From contig CABZRS010000001.1 of assembly GCA_902528135.1 (NCBI GenBank), forward strand, positions 62,001 through 126,000: a stretch of DNA of 64,000 bases. Reading direction: 5' to 3'. The position numbers and the translations under genes are program-made. The DNA comes from an uncultured Pelagibacteraceae bacterium (GTDB lineage: Bacteria; Pseudomonadota; Alphaproteobacteria; Pelagibacterales; Pelagibacteraceae). The notes beneath the pieces were generated by a model. The model did no database searches. It was not told the DNA's origin and saw nothing but the letters and a program-made list of their open reading frames with translations. Shown here piece after piece: positions 1-64,000 of the stretch (positions within the stretch are counted from its first letter, which is position 1; each line of letters opens with the position of its first letter).

Positions 1-403
1 ACTTTAAATCTGAGAATTTTATTTCATTTTTTTTTTCAATTAAATCTCCAAAAAAATCCTCATATTTAACCTCACATTCTCTGTATAAGTTGTCACTTTT
101 AACCTCATCAGTAATTTTAAATCTGCATATTCCGTTTAAAATTATTAAATATCTTCCATCATCTGTCTCATTAAAACTAGTAATTTTACCTGCACAACCA
201 ACACTATGTAAATCAGGTTTTTTCAGTTCGCCTGTTTTTTTAGGCTGTATCATGCCTATAATTCTATTACTTTTCATACTTTGGTCCACCATTTGTATAT
301 ATCTTGGTTCAAAAATATTTAATGGAACAGTCGTTCTTGGAAAAATTATAAAGTTAGATAAAGGAAAAACTGGTAATATATTTGGAAGATCTTCTTTTTT
401 CAT
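1..403 (-). CDS. LON N-terminal (substrate-binding) domain protein, partial
   Basis: Reading the minus strand from an ATG at 403 gives 134 codons without a stop, running off the window edge. The start (MKKEDLPNILPVFPLSN, then PRTTVPLNIFEPRY) and the later IIGMIQPK and GCAGKI segments are the standard N-terminal signature of the LON substrate-binding (PUA-like) domain found as a stand-alone protein in alphaproteobacteria. No ATPase or protease part is visible, but the 3' end is missing, so a full-length Lon protease is not strictly excluded; the segment FNETDDGRYLIIL fits the short stand-alone family. It is divergent from the TPR-sulfotransferase at 430, leaving only 26 bases between the two starts. 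Role in the cell is not known beyond likely protein binding. Confidence 0.8.
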   Translation of the reverse strand, partial: MKKEDLPNILPVFPLSNFIIFPRTTVPLNIFEPRYIQMVDQSMKSNRIIGMIQPKKTGELKKPDLHSVGCAGKITSFNETDDGRYLIILNGICRFKITDEVKSDNLYRECEVKYEDFFGDLIEKKNEIKFSDLK

Positions 404-429
404 TATATTTAAAATATAACACATAATTA

Positions 430-2073
430 ATGAATTCAAATAATTTTGAAAATAAAAAATTAAAAATTTTAGATCTTTATAAAAAACAAAAATTTGCTGA
501 AGTGATTAAAATTGGCTCAGATTTACACAATAGTAATCCTAATGACCATCAAGTAACATATATTTTGGGTTTAGCTTATGTTAGTCTTAAAAATTTTATA
601 AAAGCTGAAAAATATTTTGGATTGTTAATACCTTTAACAAAATCATATGAATTATATTATATTTTTGGAAATATTCAAAAAAAACTAAAAAAATATAAAA
701 GTGCAATTACCTCATTTGAAAATGCAATTGAGTTAAAACCAGATTTTTCAGAAGCATATAATAGCTTGGGAAATGCAAAAAAATTATTGAATTTTAAAGA
801 TGAGGCGGAGCAATGTTACAGAAAAGCAATAAGTTTAAAAGAAGACAATATTGAAGCTTATCTTAACTTATCAAATATTTTAAAAGAAAGTAATAAGTAC
901 CAAGATTTAATTTTGATTTATCAAAAAATATTAAAATTAGATGAAAACAATGTTAAAACTATTTATAATCTAGGTTCTGCTTATCTTTTCTTAGGAGAAA
1001 TTTCAAAAGCACGTGAATATTTTAAAAAAGCAATTAGTATCAATCAGAAACATTTACCAAGTTATAGAAATTATATTTCTGTAACAAAAATAGATGAGAA
1101 AAATGATGTTTTCAAAAAATTGGTAGATTTTAATTTTGACGAATTAAATGTGGATGATAAAATTTTGTCTTTTAATGCATTAAGCAAAAGTTATTTCGAC
1201 TTAAATAATATTGACCTAGGATTTAATTATCTAAATAAGTCAAATTTATTAAAAAAAGAAAAGTCAAAATTTTCTATGAAAGATGAGGAAAAAAAATTTA
1301 TGGATATAAAATTATTTTTTAAAAACTTTGATAAATCAGATTTGAAATTTGATAATAATTTAAATAAAAGACCAATCTTTATAGTTGGTATGCCTAGATC
1401 AGGAACAACTTTAATTGAGCAAATACTATCGTCTCATTCTAAAATTCATGGTGCTGGGGAACTAAATTATTTACAAAAAATTATAGATAAATTAGGTCTA
1501 GAAAAACCAACTAATTTTAAGGATTATTTTTCTCAAATTAGAGAATTTTATAATGAAAGTATTAGTAAAATTTCAAAGAAAAACTTTATCATTGATAAAA
1601 TGCCTGCAAATTTTAGATGGATAGGATTTATTTTTAAATCATTACCTGAAGCTAAAATTATTCATATAGATAGAAACCCAATGGCAGTCTGTTGGTCAAA
1701 TTATAAAACCTTTTTTGTAGATAGTGGAATGGACTTTAATTTGTCCCAAAAGGATGTAGCTTATTACTATTCGATTTATGCTGATTTAATGAAATTTTGG
1801 AAACAAAATTTTCAAGAACGGATTTTAGACGTAAACTATGAAAATTTCGTGCAAGACTATGAAGAAAACACCAAAAAAATACTTTCTTATCTAGACTTAA
1901 ATTGGGAAAACACAATTAGAAATTACGATAAGAACGACAGAGTTGTCACAACTGCATCTTATAACCAAGTAAGAAGAGGAATAAAAAAAAATACTTCTGA
2001 AGAATGGAAGAAGCACAAGGACCATTTAAAAATTATGCAAGAAACTCTCAAAAGTAAGCAAATTGATTTTTAA
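430..2073 (+). CDS. TPR protein with C-terminal sulfotransferase domain
   Basis: 547 aa. Residues about 1-240 are tandem TPR units (for example the region around residues 70-130 with YKSAITSFENAIELKPDFSEAY-type helices). From about residue 314 a sulfotransferase domain begins with the PAPS 5'-phosphosulfate loop GMPRSGTTLIEQ, and RNPMAVCWSNYK near residue 415 matches the 3'-phosphate-binding region. The family transfers sulfate from PAPS to an acceptor, often a protein tyrosine or a carbohydrate; the TPR part would hold the partner. The acceptor cannot be read from sequence. A second, short sulfotransferase lies at 3728 and a TPR gene between them, so the three form one accessory patch. No signal peptide, so the product is probably cytoplasmic. 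Confidence 0.85.
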   Translation: MNSNNFENKKLKILDLYKKQKFAEVIKIGSDLHNSNPNDHQVTYILGLAYVSLKNFIKAEKYFGLLIPLTKSYELYYIFGNIQKKLKKYKSAITSFENAIELKPDFSEAYNSLGNAKKLLNFKDEAEQCYRKAISLKEDNIEAYLNLSNILKESNKYQDLILIYQKILKLDENNVKTIYNLGSAYLFLGEISKAREYFKKAISINQKHLPSYRNYISVTKIDEKNDVFKKLVDFNFDELNVDDKILSFNALSKSYFDLNNIDLGFNYLNKSNLLKKEKSKFSMKDEEKKFMDIKLFFKNFDKSDLKFDNNLNKRPIFIVGMPRSGTTLIEQILSSHSKIHGAGELNYLQKIIDKLGLEKPTNFKDYFSQIREFYNESISKISKKNFIIDKMPANFRWIGFIFKSLPEAKIIHIDRNPMAVCWSNYKTFFVDSGMDFNLSQKDVAYYYSIYADLMKFWKQNFQERILDVNYENFVQDYEENTKKILSYLDLNWENTIRNYDKNDRVVTTASYNQVRRGIKKNTSEEWKKHKDHLKIMQETLKSKQIDF

Positions 2074-2090
2074 ATTATATTTAAATTACC

Positions 2091-2182
2091 ACTTGCTAAA
2101 TTTTTAAAAAGTTACTACTTCCAATATTTATAGAATAGACAGGCATAGCTCAGTGGTAAAGTGTCTCGTTTTCAACGAGGTA
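2091..2182 (+). repeat. Left copy of tRNA-Gly-region direct repeat
   Basis: Bases 2091-2182 align without gaps, at an offset of exactly 1500, to 3591-3682: the same upstream segment (starts acttgctaaatttttaaaaa), then tagaata and the 5' half of the tRNA. Similarity fades after the anticodon stem. The two copies bracket the reversed gene at 2203-3522. Confidence 0.85.
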
Positions 2183-2198
2183 GTCCACGTTCCTTTGC
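2139..2198 (+). pseudogene. Decayed tRNA-Gly copy
   Basis: Shares ggcatagctcagtggta and the anticodon stem (tctcg/cgag) with the intact tRNA-Gly at 3639, but the acceptor 5' strand is altered, the D-arm has changes (aaagt for gagcg), the anticodon position at 2171-2173 reads TTC instead of GCC, and no T-arm or 3' acceptor strand follows. It cannot fold as a full tRNA, so I read it as a remnant and not as a tRNA-Glu. Confidence 0.75.
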
Positions 2199-2202
2199 AA
2201 TA

Positions 2203-3498
2203 CTAATCAATAACTTTTCTTAATTCAGATTGATTTGCGATTTTTTGATTTAAAAATGTTTTACTAATTTCATTATCATAAATAAGTTTATAACTAGAAT
2301 CCCCAATTATTTTTGCATAATTAATCCAATTTTTTATAACTAAAACATCAGAAAGATTAACTTTTCCTGTTGTTTTACTATATTTTTTTATATCTCTATT
2401 TTCTCGTTTTGGAATTTTATTATCAAAGATATTTTCAATCTTTGACCAATTCTTTTTATATTTCATTTCTTGTTCTTTGTTAAAATTAATTTTTTTATAA
2501 TCTGGGTATTTCTCATAATATTCTGAACAACCATGTTTCAATTCGATCTTTTTTTTAAAAATTCCTATTTTTTTTATTTCATTTTCTAAAATTTGCTTAA
2601 TTTTTTGTGCTTCCAAAGAGCTATTACAATATATGTATCCCTTATAATTACCTTGAATTTTTGACCTTATTTCCACCATACATTTTCTTACATTATTATT
2701 TTCTAAATAAATTTCATTAAATAGAAAAGAAAGTTTAATCAGGTCTATTACGTTATACATTATTACTTGAACTTTGTAGCAGTCAAAACAAAATTTTGGA
2801 ATAATTTCATGCTCTTCAAAAATTTTTAAATGTCTTTTGCAATTTAAATTTTTAGCATTTTTTTTTACAATCTGGGTATCCAAATGAAATAGGTCATTTT
2901 CTTTATTGAGAATTTTATCAACTCTGTCTAAAAATTTTTTAATATTAGTTTGCTCATAGATTTGATTACTTTTAAATTTATGAGCTAATTTTATAATTTC
3001 CTCATTTGTTTTTAAAATATTATTATTTAAATTATTTTGTGGAGTTATAAAATTTAGTACACTAATCAAGTATATTTTACATCTAATGTTACTAGGATTT
3101 AATTTAAGATTTTTTACGAAATTTTCAATAGCAGACTCAAACATACCAATTTCATTGTAAGAAATTGCTAAATTTTCATACGCTAATCCATAATATTCAT
3201 TTTCTTTAATTGCTTTTTTATAAAAAATAATTGACTCGTTTATTTTCCCCATTTGAAATTTAGCTACTCCCATATTACATAAAATTTCATATTTTAATTC
3301 CAATTTTGGTAATAATTTAAAACAAGTATCTAAATATAACTTCCACTCTTTTTTTTTAAAATAAATTAAGGAATATATTTTAAGGTTTTGAATTTGATTA
3401 ACATTTCCCTTTTTTACTTTTCCCAACAATTCTAATGCCTTATTTAATTTGTTATCTTTATAATTTTGTATAATTTTACTTAGTTCAATATCATTCAT
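2203..3498 (-). CDS. TPR protein with unknown C-terminal CxxC domain
   Basis: 431 aa from the ATG at 3498 (MNDIELSKII); an in-frame ATG 24 bases upstream gives eight more residues that do not look conserved. Residues about 1-150 contain TPR-like helices (YKKAIKENEYYGLAYENLAISYNEIG). The C-terminal half is not a domain I can name: it contains CKRHLKIFEEHEIIPKFCFDCYKVQ (split here as CKRH and CFDC), a possible metal-binding set of cysteines and histidine, and a later IYCNSSLEAQKI. It is the only gene between the two tRNA-Gly copies, is reversed relative to its neighbours, and is even more AT-rich. This suggests cargo acquired at, or duplicated with, the tRNA. Function unknown. Confidence 0.7.
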   Translation of the reverse strand: MNDIELSKIIQNYKDNKLNKALELLGKVKKGNVNQIQNLKIYSLIYFKKKEWKLYLDTCFKLLPKLELKYEILCNMGVAKFQMGKINESIIFYKKAIKENEYYGLAYENLAISYNEIGMFESAIENFVKNLKLNPSNIRCKIYLISVLNFITPQNNLNNNILKTNEEIIKLAHKFKSNQIYEQTNIKKFLDRVDKILNKENDLFHLDTQIVKKNAKNLNCKRHLKIFEEHEIIPKFCFDCYKVQVIMYNVIDLIKLSFLFNEIYLENNNVRKCMVEIRSKIQGNYKGYIYCNSSLEAQKIKQILENEIKKIGIFKKKIELKHGCSEYYEKYPDYKKINFNKEQEMKYKKNWSKIENIFDNKIPKRENRDIKKYSKTTGKVNLSDVLVIKNWINYAKIIGDSSYKLIYDNEISKTFLNQKIANQSELRKVID

Positions 3499-3590
3499 AA
3501 TAAGTAAACTATAAAGTATCATAAAATTAATAAAACTAAACTTGCACTGGGATTATTATGACTGAAATGTTAACTATAATTCTTTTTGCT

Positions 3591-3682
3591 ACTTGCTAAA
3601 TTTTTAAAAAGCTAATACTTTCAATACTTATAGAATAGGCGGGCATAGCTCAGTGGTAGAGCGTCTCGTTGCCAACGAGAAG
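3591..3682 (+). repeat. Right copy of tRNA-Gly-region direct repeat
   Basis: Partner of 2091-2182. This copy continues into the complete tRNA-Gly, so it is the functional one. The upstream half of the repeat presumably carries the tRNA promoter (tacttatagaat just before the gene), which the left copy keeps as well. Confidence 0.85.
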
Positions 3683-3713
3683 GTCGTGGGTTCGAGTCCC
3701 ATTGCCCGCTCCA
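3639..3713 (+). tRNA. tRNA-Gly (GCC)
   Basis: Complete cloverleaf of 75 nt with CCA encoded: acceptor GCGGGCA pairs with TGCCCGC (3703-3709), discriminator T then CCA; D-arm GCTC..GAGC; anticodon stem TCTCG/CGAGA with anticodon GCC at 3671-3673; T-arm GTGGG TTCGAGT CCCAT. It lies 14 bases before the start of the sulfotransferase at 3728. Confidence 0.96.
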
Positions 3714-3727
3714 TTTGTATTCATATT

Positions 3728-4573
3728 ATGATTATTTGGATTGCTTCATATCCTAAAAGTGGAAATACCTATATAAGGTCATTCATTGCCTCTTATTACT
3801 TTTCAAAAAAAGGAAAATTCAATTTTGATTTACTTTTAAATATTCTTCAATTTCCCTCTATCAAATTTTCAAAAAAGAATATTCACTCTGAAAAAGATGC
3901 AAGTGATCATTGGATTTATAATCAAAATGAATTTTTCTCTGGAGATAAAATAAATTTTTTAAAAACACATAATTCACTTGAACCGTTCAATGGTAATCAA
4001 TTTACATCCAGCAATCAAACTTTAGGAGCAATCTATATTGTTAGAGATCCTAGAAACTTAATTACCTCTTTAATGCATCACTATTCTTTAAATTATGATG
4101 AAGCCTACTCTAAGCTTACAAACAAAGATGCTTCTCTTTTAGAAAAATCTCAAGATAATGATCATAGTAATTTCACTTTCCTAGGGTCATGGTCAAATCA
4201 CTTCTCTTCTTGGAAAAATTCGAAAGATTTTAAAACGTTATTTATTAAATATGAGGACTTAGAAGATAACAAATATGATACATTTAAGAAAATTTTAAAA
4301 TTTATTAATGAATTGAAAAAAGATGAATCTTCTATTAATGAAAAAAAATTTCTAAATTCTATTAATTCTACAAATTTTTCTAACTTAAAGAACAAAGAAG
4401 AAAATGAAGGATTTGAGGAAAGTGTGTATTCAAAATCAGGACAAAAAAAACGATTTTTTAATTTAGGTTTCAACAATAGATGGCAAAAAATTTTACCAAA
4501 AAATATATTAAAAAAGTTAAATAAATCTTTTCAAAATGAGATAAATGATTTAGGATATGAAATCTATGACTGA
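3728..4573 (+). CDS. Sulfotransferase family protein
   Basis: 281 aa from the ATG at 3728 (MIIWIASYPKSGNTYIRS). An earlier in-frame start at 3653 would translate the tRNA-Gly and is rejected. The 5'-phosphosulfate loop YPKSGNT is at residues 8-14 and the 3'-phosphate region IVRDPRNLITS near residue 106; the C-terminal RWQ...LGYE pattern is typical of PF00685-type cytosolic sulfotransferases. The family moves sulfate from PAPS onto a hydroxyl or amine; the acceptor is unknown. It sits directly behind the tRNA-Gly and overlaps the following pterin dehydratase gene by 8 bases, so the two may be co-transcribed although functionally unrelated. Confidence 0.82.
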   Translation: MIIWIASYPKSGNTYIRSFIASYYFSKKGKFNFDLLLNILQFPSIKFSKKNIHSEKDASDHWIYNQNEFFSGDKINFLKTHNSLEPFNGNQFTSSNQTLGAIYIVRDPRNLITSLMHHYSLNYDEAYSKLTNKDASLLEKSQDNDHSNFTFLGSWSNHFSSWKNSKDFKTLFIKYEDLEDNKYDTFKKILKFINELKKDESSINEKKFLNSINSTNFSNLKNKEENEGFEESVYSKSGQKKRFFNLGFNNRWQKILPKNILKKLNKSFQNEINDLGYEIYD

Positions 4574-4904
4574 TTTAGCAGAGAAAAAATGTATACCTTG
4601 CGAAGGTGGAATTCCAAGTTTTAATCTTGAAGAAATTCACAAATATCTCAAAAAAGTTGATGGTTGGAATGTGGAAAGCATGGATAAAAAAGATTATTAT
4701 ATCACTAAAGACTTTAAATTTAATAATTTTTTAGAAAGTCAGTCTTTTGTAAATAAAGTTGGAGAAATTGCTGAGCAAGAGGGCCACCATCCTGACATAT
4801 GGTTTGGTTGGGGATATGCAAAAATTAAAATACAAACGCATGCTATTAATGGGCTGCATGAAAGTGATTTTGTTCTTGCTGCAAAAATTGATAAAATTAA
4901 CTGA
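4566..4904 (+). CDS. 4a-hydroxytetrahydrobiopterin dehydratase (pterin-4a-carbinolamine dehydratase)
   Basis: 112 aa from ATG 4566 (MTDLAEKKCIPCEGG), chosen because taggatat lies at a usable ribosome-binding distance; an ATG at 4557 would add three residues. The active-site block EQEGHHPDIWFGW and the later THAINGLHESDF are the hallmarks of the PCD/DCoH family, and length is normal. The enzyme dehydrates 4a-hydroxy-tetrahydropterin formed by aromatic amino acid hydroxylases; in bacteria without such a hydroxylase it may serve molybdopterin or folate-related chemistry. No hydroxylase is in this window. The gene overlaps the preceding sulfotransferase end and converges on purH. Confidence 0.93.
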   Translation: MTDLAEKKCIPCEGGIPSFNLEEIHKYLKKVDGWNVESMDKKDYYITKDFKFNNFLESQSFVNKVGEIAEQEGHHPDIWFGWGYAKIKIQTHAINGLHESDFVLAAKIDKIN

Positions 4905-4907
4905 ATC

Positions 4908-6452
4908 TTAATGTTTAAAATGTCTGGTTTTTGAAAAAACCAAGATCACGCCTAGTTTATCGGCAAATTTAATAATTTCTTTGTCACGAATAGATCCTGA
5001 AGGTTGTATTATTGCGCTTACTCCATTTTGAACTAAAGTTTCAATTCCATCTATAAAAGGGAAAAATGCATCTGATGCCCCTATGATTAGGTCGTTTTCG
5101 TTAATTTTTTGGAATTTATTCATTTTGTCTATTGCTATTTTGCAACTATCTAATCTACTTGGTTGACCTGATCCAATTCCAATTGTCGAATTATTTCTAG
5201 TCAAAACAATTGCATTAGATTTTACATTTCTACATACGTTGAAAGCAAATAACAGCTCATCAAAAACTTTTTTTGATGGTTTTATCTTAGACACAATTTT
5301 AAAATTATTTTTTTTAAAAACATAATTATCAGCACTTTGAATTAAATAAGAGTCAAAGTAACTATTTATATTTGTTGAGTTTTGTGCTCTTAATTTAGAT
5401 GCATCAATTAATCTTAAATTTTTCTTTTTTTTTAGAATTTTTAGTGATTCCTGATCAAAACCAATCCCAATAATTACCTCTAAAAATATTTTGTTTAATT
5501 CAAGAGCTATTTTTTTAGTTACTTTAAAATTACATAAAACAATTCCTCCAAATGCACTAATAGGATCGCATGCTAGAGCTTCTTTATAACTCATAATTTT
5601 GTTATTATTAACTGACACACCACATGGATTAGCATGTTTTATAATTACAGTTCCTGTATTTTTTGGAAGTGTTTTTGAAATATTTATAGCTGCGTATATA
5701 TCATTATAATTATTATAACTTAATTTTTTTCCACTCAATTTGGATATGTCTAAATTATCTTTTTTGCTATAAATAGCTGATGTTTGATGAGGGTTTTCAC
5801 CATATCGTAATATTTCAACCAAATTTCCATGAAATATTTTTCTTTGAGGAAAATAATCTTTATTTTCAATATTTAAATATTCTGAAATTATAGTGTCATA
5901 GTATGCCGTTAAATTGAATGCTTCTTGAGATAGTTTTTTTCTGAACTCTAAACTTGTGTTTCCTTTGTTCTTTTCTAAATTTAAAATAAATTCTTTATAT
6001 TGATTAGGAGAAGTTAGAACAGTTGTATATTTATAATTTTTAGCTGCTGCTCTCACAAGACTTGGACCCCCAATATCTATATTTTCAATTAGTTTATTTC
6101 GATTTTTTGTATTTTTTAACGTGTCTTCAAATGGATAAAAATTAACTATAACTAAATCTATTTCGTCAAAATTATTCTTTTCAAGCTCTTGTTTATGTTT
6201 TTTGTTTTCTCTCATGCTTAAAATACCAGCATATATCTTTGGATGAAGTGTTTTTACTCTTCCATCCAAAATCTCATCATTATTTGTATATTTTGATACT
6301 TCAGTACATTTAAAGCCTAATTTCTTAATTTCTTTAAATGTACCCCCTGAGCTAATTATATTAACCTTATATTTTTTAAGAGTATTTAAAATTAAGTCAA
6401 TTTCTGATTTATCCGAAAGAGATATAATTGCTTTTTTTATTTTTTTAATCAT
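4908..6452 (-). CDS. purH: Bifunctional AICAR formyltransferase / IMP cyclohydrolase
   Basis: 514 aa, normal length. The N-terminal MGS-like IMP cyclohydrolase domain (about 1-145) shows SDKSEID, SSGGTFKEI and GRVKTLHPKIYAGIL; the C-terminal AICAR transformylase part has RYGENPHQ, the catalytic Lys-His pair in IIKHANPCGVS, and SAFGGIV. The enzyme carries out the last two steps of de novo purine synthesis, formylating AICAR with 10-formyl-THF and closing the ring to IMP. It is last in the minus-strand run rpe - heparinase-like - purH and overlaps the heparinase-like gene by 4 bases (ATGA), which indicates translational coupling. FolD, a source of formyl-THF, is encoded at 18660. Confidence 0.97.
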   Translation of the reverse strand: MIKKIKKAIISLSDKSEIDLILNTLKKYKVNIISSGGTFKEIKKLGFKCTEVSKYTNNDEILDGRVKTLHPKIYAGILSMRENKKHKQELEKNNFDEIDLVIVNFYPFEDTLKNTKNRNKLIENIDIGGPSLVRAAAKNYKYTTVLTSPNQYKEFILNLEKNKGNTSLEFRKKLSQEAFNLTAYYDTIISEYLNIENKDYFPQRKIFHGNLVEILRYGENPHQTSAIYSKKDNLDISKLSGKKLSYNNYNDIYAAINISKTLPKNTGTVIIKHANPCGVSVNNNKIMSYKEALACDPISAFGGIVLCNFKVTKKIALELNKIFLEVIIGIGFDQESLKILKKKKNLRLIDASKLRAQNSTNINSYFDSYLIQSADNYVFKKNNFKIVSKIKPSKKVFDELLFAFNVCRNVKSNAIVLTRNNSTIGIGSGQPSRLDSCKIAIDKMNKFQKINENDLIIGASDAFFPFIDGIETLVQNGVSAIIQPSGSIRDKEIIKFADKLGVILVFSKTRHFKH

Positions 6453-8077
6453 ATTTTACTGATTTGCCATTCAATTAACTGTTCATTATTTTGAGTAATG
6501 CCCGAGATAAAAATATTTTGGTTTTCTATATAACTATTTTTATTACCGAAATATAATCCAGTTTCAACCCCTATCAATCCATCATTAGAATAGAATCTCC
6601 ATCCAGAATTATCCAACTCGATTAAAACAGATTTATTGTCTTGAAGTTTCGTTACTTTAATATTTGGTAAAAGATGAAACCTTATTTCAAAGTTTATAGT
6701 TTTAAAATTCTTTTTTTTAATAAGGTTTTCTTTTCCAAAAAGTATATTTTTAACAGAATCAAATTCTAATTTTCTTTGATGAATTATTCCATATCTTGAT
6801 AAATATCCATCATGAGAACATTTAATACTCCAATAATTTTTCTTATAAATTACTTTATTATCAAATGTTTTGAATCCTTTGCTAATTAAATTCAGACCTC
6901 TACCATTTTTTTTGAAATTACATGCAGAGGAGCTATCTAAAATTAATGTAGAGTGAGTTGCTGTTGTTTTAGATATTGAATTAAGTTGATGGTTATGATC
7001 TTGAAAATAACCAGAATTTGTAATTAGTTTTTTGTCTTTAAAAAAAAATTCAAATGACAAAGGTCCGCTTTGATAATTTTCAGAATAATTTTTTGATGGA
7101 TTGTTTCCTGTATCCATTGCAAGAATTGCATTTTTATTTTTTAAGATTGTATACCCAGAAACTTCGAATTGATCACTCATAAATTTATATCTAAAAAGAG
7201 ATAGGTATTTATCAAAGTCTTTATTATTTGAATTATTATTTCCGTTAAACAATAAACTCTGCCCTATTGATCCCCAAATAAAATTATAGGATTTACCAAG
7301 AAAATGAATTATTTCATCTAAGTATTCTGGAATATCATTTAAAGAATCTTTTAAAAGCTCTCTGATCAAAATAAAATATTTTAAATAAAAAACCATCTGT
7401 CTTATATTTCTTGATTTTGGAAAGTAGTTATTATCAAAAGAACTATTAATAATTTTTTTAAGCAAATCTAATCCATACTTCAAAAACTTGTTATTTTTGT
7501 ATGCTATGCCAGCAAGGGTTATTGCCGTACAACCGATCATTTTATCGTTTAAATCAGAAGATCTGTTTATTTCATTTATTAGATGATTTATTTGCTTACT
7601 GATTATTTCGTTGAAAATATTTTTATAGTTGTTTCCAGATTTATCATAGGTTATTTTTGAATTTGAAATCCAAGCTATTACTCTTTTAGAAAGAATGTCT
7701 ATTTCCCAACTCTTAGCTTCATAATTTTGATTTTTTTTAATCCAATTCTCAACAATTGACTGAGTAACTTCATTAGAAGATTTAAGATCTATTGAAAATA
7801 GCCAGTAAAAACTATGAAGTTTTTTAAAATTATTGTAACTTAAATTTTTATTTTCCCATATAGATTGAATTTTAAAATCCTCAATTTTAATTTTTGTTTT
7901 ATCGTATTTTATTAATGAGCTAAGTATATTAAGGTTTGGTTGATAAGCTAAAACATTCTCATCAACTTTTGAAATTTTTCTATTATAAATAGATGAATTA
8001 AGATAAATTTTTCGTATTTGGATTTTAAAAATATAATAAAATTCATTGATATAATTAAAAGAACTTTTTAAAAACAT
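6449..8077 (-). CDS. Heparinase II/III family protein
   Basis: 542 aa. The N-terminal half (to about 300) is alpha-helical, as in the alpha-toroid of polysaccharide lyases; the C-terminal half contains NSGYFQDHNHQLNSISKTTATHSTLILD (split as NSGYFQ, TTATHSTLILD) and the WxF...D-rich beta-sandwich typical of heparinase II/III-like proteins. The homologues that sit next to purH in many alphaproteobacteria are annotated this way, but their substrate is unknown and they may act on cell-envelope glycan. I see no clear signal peptide; the first 40 residues are basic and aromatic. It is 1 base downstream of rpe and overlaps purH by 4 bases. Confidence 0.8.
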   Translation of the reverse strand: MFLKSSFNYINEFYYIFKIQIRKIYLNSSIYNRKISKVDENVLAYQPNLNILSSLIKYDKTKIKIEDFKIQSIWENKNLSYNNFKKLHSFYWLFSIDLKSSNEVTQSIVENWIKKNQNYEAKSWEIDILSKRVIAWISNSKITYDKSGNNYKNIFNEIISKQINHLINEINRSSDLNDKMIGCTAITLAGIAYKNNKFLKYGLDLLKKIINSSFDNNYFPKSRNIRQMVFYLKYFILIRELLKDSLNDIPEYLDEIIHFLGKSYNFIWGSIGQSLLFNGNNNSNNKDFDKYLSLFRYKFMSDQFEVSGYTILKNKNAILAMDTGNNPSKNYSENYQSGPLSFEFFFKDKKLITNSGYFQDHNHQLNSISKTTATHSTLILDSSSACNFKKNGRGLNLISKGFKTFDNKVIYKKNYWSIKCSHDGYLSRYGIIHQRKLEFDSVKNILFGKENLIKKKNFKTINFEIRFHLLPNIKVTKLQDNKSVLIELDNSGWRFYSNDGLIGVETGLYFGNKNSYIENQNIFISGITQNNEQLIEWQISKI

Positions 8078-8078
8078 T

Positions 8079-8738
8079 TTACATTGATTTTAGTTTTTCA
8101 ATATTGGTTTTAACATTACCATTGTTTTCTTTGAAGACCGTTGTTCCAGATACTAGAATATCAGCCCCAGCTTCTAAAACTAATTTTGAATTACTAAAAT
8201 TAATTCCTCCATCAACTTCAATATCAAAGTGATACTGGTTTTTATCTTTTATTTTTTTTAATTTTCTTATTTTATCCAAAACTTCAGGCATAAATTTTTG
8301 CCCACCAAAACCAGGATTAACACTCATTACTAGAATTAAATCAATATTTCCTATCTCTTCAATTAAAGTTTTTATTTCAGTTTTTGGGTTTAGAGATACA
8401 CCAACTTTTTTACCAAATTTTTTTATCAAATTTATTGAGTCTTTTAAGTTTTCAGTAGCCTCAGGATGAATAGTTATTATATCAGCACCAGCATCTGCAT
8501 AACTTTCTATAAATTCGTGTACTGGAGAAATCATTAAGTGTACATCAAATGGAAGTTTGGTATATTTTCTTAGGTTTTTTATAACGGGAGGTCCTATTGT
8601 TAAATTTGGAACAAAGTGGCCGTCCATCACGTCGACATGAATTAAGTCAGCTCCACCTTCTTCTAGCTTCTTAATTTCACTACCAAGCTGGCTGAAGTCA
8701 GCAGATAATATAGATGGAGAAATTTGAATTTTTTTCAT
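8079..8738 (-). CDS. rpe: Ribulose-phosphate 3-epimerase
   Basis: 219 aa, normal TIM-barrel length. Recognised from SPSILSADFSQLG, the metal-binding DVMDGHFVPNLTIG, DVHLMI, VNPGFGGQKF and the phosphate-binding VDGGI and SGTTVF segments. It interconverts ribulose-5-phosphate and xylulose-5-phosphate in the non-oxidative pentose phosphate pathway. First gene of the minus-strand run leading to purH, so pentose supply for PRPP and purine synthesis are encoded side by side. The start ATG at 8738 is followed by the conserved N-terminus, with no competing start. Confidence 0.97.
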   Translation of the reverse strand: MKKIQISPSILSADFSQLGSEIKKLEEGGADLIHVDVMDGHFVPNLTIGPPVIKNLRKYTKLPFDVHLMISPVHEFIESYADAGADIITIHPEATENLKDSINLIKKFGKKVGVSLNPKTEIKTLIEEIGNIDLILVMSVNPGFGGQKFMPEVLDKIRKLKKIKDKNQYHFDIEVDGGINFSNSKLVLEAGADILVSGTTVFKENNGNVKTNIEKLKSM

Positions 8739-8781
8739 TTGATACTAAAAATATTAGTATCAATTTTTTGTTCTATTTGAA

Positions 8782-9132
8782 TTAGTTTTTACTGAATATT
8801 CTATATATTTCCCTAGCAATTTCACTCTCAAGAGGGAATGAAAGCATACCCATAACTGAATAACCAAGTAAATAAGGCATTAAATAGAAACGACCCATGT
8901 AAAAGAACCAAGCCACATAAAGTGGCACTAAAGGTCCTATAATAAAGTTTGGGGTAATTGGTTTAAATATTTTTATAAGTGGGTTTGTTAATTTCACAAA
9001 TACTTTCATAAAGAAAAATTGTGAATCTTCTTTCTGAAATATATTCATCGCAACTCGTCCAATTAGAGTCCACATTATAACTCCAAGGATATAATCAATT
9101 ATATAAACTAAGGGGTGAAAGTTTGCTGACAT
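8782..9132 (-). CDS. YggT-like membrane protein
   Basis: 116 aa with three hydrophobic segments (about 8-28, 62-82 and 85-100). The segment LTNPLIKIFKPITPNFIIGPL resembles the YggT motif in which a Pro-rich stretch follows the first membrane helix, and the ARxxMN stretch precedes it. Function is unknown; YggT proteins have been linked to osmotic tolerance and membrane-protein assembly. The gene stands between the symporter and rpe on the same strand, with a GC-rich hairpin (9146-9168) immediately upstream. A second, more canonical YggT-type protein is encoded at 18364. Confidence 0.6.
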   Translation of the reverse strand: MSANFHPLVYIIDYILGVIMWTLIGRVAMNIFQKEDSQFFFMKVFVKLTNPLIKIFKPITPNFIIGPLVPLYVAWFFYMGRFYLMPYLLGYSVMGMLSFPLESEIAREIYRIFSKN

Positions 9133-9145
9133 TTTAGATCTTATC

Positions 9146-9168
9146 TAGGGGCGAAATTTTCGCCCCTA
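9146..9168 (-). terminator. GC-rich hairpin behind the symporter gene
   Basis: Perfect inverted repeat TAGGGGCG / CGCCCCTA with AAA/TTT extending the stem. It is 17 bases beyond the symporter stop codon and 14 bases before the start of the next gene on the same strand. There is no long U-run after it in the transcript, so it may be a weak terminator or an mRNA 3'-end stabiliser separating symporter from downstream expression. Confidence 0.5.
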
Positions 9169-9184
9169 AAATAATATATTTTAA

Positions 9185-10999
9185 TTAATGTTGTTTCCCA
9201 AGTATGGTTTTACCACTTGGTACACGTACATCATCAACCATCTTCTGAGTAGCTGCGTCCGGTGCTGCAGTTATTAAGCTGACAACAATCATCGAAACTA
9301 AACTTACAGCTGCTCCAACTATTCCAAAAGTTAGTTGAGTTATGCCTAAGAAACCAGATCCACCACTTCGTACCCAAATTAGATACGCAGTTCCTGAGAT
9401 CAGTCCTAATAGCATTCCCGCAACAGCTCCTGGAGCATTAGCTCTCTTCCACCATACACCAAGTACAAGTGGGAAGAATAGTCCAGACATCGCAAAGTCA
9501 AAAGCCCAAATTACCGAACCTAGAATACCTTGTATCTCTAGTGCAGCAATCGTAGCTCCTGCAAAACCAATTAATACAAGTAATACCCTTGCAACAACTA
9601 ATCTTTTTGCAGTTTCAGCTTTTGGATTAATGATCTTGTAGTAAACATCATGTGATAACGCATTTGAAATAGCTAAAACTAATCCATCCGCAGTTGACAT
9701 GGCAGCAGCCATACCCCCAGCAGCAACTAGTCCAGATATTACATAAGGTAATCCCGCAATTTCAGGTGTTGCTAATACAACAGCACTACCTTTCATAAAG
9801 AACTCATTAAGTTCTAGAGTTCCATTGCCATTAAAGTCACTTACAAACATCAACTTCGCTTGGTTCCAGTTTTGATACCAGTCAAGAGCTTGAACTTCAG
9901 TTATCGATTTACCGATAATTCCAGTAGCTAGATTAGGATCCATCAAAGAAATTTTGGATAGAGTAGCTAACATTGGAGCTGAAGAGTAAAGTAGGAATAT
10001 AAAGAATAATGACCAACCTACTGATCTTCTAGCTGTTCTTACACTTGGAGTAGTAAAGTATCTCATCATAACATGAGGTAGTGAAGCTGTTCCAGCCATC
10101 ATACATACTGCTAGTGAAATAAATGCCCAAGGCGTTGCATTAACTGAAGAGTGTGGTTTAGTAATTCCCGCCAATCCTTTTGGAACTGTAGCTAAATCTG
10201 CAGCTGAGTTTTTAACAAATCCAAATTGACCTTCAAGTTCTGCAATTCTTGCTACTTCGTCAGCTAACATGAAGTGTGGGAAGAAACCTGCACCAATATT
10301 GTTACTTATCCAGAATACTGGGAGTAAATAAGCAATAATTAGTACAATGTATTGAGCAACTTGTGTCCAAGTTACTGCTCTCATTCCACCAAGCATTGAG
10401 CACATCAGAATACTAGCTAGTCCAACGTAAACTGCAATTTCAAATGGAATATCTAAAGCAACAGAAGCAATTGTTCCTGTTGCGTTAATTTGAGCAGTCA
10501 CATAAGTGAATGATGCAACGGTTAAGACTATAACAGCACTAAATCTTGCTAAGTTACCACCATAACGAGTTCCTATAAAATCTGGAACAGTGTAACATCC
10601 AAATTTTCTAAGATATGGTGCTAACAAAGATGCAACTAGTACATATCCACCAGTCCATCCAACAAGCAGTGCCATATAACCATAGCCTTTAAAGTAAATA
10701 CCACCTGCCATGGCTACAAAAGATGCACCAGACATCCAGTCTGCTGCAGTTGCCATTCCATTAAATACGGTAGGTACCTGCCTTCCAGCTACGTAATAAG
10801 CGTCTGTTTGAAGTGTTCTTGATAACCAACCAATTAAAGCATAAATCAAAACTGTAAAAGCAACAAAAAAGATACCAATCATTTTTGCTGTCATTCCAGC
10901 TTGTTCAGCTATTGCCATTATGATGATAAATACTAGAAAACCTCCAGTATATATCCCATAGACCTTAGGTAGATTATCTATAAATTTACCTTTTATCAT
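9185..10999 (-). CDS. Sodium:solute symporter, acetate/short-chain-acid type (VC_2705-like)
   Basis: 604 aa with about 13 membrane helices of the SSS fold; YYVAGRQVPTVFNGMATAADWMSGASF is the Na+-site region of the acetate-permease branch (quoted as YYVAGRQ and AADWMSGASF). It pairs with the DUF4212 small subunit encoded 4 bases overlapping upstream, which marks the two-subunit symporter type. acs, encoded about 1 kb away on the same strand, supports acetate or another short-chain acid as substrate (inference). Odd feature: residues 388-399 (bases 9803-9838) are a textbook 12-residue EF-hand loop, DFNGNGTLELNE, inside a loop between membrane helices just before the ATPEIAGLP segment, suggesting bound Ca2+. 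Confidence 0.9.
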   Translation of the reverse strand: MIKGKFIDNLPKVYGIYTGGFLVFIIIMAIAEQAGMTAKMIGIFFVAFTVLIYALIGWLSRTLQTDAYYVAGRQVPTVFNGMATAADWMSGASFVAMAGGIYFKGYGYMALLVGWTGGYVLVASLLAPYLRKFGCYTVPDFIGTRYGGNLARFSAVIVLTVASFTYVTAQINATGTIASVALDIPFEIAVYVGLASILMCSMLGGMRAVTWTQVAQYIVLIIAYLLPVFWISNNIGAGFFPHFMLADEVARIAELEGQFGFVKNSAADLATVPKGLAGITKPHSSVNATPWAFISLAVCMMAGTASLPHVMMRYFTTPSVRTARRSVGWSLFFIFLLYSSAPMLATLSKISLMDPNLATGIIGKSITEVQALDWYQNWNQAKLMFVSDFNGNGTLELNEFFMKGSAVVLATPEIAGLPYVISGLVAAGGMAAAMSTADGLVLAISNALSHDVYYKIINPKAETAKRLVVARVLLVLIGFAGATIAALEIQGILGSVIWAFDFAMSGLFFPLVLGVWWKRANAPGAVAGMLLGLISGTAYLIWVRSGGSGFLGITQLTFGIVGAAVSLVSMIVVSLITAAPDAATQKMVDDVRVPSGKTILGKQH

Positions 11000-11262
11000 T
11001 GTTCGCCCTCTCTTTCAGTAAATCCGAACTCATCATCTATTTTCTCTTGTCGACCGGCAAACCAGAAAATTAGAATGACGAATATTGCAAGCGATCCCTG
11101 ACATGTAAACCAATACGTTAAAGGATATCCAAATGGTCTAATGCTTGATTCTTGCATTTCGGCTCCGAAAAGAAAGATGCCAATTGAGAAAACAAACCAA
11201 ATTGCTAATGTAATAAAGAGCAAGTTCCTGGTTTTTTCCCAGTGTTGTTCTTGTTTCGACAT
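10996..11262 (-). CDS. Sodium/substrate symporter small subunit (DUF4212)
   Basis: 88 aa with two membrane helices (about 14-32 and 47-66), the segment FGYPLTYWFTCQGSLAIF and a charged C-terminal tail (RQEKIDDEFGF), as in the small partner of two-component Na+/solute symporters. The stop overlaps the symporter start (ATGA, 4 bases), so the pair is translationally coupled. A strong ribosome-binding site (ggagaga) precedes the ATG at 11262. Confidence 0.92.
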   Translation of the reverse strand: MSKQEQHWEKTRNLLFITLAIWFVFSIGIFLFGAEMQESSIRPFGYPLTYWFTCQGSLAIFVILIFWFAGRQEKIDDEFGFTEREGEQ

Positions 11263-11382
11263 TTTTTCTCTCTCCTATAGGTTAAATAAAGAACCATACC
11301 GATAATCAAATTTATTTAAACCCCTAAAAACACTCGATATTGTGTCATTTTTACATTATACATCAACATATTAGTTAGATAA

Positions 11383-12009
11383 ATGGCCCTTAAATACAGA
11401 TTCAACTTAAAAGATATAAAACTTGAAGATTTCAAAGTTTATTTAGTTGCAATGTTTAAAGGCATTTTGCCAAAGAAAAAAATAAAGAATGTTGATGATT
11501 TGAAAGAATTTATTCAGCAAAAATCAGCATGGGTATCACAAGTTACTTTATATAATTATTTGAAAACAAGAATGGGCACTAAATGGGTTCTCCATTTTGA
11601 TGATGAAAAATTTTTAAAATCAATTAACACTGCTAAATGGAATATATATGCAATTTCACTTCAAGATTTATCTTTTTATACTGTTTCGTATTTAAATGTT
11701 TTTTATAATTTCCGAGAAACTAATAAAGCCTCTGAAATTTATAATAATATTTTGGACAAAGAATTAGAGAATGGCATGCCTAAGGAAATTGTTGATCAAG
11801 CGAGAGTTAGTTTTCAGAAAAGATTTGATCAAATTAAATGGAATGACTATTATAAATCTTGGCCATTTAATGAAAGTGCTCTTGCATTATATAATTGGGC
11901 TCCAGTAGCTACTGAACTAAAATCTATTGATAGAAAAATAGTCCTTAATTCTATGATTTTGAAATGGGATAATATTAAAGAAGAGTTTTCTAAACTAATA
12001 AAGATCTAG
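11383..12009 (+). CDS. Conserved hypothetical protein of alphaproteobacterial type
   Basis: 208 aa, soluble, no signal peptide or membrane segment. I recognise the segments [15 protein letters not shown] and [19 protein letters not shown] as resembling a widespread alphaproteobacterial protein of unknown function, sometimes labelled esterase without visible support; no GxSxG motif or other catalytic signature is present here. Predicted mostly helical with many Trp/Tyr. The gene is divergent from the symporter operon and converges on acs with a 4-base overlap, so position gives no clear functional hint. Confidence 0.7.
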
Positions 12010-13991
12010 ATATTTTTTCTATTATCGACCAAGCTTTCAACAACCGAAGGATCCGCTAAAGTTGTTGTATCTCCTAATTGACCATGCTCATTAGCAGCGA
12101 TTTTTCTCAGAATTCTTCTCATTATTTTACCTGATCTTGTCTTTGGAAGTCCTGGAGCAAATTGAATTAGGTCCGGAGTTGCTATTGGACCAATTTGTTT
12201 CCTAACCCAAAGCTTTAAATCTCTCTCTAAATCAAGAGTACTTTTTTCTCCAGCATTTAAAGTTACATAACAGTAAAGCCCGTTTCCTTTTATATCATGA
12301 GGATAACCAACCACTGCTGCTTCAGCCACTTTTGGATGAGCTACAAACGCACTTTCAATTTCTGCAGTACCTAAATTATGACCAGAAACTATAATTACAT
12401 CATCTACTCTTCCTGTAATCCAATAGTATCCATCCTTATCTCTTCTGCAGCCATCACCTGTAAAATATTTCCCATCAAATTGTGAAAAATAAGTATCTAT
12501 AAATCTTTGATGGTCACCATAGACACTTCTCATTTGTCCAGGCCACGATTGTGAAATACAAAGTCTACCTTGTGCTTCTCCATTTAAAACCTTGCCATCT
12601 TTATCTAGGATCTCTGGTTTAATTCCGTAAAATGGTTTGGTTGCGGAACCAGGTTTTAAATCTATCGCTCCAGTTTGAGGACTAATCAAAATCCCACCTG
12701 TTTCTGTTTGCCACCATGTATCAACGATTGGACATCTACTATCGCCAACAGTTTTGTAGTACCATTCCCAAGCTTCAGGATTAATTGGTTCACCAACAGT
12801 ACCTAAAAGTTTTAAAGTTTTTCTAGATGTTTTCTTTACAGGTTTATCACCTTCCCTCATTAAAGCTCTGATTGCCGTTGGAGCTGTATAAAAAATATTA
12901 ACTTTATATTTATCAACTATTTGCCACCATCTAGATGTATCAGGATAATTAGGTATTCCTTCAAACATGATTGTAGTTGCGCCGTTAGCAAGTGGACCAT
13001 AAATAATATAACTATGTCCTGTAACCCAGCCTATATCAGCCGTGCACCAGTAAATATCTTTAGGTTTATAATTAAAAATATATTGGTGAGTCATTGATGC
13101 ATAAACCATATATCCACCAGTTGTATGTAGAACACCTTTTGGTTTCCCAGTTGAACCAGATGTGTAAAGAATGAATAATGGATCTTCAGCATTCATTTCC
13201 TCAGGCTCACATTTTGCTGAAACTTTACTAATCATTTTGTGATACCAAACATCACGATCATTGTACCAATCAATTTTTTTCGTACCTGTTCTCTTTACAA
13301 CGATACATTTCTTTACGTTTGGGCAGCTTTGTAAAGCTTCATCTGTAATAGATTTTAAAGGGATTGTTTTGCCACCTCTTACTCCTTCATCTGCAGTGAT
13401 TACATAATCAGATTCGCAATCATTAATTCTGCCTGAAATACTATCTGGTGAAAAACCTCCAAATATTATGGAGTGAACCGCACCTATTCTTGCACACGCA
13501 AGCATTGTGTAGGCAAGTTCTGGTATCATAGTAAGGTAAATAGTTACTCTGTCACCCCTTTGAACTCCCAGATTTTTTAATCCATTTGCTGCTTTTGAAA
13601 CTTCTTTATGAAGTTCTTTATATGTAATTTTTTTTTGAACCTTAGGATCATCTCCTACCCATATAATTGCAGTCTTATTAGCATTTTTTTTAAGATGTCT
13701 ATCAATGCAATTCGCTGAGGCATTTAAAGTACCATCATAGAACCATTTGATATGAACATCATCTTTACTATATTTAACGTCTTTAATTTTTTTATAAGGC
13801 TTAATCCAATTAATTCTTTTTCCTTCTTTTTTCCAAAATCCATCATTGTCTTTAATCGACTCGTTATATTTCTTTATATATTGAGATTTATTAACGGTAG
13901 CTTTACTTATCCATTCTTTCTTTGTTTTATAAACTGTCTCTTTGGGTTTTTTAGAGATAACTTTTTTTTTAACTTTTTTTTTCATAGGCAT
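12006..13991 (-). CDS. acs: Acetyl-CoA synthetase (AMP-forming)
   Basis: 661 aa. ANL-superfamily motifs are complete: the P-loop [17 protein letters not shown], the A5 region [30 protein letters not shown], and the C-terminal [13 protein letters not shown] whose lysine is the catalytic, acetylatable residue. It converts acetate, ATP and CoA to acetyl-CoA. The first 25 residues are a Lys-rich extension ([15 protein letters not shown]) not usual in the family; ATG 13985 is an alternative start within it. It follows the EVE gene by 10 bases, so it is probably the last gene of the tsaD - small ORF - EVE - acs run, and works with the symporter at 9185 for acetate use. Confidence 0.96.
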
Positions 13992-14001
13992 GAATTTTTT
14001 T

Positions 14002-14418
14002 TTAATTAATTCTACCCATCTTCAAAATTATTTTCCAGCTTTTAGTATCAATAGGCATGACAGATAGTCTACTTTGTCTAATTAGATATAAGTTCTCTAA
14101 AGCCTTAGTTTTTTTGATGTTTTCAAGTGTTACAGGATTTTGAAGTTTATTTTTAAATCTAACTTTAACTGCAACAAACCTTTTTTCCTTATCCGTTGGA
14201 TCAATGAATGCCGTTTTAATAACTTCGACTATACCAACTATCTCTTTTCCAATATTAGAATGATAAAAAAAACAAAGATCTCCTTTTTCCATTTTTTTTA
14301 AATTACTTGCTGCTTGATAATTTCTTACACCATCCCAGTCAGTTCCTTTTTCTCCAGCTTTGATTTGTTGATCAATTGACCATACATCTGGCTCAGATTT
14401 CATTAACCAATATTGCAT
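14002..14418 (-). CDS. EVE domain protein
   Basis: 138 aa, the complete EVE (PUA-like) fold. It starts [17 protein letters not shown], with [25 protein letters not shown] and VKVRFKNKL in family order. EVE proteins bind modified bases in nucleic acids; in alphaproteobacteria the stand-alone form is typically encoded near tsaD, as here. Its ATG at 14418 abuts the stop of the 38-aa gene at 14419 with no spacer, which implies translation by re-initiation. The acs gene follows 10 bases later. Confidence 0.93.
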
Positions 14419-14535
14419 TTAATTTTTTTTCTTTTTCTTTTCTTTTTTAAGTTTTCTTTTTTCCTTTATAGAAAGTTTAGCTTGTTTCATTACGCTAGCA
14501 TCTTTAAATGACTTACCACTATATCTTTTCGACAT
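14419..14535 (-). CDS. 38-aa Lys-rich small protein
   Basis: Short reading frame between tsaD and EVE: starts MSKRYSGKSFKDASVMKQ and ends in a run of lysines (KEKKKKKN). Its ATG begins immediately after the tsaD stop and its stop is immediately followed by the EVE ATG, so all three frames are joined with zero spacing. That arrangement is hard to explain unless the small frame is translated. The composition (about half Lys/Arg) suggests RNA or ribosome association, which is inference. No family recognised. In many other alphaproteobacteria gpsA or a YCII-domain gene sits between tsaD and EVE; neither is here. Confidence 0.7.
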   Translation of the reverse strand: MSKRYSGKSFKDASVMKQAKLSIKEKRKLKKEKKKKKN

Positions 14536-15609
14536 TTATAATCTAACTCCTGCTCCTTTTAAAAACTTTGCTTTTTCGTCAAGTGGTAGTCTTGGACTTG
14601 CAGGAAGATCCAAATTATCAAATTTTTTGATTTTATACTTTTCAAGACCAACTAGAGCAATCATAGCTGCATTATCCCCACATAATTTTGGTTCAGGAAA
14701 AATTGGTCTAAAATCATTCTTATTACATACTTTTATTAATTTTTTTCTAATACCCTTGTTGGCAGCAACACCTCCAGCGATTACAAAAGTTTTACTTTTC
14801 TTTTTATTGGTCTTTTTGAACTCATCAAATGCAATTTGTGTTTTTACTTCTAAAATTTCTTCAATTGTTTTTTGAAAAGATGCTGCAAGATCATATTTTT
14901 CTTGTTTAGATTTTATAGTGCTTGAAATCCTTAAAATTGCAGTTTTAAGACCTGCAAATGATAAATTACATCCCCCTTTATTTATAATTGGTTTAGGAAG
15001 TTTAAATTTATTTGCATCTCCCTGCTTTGCAAAACCTTCTAACTTCGGTCCTCCTGGAAATTCAATACCTAATAGTTTTGCAGTTTTGTCAAATGCTTCT
15101 CCTAGAGCATCATCAATTGTTGTTCCTAATCTTTTATATTTTCCAAGTCCATTCACACTAAGATATTGCGTATGTCCTCCTGAAATTAATAACAACAAAT
15201 ATGGAAAATCTAAGCTTGTATTAAGTTTTGGACTTAAGGCATGCCCTTCAAGATGGTTTACACCAATAAAAGGTATATTTAGGCTTGCAGATAATGCTTT
15301 GCCAAAATTTAAACCAACAGTAAGGCAAACAATTAAGCCTGGACCAGATGTTGAAGCAATTGCAGAAACATCATTTAAATTCACACCACTTTCATTAATT
15401 GCTTTTTTTGCAATTAAATCAATTTTTTCTACATGAGATCGTGCTGCAAGCTCAGGAACCACACCTCCAAATTCTTTATGAATGTCAAATTGACTTGAAA
15501 CTACGTTTGATAATATTTTTACCTTACCGTTTTTATCTTCCTTTATGATTGATACCGCAGTTTCATCGCAACTTGTCTCAATTCCTAGTATTATTTTTTT
15601 TTCATTCAT
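14536..15609 (-). CDS. tsaD: tRNA N6-threonylcarbamoyladenosine transferase
   Basis: 357 aa, full length. ASKHA-fold family motifs: LGIETSCDETAVSI, the metal-binding HLEGH (in GVNHLEGHALSP), LLISGGHTQYL, TIDDALGEAFDK, and SFAGLKTAIL. TsaD transfers the threonylcarbamoyl group from TC-AMP onto A37 of ANN-decoding tRNAs, together with TsaB/TsaE, which are not in this window. Divergent from hemC with 54 bases between starts, a pairing widely conserved in alphaproteobacteria. Heads the minus-strand run tsaD - small ORF - EVE - acs. Confidence 0.97.
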   Translation of the reverse strand: MNEKKIILGIETSCDETAVSIIKEDKNGKVKILSNVVSSQFDIHKEFGGVVPELAARSHVEKIDLIAKKAINESGVNLNDVSAIASTSGPGLIVCLTVGLNFGKALSASLNIPFIGVNHLEGHALSPKLNTSLDFPYLLLLISGGHTQYLSVNGLGKYKRLGTTIDDALGEAFDKTAKLLGIEFPGGPKLEGFAKQGDANKFKLPKPIINKGGCNLSFAGLKTAILRISSTIKSKQEKYDLAASFQKTIEEILEVKTQIAFDEFKKTNKKKSKTFVIAGGVAANKGIRKKLIKVCNKNDFRPIFPEPKLCGDNAAMIALVGLEKYKIKKFDNLDLPASPRLPLDEKAKFLKGAGVRL

Positions 15610-15663
15610 AAATATTTATAATTAATACAATTAAACTATAAGAATGTAATAAAAATAAGAATT

Positions 15664-16575
15664 ATGAAAAGAGATAAATTTATTATTGGTACTAGAGGAA
15701 GTCAGTTAGCTCAAATTTATACCAAAAAAGTGACAAACCATCTTAAAAAAGTTTCATCGACTCAAATAGAAACAAAAAAAATAGTCACAAGTGGAGATGA
15801 AAACCAAAAGGATAGGTTATCAAATATTGGAGGAAAAGGATTATTTTCAAAAAAAATTGAAATAGAATTAATTAATAATAATATTGATATTGCTGTTCAT
15901 GCTTTAAAAGATATGCCATCGATTGAAACAACGGGGCTAACAACAAATTTTTATCTAAAAAGAAATTCGCCCAATGAAATTTTTATTAGTAAAGACGACA
16001 TAAATTTCCATGACCTTAAACCTAATTCAATAATTGGTACTTCTTCTTACAGAAGGGAATACCAATTAAAAAGTATTAGATCAGATTTGAATTATAAATT
16101 AATAAGAGGAAATGTGGATACTAGGATAAAGAAATTAGAGAATGGAGATTACGATGCAATTTTACTTTCTAAAGCTGGCATTGAAGCTTTAGGTTTGACA
16201 AATAAAATTACACATGAATTTAATACTGAAGAACTAATACCATGTGCTGGACAAGGTATTATTGCTATACAATGTAGAGAAAACGATCAAGAAATAATTA
16301 ATATTTTAGAAAAAATTAATGATGATCAGTCAAGAATTATTGCAAATGCTGAGAGAAAAATCCTAAAAATACTCGAGGGTGACTGCGATACAGCTGTTGG
16401 TGTGTATGCAAAGATTGATAAAGATTTTGTAAATATAAAAGCTGAACTTTTTTCAGTAGATGGTAAACAAAGATTTTTTGTTGAAGAAAGTGAAAATAAA
16501 AAAATGATTAAAGATTTAAGTATTAAGATTGGAGAAAAACTAAAATCAGAGTCAAAGGGATCTTACAAAAGGTAA
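15664..16575 (+). CDS. hemC: Hydroxymethylbilane synthase (porphobilinogen deaminase)
   Basis: 303 aa, normal length. IGTRGSQLAQIYT at the N-terminus, the catalytic Asp in VHALKDMPS, IGTSSYRREYQL, IRGNVDTRIKKLE, and the Cys in EGDCDTAVGVYA that carries the dipyrromethane cofactor. It polymerises four porphobilinogens to hydroxymethylbilane in heme synthesis. One base separates it from hemD, its pathway successor, and it heads the plus-strand run through to the MBL hydrolase at 19515. Heme made here would feed cytochrome c maturation (27109 onward). Confidence 0.97.
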   Translation: MKRDKFIIGTRGSQLAQIYTKKVTNHLKKVSSTQIETKKIVTSGDENQKDRLSNIGGKGLFSKKIEIELINNNIDIAVHALKDMPSIETTGLTTNFYLKRNSPNEIFISKDDINFHDLKPNSIIGTSSYRREYQLKSIRSDLNYKLIRGNVDTRIKKLENGDYDAILLSKAGIEALGLTNKITHEFNTEELIPCAGQGIIAIQCRENDQEIINILEKINDDQSRIIANAERKILKILEGDCDTAVGVYAKIDKDFVNIKAELFSVDGKQRFFVEESENKKMIKDLSIKIGEKLKSESKGSYKR

Positions 16576-16576
16576 A

Positions 16577-17275
16577 ATGCATATTTTATTAACAAGACCA
16601 TTAGAGGATAGTAAAGAATTAATATTAAAATTTAGTTCTTTAGGACATAAAGTTTCTCATTTACCCGTAATAAAAGTTGAAACAATTAAATACGATGAAC
16701 CTGACTATAGCCAATTTAAGGGAATAATATTTACAAGTTCAAATGCGATTAAGAATTTAGATTTAAATAGAGTTGATAAAAAAATTGAATGTTATTGTGT
16801 TGGCTCTGCAACAGAAAAAGTTGCAAAGCTAAACGGTTTTCAAAATATTATCTCTGCAGAAGGAAATGTTAATAATTTAAAAGAATTAATATTACAAAAC
16901 TATGACCCAAAGAATGGATCACTTCTTTATGTGAGTGGTGAGATAGTTTCTAGTAGGCTAGATAAAGATCTAATTTCTGAAGGTTATTCTTTAAAGAGAT
17001 TGATTAACTATACGGTTTTATCAACTCAAGAAATAAAAGAGGAATTTAGAGCACAATTAAAAGCTTCAATCCCTGATATAATTTATGTTTACTCAGAAAA
17101 TAGCGCTAAGAGTTTATTAAATTTACTTAAAAAGTATGATCTTTTAGACAGTTGGATGGATACCAATTTGATGTGTATGGGTGAAAAAGCATCAGCAATT
17201 TTAAATGTGATCAAGTGGAAAAAAATTTTTCTATTTAACTCTGGTGAAGAAGAGTTTTTGCTATATAAAATTTAG
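16577..17275 (+). CDS. hemD: Uroporphyrinogen-III synthase
   Basis: 232 aa. This family is weakly conserved; the supporting signs are HILLTRPLEDS at the N-terminus, GIIFTSSNAIKNL, CVGSATEKVAKLNGF, LYVSGEIVS and the C-terminal IYVYSENSAKSLLNLL with LMCMGEKAS, plus position directly after hemC. It inverts ring D while closing hydroxymethylbilane to uroporphyrinogen III. Two bases separate its stop from the mechanosensitive channel gene. Confidence 0.92.
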   Translation: MHILLTRPLEDSKELILKFSSLGHKVSHLPVIKVETIKYDEPDYSQFKGIIFTSSNAIKNLDLNRVDKKIECYCVGSATEKVAKLNGFQNIISAEGNVNNLKELILQNYDPKNGSLLYVSGEIVSSRLDKDLISEGYSLKRLINYTVLSTQEIKEEFRAQLKASIPDIIYVYSENSAKSLLNLLKKYDLLDSWMDTNLMCMGEKASAILNVIKWKKIFLFNSGEEEFLLYKI

Positions 17276-17277
17276 CC

Positions 17278-18363
17278 ATGAGTGTTTTTGAGAACTTTTC
17301 AGGACTTTTTTTGTCTGTATGGCAAAAAGGAATTTTAGGTGTTAACTTTGTAGAGATCTTAATTGGTCTTGGAATATTCTTTGTATTCCTAGTTTTCAGA
17401 GGGTTAATAAGTAAATTAGTTATTAAAAAATTAGAATTAATATCACAAAGAACAACCAACAAACTTGATGACACTTTCGTTAAGGCGATGGAGGGGCCAG
17501 CTAGATTTCTTCCAATTGTGCTAGGAGTATTTTTTGCAAGCTATTACATGTCTTTTGCAGAGGATACGAGATTATTTTTAGATAATGTAAATAGAACTTT
17601 GATAACAATATTGCTCTTTTGGATCATTCATCAAATTATTGAACCAATTTCTTACATACTAAGTGGATTCGATAAGATTTTAACTAGAGAACTAATTGGC
17701 TGGATTATCAAATCATTAAAAATTTTAATTTTAATCTTAGGAGCTGCAGCTGTTTTAGAATTATGGGGAATTAAAATTGGTCCAATTATTGCAGGACTTG
17801 GTTTATTTGGTGTTGCAGTTGCTTTAGGAGCACAAGATTTATTCAAAAATTTAATATCAGGAATTTTAGTACTTGTTGAAAAAAGATTTAAAATGGGTGA
17901 TTGGATTGAAGTTGAAGGAATAATCGAGGGTGTAGTTGAAAAAATAGGTTTTAGATCAACTGTTATAAGAAAATTTGATAAGTCTTTAGCAATTATTCCA
18001 AATTTTCAGTTTGCAGAAAATGCTGTAATTAATAAAAGTCAAATAACAAATTGGAGAATTAGTTGGACAATAACACTTCAGTATGACTCTACTGTTGAAC
18101 AATTAAAAACTATACGAAATGAGATAGAAGATTTTATAAATAGTTCAGAAGATTATGATATTAAAGTTGGTGTTTCTGTTAGGGTTGATAAATTTGCTGA
18201 TAGCTCAATAGATATGTATGTGAGATGTTATACAAAAACAAATAGTTGGAGTGAAATGTTGTTAGTTAAAGAAAGACTGGCAATTAAAATTAAAGAAATT
18301 GTTGAGGGTAATAAAGCATCTTTTGCTTTTCCAAGCACCTCTGTATATGTAGAGAAGAAATAA
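17278..18363 (+). CDS. MscS-family mechanosensitive ion channel
   Basis: 361 aa. Four to five membrane helices, the last being the Gly/Ala-rich pore helix IIAGLGLFGVAVALGAQDLF, followed by the MscS beta domain (FKMGDWIEVEGIIEGVVEKIGF, quoted here in two parts, then TVIRKFDKSLAIIPN). Members open under membrane tension to release osmolytes on hypo-osmotic shock. Encoded between hemD and a YggT-like protein with minimal spacing; both neighbours downstream have been linked to osmotic response, though the operon as a whole is mixed. Confidence 0.93.
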   Translation: MSVFENFSGLFLSVWQKGILGVNFVEILIGLGIFFVFLVFRGLISKLVIKKLELISQRTTNKLDDTFVKAMEGPARFLPIVLGVFFASYYMSFAEDTRLFLDNVNRTLITILLFWIIHQIIEPISYILSGFDKILTRELIGWIIKSLKILILILGAAAVLELWGIKIGPIIAGLGLFGVAVALGAQDLFKNLISGILVLVEKRFKMGDWIEVEGIIEGVVEKIGFRSTVIRKFDKSLAIIPNFQFAENAVINKSQITNWRISWTITLQYDSTVEQLKTIRNEIEDFINSSEDYDIKVGVSVRVDKFADSSIDMYVRCYTKTNSWSEMLLVKERLAIKIKEIVEGNKASFAFPSTSVYVEKK

Positions 18364-18654
18364 ATGATAGCTATTTTTTATTTAGCTTTACAATTATTAA
18401 AATTATATTCTTATGTAGTAATCGCTAATGTTGTTATAAGCTGGCTAATAGCTTTTAATGTCTTAAATACTTCAAATAGATTTGTTTATTCAATATTAGA
18501 GTTTACTTATAAGCTTACTGATCCAATACTTAATAAAATAAGGGGCTTTTTGCCAAGTCTAGGTGCTTTTGATATATCACCTATCATTCTTCTTTTGTTG
18601 ATCTGGTTTGTAGAAATGTGTATGAAACTCTACATAGCACCACTTATTTTTTAA
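18364..18654 (+). CDS. YggT family membrane protein
   Basis: 96 aa, two membrane helices (about 5-30 and 70-92) flanking the typical segment ANVVISWLIAFNVLN and LTDPILNKIRGFLPSLGAFDISP, which is the YggT repeat. Function uncertain; some members affect osmotic tolerance. Starts at the base following the mscS stop codon, so the two are coupled. A second possible member is at 8782. Confidence 0.88.
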   Translation: MIAIFYLALQLLKLYSYVVIANVVISWLIAFNVLNTSNRFVYSILEFTYKLTDPILNKIRGFLPSLGAFDISPIILLLLIWFVEMCMKLYIAPLIF

Positions 18655-18659
18655 TAATC

Positions 18660-19508
18660 ATGATTTTAATAGACGGAAAAAAACAATCGGCTGAACTTAG
18701 AGAAGAATTAAAAAGAGAAGTAGATGGCCTGAAAGAAAAATATAATAAAGTTCCAGGTCTTACAGTAATCTTAATCGGAGATTTGGCTCCAAGTCAGATT
18801 TATGTAAGAAATAAAGAAAAATCAGCAACGCAAGTTGGTTTAAAATCTGAAGTTATTAAATACCCAGATACCGTAGATGAAAAAACAGTCTTAGATAAAA
18901 TTGAAGAACTTAATGATGATGAAACTGTTTCAGGGATTTTGGTTCAATTGCCGCTACCAAAACATATTAACAAGCAACACGTTATAGAAACTATTTCACC
19001 ACATAAAGATGTTGATGGTTTACACCCTATGAATGTTGGCAATCTTTCATCTGGATACCAAGGTTCAATTCCTTGTACACCTCTTGGATGTTATTATTTA
19101 TTAAAAAAAATAGAACCTAACTTAACAGGAAAAAAAGCTGTAATGATTGGGCGATCAAACTTAAATGGTAAAGCGATGGCACAACTATTACTTCAAGAAG
19201 ATTGCACAGTAACAATTACTCACTCAAAAACTAAAGACCTCCAGCATGAATGTTTAGAGGCAGATGTCATTGTTGCTGCTGTTGGAATTCCTGAACTTAT
19301 AAAAGGTAATTGGGTGAAAAAAGATGCAATTGTTATTGATGTTGGAATAAACAAAACAGAAAATGGTTTAGTAGGTGATGTTGATTTTGAAGAGGTTTCA
19401 AAAGTTGCAAAAGCTTTAACTCCAGTTCCAGGAGGAGTTGGACCAATGACAATTGCTTGTTTGTTAAAAAATACAATTGAGTGTTTCAAAAGAACCTTAA
19501 ACAACTAA
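18660..19508 (+). CDS. folD: Methylenetetrahydrofolate dehydrogenase / methenyltetrahydrofolate cyclohydrolase
   Basis: 282 aa from ATG 18660 (MILIDGKKQSAEL); an in-frame upstream start at 18618 lies inside yggT and is less likely. Motifs: the catalytic Lys segment YVRNKEKSATQVG, LVQLPLPKHI, HKDVDGLHPMNVG, the NADP site IGRSNLNGKAMAQLL and the C-terminal PVPGGVGPMTIA. It links 5,10-methylene-THF to 10-formyl-THF, which PurH (4908) consumes and which one-carbon oxidation in SAR11-type cells relies on. Six bases after yggT and six before the MBL hydrolase gene. Confidence 0.96.
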   Translation: MILIDGKKQSAELREELKREVDGLKEKYNKVPGLTVILIGDLAPSQIYVRNKEKSATQVGLKSEVIKYPDTVDEKTVLDKIEELNDDETVSGILVQLPLPKHINKQHVIETISPHKDVDGLHPMNVGNLSSGYQGSIPCTPLGCYYLLKKIEPNLTGKKAVMIGRSNLNGKAMAQLLLQEDCTVTITHSKTKDLQHECLEADVIVAAVGIPELIKGNWVKKDAIVIDVGINKTENGLVGDVDFEEVSKVAKALTPVPGGVGPMTIACLLKNTIECFKRTLNN

Positions 19509-19514
19509 AGATTA

Positions 19515-20573
19515 TTGCCAAAGTTAACAATTTTAATTGTTATATTTTTTATTTATAATTCTTTTACATTATCTATGGAAAAAACACCTTATCATCATTT
19601 ACCTGACGGTAGTTTTAGAAATCCTGAAGGATCTCCAGAACGAAACTCAAATTTTAAGTGGTCATTTAAAATATTTAATAAGGAAAAGAAAAAGCTTGAT
19701 ATGGCTATTCCCGAAGATCATATTATTGAAAAACAAAAAGTACTTGCAGATTTAGAAAGTCTAAAAAATGACGATTATATTGGCTGGATAGGACATGCAA
19801 CCTTCTTAATTAAGCTCGGAAACACAACAATAATAACTGATCCAGTATTTTCAAAAAATGCAGGACCCTTAATTTTTGGTCCAAAAAGATTTACCAAAAC
19901 TGCCTTAAACTTAAATGAACTTCCTAAAACTGATTTATTTCTTCTGACACATAATCATTACGATCACCAAGATATGAGAACAATAAGAAAATTTCCTTTT
20001 AAAGATGCAAAGGTTCTACTTCCTTTAAGACTTGGCAAATATTTTACAAGAAACAAATATAAAGATGTGAACGAAATGGATTGGTATGAAGATATTAAGA
20101 TTAATGAGGATCTAAAAGTAACATTAGTTCCTGCGGTGCATTGGTCAAAAAGAAGTTTGACAGATACTAACAAAACATTGTGGGGAAATTTTTTAATCCA
20201 ATATAAAAATAAAAAAATACTTTTTGCATGTGATACTGGTGTAGGAAATATTTATAAAGAATTAGGTGAAAAATATGGTCCTATTGACCTAACTTTTATT
20301 AATATTGGTGCTTATAATTTTTATCCATTATCTCCAAATAAAGATAAATCTTCTTATCATACTAATCCTGAAGAGGCTCTAAGCATCGCCAGAGATCTAA
20401 AAAGCAAAAAAGTTTTAGGGATGCATTGGGGAACTTTCGTTTTATCTTTAGAGCCAATAATGGAACCACCAATTAGATTTAAAGATAATGCAGAAAAATA
20501 TGGTTTTAAAAAAGAAGATGCAATTATTTTTAAAATTGGTGAATTTCAGTCTTTAAATAGTTTAGGAATTTAA
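19515..20573 (+). CDS. Exported MBL-fold metallohydrolase (NAPE-PLD/UlaG-like)
   Basis: 352 aa if the TTG at 19515 is the start, which yields a signal-like hydrophobic N-terminus (LTILIVIFFIYNSFTLS); ATG 19575 would remove it. Metal ligands are visible: GHATFLIKLG, the HxHxDH motif as LTHNHYDHQDM, AVHWSKRS, FACDTGVG and the last ligand MHWGTF. The arrangement (HLPDGSFRNPEG at the mature N-terminus, then the lactamase fold) matches proteins resembling NAPE-hydrolysing phospholipase D, so a lipid or phosphodiester substrate in the periplasm or at the outer surface is plausible but unproven. Last gene of the hemC run; converges with a 4-base overlap on the small gene at 20570. Confidence 0.85.
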   Translation: MPKLTILIVIFFIYNSFTLSMEKTPYHHLPDGSFRNPEGSPERNSNFKWSFKIFNKEKKKLDMAIPEDHIIEKQKVLADLESLKNDDYIGWIGHATFLIKLGNTTIITDPVFSKNAGPLIFGPKRFTKTALNLNELPKTDLFLLTHNHYDHQDMRTIRKFPFKDAKVLLPLRLGKYFTRNKYKDVNEMDWYEDIKINEDLKVTLVPAVHWSKRSLTDTNKTLWGNFLIQYKNKKILFACDTGVGNIYKELGEKYGPIDLTFINIGAYNFYPLSPNKDKSSYHTNPEEALSIARDLKSKKVLGMHWGTFVLSLEPIMEPPIRFKDNAEKYGFKKEDAIIFKIGEFQSLNSLGI

Positions 20574-20806
20574 CAACAGCCGCAAGTTTTTTTTGGCTTG
20601 CTCTTTTCTTCTTTTAATAACTCTGCTTCAGCCTTTGCTATTTCTAACTCTTTTGCACTTTCTTCTAGGCTAATTTTTTCTTGTAAAAGTTTGTTTTCAA
20701 AATATGTATAAAGAGATTTAAATCCTAGCTTAGAGGCTTTTTTTTCTTCGTAATTTTTTCTACCTTTTAAATTATCGATTATTTCTAATATTTGTGGGTT
20801 TTGCAT
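20570..20806 (-). CDS. 78-aa coiled-coil protein with C-terminal CGCC tail
   Basis: Contains an N-terminal helix (QNPQILEIIDNLKGRKNYEE) and a charged, Ala/Glu/Lys-rich helix likely to form a coiled coil, and ends KPKKTCGCC. The terminal CxCC could bind metal (copper, zinc or an iron-sulfur centre), which is inference. No family recognised. It stands alone between two genes; the photolyase-like gene lies 41 bases upstream on the same strand. Confidence 0.65.
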   Translation of the reverse strand: MQNPQILEIIDNLKGRKNYEEKKASKLGFKSLYTYFENKLLQEKISLEESAKELEIAKAEAELLKEEKSKPKKTCGCC

Positions 20807-20847
20807 ATCATTTTTATCTCATAAATTAAAAAAATTTCAATTATAAT

Positions 20848-21990
20848 TTATTCAAGGTTTTCAACTATTTTAGGAATATATTTTTTAAAGTTAAAAAAAC
20901 CTTTGTTACAAAACTTCCATGAATTTTGATCTAATTTTCTATAAAGAAACTCAATATTTTTTTGTGAGTTTTGATTTATGTAATCTAAATTTTCTCCAAC
21001 AGTTGGATAAAGGCAGTAACAATTTTCCAAGTTTTTAATTTCGTTTATATCAATAATTTCGCAATTAATTGATTTTTCCACTAACCTTTTCTTTTGTTCC
21101 TCAATTAAACTAGCCTTAAAATTCATTACATTTTCACTGAGCTTAATATTTCTATTTTCATTTTTATTTTTAACAAGAAGAATTTTTTTGAATTTTTGAA
21201 TTGCAAAGTCAGTAATTTCAAATGCTAAGTTATTTTCAAAAACTAGCAAGTTTTTCTCTTCAATATTTATCGGATTTTCAAAAGTTTTATGAAGTATAGT
21301 ATAATTTTTATCACTTATTATTGGGGGTGCATTTTCGTTAAGTTTTGTATTTTCAAATCTATTATTTGTAAATTTTTTAATATTCCACTCACTGGCAAGA
21401 TAATGTTTTCCTTGAGTTTGAATACCTGCTACCCAACGCCAACCTAAAGTATTTGATGCAGTATCACCATCATACAAATGTTTCATAAAAAATTCTGCAC
21501 CAAGTTGCCAAGGTAATTCTAGTGTAAATATCCAAATGCTTGCAAACCACATCCTTGTATGGTTATGCAAATAATTAAAGGTCTTTAATTCATTTACCCA
21601 TTCATTAAAGCATTCAATTTTAGTTTTACCTTTAATTGCATTTAAATAATCTCCATTATCTTTAAATTCCTCTTTTATTATTTTTAAATCTAATAAATAG
21701 TCATCCCATACTCCAGATCGAAGTTCCATCCATCCTTTCCAATAAGTTCTCCATAGAACTTCTTGAATAAATTTTTCATTTTTTGAAAAAGAAAATTTAT
21801 CTAGTGATTTTCTTATCACCTCCTTTTCATTAATCACCCCATGTGTTATGTAAGGTGATAAGCAAGATGTATTAGATCTTTTGTCAGGACCAAAGTCAAA
21901 ATTTCTTAGTTTTGAATAATCCTCTAAATTTTTTTCAATGAAGATATTGAGATTTTCAATAGCTGTTTGTCTTGTTGGTTTTAAATTCAT
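20848..21990 (-). CDS. Photolyase/cryptochrome-like FAD-binding protein with rearranged domains
   Basis: 380 aa from ATG 21990 (MNLKPTRQTA); a start at 22053 would add 21 poorly conserved residues. The first about 235 residues match the FAD-binding helical domain of photolyases: RSNTSCLSPYITHGVI, EVLWRTYWKGWMEL, FNYLHNHTRMWFASIWI and GDTASNTLGWRWVAGIQTQG. The N-terminal antenna (alpha/beta) domain that normally precedes it is absent. Instead residues about 245-380 form an alpha/beta-looking segment (LLVFENNLAFEI, ILLVKNK, CYCLYPTVGENLDYI), which may be the Rossmann-like domain moved to the C-terminus. DNA repair or light sensing is therefore likely but not certain. Between argG and the CGCC protein on the same strand. 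Confidence 0.8.
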   Translation of the reverse strand: MNLKPTRQTAIENLNIFIEKNLEDYSKLRNFDFGPDKRSNTSCLSPYITHGVINEKEVIRKSLDKFSFSKNEKFIQEVLWRTYWKGWMELRSGVWDDYLLDLKIIKEEFKDNGDYLNAIKGKTKIECFNEWVNELKTFNYLHNHTRMWFASIWIFTLELPWQLGAEFFMKHLYDGDTASNTLGWRWVAGIQTQGKHYLASEWNIKKFTNNRFENTKLNENAPPIISDKNYTILHKTFENPINIEEKNLLVFENNLAFEITDFAIQKFKKILLVKNKNENRNIKLSENVMNFKASLIEEQKKRLVEKSINCEIIDINEIKNLENCYCLYPTVGENLDYINQNSQKNIEFLYRKLDQNSWKFCNKGFFNFKKYIPKIVENLE

Positions 21991-22090
21991 AATTTTAAAT
22001 TTTATTTTTAATAATTTAAATTTGAAAAATGTAAAGAGCTCAAAAAAACCCAACTGGAGTCTTTTATCATTGGAAAATAATTTCTTTATT

Positions 22091-23275
22091 TTATCTTAAT
22101 TTTTTCTTATGAAAATTAATAAATCTTTCAACGTTTGATTTATTGAAAGTTTTATTTTCCTCAAAAGAGACTTTTTTCATAGAGTAAGCATTACTTGAAG
22201 TTTGTCTGGATTGAATTGTAATATTACCTTTATAAAGTTTTAGTTTAATTGATCCATTCACTTTGTTTCTTTTTAGATCGACTATTTTTTGAAGTTTAAA
22301 TCTTTCCTTAGAATACCAATAACCATTATAAACAAGTTCTGCATACCTTGGCATAACCTTGTCTTTTTTATGCATTGTATCTTTATCAAGAGTTACAGAT
22401 TCTATTGCCCTGTGTGCCACAAGCAATAATGTTCCTCCTGGAGTTTCATAAACTCCTCTCGATTTTATTCCAATGAATCTATTTTCAACTAAATCTACTC
22501 TCCCTATTCCATTTTTACCGGCTAATTCATTGAGTTTATCCAAAACTTTTGCAGGTGATAATTTTTTTCCATTCAAACCAACTGGGTCGCCGTTCTTATA
22601 ATTAATTGTTATAAAACTTGCTTTATTTGGGGCTTTTTCAGGGGAAGTTGTTCTTTGAAATATAAATTCAGGTGCAGAATTTTTTGGATTTTCTAAAACT
22701 TTACCCTCCGTTGAAGTATGGAATAAATTATCATCCACTGAGAATGGTGGCGCTCCCTTTTTATCTTTAGGTATTGGTATTCCATGTTTTTTTGCATAAT
22801 TAATGAGATCTGTTCTTGATTTTAATTTCCAAATCCTCCAAGGAGCTATTATTTTAATTTTAGGACCAAAGTAATGATAACCTAGTTCAAATCTCACTTG
22901 ATCATTTCCTTTTCCTGTTGAACCATGTGAGACAGCATAAGCATTAAATTTTTTAGCCACTCTAATTTGATCTTTTGCAATTAGTGGTCTCGCAATTGAT
23001 GTTCCTAATAAATAAACACCTTCATAGAGAGCATGACCTCTTATCATTGGATAGACATAATCTTTAACAAAAATATTTTTTAGATCTTGGATGATAACTT
23101 TTTTTACACCTAATTTTTTTGCATTCTTTGTAATTTTTTTTCTATCCATCTCTTGCCCAACATCAGCTGTATAGGCTATTACTTCAGCATCATAATTTTC
23201 TTGAAGCCATTTAAGAATGATAGACGTATCCAAACCACCTGAATAGGCGAGCACAATCCTCTTTTGCTTTTTCAT
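22091..23275 (-). CDS. argG: Argininosuccinate synthase
   Basis: 394 aa, full length. PP-loop ATPase motif AYSGGLDTSIILKWL, then ADVGQEM, HGSTGKGNDQVRFE, WRIWKLKSRTDLI, and LVENRFIGIKSRGVYETPGG. It condenses citrulline and aspartate to argininosuccinate in arginine synthesis. Its ATG directly abuts the stop of the IalB-like gene upstream, so the run aldo/keto reductase - ialB-like - argG is likely one transcript. argH is not in this window. Confidence 0.97.
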   Translation of the reverse strand: MKKQKRIVLAYSGGLDTSIILKWLQENYDAEVIAYTADVGQEMDRKKITKNAKKLGVKKVIIQDLKNIFVKDYVYPMIRGHALYEGVYLLGTSIARPLIAKDQIRVAKKFNAYAVSHGSTGKGNDQVRFELGYHYFGPKIKIIAPWRIWKLKSRTDLINYAKKHGIPIPKDKKGAPPFSVDDNLFHTSTEGKVLENPKNSAPEFIFQRTTSPEKAPNKASFITINYKNGDPVGLNGKKLSPAKVLDKLNELAGKNGIGRVDLVENRFIGIKSRGVYETPGGTLLLVAHRAIESVTLDKDTMHKKDKVMPRYAELVYNGYWYSKERFKLQKIVDLKRNKVNGSIKLKLYKGNITIQSRQTSSNAYSMKKVSFEENKTFNKSNVERFINFHKKKLR

Positions 23276-23788
23276 TTAAGTGCAGCTTTTTTTTGCAGCG
23301 TTATAAGCTTTTGTAAAACCCATTAAAGAATAGTCATCAGTAGTTTGAGTACCACTTTGTTTATAAGCAGTTATCATTAGTCTAGATGCCTTTTTCATTC
23401 TTTTAATTATTTTTTGTTCTGTTTTTCCACTAGAAATCCAAGCAAATTTATTTTGTGGTAAATCAAACTCAAATTTAGACTTGCCTGATGTGGCTAAAAT
23501 TGCATTTTGTGGATTAAAATCGTAACCAGATGTTATGCTCACCTCATCTGAAATTTTGTCTTCAGGTCTAAATGAAACAAATAATCTAGCTTCTCTATTG
23601 CTTGCTTTAGGAGATTGTCTAACTGGAACCGAATAGGCAAAACAGATTTTTCCAGTTTCATTAAAAACTGCAACTGCGTTCCAATCTTTAAATGTACCTA
23701 ATTTTGTTAAATCTTCAGACTGAGCAAAGGATATTGAAAATACTGATAATATTAGTGTTTTTAAAAATATTCTTTTAATTATGGACAT
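23276..23788 (-). CDS. Invasion-associated locus B (IalB) family periplasmic protein
   Basis: 170 aa with a clear signal peptide (FLKTLILSVFSISFAQS, cut before EDLTKL). The mature part has LGTFKDWNAVAVFNE, ICFAYSVPVRQ, LFVSFRPEDKISDEVSITSGY and a C-terminal SLMGFTKAY...KKSC, the typical IalB pattern with two cysteines likely to pair. The family name comes from Bartonella; in free-living alphaproteobacteria its role is unknown. Overlaps the aldo/keto reductase gene by 10 bases and abuts argG. Confidence 0.85.
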   Translation of the reverse strand: MSIIKRIFLKTLILSVFSISFAQSEDLTKLGTFKDWNAVAVFNETGKICFAYSVPVRQSPKASNREARLFVSFRPEDKISDEVSITSGYDFNPQNAILATSGKSKFEFDLPQNKFAWISSGKTEQKIIKRMKKASRLMITAYKQSGTQTTDDYSLMGFTKAYNAAKKSCT

Positions 23789-24813
23789 GGATTAGGATAT
23801 TTTTTTTGTACATTATTTATTTCTTTTATTACTTCACTATCAAGATTCACTTTTACACTTTCTACGTTAGTTTTCAACTGCTCCATAGTTGTTGCTCCAA
23901 TAATTACACTAGTCATAAAGTCTTGAACTTCACAGAATTTTATCGACATTTGACTCATATCAAGATCAAATTTTTGACTAATTTTGTAATATTCCTCAAC
24001 AGCCTCTTCCATGTTTGGTTTTCTATACCTTGTCCAAAAATCAAAATCTCTTTCCATCCTTGATCCTTTTGGAAATTGTTTATTTCTATATTTACCTGTT
24101 AAATAACCACTGGCTAAAGGTGAATATGATAAACACCCTATATTTTCTCTGATAGATACTTCTGCTAAACCAACTTCATAAGACCTATTTAATAAACTGT
24201 ATGGATTTTGAATTGACATCATTCTTGGTAAATCTTTATCTCGAGAAAGTTGAAGATAATTCATAACTCCCCATGGGGTTTCATTTGACAAACCAACATA
24301 CCTAATTTTGCCCTCCTCAATAAATTTTTTTAAGTTTTCAAGAACATCTTCAAATTTATTCCAGTCATTTTCTTTGTGTTCATAGCCCAATCTTCCAAAG
24401 TTATTTACGTTTCTTTCAGGCCAATGCAATTGATAAAGATCAATATAATCGGTTTTTAATCTTTTTAGACTTCCATGGAGTGCATCCTCTAAGTTTTTGC
24501 CTGTAAAACTATTTTCTCCATTTCTCATATATTTTCTACTAGGACCACCCACTTTGGACGCCAGTATTACGTCTTTTCTTTTTTTTGTTTTTTCAAACCA
24601 ATTACCAATAATCGTTTCGGTATAACCATATGTTTCAGCTTTTGGTGGAACTGCATAAAGTTCAGCTGTATCCCAAAAATTTACTCCACTATCTAAAGAG
24701 TAATCCATTTGTTCAAATGCCTCATTTTGGGTATTTTGTTCACCCCAAGTCATTGTCCCAAGACAAATTGTACTCACATTTAGGTCTGTATTTCCTAGTT
24801 TTTTATAATTCAT
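23779..24813 (-). CDS. Aldo/keto reductase
   Basis: 344 aa, (beta/alpha)8 NADPH-dependent reductase. The catalytic tetrad is visible: Asp and Tyr in VNFWDTAELYAVP, Lys in VILASKVGG and His in YQLHWPER; the NADP-binding end IIGATTMEQLKTNVES is intact. The start YKKLGNTDLNVSTICLGTMTWGEQN (quoted in part: LGNTDLNVSTICLG) is typical of the Tas/YhdN-like branch. Substrate unknown; such enzymes reduce aldehydes and ketones broadly. Overlaps the ialB-like gene by 10 bases; divergent from the Bax-inhibitor-1 gene. Confidence 0.93.
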   Translation of the reverse strand: MNYKKLGNTDLNVSTICLGTMTWGEQNTQNEAFEQMDYSLDSGVNFWDTAELYAVPPKAETYGYTETIIGNWFEKTKKRKDVILASKVGGPSRKYMRNGENSFTGKNLEDALHGSLKRLKTDYIDLYQLHWPERNVNNFGRLGYEHKENDWNKFEDVLENLKKFIEEGKIRYVGLSNETPWGVMNYLQLSRDKDLPRMMSIQNPYSLLNRSYEVGLAEVSIRENIGCLSYSPLASGYLTGKYRNKQFPKGSRMERDFDFWTRYRKPNMEEAVEEYYKISQKFDLDMSQMSIKFCEVQDFMTSVIIGATTMEQLKTNVESVKVNLDSEVIKEINNVQKKYPNPCP

Positions 24814-24848
24814 ACTAATGTAGTATTTGTTACATTTATTTTGACGAC

Positions 24849-24877
24849 TTGAAAATCTTAAAAAAAAATCTTATATA
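24849..24877 (+). promoter_or_regulatory. Candidate sigma-70 promoter for a leaderless Bax-inhibitor-1 mRNA
   Basis: TTGAAA at 24849-24854, a 17-base spacer, TATATA at 24872-24877. Transcription would begin about 7 bases later, at or next to the A of the ATG at 24884. No ribosome-binding site lies before that ATG (ataaataat), so a leaderless transcript is suggested. Confidence 0.45.
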
Positions 24878-24883
24878 AATAAT

Positions 24884-25642
24884 ATGGAATTCAATAAAGA
24901 TAATATTTTAAATAAAGCATCAACGACCAAACAAACTATTGTTATGGATGAAGGCTTAAGAGCCTACATGCTTAAAGTTTACAACTATATGGCAACCGGT
25001 GTTTTGCTTACTGGAATAATCGCACTTTTATCATTTAAAATGTCTGTAGTGACAGATCCAAATGGAGCAATTGTTGGATTAACAGAATTTGGAAATGCAA
25101 TTTATTTATCAGGTTTAAAATGGATTGTAATGTTAGCCCCATTAGGAATCGTTTTTTATATGAGTTTTGGAATTAATAAAATGAGTGCTTCAAGAGCTCA
25201 AACGACTTTCTGGGTATTTGCTGCATTAATGGGATTATCTCTTTCTTCAATATTACTAGTTTACACAGGTTTAAGTGTAACAAGAGTATTCTTTATTTCT
25301 TCAGCAACATTTGGTGCAATGAGTATTTATGGTTATACAACAAAAAGAGATTTAACTAAGATGGGATCTTTTTTGATGATGGGTTTAATAGGAATTATAA
25401 TTGCATCAGTGGTAAATATATTCCTCAAATCATCAATGATGTATTTTGCAATATCAATAATAGGTGTTTTAGTATTTGTTGGCTTAACGGCATACGATAC
25501 ACAAAAAATTAAAAACATGTATGCTGCCTCTGACAGCGGTGAGTTAATGGGTAAAAAAGCTGTTATGGGAGCACTAACTTTATATTTAGATTTTATAAAT
25601 TTATTTATAATGCTTTTAAGATTATTCGGTCAAAGAAGATAA
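24884..25642 (+). CDS. Bax inhibitor-1/YccA family membrane protein
   Basis: 252 aa with seven hydrophobic segments. MDEGLRAYMLKVYNYMATGVLLTG at the first helix (quoted here as LRAYMLKVYNYMATG), GAMSIYGYTTKRDLTKMGSFL in the middle, and the C-terminal LTAYDTQKIKNMY with YLDFINLFIMLLRLFG are diagnostic of the BI-1 (YbhL/YccA) family. Members form pH-sensitive Ca2+ leak channels or interact with the FtsH protease, depending on the homologue. The gene stands alone, between the divergent aldo/keto reductase and the convergent DUF2794 gene. Confidence 0.94.
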   Translation: MEFNKDNILNKASTTKQTIVMDEGLRAYMLKVYNYMATGVLLTGIIALLSFKMSVVTDPNGAIVGLTEFGNAIYLSGLKWIVMLAPLGIVFYMSFGINKMSASRAQTTFWVFAALMGLSLSSILLVYTGLSVTRVFFISSATFGAMSIYGYTTKRDLTKMGSFLMMGLIGIIIASVVNIFLKSSMMYFAISIIGVLVFVGLTAYDTQKIKNMYAASDSGELMGKKAVMGALTLYLDFINLFIMLLRLFGQRR

Positions 25643-25645
25643 AAG

Positions 25646-25984
25646 CTAAATTTTTTTCCAATCAACTTTATTCAAGAGTATCTTAAGATCGTACGAATTT
25701 TTTAGTATTTTACCGTTAGTATCTGTAATTAAATATTTAAGATTTTTGTTTGAAGGCTTAAAATTTTTACAAATTTTATATATAGCTTTTTCAGCAGCAT
25801 TTTTAAAAACACTAAAACTTACTTGCTTTCCCGAAATAGAAAGACCATAGTCTTTCCAATTGCCCGAGGAAACCATTTTTGCATAAAGATCTAAAATAAT
25901 TTTTAATTCAGTTCTCTCAAAAAAAAGTTTTTTATCTTCATCTTTATTCGTATTATTTACTACTAATTTTAAATTTCTATTCAC
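25646..25984 (-). CDS. DUF2794 family protein
   Basis: 112 aa. FFERTELKIILDLYAKMVSSGNWKDYGLS and AIYKICKN with LKYLITDTNGKIL (quoted in parts) match the small alphaproteobacterial DUF2794 family, which has no known function. Soluble, no signal peptide. Overlaps the end of yciB by 8 bases and is surely co-transcribed with it. Converges on the Bax-inhibitor-1 gene with a 3-base gap. Confidence 0.85.
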   Translation of the reverse strand: MNRNLKLVVNNTNKDEDKKLFFERTELKIILDLYAKMVSSGNWKDYGLSISGKQVSFSVFKNAAEKAIYKICKNFKPSNKNLKYLITDTNGKILKNSYDLKILLNKVDWKKI

Positions 25985-26561
25985 TCAGTTTGTATTTGTT
26001 TATTAAACCTATTTGAAAAGCTGTAAAAATAAAGGTTATTGGCAACATTCCCCAAACTTTAAAGTTAACCCAAAATTCTTCTGATTGTGTTCTCCAAATT
26101 ATTTCGTTTAAAATCGCTAATCCAAAAAAGAAGTATGTCCATCTTTTATTTAAAATCTCCCACCCTTCATCACTTAGGGGCATAGATTTTCCAAGTAATT
26201 TTTTTAAAACTGGTTCATTTGTAAAGTATTTGCCAAACATTAATGCAAGACCAAACAAAATATTAATTATTGTTGGCTTCATGTAAATAAATATAGGATC
26301 ATCAAAATAAATTGTTAAACCACCAAACAATGTAATCAATATTCCGCTTATTAATGGTACCTTTGGAACTGTTTTTTCAACAATCCACATAACTAAAACT
26401 GCAATTATTGTTGCAACTATAAGTGGAGGTATTGCAACAATTAAATTTTTATCATTGTTATAATAAAAATAAAAAAATATTACTAAAGGCCCTAAATCAG
26501 TTACAAATTTTAAAATAGATTTATTCACTGCTACATAATAGCAGAATAATAAAACATTCAC
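25977..26561 (-). CDS. YciB/IspZ inner-membrane septation protein
   Basis: 194 aa from ATG 26561; the conserved part begins at NKSILKFVTDLGPLVIFF, so a GTG at 26528 is an equally good start and would give 183 aa. Five to six membrane helices, with GKSMPLSDEGWEILNKRWTYFF (quoted in part: LSDEGWEILNKRW) and NEIIWRTQSEEFWVNFKVWG as family marks. YciB/IspZ is needed for normal cell-envelope synthesis and septation in several bacteria. Divergent from hspQ, 44 bases apart; overlaps DUF2794. Confidence 0.92.
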   Translation of the reverse strand: MNVLLFCYYVAVNKSILKFVTDLGPLVIFFYFYYNNDKNLIVAIPPLIVATIIAVLVMWIVEKTVPKVPLISGILITLFGGLTIYFDDPIFIYMKPTIINILFGLALMFGKYFTNEPVLKKLLGKSMPLSDEGWEILNKRWTYFFFGLAILNEIIWRTQSEEFWVNFKVWGMLPITFIFTAFQIGLINKYKLSE

Positions 26562-26605
26562 ATTTTTTTTATTGATTTTTAATTTTAAATATCCATATTT
26601 AAAAT

Positions 26606-26926
26606 GTGAGTGTTCAAAAAGGAAAATTTTCTATTGGAGACGTTGTAAAACATAAGCACTTCGACTTTAGAGGTGTAATTTATGATGTTGATTTTGAGTT
26701 TAATAATTCTGAGGAATGGTATCAATCTATACCAAAAAACGTAAGACCTAGAAAAGATCAACCATTCTACCATTTGTTAGCTGAAAATGACGAAATCACT
26801 TATGAAGCTTACGTTTCTGAGCAAAATTTATTAGTTGATGATTCTGATGAACCAATTAAACACCCTCTAATCAACGAGATATTTTCAGGGAAAAAAGGCT
26901 CTGGTTACTTTAAGCCTTCTAATTAA
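26606..26926 (+). CDS. hspQ: Heat shock protein HspQ (hemimethylated DNA-binding YccV-like)
   Basis: 106 aa starting with GTG at 26606. The YccV-like fold is complete: KFSIGDVVKHKHFDFRGVIYDVD, then EEWYQSIPKNVRPRKDQPFYHLLAE (quoted in part: RPRKDQPFYHLLAE), YVSEQNLLVDD and HPLINEIF. In E. coli HspQ regulates DnaA stability and acts as a Lon specificity factor. The gene stands alone, divergent from yciB. Confidence 0.93.
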   Translation: MSVQKGKFSIGDVVKHKHFDFRGVIYDVDFEFNNSEEWYQSIPKNVRPRKDQPFYHLLAENDEITYEAYVSEQNLLVDDSDEPIKHPLINEIFSGKKGSGYFKPSN

Positions 26927-26995
26927 TCTAATTTACATTATTTAAACACATTTAGTGCAAACCTTCGTCATAGATTATGTCTAAAATAAATTATA

Positions 26996-27055
26996 TTTTG
27001 ACCAAGGATGCTTTAATCCCATTTATTTTATCTCCCTCAGTGTTCTTGGTCAGAA
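26996..27055 (+). ncRNA. Candidate structured RNA between hspQ and ccmC
   Basis: The 182-base gap between hspQ and ccmC has an island of higher GC in which TGACCAAG (26999-27006) pairs perfectly with CTTGGTCA (27045-27052) around a C/T-rich loop with tctccctcagtg; G-U pairs can extend the stem on both sides. No U-run follows, so it is not a simple terminator. It could be a leader element of the ccm run or a small RNA; strand is not certain. No known family identified. Confidence 0.35.
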
Positions 27056-27108
27056 TAACCCACCAGAAAAATTTTCATAATTTAAATTTGTGTTATAGAT
27101 AACAGAAA

Positions 27109-27816
27109 ATGTTTAAGTATTTAAAACCAAACAATTTATTAAAAATAATAAATAAAACACAAAAGTTCGTATTTATTATTTTTTTAGTAATTATAAGCAT
27201 TGGTCTTGTTGAGGCATTAATACTTTCTCCTGAAGACTATAAACAAAGCGACTCAGTGAGAATTATGTATGTCCATGTTCCGGCAGCTTGGATTTCTCTT
27301 GGAATTTTTTCATTAATTGCTGTTTTGTCATTTGGTATTTTAGTTTTTAAAAATAAAAATCTTTCTTTAATAACAAAAAGCTTAGCACCATCTGGTTTTG
27401 TCTTTAATATCATTGCTTTGGTAACAGGATCCATCTGGGGTAAACCTACTTGGGGAACCTGGTGGGCATGGGATGCAAGAATAACATCAATGTTATTACT
27501 TGCTTTTTTCTATTTGATATTTCTTCTAAGTTGGAGGGTAACTGACAATGAGGAAAAAGCTGTAAAGATTAGTTCGTACATAGCGATAATAGGTTTAATA
27601 AATGTTCCAATAATCAAATTTTCTGTTGAATGGTGGTCAACATTGCACCAACCTTCTTCAGTAAATATTTTTACAGAAACTTCCATTCATGCTTCTATGT
27701 TGTTACCTTTAGGTATAATGACTGCGGCATTTGCACTTTTTTCGCTTTTGATATTTTTGATGAAATATAATACAGAACTGATAAAAATAAAAAATAAAGG
27801 ATTAGATAGATTATGA
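27109..27816 (+). CDS. ccmC: Heme exporter/cytochrome c maturation permease CcmC
   Basis: 235 aa, six membrane helices. The tryptophan-rich heme-handling motif is present as WGTWWAWDARITSMLLL, with conserved histidines in MYVHVPAAW and WWSTLHQPSS. CcmC passes heme to the chaperone CcmE at the periplasmic face. First gene of the run ccmC-D-E-F-G-H. The ATPase/permease genes ccmA and ccmB that often precede ccmC are not here; hspQ is the upstream neighbour. Confidence 0.97.
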   Translation: MFKYLKPNNLLKIINKTQKFVFIIFLVIISIGLVEALILSPEDYKQSDSVRIMYVHVPAAWISLGIFSLIAVLSFGILVFKNKNLSLITKSLAPSGFVFNIIALVTGSIWGKPTWGTWWAWDARITSMLLLAFFYLIFLLSWRVTDNEEKAVKISSYIAIIGLINVPIIKFSVEWWSTLHQPSSVNIFTETSIHASMLLPLGIMTAAFALFSLLIFLMKYNTELIKIKNKGLDRL

Positions 27817-28046
27817 TTAACGAAGTTTTATACATGAATGGATATGGTCTCTATGTATGGTCTTCTTTTGCATTTACTCTTTCTTGTTTCTGTATTTTAT
27901 ATTCAGTAATCAAACTTCAACTTGTTAAAGAGCAAAAGAAATTCAGGACTCGTTTTGAAAATTTAGATACTGATAAAATTGAAATAGCAAAAAAACAAGA
28001 GACATATAAAGAAATACTAGCTACTTCATCTGTATCTAAAATTTAA
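27813..28046 (+). CDS. ccmD: CcmD, small heme-export membrane protein
   Basis: 77 aa with a single membrane helix (about 10-32), the segment [17 protein letters not shown] before it typical of CcmD, and a basic cytoplasmic tail. CcmD holds holo-CcmE to the CcmABC complex. Its start overlaps the ccmC stop by 4 bases. Longer than most CcmD proteins (45-70 aa). Confidence 0.85.
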
Positions 28047-28057
28047 TTTTTATTTTC

Positions 28058-28480
28058 ATGTATGGTAAAAAAGTTAAATTAAGAGCCATCTTTATATTAT
28101 CTATATTCTTTTCATTAATCTTAATTGTATTTTTAGTTTTTAAATCACTTGAGGAAAACGTTGTTTATTTTAAATCACCTACAGAAATAAAAAATTTAAC
28201 AGAGTTGACATCAAAAAAAATAAGAGTTGGAGGAATGGTTAAAGAAAAATCAATTAATGTTAATCAGTCAGAAGTTAACTTTGTTATAACTGACTTTAAA
28301 AATGAATTAATCGTTAATTATAGTGGTTCCGTTCCAAATTTATTTGAAGAAGGAAAAGGAGTTGTGGCTGAAGGTTTTTTAAAAGATCGTAATTTTTTAA
28401 CTGCAGTTAAAATATTAGCAAAACACGATGAAAATTATATGCCACCTGAGGTGAAAGAGGCACTAAAAGAGAGTAATTAA
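28058..28480 (+). CDS. ccmE: Cytochrome c maturation heme chaperone CcmE
   Basis: 140 aa, N-terminal membrane anchor (about 10-30) followed by the OB-fold: [48 protein letters not shown]. The heme-binding histidine is in [12 protein letters not shown] near the C-terminus. It accepts heme covalently from CcmC and delivers it to CcmF/H. One-base overlap with ccmF. Confidence 0.96.
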
Positions 28481-30351
28481 TGCTAAACCAAATTGGAAAC
28501 TATTCACTTTATATTGCTTTACTGTCATCTATTTTAATAATCATTCAATCTTCAATATTATTAAATCGAAATAATATAAATGTTAGTGGAAGAATTTTTT
28601 CACTAATTTCTATTCAATCATTAATGGTTATAATAAGTTTCATTGCTCTTATAATAGCCTTTATAATCTCAGATTTTAGTAATGAGACAGTCTATACTAA
28701 TTCTCATACCTCTAAACCTTTATTCTATAAAATCTCAGGAACATGGGGAAACCATGAGGGAAGTTTACTTCTTTGGTTATTAGTATTATCAATTTTTTTA
28801 TTAATTTTTACAATTACTTCAAAAAATCTTTCAAACAAATATAGAATTCTAACTTTGTTTTTTCAGGAAATAATAATTTTAGGATTTTTGTTATTTATTC
28901 TTTTTACTTCAAATCCCTTTATGAGTTTATTTCCAATTCCAAAGGAGGGAACTGGTTTAAATCCAATACTCCAAGACCCCGCACTAGCAATTCATCCACC
29001 AATATTATATTTAGGATATGTTGGAACATCTATTATTTTTTCTTCTTCACTCGCAGCCTTAATATCAGGTTCTGTAAATAAAACCTGGGCCAAGCATATA
29101 AAGGATTGGGTTTTAGTTTCATGGATTTTTTTATCTATTGGAATTTTATTAGGATCTATATGGGCTTATTATGAACTAGGATGGGGAGGTTTTTGGTTTT
29201 GGGATCCAGTTGAAAATGTATCCCTTATGCCATGGTTTTGTCTAACAGCTTTATTTCACACTATTTTAATTTTAGAGAAAAGAGAAATGTTTCATTCTTG
29301 GGCAGTAATTTTATCAATTGCAACATTTTCATTAAGTATGAGTGGAACATTTCTCGTTAGATCTGGTATTTTAAACTCAATCCATACTTTTGCAAATGAT
29401 CCATCAAGGGGAGTTTTTATTCTTTGTTTTTTATTTATATTGATTACGTTGTCTATATTTATCTATTTTTTTTATCAAAACAAAATCAAAAACAATTTCA
29501 CAAAAACTTATATTGTTAGTAAAGAAACAGCTGTTCTAGTCAATAACTTGTTCATGATGTTTTTTTTATCAGTTGTCTTAATCGGCACAGTTTATCCAAT
29601 ATTTCTAGAAGTAGTAAATAATGATAAAATTTCAGTTGGTCCCCCCTTTTATCATAAATTAATTGTACCTTTTTTGATTCCTTTTTTAATTTTTATGGCA
29701 ATTGGACCAAATTTGAATTGGATTAAAGATAAAATAAATAAAATTAATCTACAGCAGATTTTATTTTTTATTTTATCAATAATTATTTCTTTTATTTTTT
29801 TAAAAAGAGTTGGAATTTCATATCTATTTTCACTCCCACTTTTTATTGCAAGTATTTTTCTTTTCTTAATTACTATTAAAGATTTTTCAGTAAAAAAAAC
29901 AAATTTATCTCAAAAAATATCTCATTTCGGTTTTAGTTTGTTTATTTTAAGTGTTTTAGTCAATGGTGTTCTTGCAAAAGAGTACTCATCAAATATGAAA
30001 GTTGGAGATGAAAGAAAATTTTTAAATAAAACAATTAAATTTGAAAGTCTTAAAGTAAATGAAAGTAAAAATTACCAGTCTTTAGAGGCAAATTTTAAAA
30101 TTTCAGACAAAAATAATTCGATCAATCTGAAACCAGAAGTAAGAGTTTATGATCAACCACAAACAATAACTAGTGAGGCCGATATAAAATCAACATTATA
30201 CTCTGATAATTTTTTGGTGTTTAATATATTAAAAAATGATGGATTTTATAATGTCAGGTATCAAATAAAACCGTTTATGATATGGATTTGGATATCAATA
30301 ATATTAATCTCCTTTGGAGGGATATTAAGCATTGTTAAAAAAAATGGTTAA
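28480..30351 (+). CDS. ccmF: Cytochrome c heme lyase subunit CcmF
   Basis: 623 aa, about 14 membrane helices. The WWD domain reads GGFWFWDPVENVSLMPW, preceded by GTWGNHEGSLLLWLL and followed by LVRSGILNSIHTFA; conserved histidines for heme are in these loops. CcmF joins heme to apocytochrome c with CcmH. Overlaps ccmE by one base, and ccmG starts inside its 3' end. Confidence 0.97.
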   Translation: MLNQIGNYSLYIALLSSILIIIQSSILLNRNNINVSGRIFSLISIQSLMVIISFIALIIAFIISDFSNETVYTNSHTSKPLFYKISGTWGNHEGSLLLWLLVLSIFLLIFTITSKNLSNKYRILTLFFQEIIILGFLLFILFTSNPFMSLFPIPKEGTGLNPILQDPALAIHPPILYLGYVGTSIIFSSSLAALISGSVNKTWAKHIKDWVLVSWIFLSIGILLGSIWAYYELGWGGFWFWDPVENVSLMPWFCLTALFHTILILEKREMFHSWAVILSIATFSLSMSGTFLVRSGILNSIHTFANDPSRGVFILCFLFILITLSIFIYFFYQNKIKNNFTKTYIVSKETAVLVNNLFMMFFLSVVLIGTVYPIFLEVVNNDKISVGPPFYHKLIVPFLIPFLIFMAIGPNLNWIKDKINKINLQQILFFILSIIISFIFLKRVGISYLFSLPLFIASIFLFLITIKDFSVKKTNLSQKISHFGFSLFILSVLVNGVLAKEYSSNMKVGDERKFLNKTIKFESLKVNESKNYQSLEANFKISDKNNSINLKPEVRVYDQPQTITSEADIKSTLYSDNFLVFNILKNDGFYNVRYQIKPFMIWIWISIILISFGGILSIVKKNG

Positions 30352-30877
30352 AAATATTAAGCTAATAGCAGTACTTTTTTTAGTTATTTTAAGTTTTTTT
30401 ATTTTTCTTAAAGGCCTTAATAAAACAAATAATTATTCCCCCAATTTAAATTCAAGTAATATTGATTTTAACTTTAAAGCTAAGTTTCTTTATTCTAATG
30501 AGAAGACAACATTATACGAATTGATAAATGATAAAGATTTTTCATTAATAAATATATGGGCCTCATGGTGTCTACCATGTCGAGATGAGCACCCTTATTT
30601 ATTAAATTTAAATTCGTTAAGTAAATTAAACATTATTGGAATTAACTATAAAGATAGTGAGGTAAATGCAAAAAAATTTATTAAAGAATTGGGTAATCCT
30701 TATTCTAAAATTGTAGTTGACCCTTCAGGAGTTAATTCAATTGAGCTAGGTGCATATGGAGTACCAGAAACAATTCTTATAAATAACAAGACTAAAACTA
30801 TTTTAAAAAAATATATTGGTCCACTAGATGATAAAAAACTTGCTGAACTTAAAATGATAATCAAAAATGAAAATTAA
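30332..30877 (+). CDS. ccmG: Thiol:disulfide interchange protein CcmG/DsbE
   Basis: 181 aa from TTG 30332, favoured by the ggagg 11 bases upstream; ATG 30344 (MVKNIKL) is the alternative and loses four residues. N-terminal membrane anchor, then the thioredoxin fold with active site WASWCLPCRDEHP and the cis-Pro loop GAYGVPETILI. It reduces the CXXCH cysteines of apocytochromes before heme attachment. Overlaps ccmF by 20 bases and ccmH by 11. Confidence 0.95.
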   Translation: MLKKMVKNIKLIAVLFLVILSFFIFLKGLNKTNNYSPNLNSSNIDFNFKAKFLYSNEKTTLYELINDKDFSLINIWASWCLPCRDEHPYLLNLNSLSKLNIIGINYKDSEVNAKKFIKELGNPYSKIVVDPSGVNSIELGAYGVPETILINNKTKTILKKYIGPLDDKKLAELKMIIKNEN

Positions 30878-31229
30878 AATTTTAGTCCTTACAATATTTT
30901 ACTTAATAAGTTCTTTTAATCTATCATATGCAGCTAATTCTGAAAAGGTTGATCAAATTTCAAAAAATTTGAGATGTTTAATTTGTCAAGGACAATCAGT
31001 TTATGACTCTCAATCTGATTTTGCTTTAAGTATGAAAATTTTAATTCAAAATAAAATCGATGAAGGTAAAAATGATGAACAGATTTATGATTTTCTTAAG
31101 AACAAATATGGAGAGTGGATAGTTTATGATCCAGAAATTAACAAAAACACAGTTTTACTTTGGGTATTACCTTTGATTTTATTTGTTTTTGGCGGTATTT
31201 TAATTTTTAGAAAAGTATCTATAAAGTAG
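30867..31229 (+). CDS. ccmH: Cytochrome c maturation protein CcmH
   Basis: 120 aa: signal/anchor segment, the LRCLICQGQSVYDSQ motif with redox cysteines, IYDFLKNKYGEWIVYDP, and a C-terminal membrane helix (LLWVLPLILFVFGGILIF). This is the short CcmH, without the CcmI TPR domain; no ccmI follows. It handles apocytochrome thiols together with CcmG and CcmF. Overlaps ccmG by 11 bases; the PagL-like gene follows 13 bases later. Confidence 0.96.
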   Translation: MKIKILVLTIFYLISSFNLSYAANSEKVDQISKNLRCLICQGQSVYDSQSDFALSMKILIQNKIDEGKNDEQIYDFLKNKYGEWIVYDPEINKNTVLLWVLPLILFVFGGILIFRKVSIK

Positions 31230-31242
31230 GTACAAATTTTTT

Positions 31243-31743
31243 ATGCAAACCATACTAAAATTATTGTTAATTTATTTTTTGCTGGGTTTTAATTTAGCAA
31301 AAGCAGATGGACATACTTCTAATGAAAATTGGAGTTTTTACACTGGGACTTTTGATTTTAGTGATGAGGGAAAAAAGTCTACTTTATTTGGCATACAGCA
31401 TGTTAATACTGGAAAAGATAAAGAGAGCTTTTTAGGAATTCTTCAACCAGTAACAGGTCTAATGGTGACAGCAGATAGCGCGGCATATATTTATACAGGT
31501 TTTCAAATTTACAATGAGGGTCCTTTGAAGTTTACTCCAAGCTTTACTCCTGGTCTATATTCTAAAGGTGATGGTAAAGATTTAGGACATGTGATTGAGT
31601 TTAAAACAGAAATACAAATTTCTTATGAATTTTCATCAAGTAGTGAAATAGCACTGTCATATAACCATATATCAAACGCGAGCCTTGGGGATAAAAATCC
31701 TGGGGCAAATAGTTATATGTTTAATTATATAAAAAAATTTTAA
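31243..31743 (+). CDS. PagL-like lipid A deacylase / acyloxyacyl hydrolase family outer-membrane protein
   Basis: 166 aa with a signal peptide (ILKLLLIYFLLGFNLAKADG) and an eight-stranded beta-barrel pattern of alternating hydrophobic residues. The C-terminal motif SYNHISNASLGDKNPGANSY contains the His-Ser pair and following Asn/Asp of the PagL family, whose members remove the 3-O-acyl chain of lipid A. It ends in an aromatic residue (YIKKF), as outer-membrane barrels do. Position after ccmH is probably incidental. Confidence 0.82.
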   Translation: MQTILKLLLIYFLLGFNLAKADGHTSNENWSFYTGTFDFSDEGKKSTLFGIQHVNTGKDKESFLGILQPVTGLMVTADSAAYIYTGFQIYNEGPLKFTPSFTPGLYSKGDGKDLGHVIEFKTEIQISYEFSSSSEIALSYNHISNASLGDKNPGANSYMFNYIKKF

Positions 31744-31752
31744 ATTAAAACT

Positions 31753-32904
31753 ATGAATTTAAAAGACTGTCACAATTTTGGTGATTTTAGAAAACTAGCT
31801 AAAAAAAAATTACCTTCTCCAATTTTTCACTACATTGACGGTGCAGCTGATGATGAGATAACGTATTCTAGAAATACTAGTGCTTTTGATGATGTTGATT
31901 TAGTTCCAAATGTTTTAAGAGGAGTTGAAAATGTTGATCTTTCAACAACAATATTTGGAAAAAAATTGGATTTACCATTTTATCTAGCACCTACAGCATT
32001 ACAAAGACTTTTTCATTATGATGGAGAAAGAGCAGTTGGAAAGGCAGCAAAAAAATTTAATACAATGTTTGGTGTTTCAGCTTTGGCTACAGTCAGTGTA
32101 GAAGAAATTTCTGCTATGATTGATACTCCTAAGATGTTTCAATTTTATTTTCACAAAGATAGAGGATTGAATGACTCTTGTTTAGAGAGAGCTAAAGCAG
32201 CAAAATTCGATGTAATGGCTTTAACGGTGGATACTATTACAGGTGGAAACCGAGAGAGAGATTTAAGAACTGGTTTTACATCTCCGCCTAAATTAACTCT
32301 ATCAAGTTTGTTTAGTTTTGCCACTAAGCCTATGTGGGGAATAAATTATATGACAAAAGGTAAATTTGAATTACCTCATCTTCAAGATTTTGTAAAAGAA
32401 GGTACAAGCACTAACTCCTCAATTGGAAGTTATTTTTCTACTATGTTAGACCAATCTATGAATTGGAAAGATGCAGAAAAACTTTGTTCTCAATGGGGTG
32501 GCCACTTTGCCCTTAAAGGTATTATGAGTGTTGAAGACGCAAAAAAAGCTGTAGATATTGGTTGTACTGGAATAATGGTTTCAAATCATGGTGGAAGACA
32601 ACTTGATGGGTCTAGATCTCCTTTTGATCAACTTGCAGAAATTGTTGACGCAGTTGGTGACAAGCTTGATGTTATATGTGAAGGCGGAATTCACAGAGGA
32701 ACTCATATGCTGAAAGCATTATCCCTCGGTGCTAAAGCTTGTTCAGGCGGAAGACTCTATCTTTATGCTTTAGCTGCAGCAGGTCAAGCAGGAGTGGAAA
32801 GAGCACTAAATCAATATAAAACAGAACTGCAAAGAGATATGAAACTAATGGGTTGCACAAAAATCAGTGATTTAAACAGAAGTAATTTAAGATTCAGAGG
32901 ATAA
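31753..32904 (+). CDS. FMN-dependent alpha-hydroxyacid oxidase/dehydrogenase, copy 1
   Basis: 383 aa TIM-barrel flavoprotein of the L-lactate dehydrogenase/glycolate oxidase family. N-terminal PSPIFHYIDGAADDE, the active-site SNHGGRQLDGSRSPFD with catalytic His279 and substrate Arg282, and the FMN-phosphate Arg334. Compared with the usual DGGVRRG loop, this copy has EGGIHRG (Glu310, His314), changes at residues that contact FMN. It oxidises L-2-hydroxyacids to 2-oxoacids, passing electrons to the respiratory chain or O2; the actual substrate is unknown. Adjacent same-length paralogue begins at the last base of this gene. Confidence 0.92.
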   Translation: MNLKDCHNFGDFRKLAKKKLPSPIFHYIDGAADDEITYSRNTSAFDDVDLVPNVLRGVENVDLSTTIFGKKLDLPFYLAPTALQRLFHYDGERAVGKAAKKFNTMFGVSALATVSVEEISAMIDTPKMFQFYFHKDRGLNDSCLERAKAAKFDVMALTVDTITGGNRERDLRTGFTSPPKLTLSSLFSFATKPMWGINYMTKGKFELPHLQDFVKEGTSTNSSIGSYFSTMLDQSMNWKDAEKLCSQWGGHFALKGIMSVEDAKKAVDIGCTGIMVSNHGGRQLDGSRSPFDQLAEIVDAVGDKLDVICEGGIHRGTHMLKALSLGAKACSGGRLYLYALAAAGQAGVERALNQYKTELQRDMKLMGCTKISDLNRSNLRFRG

Positions 32905-34055
32905 TGAGTTTAAGCAATTGTTATAACTTTGATGATTTTAGAAAGTTAGCAAAAAAAAAACTTCCTGCACCTATTTTTCATTATATAGACGGAGGAGCAG
33001 ACGACGAAGTTACAATGAATAGGAACACTAACTCATTTAATGACTGTGATCTAATTCCTAATATTTTAAATAGTGTTGGTGAACCTGATTTAAAGACAGA
33101 GGTTTTTGGAACAAAAATGGATATGCCAATTTTTTTGTCTCCTACAGCTATGCAAAGTTTATATCACCCTGATGGAGACAAAGCTTCTGCTCGAGCTGCA
33201 GAAAAATTTGGTACGATATACAGTATGTCTACTATGGCATCTTTTTCGATTGAAGAAATTGCAAATCTTTCAAGTGGTCCAAAAATTTTTCAATTATATA
33301 TTCATAAGGACCAATCTATAACTAATGATTTAATTGATAGATGTAAGAGGGCAAACTTCAATGGAATGTGTATTACAGTCGATACTATTGTTGCTGGAAA
33401 CAGAGAAAGAGATCATAGAACAGGTTTTACAACACCACCAAAATTTACTTTAGATAGTTTAATGAGTTTTGCTATGAGACCTCAGTGGGTGTTTAACTAT
33501 TTTACGCATAAGAAATTTGAATTAGCAAATCTTAAAGATAAAGTTGATAAGGGTACAAATATTGCCCAATCCGTTATGGGGTATATAAATGAACAATATG
33601 ATCCTGCCATGAATTGGAAAGATGCAGAATATTGTATAAAAAAATGGGATGGTCCAATTGCACTTAAAGGAGTTATGTCAGTTGATGACGCTAAAAGAGC
33701 AATAGATATAGGATGTACTGCTGTGATGATATCAAATCATGGAGGAAGGCAACTTGATGGGTCTAGATCTCCTTTTGATCAAGTAAAAGCTATCAGAGAT
33801 GCTGTAGGAGATAAATTAGAGGTAATTTTAGATGGTGGAGTTCGAAGAGGAACTCATGTTCTTAAAGCATTAGCAGCAGGTGCGACAGCTTGTAGTTTCG
33901 GTAAAGCTTTTTTGTTTAGTTTAGGGGCTGGTGGTCAACAAGGAGTAGAAAGATTACTGCAAAATATGCATGATGAAATAAGACGTAACATGATATTGAT
34001 GGGATGCAAAAGTATAAAAGATCTGGATGAGTCTAAAATTATCTATAGAAGATAA
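32904..34055 (+). CDS. FMN-dependent alpha-hydroxyacid oxidase/dehydrogenase, copy 2
   Basis: 383 aa, a tandem paralogue aligning without gaps at the key sites to the gene upstream. It has SNHGGRQLDGSRSPFD and an intact DGGVRRG loop (Asp310, Arg314), but Lys334 in place of the FMN-phosphate Arg (SFGKAFLF), the reverse of the pattern in copy 1. Overlap of one base with copy 1 means co-translation. The pair may be heteromeric or specialised for different hydroxyacids such as lactate and glycolate; that is inference. Confidence 0.92.
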   Translation: MSLSNCYNFDDFRKLAKKKLPAPIFHYIDGGADDEVTMNRNTNSFNDCDLIPNILNSVGEPDLKTEVFGTKMDMPIFLSPTAMQSLYHPDGDKASARAAEKFGTIYSMSTMASFSIEEIANLSSGPKIFQLYIHKDQSITNDLIDRCKRANFNGMCITVDTIVAGNRERDHRTGFTTPPKFTLDSLMSFAMRPQWVFNYFTHKKFELANLKDKVDKGTNIAQSVMGYINEQYDPAMNWKDAEYCIKKWDGPIALKGVMSVDDAKRAIDIGCTAVMISNHGGRQLDGSRSPFDQVKAIRDAVGDKLEVILDGGVRRGTHVLKALAAGATACSFGKAFLFSLGAGGQQGVERLLQNMHDEIRRNMILMGCKSIKDLDESKIIYRR

Positions 34056-34120
34056 AAATTTTAATTAATAGACATAATTAATCTTTTCAGTTAGTTTTCT
34101 TTCTTTAAAAAACTAATATT

Positions 34121-35287
34121 ATGATACTGGCAAAAAATTTAGAAAACTTAGGAACAGAGTCTGCGTTTAGTGTACTAGCTGAAGCTAAAGCATTAGAGGC
34201 AAAGGGTCACCCAATGATACATTTGGGATTAGGTCAACCAGATTTTAAAACCCCAAAACATGTAGTTGAAGCTGCAAAAAAAGCTTTAGACGACGGTCAT
34301 CATGGATATGTGATGTCTAACGGAATTCCAGAATGTAGAGAAGCTGTAACTAGATGGATTAAAAAACGTTACAATGCAGATATTGATGCTGAAAGAATTT
34401 TAATTATGCCAGGTGGAAAGCCAACAATGAGTTATGCAATTCAATGTTTTGGTGAACCAGGAGCAGAAATAATTCATCCTACACCAGCCTTTCCAATTTA
34501 TGAGTCAATGATAAATTATACTGGCTCAACACCTGTTCCATATGATCTTACAGAAGATAAAGATCTTAAATTTGATCCTGATAAGATATTATCTTTAATT
34601 ACTGATAAAACTAGATTGTTAATACTAATAAATCCAAACAATCCTACAGGAAGTTTTGTTGAAAAACCAGTAATAGACTATTTTGCAAAAGAATTAGAAA
34701 AACATCCTCATGTTACAATCTTAAGCGATGAGATTTATAGTAGACAAATTTTTGACTATAAAGAAATGCCATCGTTTTTTCATTATGAGGCTTTAAAAGA
34801 AAGATTAATTGTTTTAGAGGGTTGGAGTAAAGCTTACTCAATGACAGGTTGGAGATTGGGATGGAGTTATTGGCCTAAAGAAATGGTTGCACATGTTAAC
34901 AAACTTTTAATAAATAGTGTATCTTGTGTAAATGCAGCTGCGCAATTTGCAGGGATTGCAGCATTAGACGGTCCAGATGACTCAATCAATGACATGTTAG
35001 ACAAATTTACTTTAAGAAGAAATTTAATTCACAAAGGCTTAAATGATTTACCTGGAATAGAGTGTAGTCTTCCAGGTGGAGCTTTTTACGCTTTTCCAAA
35101 CGTCAAAGGTACTGGAATGACAGGTGCAGAATTTTGCAAAAAAGCAATGCATGAGGCTGGTGTTGCAATAGTGCCTGGAACAGCATTTGGACAAACTTGC
35201 CAAGACTACGTAAGATTTAGTTTTGCCGCATCTAGAGATAACATACAGCAGGCCTTAGAAAATATAGGCAAGATGCTTTCTAAATAG
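34121..35287 (+). CDS. PLP-dependent aminotransferase, class I/II (aspartate-aminotransferase type)
   Basis: 388 aa, fold-type I. HLGLGQPDFKTPKHV, YVMSNGIPECREAV, LINPNNPTGSFV, the PLP lysine in WSKAYSMTGWRLGW, and the C-terminal YVRFSFAASRDNIQQAL carrying the substrate-carboxylate Arg. It transaminates a 2-oxoacid with an amino donor; given the oxidases on both sides, glyoxylate or pyruvate are possible acceptors, which is inference. 65 bases after the oxidase pair, 37 before the GlcD-like gene. Confidence 0.93.
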   Translation: MILAKNLENLGTESAFSVLAEAKALEAKGHPMIHLGLGQPDFKTPKHVVEAAKKALDDGHHGYVMSNGIPECREAVTRWIKKRYNADIDAERILIMPGGKPTMSYAIQCFGEPGAEIIHPTPAFPIYESMINYTGSTPVPYDLTEDKDLKFDPDKILSLITDKTRLLILINPNNPTGSFVEKPVIDYFAKELEKHPHVTILSDEIYSRQIFDYKEMPSFFHYEALKERLIVLEGWSKAYSMTGWRLGWSYWPKEMVAHVNKLLINSVSCVNAAAQFAGIAALDGPDDSINDMLDKFTLRRNLIHKGLNDLPGIECSLPGGAFYAFPNVKGTGMTGAEFCKKAMHEAGVAIVPGTAFGQTCQDYVRFSFAASRDNIQQALENIGKMLSK

Positions 35288-35324
35288 GCTGTATTTTTAA
35301 AAGATTTTTCTGTAATATTTACTT

Positions 35325-36698
35325 ATGAATGAGATTGTACAAACAGAATTGAAAAAAATCTTTAACGGTAGATTTTCAACCTCAGAGTCCACTCGAGCAA
35401 ATTATGCAAGAGGTGAAGATACGTATGATCCAATTCTTTCAAAAGCTGTAGTATTTCCAGAGACAAATGAGGAAGTTTCTCAATTATTAAAAATATGTAA
35501 CGAACACAAAATACCAGTCGTTCCATTTGGTACAGGCACTTCTTTAGAAGGTCACGTAGTAGGAAATCAAAATGGTATTACTATTTCTCTTGAAAAAATG
35601 AATAAAGTTTTAAGTGTCAATGCTGAGGACTTTGATTGTAGAGTTCAAGCAAATGTAACAAGAAAACAATTAAACGAATATTTGAGAGAAGATGGAGTAT
35701 TTTTTCCAATTGATCCAGGTGCAGATGCTGCTCTTGGTGGAATGGCAGCTACATCAGCATCAGGAACTATGGCTGTTAAATATGGAACTATGAGAACTGT
35801 AATTTCAGGTCTTACAGTTGTTCTTCCAAACGGAGATATTATTAAAACAGGAGCTAGAACAAAAAAAACTTCTGCTGGATATAATCTCACAAATTTATTT
35901 ATAGGTTCGGAGGGAACGCTTGGGATAATTACCGAAGTACAATTAAGATTGTCACCAATACCTGAAAGCATAATGAGTGCAGTTTGTTATTTTCCAGATT
36001 TAGACTCAGCAGTAAAAGCTTCTCAAGAAGTTATTCAATATGGTGTTCCCATTGCAAGAATTGAAATGCTTAATAAAGATCAAATGGAAATTAGTATTAA
36101 GTATTCTAAATTAGACAATATAAAAGCGTCACCTACTCTATTTTTTGAATTTCATGGTAGTGAAGCATCAAATAATGAAAATATTGGAATTGTAGAAGAA
36201 ATTTCAAAAAGTAATGGTGGAAGTGATTTTCAATGGGCGTCATCTCCTGAAGAGCAAAAAAAATTATGGAAAGCAAGACATGACGTTTACTACTCTGTAA
36301 AAGCTTTAGGAAATGATATGAAAGTATATTCTACAGATGTTTGTGTTCCAATTTCAAGATTAGTTGAGTGTATTTCATGGGCAGAAAAAGAAGTTCAAAA
36401 GCTGGGCCTAACTGCTCCGATGGTAGGTCATGTTGGTGACGGAAATTTTCATTCTATAGTTCTTTATGATCCAGATGATGAAGATAAACAAAAAAGAATA
36501 AGACAATATAGTGATGATTTGATCAATAAAGCACTTGAACTCGAAGGAACTATAACTGGAGAACATGGTATAGGTCTTCAAAAAAAACATTACTTACTTA
36601 GAGAACATCCAGATAACGTACCTGTCATGAAATCTATTAAACGATCAATAGATGTAAATAACATAATGAATCCTGGTAAAATCTTCGATTTAAATTAA
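35325..36698 (+). CDS. FAD-binding D-2-hydroxyacid dehydrogenase (GlcD/Dld type)
   Basis: 457 aa. PCMH-type FAD domain with VVPFGTGTSLEGHV and GTMRTVISGLTVVLPNG plus GSEGTLGIITEVQL; the C-terminal substrate/metal motif GHVGDGNFHSIVLYD and the closing GEHGIGLQKKHYL...NPGKI are typical of D-lactate dehydrogenases and glycolate oxidase subunit GlcD. It oxidises a D-2-hydroxyacid (or glycolate) to the 2-oxoacid. Separate glcE and glcF genes are not here, so it probably acts alone, like D-lactate dehydrogenase. Complements the L-specific pair at 31753-34055. Confidence 0.92.
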   Translation: MNEIVQTELKKIFNGRFSTSESTRANYARGEDTYDPILSKAVVFPETNEEVSQLLKICNEHKIPVVPFGTGTSLEGHVVGNQNGITISLEKMNKVLSVNAEDFDCRVQANVTRKQLNEYLREDGVFFPIDPGADAALGGMAATSASGTMAVKYGTMRTVISGLTVVLPNGDIIKTGARTKKTSAGYNLTNLFIGSEGTLGIITEVQLRLSPIPESIMSAVCYFPDLDSAVKASQEVIQYGVPIARIEMLNKDQMEISIKYSKLDNIKASPTLFFEFHGSEASNNENIGIVEEISKSNGGSDFQWASSPEEQKKLWKARHDVYYSVKALGNDMKVYSTDVCVPISRLVECISWAEKEVQKLGLTAPMVGHVGDGNFHSIVLYDPDDEDKQKRIRQYSDDLINKALELEGTITGEHGIGLQKKHYLLREHPDNVPVMKSIKRSIDVNNIMNPGKIFDLN

Positions 36699-36707
36699 TC
36701 TAACTTA

Positions 36708-37661
36708 ATGAAAAAAATATTGGTCACGAGAAGATTGCTAAGATCTTGTGAGGACAAAGCAAAAGAGATTTTTGATGCAAATTTAAATCTTAACGATGAA
36801 CTATATTCACAAAAAAAATTAATTGAAATGAGTGAAGGCTGTGATGGTATACTATCGGCTTTAACTGATAAGCTTGATGCCGATACAATCAATCAATTAC
36901 CAGACTCAGTAAAAATACTTTCTAACTTTGCAGTTGGATTTGGAAATATTGATTTAGAAGCAGCAAAAAATAGAGGAATAGCAGTAACTAATACTCCAGA
37001 TGTTTTAACTGATGCAACAGCAGAAATAGGAGTTCTGTTAATTCTTGGTGCTTGCAGAAGAGCTTCAGAGGGAATTGAAAGAGCTAGAGAAGGTGGATGG
37101 GTTTGGTCAGCAGATTTATTAATTGGAAAACAATTAACAGGTACAAGGTTAGGTATCTTAGGAATGGGAAGGATCGGACAAAAAATTGCAAAAGTTGCTA
37201 AATCTCTAGGCATGGTTATTCATTATCATAATAGATCGAAGTTAAGTGACGATAAAGAACAGGGAGCAGTTTATCACGATAATCTTAAGGATTTGTTATC
37301 AATTTCTGATGTACTATCCGTCTGCTGTCCAGCATCAAAAGAGACAATTGATATGATTAATAAAGATACAATCGAATATTTACCAAAGGGTGCAGTGGTT
37401 ACTAATGTTGCAAGAGGAGATATAATTGAAGATGAGGCAATGGTTGATGCACTGAATAGAAGAAAAGTTTATGCAGTTGGGTTAGATGTTTATAAAAATG
37501 AGCCAAACTTAAATAAAGGCTACTACAAACATAAAAGTGCATTTATTCTTCCTCATTTAGGAAGTGCAACAAAGGAAACCAGAACTGCAATGGCAAATCT
37601 AGCAATAGATAATTTAGCTGAATTTTTCGAAACAGGTGATTGTAAAAATAAAGTTAATTAA
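36708..37661 (+). CDS. D-2-hydroxyacid dehydrogenase (glyoxylate/hydroxypyruvate reductase type)
   Basis: 317 aa. Rossmann motif LGILGMGRIGQKIAKVAKSLG, catalytic Arg in TNVARGDIIEDEAMV, Glu in GLDVYKNEPNL and His in FILPHLGSATKETR. This is the NAD(P)H-dependent glyoxylate/hydroxypyruvate reductase (D-glycerate dehydrogenase) branch. It would reduce the oxoacids made by the neighbouring oxidases, or oxidise D-glycerate. Ten bases after the GlcD-like gene, so co-transcribed. Confidence 0.93.
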   Translation: MKKILVTRRLLRSCEDKAKEIFDANLNLNDELYSQKKLIEMSEGCDGILSALTDKLDADTINQLPDSVKILSNFAVGFGNIDLEAAKNRGIAVTNTPDVLTDATAEIGVLLILGACRRASEGIERAREGGWVWSADLLIGKQLTGTRLGILGMGRIGQKIAKVAKSLGMVIHYHNRSKLSDDKEQGAVYHDNLKDLLSISDVLSVCCPASKETIDMINKDTIEYLPKGAVVTNVARGDIIEDEAMVDALNRRKVYAVGLDVYKNEPNLNKGYYKHKSAFILPHLGSATKETRTAMANLAIDNLAEFFETGDCKNKVN

Positions 37662-37716
37662 CAATCTCAAGTTGTATTAATAAAATCCATTATTAATTAA
37701 AATTATTCTAACCTGC

Positions 37717-37745
37717 TAGACTTATTTTTTAATTCAATCTACAAT
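37717..37745 (+). promoter_or_regulatory. Candidate sigma-70 promoter of the alcohol dehydrogenase - ABC importer operon
   Basis: TAGACT at 37717-37722, exactly 17 bases, then TACAAT at 37740-37745; the ATG is at 37774 with a strong ribosome-binding site (gaagggg) 5 bases before it. This is the only gap of more than 100 bases in the 34121-44317 region, as expected for a separate transcription start. Confidence 0.5.
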
Positions 37746-37773
37746 TTAAATATAAAAATAAAGAAGGGGTATA

Positions 37774-38835
37774 ATGAAAGCACAAGTATTACATAAGTAT
37801 GACCCAGAAATGAAAGAGGAAGTTTGGGTTACAGGGCATGATTTGCCAGATCCTAAAATAGAGAAAGCCAGTGATGTAATAGTAAAAATAGGTGCAGCTG
37901 GAGTTTGCAGAACAGATTTACATATTATTGAAGGTGTATGGAAACATATTCAAGACCCAGATGGAAAATTACTTCCTTGCGTTATGGGTCATGAAAATGC
38001 AGGTTGGATAGAAGATGTTGGAAAAGATGTAACGGAATTTAAAAAAGGGGATCCAGTAATTTTGCACCCTTTAATTTCAGGAACAGATGGAACCTGTTTA
38101 GATTGTAGAAGAGGTAATGATATGCATGCAGCAGCAGGTGCATTTCCAGGATTAAGTATTAAAGAAGGTGGATATTCAGAACTTTTAAAAACAAGTGTTA
38201 GAAACTTGATTAAATTACCGAAAGTCCTAGCTCCCAAAGATGTGGCTCCTTTTTCAGATGCAGGTTTAACAGCTTATAGAGTTGTTAAAAAAGCGACAAG
38301 ACACTTGCTTCCTGGTCAAAGTTGTGTGGTGATAGGTGCTGGAGGTTTAGGTCATATTGCAATTCAATGTTTAAAAGCAATGTGTGCAGCTGATATTATT
38401 ATAGTTGAAAAATCTGAAAAAGCTTTAAAACATGCAATGGAACTCGGAGGAGATCATGGAGTAATTATTGATGGAAACGAGGTTGAAAAAGTTAAGGAAA
38501 TAACAAAAGGTGTTGGTGCAGAAGCAGTTATAGATTTTGTTGGAGAAAAAGGTTCAACATCAATGGGTCTTAATATGACTTCTAACGGCGGTTTCTTTTA
38601 CATAGTTGGTTATGGTGAGGAAATAAAAATACTTGCTGTTGATGTAATCATATCTGAAAGAAACATAATTGGAAATTTAGTAGGAACGTGGTCTGAGTTG
38701 TATGAATTAATGGAATTAGCTGACAGAGGAAAAGTCAAATTGTCCATGCAAGAATATAAATTAGACGATGCTAACAAAGCGCTACATGATCTTAATGATG
38801 GAAAAGTCAAAGGTCGTGCAGTGTTAGTTCCATAA
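37774..38835 (+). CDS. Zinc-dependent alcohol dehydrogenase family protein
   Basis: 353 aa, MDR superfamily. Catalytic zinc ligands Cys and His appear in GVCRTDLHI and GHENAGWIEDVG, and the NAD-binding GAGGLGHIAIQCL is intact. The structural zinc lobe is unusual: of four expected cysteines only Cys108 and Cys111 remain, with Asp105 at the first position and His118-Ala119 where the last Cys should be. It oxidises an alcohol or polyol or reduces the aldehyde. It is followed 17 bases later by the ABC binding-protein gene, which suggests that its substrate is what the transporter imports (inference). Confidence 0.92.
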   Translation: MKAQVLHKYDPEMKEEVWVTGHDLPDPKIEKASDVIVKIGAAGVCRTDLHIIEGVWKHIQDPDGKLLPCVMGHENAGWIEDVGKDVTEFKKGDPVILHPLISGTDGTCLDCRRGNDMHAAAGAFPGLSIKEGGYSELLKTSVRNLIKLPKVLAPKDVAPFSDAGLTAYRVVKKATRHLLPGQSCVVIGAGGLGHIAIQCLKAMCAADIIIVEKSEKALKHAMELGGDHGVIIDGNEVEKVKEITKGVGAEAVIDFVGEKGSTSMGLNMTSNGGFFYIVGYGEEIKILAVDVIISERNIIGNLVGTWSELYELMELADRGKVKLSMQEYKLDDANKALHDLNDGKVKGRAVLVP

Positions 38836-38852
38836 ATAACAAAAGAGAGGAA

Positions 38853-40394
38853 ATGAAGATGAAGACAATAAAAACTTGCGTAACTGCTCTTATATCAGCT
38901 TTGTTGGTATTTAGTCCTGTTGCGTATGCTGATAAGTGGAGTGATCAATTTCCACATATCAAAACCACTGGGGATATTCCTGGTGAGTGTTCTTACGAGT
39001 CAATGTCAAAAAAAGACTACTCTGGTAAAACACTAAAAATAAACACGCATGCTGTGCCAGTTATGGGTGAGCCAACAGCTCTTCATGCTGAACAGTTTGC
39101 TAAATTAACTGGAGCAAAAGTTGATGTAACTCATACACCAGCTGGAGACCTATATGCAAAAGCTATGGTTCCTTTCCAAGCAGGTCAAGCTCCTTACGAT
39201 ATAGTATTTGGATTTTCTAATTTCATTAATGATTGGAGAAGATACCTAGAGCCAGTGCCAAAAAAATATGTTGAGATGAAACAAATGCAAGACGTTACTC
39301 CATCTCATATTGGTGTAGCTTCTTGGGATGGTGTTATGTATCAGTTTCCAGTTGATGGAGATAGACATTATCTTAAATATAGAAAAGATGTCATTGATAA
39401 TCCTGAATATCAAAAAAAATATAAAGCCGATACTGGTAAAGAGTTAAGAGTTCCACAAACTTGGAAAGAGTATGGAGAAATGGCTGCATACTTTAATGAT
39501 TGGGACTGGGATGGTGATGGTGAGAAAGAATATGGATCAGCAGAGGTTATGAAAAAAGATGACCTTATGTATGCTGCTTTCTATTCTAGATCAGCTGCTT
39601 ATTCTAAAAATCCAAAAACACCAGGTGGTTTTTTCTTTGATTTAGATACAATGACTCCACTTATTAATAATCCGGGTTTTGTAGAAGCTCTAACTGACTG
39701 GGTTGCAGCTACTAAATACGTTCCACCAGGAGGAATTAACTTCGGTTTAGGTGATGAAATTGGATCATTTGGTGGTGGACAAACTTTATTTAGTTTTTCA
39801 TGGGATGACGCATTTGTTGCAGCTATGCAACCAGACAGTCCAATTAACAATAAAGTTGGTGCTGCACAACTACCAGGTGCTATGAAAGTTTGGAATAGAA
39901 AATCTAATTCTTGGGATGAAGGTTTTAACCAAGCTCCTTTCTTCGTATGGGGATGGGCAGTTGGAGTTGCTAAGAAAAGTAAAGAGAAAGAAATGGCATT
40001 TGACTATTTGTGTTTCTTTGCTAACGAAGCAAATCACCAAGCTGATATAGGAATTGGTAGATTTGGAGTAAATCCATTTAGAAATGATGACTTTAAAGCT
40101 GAAGTTTGGACACAAATCGGTTGGGACAAAGATATTGCAGAGTCTTATGTAGATACTCTTGCAAAAATGGAAGAAAGTAAAAATAGAGTTTTTCCATTAA
40201 GAGTTCCAGGTACATTTGAGTTTAACGCTGCACTAGCAACTGCTGCAGCAAAAGCTTTAGCCGGACAATTATCACCACAAGCTGCTCTAGATGAAGCTGC
40301 TAAACAGTGGAATGATATACTTAATAGAGTAGGAAAAGATAATGTAAGAAAAGCTTACTCCGTTGGTGTATCAATGGAAGATAATAAGCTTTAA
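38853..40394 (+). CDS. ABC transporter extracellular solute-binding protein (family 1, GlpV-like)
   Basis: 513 aa with a signal peptide (VTALISALLVFSPVAYA). Family-1 periplasmic binding protein fold: LKINTHAVPVMGEPTALHAE, FQAGQAPYDIVFGFSNF, WGWAVGVAKKSKEKEMAFDYL (quoted in part). The size and the layout SBP - permease - permease - ATPase - ATPase resemble the rhizobial glycerol importer GlpSTPQV; substrate could be glycerol or a similar polyol. Residues 218-228, DWDGDGEKEYG, form a calcium-binding-type DxDxDG loop. A strong hairpin follows the stop codon, probably keeping SBP levels above those of the membrane parts. Confidence 0.9.
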   Translation: MKMKTIKTCVTALISALLVFSPVAYADKWSDQFPHIKTTGDIPGECSYESMSKKDYSGKTLKINTHAVPVMGEPTALHAEQFAKLTGAKVDVTHTPAGDLYAKAMVPFQAGQAPYDIVFGFSNFINDWRRYLEPVPKKYVEMKQMQDVTPSHIGVASWDGVMYQFPVDGDRHYLKYRKDVIDNPEYQKKYKADTGKELRVPQTWKEYGEMAAYFNDWDWDGDGEKEYGSAEVMKKDDLMYAAFYSRSAAYSKNPKTPGGFFFDLDTMTPLINNPGFVEALTDWVAATKYVPPGGINFGLGDEIGSFGGGQTLFSFSWDDAFVAAMQPDSPINNKVGAAQLPGAMKVWNRKSNSWDEGFNQAPFFVWGWAVGVAKKSKEKEMAFDYLCFFANEANHQADIGIGRFGVNPFRNDDFKAEVWTQIGWDKDIAESYVDTLAKMEESKNRVFPLRVPGTFEFNAALATAAAKALAGQLSPQAALDEAAKQWNDILNRVGKDNVRKAYSVGVSMEDNKL

Positions 40395-40403
40395 AAATAC
40401 TTA

Positions 40404-40430
40404 TTGTGGCCGTCAACTCGACGGCCACAA
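40404..40430 (+). promoter_or_regulatory. mRNA hairpin between binding-protein and permease genes
   Basis: Perfect 11-bp stem TTGTGGCCGTC / GACGGCCACAA with loop AACTC. There is no U-run behind it and the next gene follows 28 bases later on the same strand. Such hairpins protect the upstream mRNA from 3' exonucleases and lower read-through, giving a high binding-protein to permease ratio. Confidence 0.75.
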
Positions 40431-40457
40431 ATTTAATAAATCCAAAAAATTATATTT

Positions 40458-41324
40458 ATGAATTTTAAGCACAAGTTTGTTTTTTTATTTCCAGGTTTAT
40501 TTGTGCTAATAGGAATACTTATATTTCCTATCATTTTTACAATAAGATTAAGTTTATCAGGATGGAACAGTTATACGCCTGAGATGAATTTTATTGGAAT
40601 TACAAACTATATAAGACTGTTTACAGATGATCCAAGATTTTGGGAGTCATTTTTCAGATTAAGTTTTTTATCAGTAACAACAGTTATACTTCAATATGTA
40701 ATAGGTTTTGCATTAGCACTTATGGTTTGGAGAGAAATAAAATTTAAAAGGTTTTTTAGAGTAATTTTCTTAATTCCAATGATGACTACGCCAGTTATTA
40801 TGACAGTAATTTGGAGAACTTTTTTCCATGAGTCTCTTGGGCCAGTAAATGACCTTTTAGGAAATATAGGGGTTAAACCTATTTTATGGCTCAGCGATCC
40901 AGTTATAGCTAAGTTTACTGTAATTATCGTTGAAGTATGGCAATGGACGCCATTTATGTTTTTATTACTACTTGCTGGTCTTTTATCTCTTCCTAAGGAA
41001 CCTTTCTTAGCCGCTGCAATTGATGGAGCAAGTCCTTATAGAAAGTTTGTTTATGTTACATTTCCATTAATGGCTCCTATTTCAATTGGTGCAATTATCA
41101 TAAGATTAATTGAGGCCTCAAAAATAATGGATACTGTTTTTGTTCTGACATCTGGAGGACCTGGAACTGCAACTGAAACCTCAAGTTTTTATATTTATAT
41201 TAAAGGATTAAGAGAATTTCAAATGGGTTATGCTGCAACACTTTCATTTACCTATCTGGTTATAATGATCATAAGTTTAACCATCATAGCAAAAGTTTTA
41301 ACAAAATTAATGATTAAGGAATAA
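40458..41324 (+). CDS. ABC importer permease 1 (MalF/UgpA type)
   Basis: 288 aa, six membrane helices. The cytoplasmic EAA loop reads AAAIDGASPYRKFVYVTFPLMAP (quoted in part: AAIDGASPYRKF), which docks on the ATPases. It corresponds to GlpP in the glycerol-type system. Overlaps the second permease gene by one base. Confidence 0.93.
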   Translation: MNFKHKFVFLFPGLFVLIGILIFPIIFTIRLSLSGWNSYTPEMNFIGITNYIRLFTDDPRFWESFFRLSFLSVTTVILQYVIGFALALMVWREIKFKRFFRVIFLIPMMTTPVIMTVIWRTFFHESLGPVNDLLGNIGVKPILWLSDPVIAKFTVIIVEVWQWTPFMFLLLLAGLLSLPKEPFLAAAIDGASPYRKFVYVTFPLMAPISIGAIIIRLIEASKIMDTVFVLTSGGPGTATETSSFYIYIKGLREFQMGYAATLSFTYLVIMIISLTIIAKVLTKLMIKE

Positions 41325-42172
41325 TGGAAAAGCTCTATACATTTTTAAAATATACCTTTATCACTCTTTGGACAGTTTTTATTGTTGCCCCTTTTCTCTG
41401 GGCTGTTTCTACATCATTTAAAGATTTTCAATCAGTAAATAGTAAAGTTACTTATATTCCTTGGTTAGATTTTGAACCAACACTAGAGGGATGGCGTGTA
41501 TTAGTTAAATCACCTGCAAGAGGCGGGGTCGATATTGTCGAACCATACTTCAATAGTATTTTTGTAACTTGCACTGCAAGTTTAGTTAGTATTGTTTTGG
41601 GGACTTTGGCTGCTTATGCTTTATCAAGGTTTACTTTTAAAGCAGGCTTTGTAAGAAATAATGACATTACTTTCTTTTTTATATCTCAAAGAATTATGCC
41701 ACCGATTGTTTTATCAATACCTTTCTTTATATTTTTAAGTACGATTGGATTATTAGACAGCCTACTTGGCTTAGTGGTAGTTTATATTGTATTATTAATG
41801 CCAATTGCAGTTTGGATAATGGTCGACTTTTTTAATAGAGTGCCAAAAGAATTAGATGAAACTGCATTGATCGATGGATGTAATCCTTATCAAGCATTTT
41901 ACAAAGTTGTGCTACCAAATTCTATACCAGGATTAATTGTAGCTGGAATGTTTTGTATAATATTTGGTTGGATAGATTTTTTCTTTGCTTTTATTTTAAC
42001 TTTTACCGAAGTACAGTTGCTACCAGTAAAAGTTGTAGCATTAAACTCATCAATTACTCCATGGTGGAGTTTGTCAGCCTCTGCATTAATTTCAGTTGCA
42101 CCGTTAATTATTGTAGCGTTTGTAGTTGAACGATATTTATCCAAAGGAAATTTATCTGGAGCATTGAAATAA
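41324..42172 (+). CDS. ABC importer permease 2 (MalG/UgpE type)
   Basis: 282 aa, six membrane helices; the EAA loop is ETALIDGCNPYQAFYKVVLP. It pairs with the permease encoded upstream to form the transmembrane channel (GlpQ equivalent). One-base overlaps on both sides (41324 and 42172) show tight coupling with permease 1 and ATPase 1. Confidence 0.93.
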   Translation: MEKLYTFLKYTFITLWTVFIVAPFLWAVSTSFKDFQSVNSKVTYIPWLDFEPTLEGWRVLVKSPARGGVDIVEPYFNSIFVTCTASLVSIVLGTLAAYALSRFTFKAGFVRNNDITFFFISQRIMPPIVLSIPFFIFLSTIGLLDSLLGLVVVYIVLLMPIAVWIMVDFFNRVPKELDETALIDGCNPYQAFYKVVLPNSIPGLIVAGMFCIIFGWIDFFFAFILTFTEVQLLPVKVVALNSSITPWWSLSASALISVAPLIIVAFVVERYLSKGNLSGALK

Positions 42173-43251
42173 TGAATTTAATTGGAGAACATATAACTTA
42201 CAAACCAGATGACCAATTTCATTTAAATAATGTATCTTTTAATTTTAAAAAAGGAAATCTATACACAATTTTAGGAAGAACTTTGTCTGGAAAAACCACA
42301 TTTCTAAAAACAATTGCTGGTTTGCTAAATCCTGATAGTGGAAATTTATCTTTTGAGGAAAAAGATTTTAGCAAAATTCCAGTCTGGGAAAGAAATGTGG
42401 CCATGGTTTATCAACAATTTATTAATTATCCTCACCTTAACGTTTATGAGAACATTATTTTCCCGCTTAAACAAAGAAAACTAAGCCAAGATAAAATTAA
42501 GACCGATGTTGAAGAAGCCCTTAAGACTGTAGGGTTAATTGGTTTTGAAAATAGAAAAATTCAAGAATTATCAGGAGGTCAGCAACAAAGAGTAGCTCTT
42601 GCTAGATCTTTAGCTAAGAAAGCTAAGATATTACTTCTAGACGAACCATTAGTAAATCTTGATTATAAGCTTAGAGAACAATTAAGAGAAGAATTTAAAA
42701 AAATTTTCTCTGAAGGTATGTCACAAGAAACGATTTTAATTTATTCAACAACAGATCCACAAGAAGTGATGGAGTTAAATGGAGAAGTAATTGTTCTTGA
42801 TGAGGGAAAAGTTTTACAAAAAGGACCTGCAAAAGAAATTTTTGAAAACCCATTAAATTTGAAAGTTGCAGAGATTTCAAATGACCCTCCAATGAACATT
42901 TTAAAAGGACTAAAAAATTTAGACAATTTAAATTTTGAAAATATTTCTATTAAATCTCCTAAACATTTCAAACACCTTGAAAATCAAAACTACAATTTTG
43001 GAATTAGAGCGTCAGAAATAAAATTAGATGAAAATGGTGAAGAATTTGAAATTGAACTTGCAGAAATTAGTGGATCTGAAACTTTACTTCATTTAAAAAA
43101 AGGTAATTCAAAATTGATTGCATTAATTGAAGAAGTAATGAATTTTAAGATTCATCAAAAAGTTAAAATAATTTTTAATTCAAATAAATTTTATGCATTT
43201 AATCAGAGTGGAGAGTTAGTATCTTCACCATATGGAATAAACAATGGCTAA
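42172..43251 (+). CDS. ABC importer ATPase 1, H-loop His replaced
   Basis: 359 aa. Walker A GRTLSGKT (35-42), canonical signature LSGGQQQR (133-140), Walker B ILLLDE (153-158). The switch histidine is missing: the usual VTHDQ reads STTDP (Thr194). The C-terminal OB-like regulatory domain (from about 240) is of the MalK/UgpC type. Partner of the ATPase encoded at 43244, which has the complementary defect (normal H-loop, abnormal signature). Equivalent to GlpS. Overlaps ATPase 2 by 8 bases. Confidence 0.93.
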   Translation: MNLIGEHITYKPDDQFHLNNVSFNFKKGNLYTILGRTLSGKTTFLKTIAGLLNPDSGNLSFEEKDFSKIPVWERNVAMVYQQFINYPHLNVYENIIFPLKQRKLSQDKIKTDVEEALKTVGLIGFENRKIQELSGGQQQRVALARSLAKKAKILLLDEPLVNLDYKLREQLREEFKKIFSEGMSQETILIYSTTDPQEVMELNGEVIVLDEGKVLQKGPAKEIFENPLNLKVAEISNDPPMNILKGLKNLDNLNFENISIKSPKHFKHLENQNYNFGIRASEIKLDENGEEFEIELAEISGSETLLHLKKGNSKLIALIEEVMNFKIHQKVKIIFNSNKFYAFNQSGELVSSPYGINNG

Positions 43252-44317
43252 AATAGATTTATCAAATATTTCTCATTCATATAATCCTAATGATGCAAAT
43301 CCAACGTATGCATTAAATCCATTTTCAATGACTTGGGAAAATGGCAAAAGATATGCAATTTTAGGACCATCAGGCTGTGGTAAGACAACTATGCTAAATA
43401 TTGTTTCAGGTTTAGTTAAACCATCTAAAGGGAATATTTTATTTGATGAAAAAGATGTAACAAATCTTATTACTGAAGAAAGAAATATAGCACAAGTTTT
43501 TCAGTTCCCAGTTATTTATAGTACAATGACTGTTTATGATAACCTAGCCTTTCCCTTAAAGTGTAGGAACTTTTCCAAAGAAAAAATTGATGAAAGAGTA
43601 AAATCAGTTTCAGATACTTTAAGACTTTCATCTTTTTTAAATTTACCAGCCAGAAAACTTACTGCAGATCAAAAACAACTCATTTCACTTGGAAGAGGAT
43701 TGGTAAGAGAAGATGTTGCAGGTGTATTAATGGACGAACCATTAACTGTAATTGATCCGGATTTAAAATTTAGACTTAGGAGAAACCTAAAAGAAATTAA
43801 TGATCAATATAAAACGACTCTAGTCTACGTAACCCATGATCAAAATGAAGCTATGACGTTTGCTGATAATATTATTGTTATGGATCAGGGAGAAATAGTC
43901 CAAGTTGGACTTCCAAAAGATCTTTTTGAAAGACCCAAAACAACATTTGTCGGTTACTTTATTGGATCTCCAGCCATGAATATTTTTGAAAGTCAGGTCT
44001 CTTCTGAATATTCTGTAAAAATTAATAATATTGAAATTAAAACAAACTCGAACCTCACGAAATTAAAAGATAAAAACGTAAAACTTGGGATTAGGTCAGA
44101 ATTCATAAATGTTGTAGAAAAAGAGGGTGAAAATACAATTAAAGCTTCACTTACTAGAGTTGAAGATTTTGGAAATTTCAAATTATTGACGGCAAATATG
44201 GATAATTTTGTAATCAAATCTAAAGTGGATAGAGAATTGCCAATTTCAATTGGAGATATCAATCTTTATATACCCCCTGAAAAATGTTGTGTGTATGAGA
44301 ACGAAAAGTTAATTTAA
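43244..44317 (+). CDS. ABC importer ATPase 2, signature motif altered
   Basis: 357 aa. Walker A GPSGCGKT (41-48), Q-loop in NIAQVFQFPVIYS, Walker B GVLMDE (160-165) and a normal H-loop VTHDQNEAMTF (His198). The ABC signature LSGGQ is replaced by LTADQ (139-143, then KQLISLGRGLVR). C-terminal MalK-type domain. Very similar in layout to rhizobial GlpT, which I recall having the same LTADQ. With ATPase 1 it would give one canonical and one degenerate ATP site. Last gene before a terminator. Confidence 0.93.
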   Translation: MAKIDLSNISHSYNPNDANPTYALNPFSMTWENGKRYAILGPSGCGKTTMLNIVSGLVKPSKGNILFDEKDVTNLITEERNIAQVFQFPVIYSTMTVYDNLAFPLKCRNFSKEKIDERVKSVSDTLRLSSFLNLPARKLTADQKQLISLGRGLVREDVAGVLMDEPLTVIDPDLKFRLRRNLKEINDQYKTTLVYVTHDQNEAMTFADNIIVMDQGEIVQVGLPKDLFERPKTTFVGYFIGSPAMNIFESQVSSEYSVKINNIEIKTNSNLTKLKDKNVKLGIRSEFINVVEKEGENTIKASLTRVEDFGNFKLLTANMDNFVIKSKVDRELPISIGDINLYIPPEKCCVYENEKLI

Positions 44318-44338
44318 TACAATCTTGGATTGTATTTT
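44316..44338 (+). terminator. Terminator of the ABC importer operon
   Basis: 9-bp stem AATACAATC / GATTGTATT with loop TTG, followed by TT then CC; begins at the stop codon of ATPase 2. AT-rich but well placed, before an 84-base gap that must hold the promoter of the TRAP binding-protein gene. Confidence 0.6.
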
Positions 44339-44422
44339 CCAAAATGTCTTAATTTTTAAAATGACTCTAAGTTACAATTATGTTTAATTGTCATTAGTTA
44401 ATTAACTATAGAGGAGAAATAA

Positions 44423-45556
44423 ATGATTAAAGACAAAAAATCTTTGAAGGTAAAAAAATCACCTTCAAGACGTAAGTTCTTTAAAGCTGCTGCTGCAACG
44501 GGTGTTGCTGCTGTTGCTGCATCATCTTTAGCTGCTCCAGCTGTTGCTGCTGAAAGAATAGAAGCATCAATGGTTGCTACTTGGGGAAGAGATTTTCCAG
44601 GTCTAGGAACAGGAGCACAAAGATTTGCACAAAGAATAACAGACATGAGTGACGGTAGAATACAAGTTACTTACTATGCTGCTAACGAAAGAGTTAAAGC
44701 TTTTGACTCATTTGATGAAGTAGCATCAGGTAACTCTCAAATGTATCATGCCGCTGACTATTACTGGGTAAAGAAAAATCCTGCTTGGGGTTACTTTACT
44801 GCAGTACCTTTTGGTTTCACTTACACTGAAATGAATGCTTGGATCAGATTTGCTGGTGGTCAAGAGTTATGGGACGAACTAGCAGATGGTTTTGGTCTTA
44901 AAAACTTCATGTGTGGTGATACAGGAGTTCAAATGGGTGGATGGTTTAACAAAAAAATCAGAAGTCCAAATGACTTTAAAGGTTTAAAAATGCGTATGCC
45001 TGGTTTAGGTGGACAAGTAATTGGTAAACTTGGAGGTTCTCCAGTTTCACTACCTGGTGGACAGATTTATGAAAACTTAGTTTCTGGTGCAATCGATGCA
45101 ACAGAGTGGGTTGGTCCATGGAATGACGAAGCTATGAAATTCCAAGAAGCTGCTAAATACTACTACTATCCTGGTATGCACGAGCCTGGATCAATGTTAG
45201 CATGTGGAACTAATAAGTCTTGGTTCACAAGCTTATCTAAAGCTGACCAATTATTAATCGAAGCTGCTGCAGCAATGGAAAATGACGTTATGATGTCTGA
45301 GTACAATGCTAAAAATGGTGCAGCACTTGCAAGATTGATTAATGATCATGGTGTTAAACTAGAGAAGTTTAGCGACAAGGTTTATGACGGTTTTGGAAAA
45401 GCAGCAGAGGAAGTCTTTGAGGAGACAAGAGCGAGTAGTGGTCTTGCTGAAAGAATCCATACAAGTTTCTTAAAAGCTAGAAAAGAAATTGGTGCTTGGA
45501 CAAACCTATCAGACTCACCTTACATTCAGCAAAGAAACAGAGTGCTAGGAATGTAA
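44423..45556 (+). CDS. TRAP transporter substrate-binding protein, 2-oxoacid (TakP-like)
   Basis: 377 aa. Twin-arginine signal SRRKFFKAAAATG followed by AVAASSLAAPAVAA, so it is exported folded. The mature part closely follows the TakP pattern of Rhodobacter: LGTGAQRFAQRI, MYHAADYYWVKKNPAWGYF, CGDTGVQMGGWFNKK, KMRMPGLGGQVIGKLG (Arg for the carboxylate), and AIDATEWVGPWNDEAM. TakP binds pyruvate and other 2-oxoacids with a metal ion, so uptake of 2-oxoacids is likely. Strong ribosome-binding site (gaggagaa). A terminator separates it from the membrane subunits. Confidence 0.93.
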   Translation: MIKDKKSLKVKKSPSRRKFFKAAAATGVAAVAASSLAAPAVAAERIEASMVATWGRDFPGLGTGAQRFAQRITDMSDGRIQVTYYAANERVKAFDSFDEVASGNSQMYHAADYYWVKKNPAWGYFTAVPFGFTYTEMNAWIRFAGGQELWDELADGFGLKNFMCGDTGVQMGGWFNKKIRSPNDFKGLKMRMPGLGGQVIGKLGGSPVSLPGGQIYENLVSGAIDATEWVGPWNDEAMKFQEAAKYYYYPGMHEPGSMLACGTNKSWFTSLSKADQLLIEAAAAMENDVMMSEYNAKNGAALARLINDHGVKLEKFSDKVYDGFGKAAEEVFEETRASSGLAERIHTSFLKARKEIGAWTNLSDSPYIQQRNRVLGM

Positions 45557-45576
45557 TTACGTTTTTTATGTAATTG

Positions 45577-45605
45577 AAAGGGCCCTTAATTGGGCCCTTT
45601 TTTTT
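45577..45605 (+). terminator. Rho-independent terminator after the TRAP binding-protein gene
   Basis: 9-bp stem AAAGGGCCC / GGGCCCTTT with loop TTAATT and an uninterrupted run of T (8 including the stem end). It lies 20 bases after the stop codon and 40 before the small-permease gene, so most transcripts should end here and binding protein will exceed membrane subunits. Confidence 0.9.
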
Positions 45606-45645
45606 ATGTTTAATAAAAGTTAAAATTTAGTATTTAGAATAACTA

Positions 45646-46695
45646 ATGGACGCCAAAAGTAAAAGTATTCATCTTTATTTAAGAATTATAAGCTATTCAG
45701 TGATAGCTTTTACATTAGCTTTTTTATTAAACAACCTTCTTACTGTTTGGGCAGAATGGCCTGGTGTAAGAAAAATTTTCTCTCACTACGAATTGTTTGG
45801 TCATAAACAAAAATCATTACAGGGATCAGACTTAAATCTTGGTTATATGCAAATTGGATTATATCTGATTTGTATAGGACTTCTGATTTTTTACGTATTT
45901 AAAACATATTCCCAAACTTTAGAAACAGACTCAGAAATATTATCAAAATTTTCAGCTTACATAGTGAGGTCATCTTTTTGGGCCGTATTCTTAGTTGGTT
46001 TGGCTGATTTTATTATATCTTTTATGGTTGTTGAAAGATTATGGGAAACAATATTTAGTCCAGAAGTTAAAGCCTTTATGGTCAAAGCTCCTGAAAGGAT
46101 AACATTTATACACTTTCCAATTATAGCAGTTTCGTTCATTATTGGTTACTTTACTAAATCTGTCGGTTTTATCTGGCTAGCAGTTTTAGTTGTCTTAAGT
46201 GAATTTTTTATAGTTTTATCAAGATTTATATTTTCATACGAACAAGCTTTTCAAGGAGATCTTGTAAGGTTTTGGTACGCAGCATTATATTTATTTGCAA
46301 GTGCTTACGCATTAATACACGAAGGTCATGTTAGAGTTGATGTTTTATACTCTAATTTTAGTGAAAGGAAAAAAGCATGGACTAATGCAATTGGTTCTGC
46401 AGTACTTGGGGTACCACTTTGTTTAATTGTTATTTTTTTAGGGTTAAATGGAAAAGCAAGTATTATTAATGGACCAGTGGTTGCTTTTGAAGTAACACAG
46501 CAGGGTTCTAATGGATTATATTTACTTTATTTAATGGCAGTGTATCTAGCAGTATTCGCTATTACGATGTTGTTACAGTTTACAAGTTTTTTTATGAGTA
46601 GCAGTTACAAGCTTCTGTTGAATGAGAATGAGTCGAAAATTTCAAATGTGAATAATACAAACGAAGTTAATGTAGAAAACATGGAAAGCCAATAG
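45646..46695 (+). CDS. TRAP transporter small permease (DctQ type), enlarged
   Basis: 349 aa, about twice the usual size. The DctQ-like four-helix core is in the C-terminal half (SRFIFSYEQAFQGDLVRFWYA and YALIHEGHVRVDVLYSNFSERKKAW, quoted in part). The N-terminal part adds about three to four hydrophobic segments (12-32, 65-85, 105-125, 150-165). Large Q subunits of this kind occur in TakQ-type systems. The last 25 residues are an Asn/Glu-rich tail. Its stop codon shares a base with the GTG start of the large permease. Confidence 0.88.
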   Translation: MDAKSKSIHLYLRIISYSVIAFTLAFLLNNLLTVWAEWPGVRKIFSHYELFGHKQKSLQGSDLNLGYMQIGLYLICIGLLIFYVFKTYSQTLETDSEILSKFSAYIVRSSFWAVFLVGLADFIISFMVVERLWETIFSPEVKAFMVKAPERITFIHFPIIAVSFIIGYFTKSVGFIWLAVLVVLSEFFIVLSRFIFSYEQAFQGDLVRFWYAALYLFASAYALIHEGHVRVDVLYSNFSERKKAWTNAIGSAVLGVPLCLIVIFLGLNGKASIINGPVVAFEVTQQGSNGLYLLYLMAVYLAVFAITMLLQFTSFFMSSSYKLLLNENESKISNVNNTNEVNVENMESQ

Positions 46696-49346
46696 TGGAA
46701 TTATTTTTCTTAGCAGTTTTGGTTTTAATTATGATTGTTGCTCTTGCATCTGGTTACCCAGTTGCATTTGCTCTACCAGGTTCAGCTATAATATCTATAG
46801 GTTTAGCGGCCTTTTTTGGCTATTTATTTGAGGGAGATGCTGATGCATTCTTCGCAGTAGATGGGCCAATTGAATGGCTTGTTGCTGGAATAACTAATTT
46901 TAGAAGTAACTATTGGGATGTAGAAACAGACACCTTAATTGCAATTCCTTTATTCATTTTTATGGGAATTATGCTTCAAAAATCTAAAATTGCTGAAGAT
47001 TTATTAATTACAATGGGTCAGTTATTTGGTCCAATTCCAGGAGGTTTAGGTATCTCAGTTATATTTGTTGGTGCTTTATTGGCTGCAACGACAGGTATTG
47101 TAGGAGCAACAGTAATTGCAATGGGATTAATCTCATTACCAACAATGTTGAATAACAATTATGACAGAAAACTTGCAAGTGGAATTGTATGTTCCTCTGG
47201 AACACTTGGACAAATTATTCCTCCATCTATCGTATTGATTATTATTGCAGACCAATTAGCGAGTGCGTCTGATGTTGCAAATAATATGAGACAGAATGAT
47301 TACAAAGCTTTAACTGGTGAATTTAACATGCCAGGTGAATTTAGAGTTGGATCATCAAGTGCTGGGGACATGTTCCTTGGCGCACTTTTGCCGGGATTAG
47401 TATTGGTAGCTCTTTATATGATTTATGTTTTCTTCTATGCAAGAATCAAAAAAGGAGTTGCGCCGCCAGTTCCATTTAAGGGTGAATTTAATTTTAGATT
47501 TTGGATGAGAGTAATTGTTATTATTATTCCACCTCTTGCATTAATATTTGCAGTTTTAGGTTCTATATTAATGGGTATTGCAACTGTTAACCAAGCTGGT
47601 TCTATTGGTGCCATAGGTGCAACACTAATGGCAGGTTACAGATTATTTGAAGGAAAGAAAAGTGCCTTTTATCCTCTTTTACTTATTATAGGTTCGTTGA
47701 TACCAATCACTTTTTTCGCCTCAAATTATGAACTCAACATAAAAAATTTAGAAGAAAGAGATATTGGAGCAATATACGCAACTGCTTTCTTTGTTATCCT
47801 TCTTGTAATCGGAATATCATGGAGCTTCTGGAGAACTTATAAAACAGAGAATGTTTTAAAAGAGGTTGTTACTGAGACTTGTATAACTACTTCAATGGTA
47901 TTTATCATTCTTTTAGGAGCTGCGATGCTTACTTCTGGATTTAGAGCGTTTGGTGGTGAGGAATTAGTCAGAGATTTCTTACAGGATTTACCTGGTGGAT
48001 TTTGGACTCAGTTTGTAGTTGTTATGATTGTAATATTTTTACTGGGTTTCTTTTTAGATTTTATTGAAATTGCTGTTGTTGTTGTTCCAATAATTGCACC
48101 AATATTGTTGGCTGAAACAGGAGCTAATGTAACGGCAGTTTGGTTAGGAGTTATGATTGGAGTGAACTTACAAACTTCTTTTCTAACCCCACCATTTGGA
48201 TTTGCATTATTTTATTTAAAAGGTGTAGCTCCAAAAGTAGTGCAAACACTAGATATTTGGAAAGGCGTTGTACCATTCATAGTTCTTCAGCTTATTGGTT
48301 TAGCTATTGTTGGTTCTTATCCATCACTTGTGAATTATCTTCCTAACAGAGTTTATTTAACTTCAAATGTAGCACCACCACCAATGAATCCTAAGCTACA
48401 GTATTGTCTACAAGAATATAAATTTGCAAATTATACAAATAATGCGGATTTAATAAAGAATAGTATTGACGATTTTGACTCAATTATACTTGCAAATTTA
48501 CCAGCTGATAAACTAAGTTATTTCCAACGTCACGTAGATAATTCAAATTACACTTTCGAATTAGTTGATGAAGTCAAAAGTGCAGAAGCTATTTATAACG
48601 ACTATGCCGTTGATTATAGAGACTTGCATTTTAAGACTAGAAAAAAGCAGAAGAAAATTTCTAAACTCAATAAAAAAATTGATAAATATAAAGCCGAAAT
48701 TAGAAATTTAGATGATGATGAGGTTTCAGAAAAAAATAAAATTGAACAAAGAATTGAAAATGTAAAACTTGAAATTGAAGAAATCGCCAATTCAATTTCA
48801 AAAGACTGGAAACCAAAGAATGATGAATTTAATAAGATTAATAAAGCTAAAAATTTAGCTGTTAAAAAATATCGTAAAACAGCAGATAATGCATACGATG
48901 ATTTAATGCTTATTAAATTATTTATTTTAGATGGAGAAAAATTTGAAGAATTGAGTAATGATATTAAAATTCTTAAATCTAAAATTGATAATCGAGGTTA
49001 TCTAGATGCTATAGATCATATTGACAATATGTTTGACAAAGTTGGAGAAATATCAGGTTCAGATGAATTTGCAGATAAATTAGATTACTTGATAACTATT
49101 ATGGATGAAGATGAAAAAGATCCCGATCAAATTGCAAAAATAGCTAATGAGACTTATGCACATTTTGATAAAGAGGTAAGTTGGAGAAATGAATTTCAAA
49201 AAAAATATATTGATAGAATAAATAATCACTTACAGGTACTAAGCGATAATATTGGCTTAAGGTTACAGCAAAAACTCACTAAAGAACAAGCGATTTATGT
49301 TTCGAGATGTAATTCAGTGCACAGAGATATTTCTTTAAACTTTTAG
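46695..49346 (+). CDS. TRAP transporter large permease (DctM type) with soluble coiled-coil C-terminus
   Basis: 883 aa starting with GTG at 46695. Residues about 1-545 are the DctM membrane part: FALPGSAIISIGLAAFF, IPLFIFMGIMLQKSKIAEDLL, GIVCSSGTLGQIIPPSIVLI, FIEIAVVVVPIIAPILL, and LQTSFLTPPFGFALFYLKG. From about 550 the protein has no membrane segments: a soluble domain follows with a highly charged coiled-coil stretch (about 645-740, KKQKKISKLNKKIDKYKAEI type) and further helices to 883. Usual DctM proteins are 425-650 aa, so the extra 330 or so residues are exceptional; no frameshift or stop separates the parts. Likely substrate 2-oxoacids, from the TakP-like partner. Confidence 0.9.
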   Translation: MELFFLAVLVLIMIVALASGYPVAFALPGSAIISIGLAAFFGYLFEGDADAFFAVDGPIEWLVAGITNFRSNYWDVETDTLIAIPLFIFMGIMLQKSKIAEDLLITMGQLFGPIPGGLGISVIFVGALLAATTGIVGATVIAMGLISLPTMLNNNYDRKLASGIVCSSGTLGQIIPPSIVLIIIADQLASASDVANNMRQNDYKALTGEFNMPGEFRVGSSSAGDMFLGALLPGLVLVALYMIYVFFYARIKKGVAPPVPFKGEFNFRFWMRVIVIIIPPLALIFAVLGSILMGIATVNQAGSIGAIGATLMAGYRLFEGKKSAFYPLLLIIGSLIPITFFASNYELNIKNLEERDIGAIYATAFFVILLVIGISWSFWRTYKTENVLKEVVTETCITTSMVFIILLGAAMLTSGFRAFGGEELVRDFLQDLPGGFWTQFVVVMIVIFLLGFFLDFIEIAVVVVPIIAPILLAETGANVTAVWLGVMIGVNLQTSFLTPPFGFALFYLKGVAPKVVQTLDIWKGVVPFIVLQLIGLAIVGSYPSLVNYLPNRVYLTSNVAPPPMNPKLQYCLQEYKFANYTNNADLIKNSIDDFDSIILANLPADKLSYFQRHVDNSNYTFELVDEVKSAEAIYNDYAVDYRDLHFKTRKKQKKISKLNKKIDKYKAEIRNLDDDEVSEKNKIEQRIENVKLEIEEIANSISKDWKPKNDEFNKINKAKNLAVKKYRKTADNAYDDLMLIKLFILDGEKFEELSNDIKILKSKIDNRGYLDAIDHIDNMFDKVGEISGSDEFADKLDYLITIMDEDEKDPDQIAKIANETYAHFDKEVSWRNEFQKKYIDRINNHLQVLSDNIGLRLQQKLTKEQAIYVSRCNSVHRDISLNF

Positions 49347-50363
49347 TTAATTTGTAATTTGATCAATTATTTTTGATCTTTTGTATAATCCCAAGCCCTC
49401 AGCTTTATGTTTTAACTTGTTATATTCAGACTTTAAGTTTTCAGTATTTACATTAATTTTATTTCCAATTTCAATTATTGATCCAATGATTGGATCAATT
49501 TCTAGGGGACGTTTTGCGTGTAAATCTTGAGTAGTTGATGGTTTGTGGCCTTTTATTGAAATTGCTGCCTTAATTCTATGATCTATCGAAACATTAAATT
49601 TAACGCCAATTTTTTCTCCCACTGATTGACATTCTTCCATCAATTTTTTCACTATTTTTAACAGTTCTGGGTCGTTACCAATTTCATCTAAAGATTTATC
49701 GTGTAGTGCACTCACAATATTAAACGAGCAATTACCCCAGAGCTTTATCCAAATTTCATCTCTTAGATTACTTTTTTGTGGAGCTTTTAAACCTCCTGCA
49801 ATTAATAAGTCTGCAATAATTTTAAGTCTTTCTGATTTTGACCCATCTGGTTCGCCTAATGTAAATCTTTCACCACCATTGTGTTTAATAACACCAGGTT
49901 TAGTAATTTCAGCTGCTGGATAAACTACACATCCAAGAGCTCTTGAAGGCCTCAAAGAATTCCAAATTTTACCATCAGGATCAACACTATCTATGTGTTT
50001 CTCATCTAAGTTTGTCCCCGTGTTAGCTTTATGAAAATACCACCATGGTAAGCCATTCACAGCAGATATTATAGTTGTATTTTCTCCAATTAAGCTTTGA
50101 AGAGACTCTACTATATTAGAAATTGCATGAGCTTTTACTGAAATAAAAATATAATCTTGAATTCCAAGTTCTTTGGGATCATCTGTTACTTTTAATTTAA
50201 AGTTTTCTGTTTTATCTTTTTTAATTAATGTTAAACCATTTTCCTCGATAGCTTTTTTGTGTGGACCTCTAGCTATAAGTGATAAATCAATATTATTTTT
50301 ACTTAAACATGCAGCTAAATATCCACCAATTGATCCTGCACCAAATATACAAACTTTTATCAT
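49347..50363 (-). CDS. Ketopantoate reductase (PanE/ApbA) family protein
   Basis: 338 aa. N-terminal NADP site VCIFGAGSIGGYLAACL, SVKAHAISNIVESL, and the C-terminal ApbA domain with KLWGNCSFNIVSALH, GVKFNVSIDHRI and the HKPSTTQDLHAKRPLEIDPI segment containing the Lys/Ser/Glu contacts. The family reduces 2-dehydropantoate, but many members act on other 2-oxo acids; the operon context (acyl-CoA ligase, gamma-glutamyltransferase) argues for a catabolic role instead of pantothenate synthesis. One-base overlap with the ligase gene. Confidence 0.88.
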   Translation of the reverse strand: MIKVCIFGAGSIGGYLAACLSKNNIDLSLIARGPHKKAIEENGLTLIKKDKTENFKLKVTDDPKELGIQDYIFISVKAHAISNIVESLQSLIGENTTIISAVNGLPWWYFHKANTGTNLDEKHIDSVDPDGKIWNSLRPSRALGCVVYPAAEITKPGVIKHNGGERFTLGEPDGSKSERLKIIADLLIAGGLKAPQKSNLRDEIWIKLWGNCSFNIVSALHDKSLDEIGNDPELLKIVKKLMEECQSVGEKIGVKFNVSIDHRIKAAISIKGHKPSTTQDLHAKRPLEIDPIIGSIIEIGNKINVNTENLKSEYNKLKHKAEGLGLYKRSKIIDQITN

Positions 50364-51871
50364 TAATTATTTAAACCAAATTTTTTTGCTAAAACATTTC
50401 TTTGTAATTTTCCTGTTGCTCCTTTTGGAATTTCTTCAACAAAAAAAATTTTTTTTGGTATTTTAAACTTAGCAAGTTTTTCTTTTGCATATTCTAAAAC
50501 ATCATTTTCTGAACATATCTCACCGCTTTTTATTATAATTGCACTAGCAATGTTTTCTCCAAGCATTTTGTCTTCATACCCAAAACAAACTGCTTGATCT
50601 ATTAATGGATGGTCCATTAATACATTATCAACTTCTAATGGAGATATTTTTTCTCCACCTTTATTAATTATTTCTTTCAATCTTCCTGAAATCTTTAAAT
50701 AACCCTCATTATCGAAATAACCTTGATCGCCAGTTCTAAACCAACCATTGGTAAAACTTGTTTTGTTTGCATCTTCATTATTATCGTATCCAAGAGTTAC
50801 ATTTTCACCTTTTATACACACTTCTCCTTCATCACCTTGTTTTAGCACTTCCCCATTTTCATTCATAATGCATACCTCTGGACCTGCTGGAAGGCCTACA
50901 AATCCTGCTTTTTGTTGCTTAGGTGGTAATGGATTAGAAGTCATCTGATGAGTAGCTTCTGTCATACCGTATGCTTCAATTACTGGACAACTAAAAACAT
51001 CATTTAAATCATTAAATACTGCTGGTGGTAAAGATGCAGATGATGACCTAATTAATCTTAGTTCTAGCCCCTTAGCAATTTCTAAATTTTTATGTGCTCT
51101 TAACAAAATAGTTTGATGCATTGTGGGTACTCCAGAGTACCAAGTTATTTTTTCTGATTTAGCTATATCTAAAAACTTGATAGCATTAAAACCATTTGAT
51201 GCACATACAGATGCACCAGCTTTCATTGATGAAGCTAAAATAGCTATTAGACCATGTATATGAAAAAGTGGCATAATATTAAGACAATGGTCATTTTCTG
51301 AAAGATTTAAACTTTTAGAAATATTTTCTGCTGAAGAAAAAATATTTTTATTTGTTAAAGGAACAATCTTTGGTCTCGATGTAGTACCAGAAGTGTGTAG
51401 CACTAATGCTTCATCATTTTCTTTGGGTAAAGAATATTCACTTTCTTTTTCGTAAATATTAAATATTCCTGAAGGTCCATCCTTTTCAGGATTAATTTCA
51501 CATAATTCTATTTTTAATTTTTTTGCTACATCTACAACTGGATTTTCAGAATTTTTCTCAACCAAAACAATTTTTGGATTTAAATCTTTTAAATAAAATT
51601 CATACTCCTCAGATTTATATGATGGATTTAAAGGGGCAGCAGACATATAGCTTGAAATAGCCAAAAAACTTGAAGCCATGTATGGTCCATTTGGTAAAAC
51701 TATCGCTGCTCTATCTTTGTTTGATAATCCATTTCCAGCCAGTTGTTTAGAAATTTTATTGATAAATAATTTTAAATCTTTGTAACTTAGTTTTGAACTG
51801 ATTTCAGAGGTTAGAGCAATATTTTCATCATCCACATTTTCAAAAATGTTTCTAACAATTCTTTTTGACAT
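50363..51871 (-). CDS. AMP-dependent acyl-CoA ligase (oxalyl-CoA synthetase/Pcs60-like)
   Basis: 502 aa, ANL superfamily. P-loop LVLHTSGTTSRPKIVPLT, IEAYGMTEATHQMTSNPLPP, GWFRTGDQGYFDNEGYLKISGR and the C-terminal catalytic Lys in IPKGATGKLQRNVL. The segment AAPLNPSYKSEEYEFYLKDL is characteristic of the branch that includes peroxisomal Pcs60 and plant oxalyl-CoA synthetases, so a short dicarboxylic acid is a possible substrate; sequence alone does not settle it. Lies 3 bases behind the GGT gene and overlaps the PanE-like gene by one base. Confidence 0.88.
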   Translation of the reverse strand: MSKRIVRNIFENVDDENIALTSEISSKLSYKDLKLFINKISKQLAGNGLSNKDRAAIVLPNGPYMASSFLAISSYMSAAPLNPSYKSEEYEFYLKDLNPKIVLVEKNSENPVVDVAKKLKIELCEINPEKDGPSGIFNIYEKESEYSLPKENDEALVLHTSGTTSRPKIVPLTNKNIFSSAENISKSLNLSENDHCLNIMPLFHIHGLIAILASSMKAGASVCASNGFNAIKFLDIAKSEKITWYSGVPTMHQTILLRAHKNLEIAKGLELRLIRSSSASLPPAVFNDLNDVFSCPVIEAYGMTEATHQMTSNPLPPKQQKAGFVGLPAGPEVCIMNENGEVLKQGDEGEVCIKGENVTLGYDNNEDANKTSFTNGWFRTGDQGYFDNEGYLKISGRLKEIINKGGEKISPLEVDNVLMDHPLIDQAVCFGYEDKMLGENIASAIIIKSGEICSENDVLEYAKEKLAKFKIPKKIFFVEEIPKGATGKLQRNVLAKKFGLNN

Positions 51872-51874
51872 TAT

Positions 51875-53458
51875 TTAGTACCCTTTTGCGTAACCGTCTT
51901 TTCTAGGATCAGATCCTCCTAAAAGGTCCCCTTCTGATCGATTTATTTTAATAGCTTGACCTCCACCATGAGTACCATCAATATACTCAACATTATGACC
52001 GATTTCTTTCAATTCATTAAAAATTTGATTATCTACTGATTTTTCAAGCTTATAAATATTGTTAAAATGAAAAGCTCTTGGAAAACTTAAAGCCTCTTGA
52101 GGACCCATACCGTAATCAATCATATTATTTAAAACATGCACCTGTCCTACTGGTTGATATTGTCCTCCCATAACTCCATAACTCAAAGTTGCGTTGTTAT
52201 CTTTGTCAATGACCATACCTGGAATAATAGTGTGTAATGGTCTTTTTAAGCCCTCAATACAGTTTGGATGTCCATGCTCTACTCTGAAATTTGTACCCCT
52301 GTTATGTAAAAGTATTCCACTTTTATTTGTAGTGATACCTGATCCAAATACGTAACAAACTGAATTAATGATGGACACACTATTTAAGTCTTTATCTACA
52401 ACTGTTAGATAAATAGTTTCTGGGTGAGCTGGAATATTTAAGTCACCAACATCACTGCATGAATTGAGCTTAATTTTATTAAAAATATCCTCAATATTTT
52501 TATCACTTAAAATTTCATCTAAATCAAAATTTACAAAATTTGGATCGCCAAAGCTTGTTTCTTTAACTTTATAAGCTTGTTTTGTAACTTCGGCTTCAAG
52601 ATGAAATCTTTCTGTACTATTGAATTTATAGTTATGAATATTTAGTTTTTCTAACAATTTCATCATAATCAAAACAGTTACGCCAGGTCCATTTGGAGGA
52701 CATTGATGAATAAAATCACCCTTATAACTAGATTTTATTGTTTCTGATCTTATTGTGTTCTGTTTTGAAAAATCCTCAAAAGTATGAACACCCCCTAATT
52801 CACTTAAACTTTCAATTATATCTTTTGCAGTTTCACCCTCATAAAATTCTTTACTTCCTTTTTTACTAATTGCCTCTAATGTTTTTCCTAATGGAATATT
52901 TTTCATTAATTCATTTTCTTGATAAGTACGACCTTCTTTCAAAAAAATTTTTTTAGAATTTTCATTTCCATTAATTTTATTTAAGCTATTATGCCAAGCA
53001 TTTGACACTACTTTAGAAATCTTGTGACCATTTTTTGCAATTTCAATTGCACCTGTAAATAATTGTTCAAAATCTAATTTTCCAAATTCTTTATGAATAG
53101 TTTCCCAAGCATGAACTGCACCAGGAACCGTTACTGAATGAGGACTTGTTAATCCAATTTTATCTATATTTTTTTCCTTGAAGAAATCATAACTTAATTT
53201 CTCTGGTGCTAACCCAGATCCATTAAAAGATACTGCATCTTTATTATTCATTTTGACAATTGCAAAACAGTCTCCACCAATACTTGTTGCATTAGGCTCA
53301 ACTACAGATAAAACAATTGAAGCTGCTATAGAAGCATCTACTGCATTTCCACCCATTTTTAGTATTTTTAAGGCCTCTTCGGTCGCTAATGGATGAGAAG
53401 TTGCAGCCATAGCATTTGATGAGCGTGCATCTTTATCTTTTGTTGATTGATTATTCAT
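51875..53458 (-). CDS. Gamma-glutamyltransferase family protein
   Basis: 527 aa. Ntn-hydrolase proenzyme: large-subunit start AMAATSHPLATEEALKILKMGGNAVDASIA (quoted in part: GGNAVDASIA), VTVPGAVHAWETIHKEFG, and the putative processing/nucleophile Thr348 in HPETIYLTVVDKDLNSVS. The usual TTH at this site reads TIY. C-terminal GHNVEYIDGTHGGGQAIKI and the closing GGSDPRKDGYAKGY are typical. No signal peptide is evident, unlike periplasmic GGT, so it is probably cytoplasmic and may hydrolyse gamma-glutamyl or other amides. Heads a three-gene operon with the ligase and PanE-like genes; divergent from an MFS permease. Confidence 0.9.
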   Translation of the reverse strand: MNNQSTKDKDARSSNAMAATSHPLATEEALKILKMGGNAVDASIAASIVLSVVEPNATSIGGDCFAIVKMNNKDAVSFNGSGLAPEKLSYDFFKEKNIDKIGLTSPHSVTVPGAVHAWETIHKEFGKLDFEQLFTGAIEIAKNGHKISKVVSNAWHNSLNKINGNENSKKIFLKEGRTYQENELMKNIPLGKTLEAISKKGSKEFYEGETAKDIIESLSELGGVHTFEDFSKQNTIRSETIKSSYKGDFIHQCPPNGPGVTVLIMMKLLEKLNIHNYKFNSTERFHLEAEVTKQAYKVKETSFGDPNFVNFDLDEILSDKNIEDIFNKIKLNSCSDVGDLNIPAHPETIYLTVVDKDLNSVSIINSVCYVFGSGITTNKSGILLHNRGTNFRVEHGHPNCIEGLKRPLHTIIPGMVIDKDNNATLSYGVMGGQYQPVGQVHVLNNMIDYGMGPQEALSFPRAFHFNNIYKLEKSVDNQIFNELKEIGHNVEYIDGTHGGGQAIKINRSEGDLLGGSDPRKDGYAKGY

Positions 53459-53487
53459 AGTACAGATTAAATCTCAAAAATTTATAA

Positions 53488-54699
53488 ATGATTACTAAAG
53501 TAAATAAAAGCATTATCATATTCTGTATTTTTGCCTTTGGTTTTTTATTATCAAATCTTGTGAGATCTATTACTGCAACATTAACGCCGGTCCTGACATA
53601 TGAATTTGATTTAACTGCAGGGAATTTAGGACTGTTAGCAGGAGGCTATTTTATTGGCTTTTCAATTATGCAAGTCCCAATAGGACTACTACTTGATAAA
53701 TTTGGTCCAAAAAAGGTTGTTGGGTATTTTTTGATAATTGCATTGGTAGGAACCATATCATTTGCATTAGCAAAAAGTTTTTCTGGGTTGCTTATTTCAA
53801 GAATATTTATTGGGATCGGAGTGAGTGCTTGTATGATGGGACCTCTAACAGGATACAGAGTTTGGTTTGCTGAAAAATATCAACAACGCGCTAATTCATG
53901 GATGTTAATGGTAGCAAATATAGGTTTTGTATCATCTACTTTACCTGTACAGATTTTATTGCCATACATAGGATGGAGATGGATTTTCATTTTAATAGCT
54001 ATACTTATTTTAATAAGTATTATTTTAATTTTCTTATTCACTCCTAATTGGGAACAGAAAGAAAACTTCACTGTTGATGAAGAAAAAAAAGGTTTAGCAC
54101 AAATTTGGAAGAATAAGTTTTTTATCAGTATGGTACCATTAGCATTTATTAATTATGGTGGTATACAGGCAATCCAAACGCTTTGGGCCGGTCCTTGGAT
54201 GCTTAATATTACAGGGTATTCCCCATTTCAAAGTGCTACAGGCTTGTTTTGGATCAATGTAACTATGTTAGCATCATACTTTTTATGGGGATATATTCTC
54301 CCCAAATTCTCTGATTATGGAATAAGTAGTGTTAAACTTATTAAATTTGGTCTCCCAATAAGTTACTTTGTTTTTTTTCTAATAATCTTTTTTGGTCCTA
54401 AAGCTGGAGCTTTTTTATTTGCAATATACATTATGACTTCAATTGTAATTTCTCTAACTCAACCAGCAATAGCTTTAAACTTTTCACAAAATTTAGCAGG
54501 CAAGTCACTTACTTCATATAATGTATTTATTCATTCAGGAACATTCTTTATGCAATGGGGTATTGGATTATTTATAGACTTATTTAATTCTAAAGGATTT
54601 GATATTGTAAGTAGTTATAAAATTTCTTTTTCAATTTTTTTAATTCTTTGTATATTAAGTTATATTTTTTTCATTTATCTAAATAGAAATAATGATTAA
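53488..54699 (+). CDS. MFS transporter
   Basis: 403 aa, 12 membrane helices. The A-loop between helices 2 and 3 reads PIGLLLDKFGPKKVVG, and ISRIFIGIGVSACMMGPLTGYRVWF follows helix 4 (quoted here as RIFIGIGVSACMMGP). The cytoplasmic loop near residues 190-205 is charged (NWEQKENFTVDEEKKG). Substrate cannot be inferred; it is divergent from the GGT operon by 29 bases and could export or import its substrate. Overlaps the alpha/beta hydrolase gene by 8 bases. Confidence 0.93.
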   Translation: MITKVNKSIIIFCIFAFGFLLSNLVRSITATLTPVLTYEFDLTAGNLGLLAGGYFIGFSIMQVPIGLLLDKFGPKKVVGYFLIIALVGTISFALAKSFSGLLISRIFIGIGVSACMMGPLTGYRVWFAEKYQQRANSWMLMVANIGFVSSTLPVQILLPYIGWRWIFILIAILILISIILIFLFTPNWEQKENFTVDEEKKGLAQIWKNKFFISMVPLAFINYGGIQAIQTLWAGPWMLNITGYSPFQSATGLFWINVTMLASYFLWGYILPKFSDYGISSVKLIKFGLPISYFVFFLIIFFGPKAGAFLFAIYIMTSIVISLTQPAIALNFSQNLAGKSLTSYNVFIHSGTFFMQWGIGLFIDLFNSKGFDIVSSYKISFSIFLILCILSYIFFIYLNRNND

Positions 54700-55501
54700 T
54701 AAAAAAATGACACTAACAAATATATTATTATTAGTATTAATAATTTATACGTTTATTTGCATTTTTATTTTTTTTTATCAAAGAAATCTTCTGTACCATC
54801 CAGGAGAAAATAATTATTTAGACGAAGGACCTTTAAATCATAAAATAGAAAAGGTATTTATTAACTCTGAAAGTAGTTTGGTCGGATGGCACTTTCAAAA
54901 GAACGAAAATTATAAGACTATATTACTTTTTCATGGCAATGCAGGCAAACTTGATAATCGTATTTATAAGTTAAATGAATTCTCAAAAATGAATGTTAAC
55001 TATTTGATATTTGCTTATAGGGGATTTAGTGGAAATGATGGAAAACCTTCAGAAATAGGCCTTTATGAAGATGCTTTGGCAGCAAAGAAATGGCTAAATT
55101 CCAAGAAAATTGAAGATAAAAATATAATCTTGTACGGGGAGTCGTTGGGTACAGCAATTGCATTAAATCTAGCACAAGATTATTCTTTTAGTGGTGTGAT
55201 ATTAGAGTCACCGTTCACATCTATGGAAACACTAGCAAAAAGTTATTATCCATATTTGCCAGTTAAATATTTGTTAAAAGATAAATACAATTCGATTAGC
55301 AAATTGAATAAAAATACATCTCCAATTCTTGTAATGCATGGTATGAAAGATCAAATTGTGCCATTTAAAATGGGAAAAGAAATTTATGATAAATTTAATG
55401 GAAAAAAATCAAGTTTTTTTGTTGAAAATGATGATCATATGATGGATTTTAACGAATATCTCATAAACTCAATTGAGTTATTTATTACAGAATTAAATTA
55501 A
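54692..55501 (+). CDS. Membrane-anchored alpha/beta hydrolase (BEM46-like)
   Basis: 269 aa with an N-terminal membrane anchor (ILLLVLIIYTFICIFIFFYQ) and the catalytic triad: nucleophile in LYGESLGTAIALNLA, Asp in VMHGMKDQIVPF, His in ENDDHMMDF; oxyanion region LLFHGNAGKLDNR. The BEM46/YfhR branch (RNLLYHPGENNY at the start of the mature part) has unknown esterase or peptidase substrates. Overlaps the MFS gene by 8 bases. Confidence 0.9.
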   Translation: MINKKMTLTNILLLVLIIYTFICIFIFFYQRNLLYHPGENNYLDEGPLNHKIEKVFINSESSLVGWHFQKNENYKTILLFHGNAGKLDNRIYKLNEFSKMNVNYLIFAYRGFSGNDGKPSEIGLYEDALAAKKWLNSKKIEDKNIILYGESLGTAIALNLAQDYSFSGVILESPFTSMETLAKSYYPYLPVKYLLKDKYNSISKLNKNTSPILVMHGMKDQIVPFKMGKEIYDKFNGKKSSFFVENDDHMMDFNEYLINSIELFITELN

Positions 55502-55550
55502 GACACAATTCAAACAAATATTAAGCAACTTTATATTTTTAAAGTCATAT

Positions 55551-56111
55551 ATGGCAAGAATTTTATCTATATTTATTGTAATTTTTTTTTCAAATTTTTC
55601 TTACGCTGAAATTAGCAACGAAACTAGGAATAAATATTTTTATGTTGGTAAAATGAAATCATATAATAGTCAATTTACATTATATTTCAAAACAAGAGAC
55701 AAAGCCATTTTGGCTAAGGGAGAAGATGCAAACTATATTAATGATTATCCACAAGATCTATATATTTATAATCATAATTCAAAAGAAGATCTCCCTTTAC
55801 TAACATATGAATGGTTTCCTAAAAAAGTAAAAAAACTTGTAAAAAATTATACCTATCCAGTTTTTCCTGAGGACTTTGCATATTATTTAATGAAAGATAA
55901 TAATACTTTAATTTTAGTAAGTGGTAAAAAAAATTTTCATCAAAATCTAGAATATAATATTCAGTCTAAAAAATTAAAAAATTTCGAGAATGACGGGAAA
56001 CTAAATTTCATTATTTCAAGTTATGCAAAAGTTTGTGGATATAAAACAAATAAGAATAATTTTGAATGTTCTATTGAAAAACCTTTAATTTCTAAAAATC
56101 TAATTAATTAA
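55551..56111 (+). CDS. Exported protein of unknown function
   Basis: 186 aa with a clean signal peptide (ILSIFIVIFFSNFSYAE). The mature part is rich in Tyr, Asn and Lys; it has beta-like stretches (FTLYFKTRDKAILAKGED, NTLILVSGKKNF) and two cysteines near the C-terminus (KVCGYKTNKNNFECSI) that could form a disulfide. No family recognised. It lies 49 bases after the hydrolase and converges on ftsY with an 8-base overlap. Confidence 0.65.
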   Translation: MARILSIFIVIFFSNFSYAEISNETRNKYFYVGKMKSYNSQFTLYFKTRDKAILAKGEDANYINDYPQDLYIYNHNSKEDLPLLTYEWFPKKVKKLVKNYTYPVFPEDFAYYLMKDNNTLILVSGKKNFHQNLEYNIQSKKLKNFENDGKLNFIISSYAKVCGYKTNKNNFECSIEKPLISKNLIN

Positions 56112-57021
56112 ATTGAGTAAATGCATCTGCAAATTGTTCAGCATTGAAAATTTGTAAATCGTCTTCTTTTTCTCCAAGTCCAAGGCCTAAAATTGGAACC
56201 TTATATTTTTTTGAAATTGCAATTAGTACTCCTCCTTTTGCTGTCCCATCAAGTTTTGTCATAATTAAACCAGTAATTTTTATAATTTTATCAAATTCTT
56301 CAAGTTGATTTATTATATTTTGCCCGGAGGTTGCATCTAGAACTAAAACAACATCATGGGGTGCACTTTCATCTGTTTTTTTTATAACATTTGCAATTTT
56401 TTTGAATTCATCCATTAAATTTTTCTTATTTTGCAATCTGCCAGCGGTATCAATTAGTACCCGTCTAATATTGTTGTTTTTTGCATGTTCTATCGCTTTG
56501 TAAGCTACTGAAGCAGGGTCAGACCCTGGATTTGATTTGATAATTGTCGCTCCAATCTTATCAGACCAAGACTCTAATTGTTCTATTGCTGCTGCCCTAA
56601 AGGTATCACAAGCAGAAAATATTACTTCTGAGCCGTTATCTTTAAATATTTTACCAATTTTACCAATAGTGGTCGTCTTACCTACCCCATTTACACCAGA
56701 AATTAATGTTACGTTTAAATTTTCTTTATTTTCAAAAAAATCTTTTCTTTCTAAGGGTACCATTAACTCTAAAATATATTCTTTTAAAATAGCATTAATT
56801 TCCTCAACCGCATTTTTCTTAGGATCAATTTTTTTTTGAGAGATAATACTTTTTATTTCAGCTGAAGCGTCAATGCCAACATCAGAACTAATCAAAAATT
56901 CCTCTATTTTGTTTAATGTTTCATCATCAATTTCTTTTTTAACTATTATATCTCTAAGCCCTGAGGAAATATTATCAGCACTTTTTTTAAAACCTAATTT
57001 AAACTTTTCGAAAATACCCAT
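56104..57021 (-). CDS. ftsY: Signal recognition particle receptor FtsY
   Basis: 305 aa. NG domains only: helical N domain (MGIFEKFKLGFKKSADNISSG start, quoted in part: FEKFKLGFKKSADNI), then G1 GVNGVGKTTTIGKIG, DTFRAAAIEQLESW, G3 DTAGRLQNKKNLMDE, G4 TKLDGTAKGG and the closing GLGLGEKEDDLQIF. The acidic N-terminal A domain found in E. coli is missing, as in other short FtsY proteins. It docks SRP-ribosome complexes at the inner membrane; its partner ffh is encoded divergently at 58006. One-base overlap with dapF. Confidence 0.97.
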   Translation of the reverse strand: MGIFEKFKLGFKKSADNISSGLRDIIVKKEIDDETLNKIEEFLISSDVGIDASAEIKSIISQKKIDPKKNAVEEINAILKEYILELMVPLERKDFFENKENLNVTLISGVNGVGKTTTIGKIGKIFKDNGSEVIFSACDTFRAAAIEQLESWSDKIGATIIKSNPGSDPASVAYKAIEHAKNNNIRRVLIDTAGRLQNKKNLMDEFKKIANVIKKTDESAPHDVVLVLDATSGQNIINQLEEFDKIIKITGLIMTKLDGTAKGGVLIAISKKYKVPILGLGLGEKEDDLQIFNAEQFADAFTQFN

Positions 57022-57845
57022 TAGATATTTATATCTATTTCTCTGATACTAGATACAGGTCCTTTCATATGAATTTGTTGACTTTCATCAATAGAAATTA
57101 TTAATTTTCCTAAACTGAATTCAATTTCAGTTCTAGAATTTTCTAATTTTTCTAAATTAGCAGCCACTGCTGTTGCGCACGCAGCAGTTCCACATGCTTT
57201 TGTTAAACCTGCACCTCTTTCCCAAACTTTAATTTTATAATGATTTTCATTTAATTTTTGAGCAAGGGTGAAATTACATTTTTCCGGAAAAAATTTATGA
57301 TTTTCGATCTTAGGTCCAATTTTTTCTAAATTGAAATTTTCTACATCATTTACAAAAAAAATAGCATGAGGATTACCTACGTTAATAGCTATACCGCCAC
57401 TCACTGCTTGGTTATTGTTATCTTCTATAATAATTCCTAAATTTTTAGTGTCTAGTTTTTTAGATAAAGGAATTTCATTCCAATTAGTTTTTGGTACACC
57501 AATTATTGTTTCAACTTGACCATCATCAAGTAACTTTGAATTCAACTGTTTTGATGCTACTTGAACGATTATATTTTTTGTATTTTTTTCTTTTGATAAT
57601 AAAAAGGCTACACATCTTGTACCGTTTCCACATGCGTCAGCTGCCGAACCATCAGAATTATAAAACTCTAGATCAGCATCAGCATTATCACTGTTGTTAA
57701 TATAGACTAGTTGGTCACAACCAATAAAATTTCGATCACAAATTTTAATAATTTGATCCTTGTTTAATTCCACATTATTTGACCTATTATCAATAATTAC
57801 AAAATCATTTCCAAGACCATCCATTTTAAAAGCTTTAAATTCCAT
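57021..57845 (-). CDS. dapF: Diaminopimelate epimerase
   Basis: 274 aa, normal length. The two catalytic cysteines are in SAADACGNGTRCVA and GLTKACGTAACATAVA; FKMDGLGNDFVIID marks the N-terminus, INVGNPHAIFFV lies in the middle. It converts LL- to meso-diaminopimelate for peptidoglycan and lysine. Divergent from ffh; ftsY follows with one-base overlap. In many alphaproteobacteria mtaB lies between dapF and ftsY, and it is absent here. Confidence 0.97.
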   Translation of the reverse strand: MEFKAFKMDGLGNDFVIIDNRSNNVELNKDQIIKICDRNFIGCDQLVYINNSDNADADLEFYNSDGSAADACGNGTRCVAFLLSKEKNTKNIIVQVASKQLNSKLLDDGQVETIIGVPKTNWNEIPLSKKLDTKNLGIIIEDNNNQAVSGGIAINVGNPHAIFFVNDVENFNLEKIGPKIENHKFFPEKCNFTLAQKLNENHYKIKVWERGAGLTKACGTAACATAVAANLEKLENSRTEIEFSLGKLIISIDESQQIHMKGPVSSIREIDINI

Positions 57846-57869
57846 ATACTTCAGTATTTAACTTATTTA

Positions 57870-57895
57870 TTGACATTTTGAACCTCTATTATAGT
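57870..57895 (+). promoter_or_regulatory. Candidate promoter of the ffh operon
   Basis: A perfect -35 box TTGACA at 57870-57875 is followed by tattatagt, giving a -10-like TATAGT at 57890-57895; the spacing (14) is shorter than optimal. It is the best match in the dapF/ffh gap and lies directly upstream of the structured leader. Confidence 0.35.
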
Positions 57896-57907
57896 TTATC
57901 GCCGTTT

Positions 57908-57990
57908 CCGCAAAATACAGCAATTTGCGGTGTCTTTGGTAACAAAGAGATCGACACCAGTCAGCGAGAGTTCGCCCACTGGTGCGATAC
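57908..57990 (+). promoter_or_regulatory. Structured 5' leader of the ffh-rpsP-trmD-rplS operon
   Basis: A GC-richer island that folds into three consecutive hairpins: CCGCAAA/TTTGCGG (57908-57914 with 57924-57930); GGTGTC/GACACC (57929-57934 with 57953-57958) capped by CTTTG-GTAA-CAAAG; and CCAGT/ACTGG (57957-57961 with 57978-57982) capped by GCGA/TCGC. Neighbouring stems share two bases (GG, then CC), so they compete, as in switch-like leaders. The ffh start lies 24 bases beyond. It lacks the GGAA-tetraloop core of SRP RNA, so it is not 4.5S RNA. Autoregulatory leader is the likeliest reading. Confidence 0.55.
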
Positions 57991-58005
57991 TTGCTGGATG
58001 TGATT

Positions 58006-59364
58006 ATGTTTGAAAATTTAACAAATAAATTTGAAGAAATATTTTCTTCTTTAAAAAAGGCGCCTTCGCTTGATGAAAAGCAAGTAGATGAGGGTTTAAG
58101 AGAAATTAGGCTTGCTCTTTTAGAAGCGGATGTATCTTTAGAAGTTGTAAAAGAATTTATAAATAGAGTGAAACCCAAAGCTCTTGGTCAAGAGATCATT
58201 AGGTCTACTTCACCAGGACAGATGGTAGTTAAAGTTGTTAACGATGAGTTAATTTCTTTCTTGGGTGATAAAAATTCTGATATTGAATTAAATGCAGTAC
58301 CTCCTGTTCCAGTGATGTTAGTTGGGTTACAGGGTTCTGGAAAAACTACAACTACAGCTAAGTTAGCAAGATTTTTAGAGGCTAACAAAAAGAAAAAAGT
58401 TATGATGGCTAGTCTAGACGTTTACAGACCTGCTGCACAAGAGCAACTAAGACTTTTGGGTGAGCAAAATAATATAATAACGCTTCCAGTCATTAAAGAT
58501 CAGCTTCCTGCAGATATTTGTAGAAGAGCGATTAGTGCTGCTAATCTTAATGGAGCAGATGTAATTCTATTTGATACAGCCGGAAGAACTCAGATTGATT
58601 TACAAATGATGAGTGAGATTAAACAAATTGAAAGTATTATAAATCCGTCAGAAACAATTCTTGTCGCAGATTCTTTGACTGGCCAAGTAGCAGCTAATGT
58701 TGCTAAAGAATTTAAAAGTACTGTTAATCTGACAGGTATTATTCTTACAAGATCAGATGGTGATGGAAGAGGTGGAGCAGCATTAAGTATGAAATATGTT
58801 GCAGATGTTCCAATTAAATTTTTAGGAGTTGGTGAAAAGATAGAAAATTTTGAAGTTTTTCACCCAGACAGAATTGCCAATAGAATTTTGGGTATGGGAG
58901 ATATTGTTTCCCTTGTTGAAAAGGCTGCAGAAGATCTAGATGAAGAAAAATTAAAAAAAACAGAGGAAAAATTAAAAAAAGGTCAGTTCTCGTTAGAGGA
59001 TTATCTTACTCAGCTAAGACAAATGAAAAAAATGGGTGGTATTGAAGGTATAATGTCTTTTTTGCCTGGTGTTTCGAAAGTTAAATCTCAAATGGATCAA
59101 GCTGGAGTGGATGAAAAAATAATTACTCAAAACGAGGCGGTAATATTATCTATGACTAAAAAAGAGCGTGAAAACCCTAAGATTATAGATGGTTCTAGAA
59201 AAAAAAGAATTGCTAATGGCTCAGGAACAGACGTAGCCACTATCAATAAATTGCTTAAGCAATTTAAGATGATGTCAGAAATGATGAAAAAAATGTCCAA
59301 AGGAAATACAAAAGGGATGATGGATAAAGGCATACCACCAGAACTTTTTAATCAATTAAAATAA
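58006..59364 (+). CDS. ffh: Signal recognition particle protein Ffh (SRP54)
   Basis: 452 aa from ATG 58006 (MFENLTNKFEEIF); an in-frame GTG at 57982 lies within the leader hairpins and is rejected. N domain, then G1 GLQGSGKTTTTAKLA, DVYRPAAQEQLRLLG, G3 DTAGRTQIDLQMM, G4-region TRSDGDGRGGAALS, where other bacteria have TKxDG (Arg instead of Lys), and GVGEKIENFEVFHP. The C-terminal M domain is Met-rich (LRQMKKMGG, MMSEMMKKMSKG). It binds signal peptides on ribosomes and delivers them to FtsY. Followed 12 bases later by rpsP, as in many bacteria. Confidence 0.96.
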   Translation: MFENLTNKFEEIFSSLKKAPSLDEKQVDEGLREIRLALLEADVSLEVVKEFINRVKPKALGQEIIRSTSPGQMVVKVVNDELISFLGDKNSDIELNAVPPVPVMLVGLQGSGKTTTTAKLARFLEANKKKKVMMASLDVYRPAAQEQLRLLGEQNNIITLPVIKDQLPADICRRAISAANLNGADVILFDTAGRTQIDLQMMSEIKQIESIINPSETILVADSLTGQVAANVAKEFKSTVNLTGIILTRSDGDGRGGAALSMKYVADVPIKFLGVGEKIENFEVFHPDRIANRILGMGDIVSLVEKAAEDLDEEKLKKTEEKLKKGQFSLEDYLTQLRQMKKMGGIEGIMSFLPGVSKVKSQMDQAGVDEKIITQNEAVILSMTKKERENPKIIDGSRKKRIANGSGTDVATINKLLKQFKMMSEMMKKMSKGNTKGMMDKGIPPELFNQLK

Positions 59365-59376
59365 ATAGGAGAACAA

Positions 59377-59847
59377 ATGTTAAAAATGCGTTTATCAATG
59401 GGAGGAACTAAGAAGAGACCAGTTTATAAGATAGTGGTTGCTGATAGTAGATTTCCAAGAGATGGAAGATTTATAGAAAAATTAGGTTTTTTTAATCCTC
59501 TAATTCCGAGAGAAAAAAAAGAAAGAATGGGATTAGATGTTGAGAGAGTTAAGTATTGGCTGGGTCAAGGGGCACAACCAACAACTAGAGTTGCAAGATT
59601 ATTAGGAGAAAATGAGATTATGCCTATGCCAGCAAAAGGTAATAATCCTCAAAAAGCAATTCCAAAAAAAGATAGAAAGAAAACTGATGAAGGTGGCGAA
59701 GCTAAAGCAGATGCTACTAAAACAGAAGCTCCGAAGGAAGAAGCTAAAACAGAAGCTCCAAAAGCAGAGGCACCAAAAGAAGAAGCTAAAACAGAAGCTC
59801 CGAAGGAAGAAGCTAAAACAGAAGCTCCGAAGGAAGAAGCTAAATAG
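59377..59847 (+). CDS. rpsP: 30S ribosomal protein S16 with repeat tail
   Basis: 156 aa; the S16 core is residues about 1-85 ([42 protein letters not shown]). The tail from about 90 is Lys/Glu/Ala/Pro-rich and includes TEAPKEEAK units encoded by a 27-base tandem repeat (59722-59844). S16 is otherwise 75-110 aa. A strong ribosome-binding site (aggaga) precedes the start. trmD follows 4 bases later; rimM, which usually lies between them, is absent. Confidence 0.95.
59722..59844 (+). repeat. 27-base tandem repeats in the rpsP tail
   Basis: Units acagaagctccgaaggaag + aagctaaa at 59722-59748, 59791-59817 and 59818-59844 are identical; a variant 42-base unit occupies 59749-59790. Each 27-base unit encodes [10 protein letters not shown] diverged version of the same repeat recurs in rplS 1.1 kb downstream. 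Confidence 0.9.
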
Positions 59848-59851
59848 AATA

Positions 59852-60535
59852 ATGTTTTTGTCTAGAGTATTTACGTTGTATCCTGAATATTTTCCTGGTT
59901 ATTTGAGTAAAGGCCTTTTTGGAAAGTCAAAAGGAAAAGAATGGGATTTAGAAACAGTAAACATAAGAGATTATGCTTTAGATAAACATAAAACTGTTGA
60001 CGATACTCCTTATGGTGGAGGGAATGGAATGATTATGAAAGCAGATGTTTTGGCAAATTCATTAGATGCAAATATCAAGGCTAAAGAAAAGACTCTTTAT
60101 TTAAGTCCAAGAGGAAAAGTTTTTAATTCTAAACTTGCAAGAGAGTTTTCGAGTGAAAAAACAATCAATTTAATTTGTGGACACTTCGAAGGAGTAGATG
60201 AGAGAATACTAGAAAGTAGAGATATTGAAGAGATTAGCATTGGTGACTTTATATTGTCAGGGGGTGAGGTTGCTGCATTTGTTATAACAGACTCTATTTT
60301 AAGATTTATTCCAGGAATTCTAGGTAATATTAATTCCTCAAGAGATGAGAGTTTTGAGAATGGCCTTCTTGAATATCCACAATTCACAAAACCTCAAGTT
60401 TGGGAGGAAAAAAAGGTCCCAAATGTGCTAATTTCAGGTGATCATGCCAAAATTAAAGACTGGCGTTTATCCCAATCTGAGGCTATAACACGCGACCGAA
60501 GACCAGACTTGTGGCAAAAATATAAGAAAAATTAA
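59852..60535 (+). CDS. trmD: tRNA (guanine-N1-)-methyltransferase
   Basis: 227 aa from ATG 59852 ([18 protein letters not shown]); longer in-frame reading back into rpsP is not a protein of its own. SPOUT knot motifs: [16 protein letters not shown] (quoted in part), [43 protein letters not shown]. It makes m1G37 on tRNAs reading G at the first codon base, preventing frameshifts. Sits between the two repeat-tailed ribosomal protein genes; one base before rplS. Confidence 0.96.
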
Positions 60536-60536
60536 A

Positions 60537-61106
60537 ATGAAAAATATTGAAGAAATAAACAGATCAAATTTAAACAAGATTATTTCTGAGAGAAAACATC
60601 CTGATTTTTTCCCTGGAGACATTGTTAAAGTTGGGGTTAGGATAACAGAGGGTAAAAGAGACAGAATTCAATATTTTGAGGGTGTATGTATCGCAAAAAA
60701 GAGTAGAGACATCAATTCATCTTTTACTGTTAGAAAAATTTCTTTTGGTGAGGGAGTAGAAAGAACTTTTGCATTATATAGCCCAATTGTTGATACAATA
60801 AAAGTTGTAAGATCAGGAAAAGTAAGAAGAGCAAAATTATACTATCTAAGAGATAGAACTGGTAAATCTGCTAGAATAGCTGAAAAAATTAAGAAGACGA
60901 TTGGTATTGATTTAGAAACTAAAATTAATGAGGTTACTGAGGAAAACGTAATGCCATCAACTGATCCTCAAACAGAAGCTCCTAAAGAAGAAGTTAAAGC
61001 AGAAGCTCCTAAAGAAGAAGTTAAAGCAGAAGCTCCTAAAGAAGAAGTTAAAGCAGAGCCTGTAAAAACTGAAGAACCGAAAGAAAATCAAGAACAGAAA
61101 AAATAA
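60537..61106 (+). CDS. rplS: 50S ribosomal protein L19 with repeat tail
   Basis: 189 aa. L19 core residues about 1-125 ([68 protein letters not shown], quoted in part). The tail, from about 140, contains TEAPKEEVK then AEAPKEEVK twice, encoded by three 27-base repeats at 60972-61052, and ends in KENQEQKK. Most L19 proteins are 115-130 aa. The tail resembles that on S16 upstream. leuC follows 11 bases later. Confidence 0.95.
60972..61052 (+). repeat. 27-base tandem repeats in the rplS tail
   Basis: Three adjacent units at 60972-60998, 60999-61025 and 61026-61052 differ only at the first base (a/g); each has cagaagctcctaaagaag + aagttaaa. They match the rpsP repeat except for a few bases, in the same orientation, flanking trmD. 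Confidence 0.9.
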
Positions 61107-61117
61107 TTTTTTTCTAA

Positions 61118-62521
61118 ATGCCTTTTACAACTTACGATAAAATTTGGAACGATCATCTAGTTGATGAACAACCTGATGGTACATCACTTTTGTTTGTAGA
61201 TAGACATTTAATTCATGAAGTTACAAGCCCTCAAGCATTTGAAGGCTTAAGAAATTCAAACAGAAAAGTAAGACACCCTAAACTAACTCTTGCTGTTGCA
61301 GATCACAATGTTCCGACAACTGACAGGTCAAAAGGTATCGCAGATGAAGACTCGAGAATTCAAGTTGAAACTTTGAACAAAAACTGTAAGGAATTTGGAG
61401 TAGAGATTTTTGGAATGGATGATAAAAGACAAGGTATTGTCCATATCATAGGACCTGAACAAGGTTTTACACAGCCTGGAAATATAATTGTTTGTGGTGA
61501 TAGTCATACTGCAACTCATGGAGCATTTGGAGCTTTAGCTTTTGGAATTGGAACTTCAGAAGTAGAACACGTTTTAGCAACACAAACCTTAGTTCAAAAA
61601 AAATCTAAAAACTTTAGAATTAGCGTAAATGGTTCATTACCTATTGGCGTAACATCAAAGGATGTCATCCTGCAGATAATTGGAAAAATTGGAACAGCTG
61701 GTGGTACGGGTTATGTGATTGAGTATGCTGGTAACCTTATATCTAATCTAAGTGTTGAACAAAGAATGACGATTTGCAACATGACGATTGAGGGTGGTGC
61801 AAGAGCAGGACTAATTCAACCAGATGAAAAGATATTTCAATATTTAAAAGGTAAACCAATGTCACCAACAGGAGAAAACTGGGAAAAAGCTTTAGAATAT
61901 TGGCGTACATTGAAATCTGATACGGATGCAAAGTTTGATAAAGAATTAACATTAGATGGATCTCAAATTAAGCCAATGGTAACTTGGGGAACATCTCCCC
62001 AGGATGTGGTTGAAATAGATGGTAAGGTTCCCAATCCTGAAAGTGAAACTGACCCGGATAGAAAAAATTCAATTAATAGATCATTAAACTACATGGGATT
62101 AAAACCCAATACAAACATTCAAGATATTAAGATTGATAAGGTTTTTATAGGAAGCTGCACTAACGGGAGAATAGAAGATATCAGAGAGGCAGCTAAAATA
62201 TTAAAAGATAAAAAAGTTGCATCACATGTACATGCAATGATTGTTCCAGGTTCTGGCTTAGTTAAAGAGCAAGCCGAGCAAGAGGGGCTAGATAAAATAT
62301 TTTTACAATCAGGATTCGAATGGAGAGAGCCAGGCTGTTCAATGTGTCTAGCAATGAATGCAGACAAGCTTAAACCTGAAGAAAGATGTGCATCTACCTC
62401 TAATAGAAATTTTGAGGGTAGACAGGGAAGAGGTGGTAGAACACATTTAGTTAGTCCAGCAATGGCTGCAGCAGCTGCAATTTCTGGAAACTTAGATGAT
62501 GTTAGAAAATACCAAAATTAA
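61118..62521 (+). CDS. leuC: 3-isopropylmalate dehydratase large subunit
   Basis: 467 aa, aconitase superfamily, normal length. Iron-sulfur ligands are visible in [14 protein letters not shown] and [27 protein letters not shown] and [16 protein letters not shown] mark the N-terminal domain. With LeuD it isomerises 2- to 3-isopropylmalate in leucine synthesis. The gene follows the ribosomal protein operon without a visible terminator, and abuts leuD. Confidence 0.97.
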
Positions 62522-63127
62522 ATGAATAAATTTATCTCTATAAAAAGTATTCCAGCTTATCTACCTATCGTCAATATAGATACAGACATGATAATTCCTA
62601 AACAGTTTTTAAAAACTATAAAAAGAACTGGACTAGGAAAAAATTTATTTTTTGAAATGAGATATGACCAAAGTGGTAAAGAGATAGATGACTTTATTTT
62701 AAATAATAGTCCATACAATAATTCTAAAATTTTAATTGCAGGAAAGAATTTTGGATGTGGCTCTTCTAGAGAACATGCTCCTTGGGCTTTAATGGATTTT
62801 GGAATAACTTGCGTAATTAGTTCAAGTTATGCAGATATATTTTATAATAACTGTTTTAAAAATGGGATTTTGCCAATTACACTTCCAGAAGGTCAAATTA
62901 AAGAAATTTCAGATTACTCAAAAAGAAAAGAGGAAATTTCTGTGAATTTACCTGAGCAAACAATAAGTTTTGGTAATAAAGAAATTAAATTTGAAATAGA
63001 TCAATTTAAGAAAAAATGTCTAATAGAGGGATTAGATGACATTGCTTTATCACTAGAAAAATCTGAAAAAATAGTTTCATACGAAAATAAAATTAAAGAA
63101 GCAAAACCTTGGATATTTAATGATTAA
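62522..63127 (+). CDS. leuD: 3-isopropylmalate dehydratase small subunit
   Basis: 201 aa. Swivel domain: [33 protein letters not shown], and [19 protein letters not shown]. It abuts leuC with no spacer and overlaps leuB by 8 bases, so leuC-D-B are translationally coupled and made in ratio. Confidence 0.97.
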
Positions 63128-64000
63128 AATTAAAAAAAGAAAAATTTTATTATTACCAGGAGATGGTATCGGACCTGAGGTAATTGCTGAAGTAAAAAAA
63201 ATAATTGAATGGTTTAACTCAAATAAATCTTTGGATTTTGAAATTGATCAAGATTTGGTTGGTGGTGCTGCTTATGACAAACATGGAACTCCAATAACTG
63301 ATGAAGCTTTTTACAAGGCACAAGAAAGTGCTGCAGTGATATTAGGTGCTGTTGGTGGACCAAAATGGGATAATATTGATTTTTCAAAAAAACCAGAGAG
63401 AGCTCTATTAAAATTAAGAAAAGAATTAAAATTATTTGCAAATTTGAGACCTGCAATTTGTTTCAAACAACTTGTTGATGCCTCAAGTTTAAAGCCTGAA
63501 TTTGTTTCTAATTTAGATATACTTTTTGTTAGAGAATTAACGGGTGGGATTTATTTTGGTGAACCTAGAGGGATAAAACCAATAGACAATGGTGAAAGAA
63601 AAGGAATTAATACTCATGTCTATACTACTAGTGAAATTGAGAGAGTAGCCCGAGTTGCATTCGATTTAGCTAGAAAAAGAAATAATAAAGTCACCTCTTG
63701 TGAAAAGTCGAATGTCATGGAGGCAGGTCAATTATGGAAAGAAGAAGTTCAAGCAATTCATGAAAAAGAATATAGTGATGTAGAATTAAAGCATATGCTA
63801 GCAGATAACTGTGCAATGCAGTTAGTTAGAAATCCCAAACAATTTGATGTGATAGTAACAGATAATCTTTTTGGTGACATGTTATCAGATGAAGCTGCAA
63901 TGTTGACTGGTTCTCTAGGGCTTTTGCCATCTGCGTCCCTTGGAGCCAAAGATAAAAACGGTAATATGAGATCTTTATATGAGCCAGTTCATGGATCAGC
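63120..64000 (+). CDS. leuB: 3-isopropylmalate dehydrogenase, partial
   Basis: Open from ATG 63120 to the window edge (293 codons, 3' end missing). [66 protein letters not shown] and [15 protein letters not shown] identify the beta-decarboxylating dehydrogenase of leucine synthesis, NAD-dependent. Overlaps leuD by 8 bases. About 70-75 residues should remain beyond the edge. Confidence 0.97.

Follow-up and report, generated by a model that had tools for sequence, protein, structure and literature searches.

A long, predicted helical tail conserved on the large permease of a TakP-like TRAP transporter in Alphaproteobacteria

Main finding

In a window of 64,000 nucleotides from an uncultured Pelagibacteraceae bacterium, we found that the large permease, DctM, of a DctP-type TRAP transporter ends in a soluble tail of about 335 residues that recurs across Alphaproteobacteria, is most likely periplasmic and is predicted to be helical. 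The system would be a TakP-like importer of alpha-keto acids in which the tail of the large subunit forms a helical arm on the periplasmic side. A disulfide that joins Cys571, at the membrane-proximal base, to Cys872, near the C-terminus, probably closes this arm. A coiled-coil hairpin (604–671 out, 677–745 back) would project into the periplasm, where the arm, together with an N-terminal extension of DctQ, might dock or retain the TakP-like binding protein, possibly via the RNRVLG-type C-terminus of DctP, and docking would thereby link the delivery of substrate to the movement of the elevator. It is an open question in TRAP systems how the elevator transporter is coupled to a binding protein that diffuses freely. 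If the proposal is true, this subfamily, whose periplasmic arm is built in and whose members include some of the most abundant bacteria of the ocean, would lend itself to studying that coupling.

Layout of DctM and its tail

The dctM frame begins with GTG and holds 883 codons (46695–49346, + strand; Table 1). The start codon shares one base with the dctQ stop codon (window 46693–46697), an overlap that suggests translational coupling of the two genes. The membrane domain matches PF06808 (E 4.4e-64, 217 bits against a cut-off of 23.8); the NCBIfam model TIGR00786 (dctM) scores 251.9 bits, under its curated cut-off of 268.45, and the window protein is therefore a divergent DctM.

The final hydrophobic segment lies at about 521–541, and no further hydrophobic or transmembrane (TM) segment was found in residues 540–883, which hold 54 K+R and 61 D+E. 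The tail runs from about residue 549, at position 48339, so the extent given by the sequence-only reading (48340–49346) was right to within one base, and 46% of residues 645–740 are charged, in agreement with the charged stretch that it placed there. Averaged over 30 homologues, hydrophobicity peaks at 100–104 degrees, the coiled-coil period, in both 604–671 and 705–745, and 0 of 2000 shuffles were as strong. The open frame, the absence of a TM segment after about 541 and this periodicity together bear out the earlier proposal of a large soluble coiled-coil domain fused to DctM. No Pfam or NCBIfam family matched the tail above cut-off; there were sub-threshold coiled-coil matches only, and identities as TIGR03185 (DndD) or SMC-type proteins were rejected as resemblance of this kind.

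Table 1. Features of the dctPQM cluster, in window positions
Feature	Position	Strand	Remark
dctP, TakP-like substrate-binding protein, Tat-type signal	44423..45556	+	family match; six TakP ligand residues kept
DctP C-terminal motif QRNRVLG	45530..45550	+	characteristic of tailed systems
Terminator-like hairpin between dctP and dctQ	45576..45601	+	kept in the majority of SAR11 orthologues
dctQ, small permease, 349 aa	45646..46695	+	Pfam DctQ matches 187–309 only
DctQ N-terminal extension, residues 1–154, about four predicted TM helices	45646..46107	+	tailless systems have a short DctQ without it
dctM, TRAP large permease, 883 aa	46695..49346	+	Pfam DctM match 4.4e-64
DctM membrane part, residues 1–548	46695..48338	+	58–68% identical among tailed orthologues
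Membrane-proximal base, residues 546–578	48330..48428	+	VNYLPNRxxLTSxxAPPPxNPxLQxC; near-invariant, dN close to 0
Cys571, first invariant tail cysteine	48405..48407	+	30/30 diverse, 56/56 SAR11 sequences
Ascending long helix of predicted coiled-coil hairpin, residues 604–671	48504..48707	+	AlphaFold2 pLDDT mostly 72–96; 104-degree periodicity
Hairpin tip, residues 672–676	48708..48722	+	length variable between homologues
Descending helices, residues 677–745	48723..48929	+	conserved IPxxW and YRRxVDxAY
Additional helices, residues 747–852	48933..49250	+	largely missing from shortened homologue L166
C-terminal motif, residues 853–883	49251..49343	+	IGLRxQxxLxxxxAxxVxxCxSxHRDISLNF; conserved throughout Alphaproteobacteria
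Cys872, second invariant tail cysteine	49308..49310	+	proposed disulfide partner of Cys571

Distribution and conservation of the tail

Twelve genomes of the genus encode a full-length DctM (71–95% identity), and two more hold a C-terminal piece of it at a contig end. Relatives are encoded on 298 contig stretches, of which 80 were kept, all of them SAR11 single-cell or metagenome contigs with an essentially full-length frame. A SAR11-specific tail was rejected, as a class-wide search finds it across Alphaproteobacteria, in 31 of 385 sampled genomes together with one likely fragment at a contig edge. Nearly all of these proteins have 883–890 aa and lie within dctPQM clusters, with two shortened members among the 30 aligned; they are 58–68% identical to the window protein in the membrane part and 17–30% in the tail, with SAR11 sequences higher. 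When a tail profile was run on a phylum sample of 399 genomes, strong matches occurred in seven, all Alphaproteobacteria, and all eight such matches sit within frames of 885–903 aa; there were also two marginal short matches, one of them outside Alphaproteobacteria. No relatives were found among viral contigs, and the plasmid matches listed cover up to 67% of the query, none reaching 80%.

A membrane-part tree, for which the first 560 residues were used and which therefore takes in a dozen residues of the base, unites the 30 tailed proteins in a single clade (support 100/100). The closest tailless DctM proteins are 43–48% identical, and most of them stop no more than a few residues from position 554. 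No loss of the tail was found, and both shortened members keep part of it. The first, L166 (799 aa), has its tail cut to 252 residues, with most of 747–840 gone; hairpin, C-terminal motif and the two cysteines are all still there, which makes it a naturally occurring partial deletion of use for tests. The second, L165 (864 aa), is shorter close to the hairpin tip. As a separate observation, one DctM of the tailless clade (L189, 599 aa) extends about 79 residues past its membrane part, a length unrelated to the tail studied here, and three tailless relatives (L192, L193, L195) lie in open frames of 696–737 aa with a predicted protein of 510–528 aa, the excess probably being upstream.

Within the tail, the base (551–578) is almost invariant and the C-terminal motif ending in HRDISLNF is conserved throughout the class, while the middle diverges fast, to about 25% identity. 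The dN/dS values (about 0–0.04 at 551–578, 0.05–0.22 at 579–850 and mostly 0.02–0.05 at the C-terminus) are rough because dS is often above 1 and saturated, and all lie well below 1. An assembly-error fusion or a decaying read-through has a negligible probability given these values and the recurrence of the complete frame (twelve genomes of the genus, about 80 contigs from single cells, 31 genomes of the class), and we rejected it. The sequence-only reading had named an independent gene at the same place, or a tail without conservation, as what would speak against a fusion. No stand-alone tail gene was found in the genus, the 385 alphaproteobacterial genomes or the 399 of the phylum sample, and the tail is conserved; neither objection holds.

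Predicted structure of the tail

Structure prediction of the tail alone, another check that had been suggested, was carried out with AlphaFold2 on an alignment of 66 SAR11 sequences and gave an all-helical model with a coiled-coil hairpin, pLDDT being mostly 70–96 over 579–853. The modelled helices are 604–670, followed by a turn, 677–700, 705–745, several shorter ones and 810–852. The first of these, about 67 residues long, is predicted to form an intramolecular coiled-coil hairpin, and at 1.5 Angstrom per residue the helix 604–671 would measure about 100 Angstrom. Confidence is low in both models at the base and over the last 29 residues (pLDDT below 50 in the tail model), and the models give no guide to the C571–C872 contact. 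The membrane part of the full-length model is unusable (pLDDT about 21–45) because the alignment held only close SAR11 sequences. A Foldseek search of the PDB with the tail gave no fold match at E <= 0.001.

Side of the membrane

Published TRAP structures place the end of the large subunit outside the cytoplasm: both ends of PpSiaM are outside (N-out/C-out) and its final TM helix is part of the transport domain (PMC9971032), and the DctM C-terminus of FnSiaQM was placed in the periplasm by its authors (PMC11801797). Fusions of P to the C-terminus of M are also found in nature (PMC9352664). The present system resembles PpSiaQM and HiSiaQM in its DctM fold, elevator architecture and Q plus M composition (PMC9971032, PMC9352664), and its membrane part is about 120 residues longer. 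That part seems to contain an extra pair of TM helices at about 325–378, by which parity would be kept.

The tail contains exactly two cysteines, in columns C571 and C872, in all 30 of the diverse orthologues and in all 56 of the SAR11 sequences examined. This is the pattern that a conserved disulfide would give and it fits an extracytoplasmic domain; the genome encodes DsbA and DsbB. Judged from the C-out topology of TRAP structures, the invariant pair and the presence of DsbA/DsbB, the tail is most likely periplasmic, a location that we regard as well supported, and the C571–C872 bond probably closes it, although an intermolecular disulfide is possible instead. Since the arm comes after the last DctM helix, it would, by homology, ride on the moving elevator domain.

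This location bears on several readings of the tail. The sequence-only reading had suggested that it might bind the downstream enzymes or sense metabolic state, and a cytoplasmic scaffold of this kind could draw on the dehydrogenase genes upstream in this genome. The published C-out topology (PMC9971032, PMC11801797), the two invariant cysteines with no others and an enzyme neighbour that is not conserved all argue against both functions, and we consider such a scaffold extremely improbable.

No conserved enzyme or catabolic gene was found beside dctPQM in other Alphaproteobacteria. Operon partner enzymes were likewise rejected, the conserved neighbours appearing to be housekeeping genes; by eye, we take the recurrent ones to resemble parC, a leucyltransferase, motAB, recO, era and bioY. 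A sensory or signalling role in the periplasm, with the tail informing a regulator of substrate, would be in line with helical periplasmic bundles, which can act as sensors, and with the helices that residues 747–852 add alongside the hairpin. Next to the system, however, no regulator or kinase is conserved, housekeeping genes being the neighbours in other Alphaproteobacteria, and the idea is very unlikely.

Tethering, a further suggestion of the earlier reading, falls away on the cytoplasmic side given the C-out topology and would have to take place within the periplasm. The arm could tie the transporter to peptidoglycan, an outer-membrane protein or the like, or set periplasmic spacing, as its helix 604–671 could span about 100 Angstrom and the hairpin is charged and variable towards its far end. 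Family searches, however, found no known envelope-binding domain in the tail, and the conserved parts of the arm are the base, the C-terminus and mid-stalk rather than the tip, which leaves envelope attachment improbable.

Partner subunits and a possible docking function

Both partner genes have Pfam matches above cut-off (DctQ, PF04290; DctP, PF03480), and the cluster recurs in other genomes. The enlargement of DctQ that the sequence-only reading had noted (349 aa) lies in an N-terminal extension and is general: complete DctQ genes encode 327–358 aa in tailed systems versus mostly 175–208 aa in tailless ones, the extra 150 or so residues being N-terminal with about four predicted TM helices. 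Every readable DctP of a tailed system ends in an RN motif, usually QRNRVLG, compared with none of the tailless ones shown, and the nearest tailless relatives have neither the DctQ extension nor an RNRVLG-type DctP end. After correction for core proteins, partial Mantel tests gave a partial r of 0.35–0.41 between divergence of the tail and of the DctQ extension, and of 0.32 between the tail end and the DctP end (26 loci). With 26 related loci the test is too lenient on kin sequences, and the co-divergence of the tail with both partners is suggestive only.

An arm that follows an elevator helix, faces the binding protein and is accompanied by changes in both partners favours docking or retention of DctP, a hypothetical function to which we give a little less than an even chance; the fast divergence of the tail middle, unusual in a docking surface, speaks against it. 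A different role would leave the binding protein untouched, the arm and the DctQ extension serving as a structural stator that locks Q to M or builds an obligate dimer or larger assembly. The tail and the DctQ extension always co-occur with correlated divergences, HiSiaQM dimerises weakly via Q (PMC10942642), and oligomers are commonly built through coiled coils. Nevertheless, tailed and tailless systems differ at the DctP C-terminus as well, the AlphaFold hairpin is intramolecular, and the arm follows the elevator helix rather than the scaffold, and we regard this structural role as rather unlikely and less probable than docking.

In the gap between dctP and dctQ, the terminator-like hairpin (45576–45601) reads GAAAGGGCCC-TTAATT-GGGCCCTTTT followed by a T-run (z -4.7), and the orthologous loci of SAR11 mostly contain the same palindrome. 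Such a structure could leave more dctP than dctQM transcript.

Relation to known transporters

The closest parallel is VcGluQM, a TAXI-TRAP of Vibrio cholerae whose C-terminal DUF3394 "claw" is predicted to contact the binding protein (PMC11574862). In both, the extension sits at the C-terminus of a TRAP membrane component and includes a domain that is, or here most likely is, periplasmic, and the claw is sporadic in its own family. The claw, mainly beta, is flanked by extra TM helices, of which this TAXI type has three at the C-terminus, whereas our tail lacks any TM helix, is predicted to be all-helical, carries a conserved cysteine pair and belongs to a DctP-type system. DUF3394 was not among the families reported for the tail and no TM segment follows residue 541; we consider the tail an analogue of the claw, but unrelated to it. 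The P2 loop of MalF in the maltose ABC importer, with which the claw has been compared (PMC11574862), is also a periplasmic domain that helps to hold a binding protein, but it has another fold in another transporter class, and the analogy is functional only. PpSiaQM and HiSiaQM lack a C-terminal arm and have a Q with four TM helices. Natural M-P fusions exist (PMC9352664) and differ from the present case, in which dctP stands as its own gene and no DctP-family match was found in the tail.

According to the VcGluQM paper, a C-terminal extension of this sort was previously unreported for DctP-type TRAPs (PMC11574862), and we found no later report of one in the open-access literature, the scope of our search. 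We tentatively propose, at rather less than even confidence, that the tailed systems are an undescribed DctP-type class, ancient in Alphaproteobacteria, in which a disulfide-closed periplasmic coiled-coil arm on the elevator domain would capture or hold the binding protein together with the multi-helix DctQ extension, all three subunits bearing matching additions.

Substrate and flanking genes

The matches of the window DctP are binding proteins of the pyruvate and keto-acid types (4pet, 5cm6, 7ug8 and TakP 2hzk), TakP itself being only a moderate match (4e-62). Transporters of the TakP type take up 2-oxo acids by way of a binding protein that is a helix-swapped dimer. In TakP of Rhodobacter sphaeroides TakPQM, six residues bind sodium and pyruvate (PMC1839085); the present DctP shares its fold family and all six ligands. 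Their equivalents (Y100, Q156, R177, E214, W215 and E240) are kept in 26 of 26 tailed systems, which upholds the earlier assignment to a TakP-like system and makes a 2-oxo-acid substrate likely. Tailless relatives also have TakP-like binding proteins, and transport of this kind thus does not generally require the arm.

Two groups of upstream genes were read by eye. Upstream of the transport genes lie two adjacent, similar genes for 383-aa FMN-type alpha-hydroxyacid dehydrogenases (window 31753–34055), and directly upstream of dctP is an ABC importer with two different ATPase genes (38853–44317), which resembles glycerol-type importers. In the window and some SAR11 genomes, panE-acs-ggt stands downstream of dctM, before an MFS gene (L015–L019 and L169 compared with L001, L171 and L172); in L169 the MFS gene comes directly after dctM.
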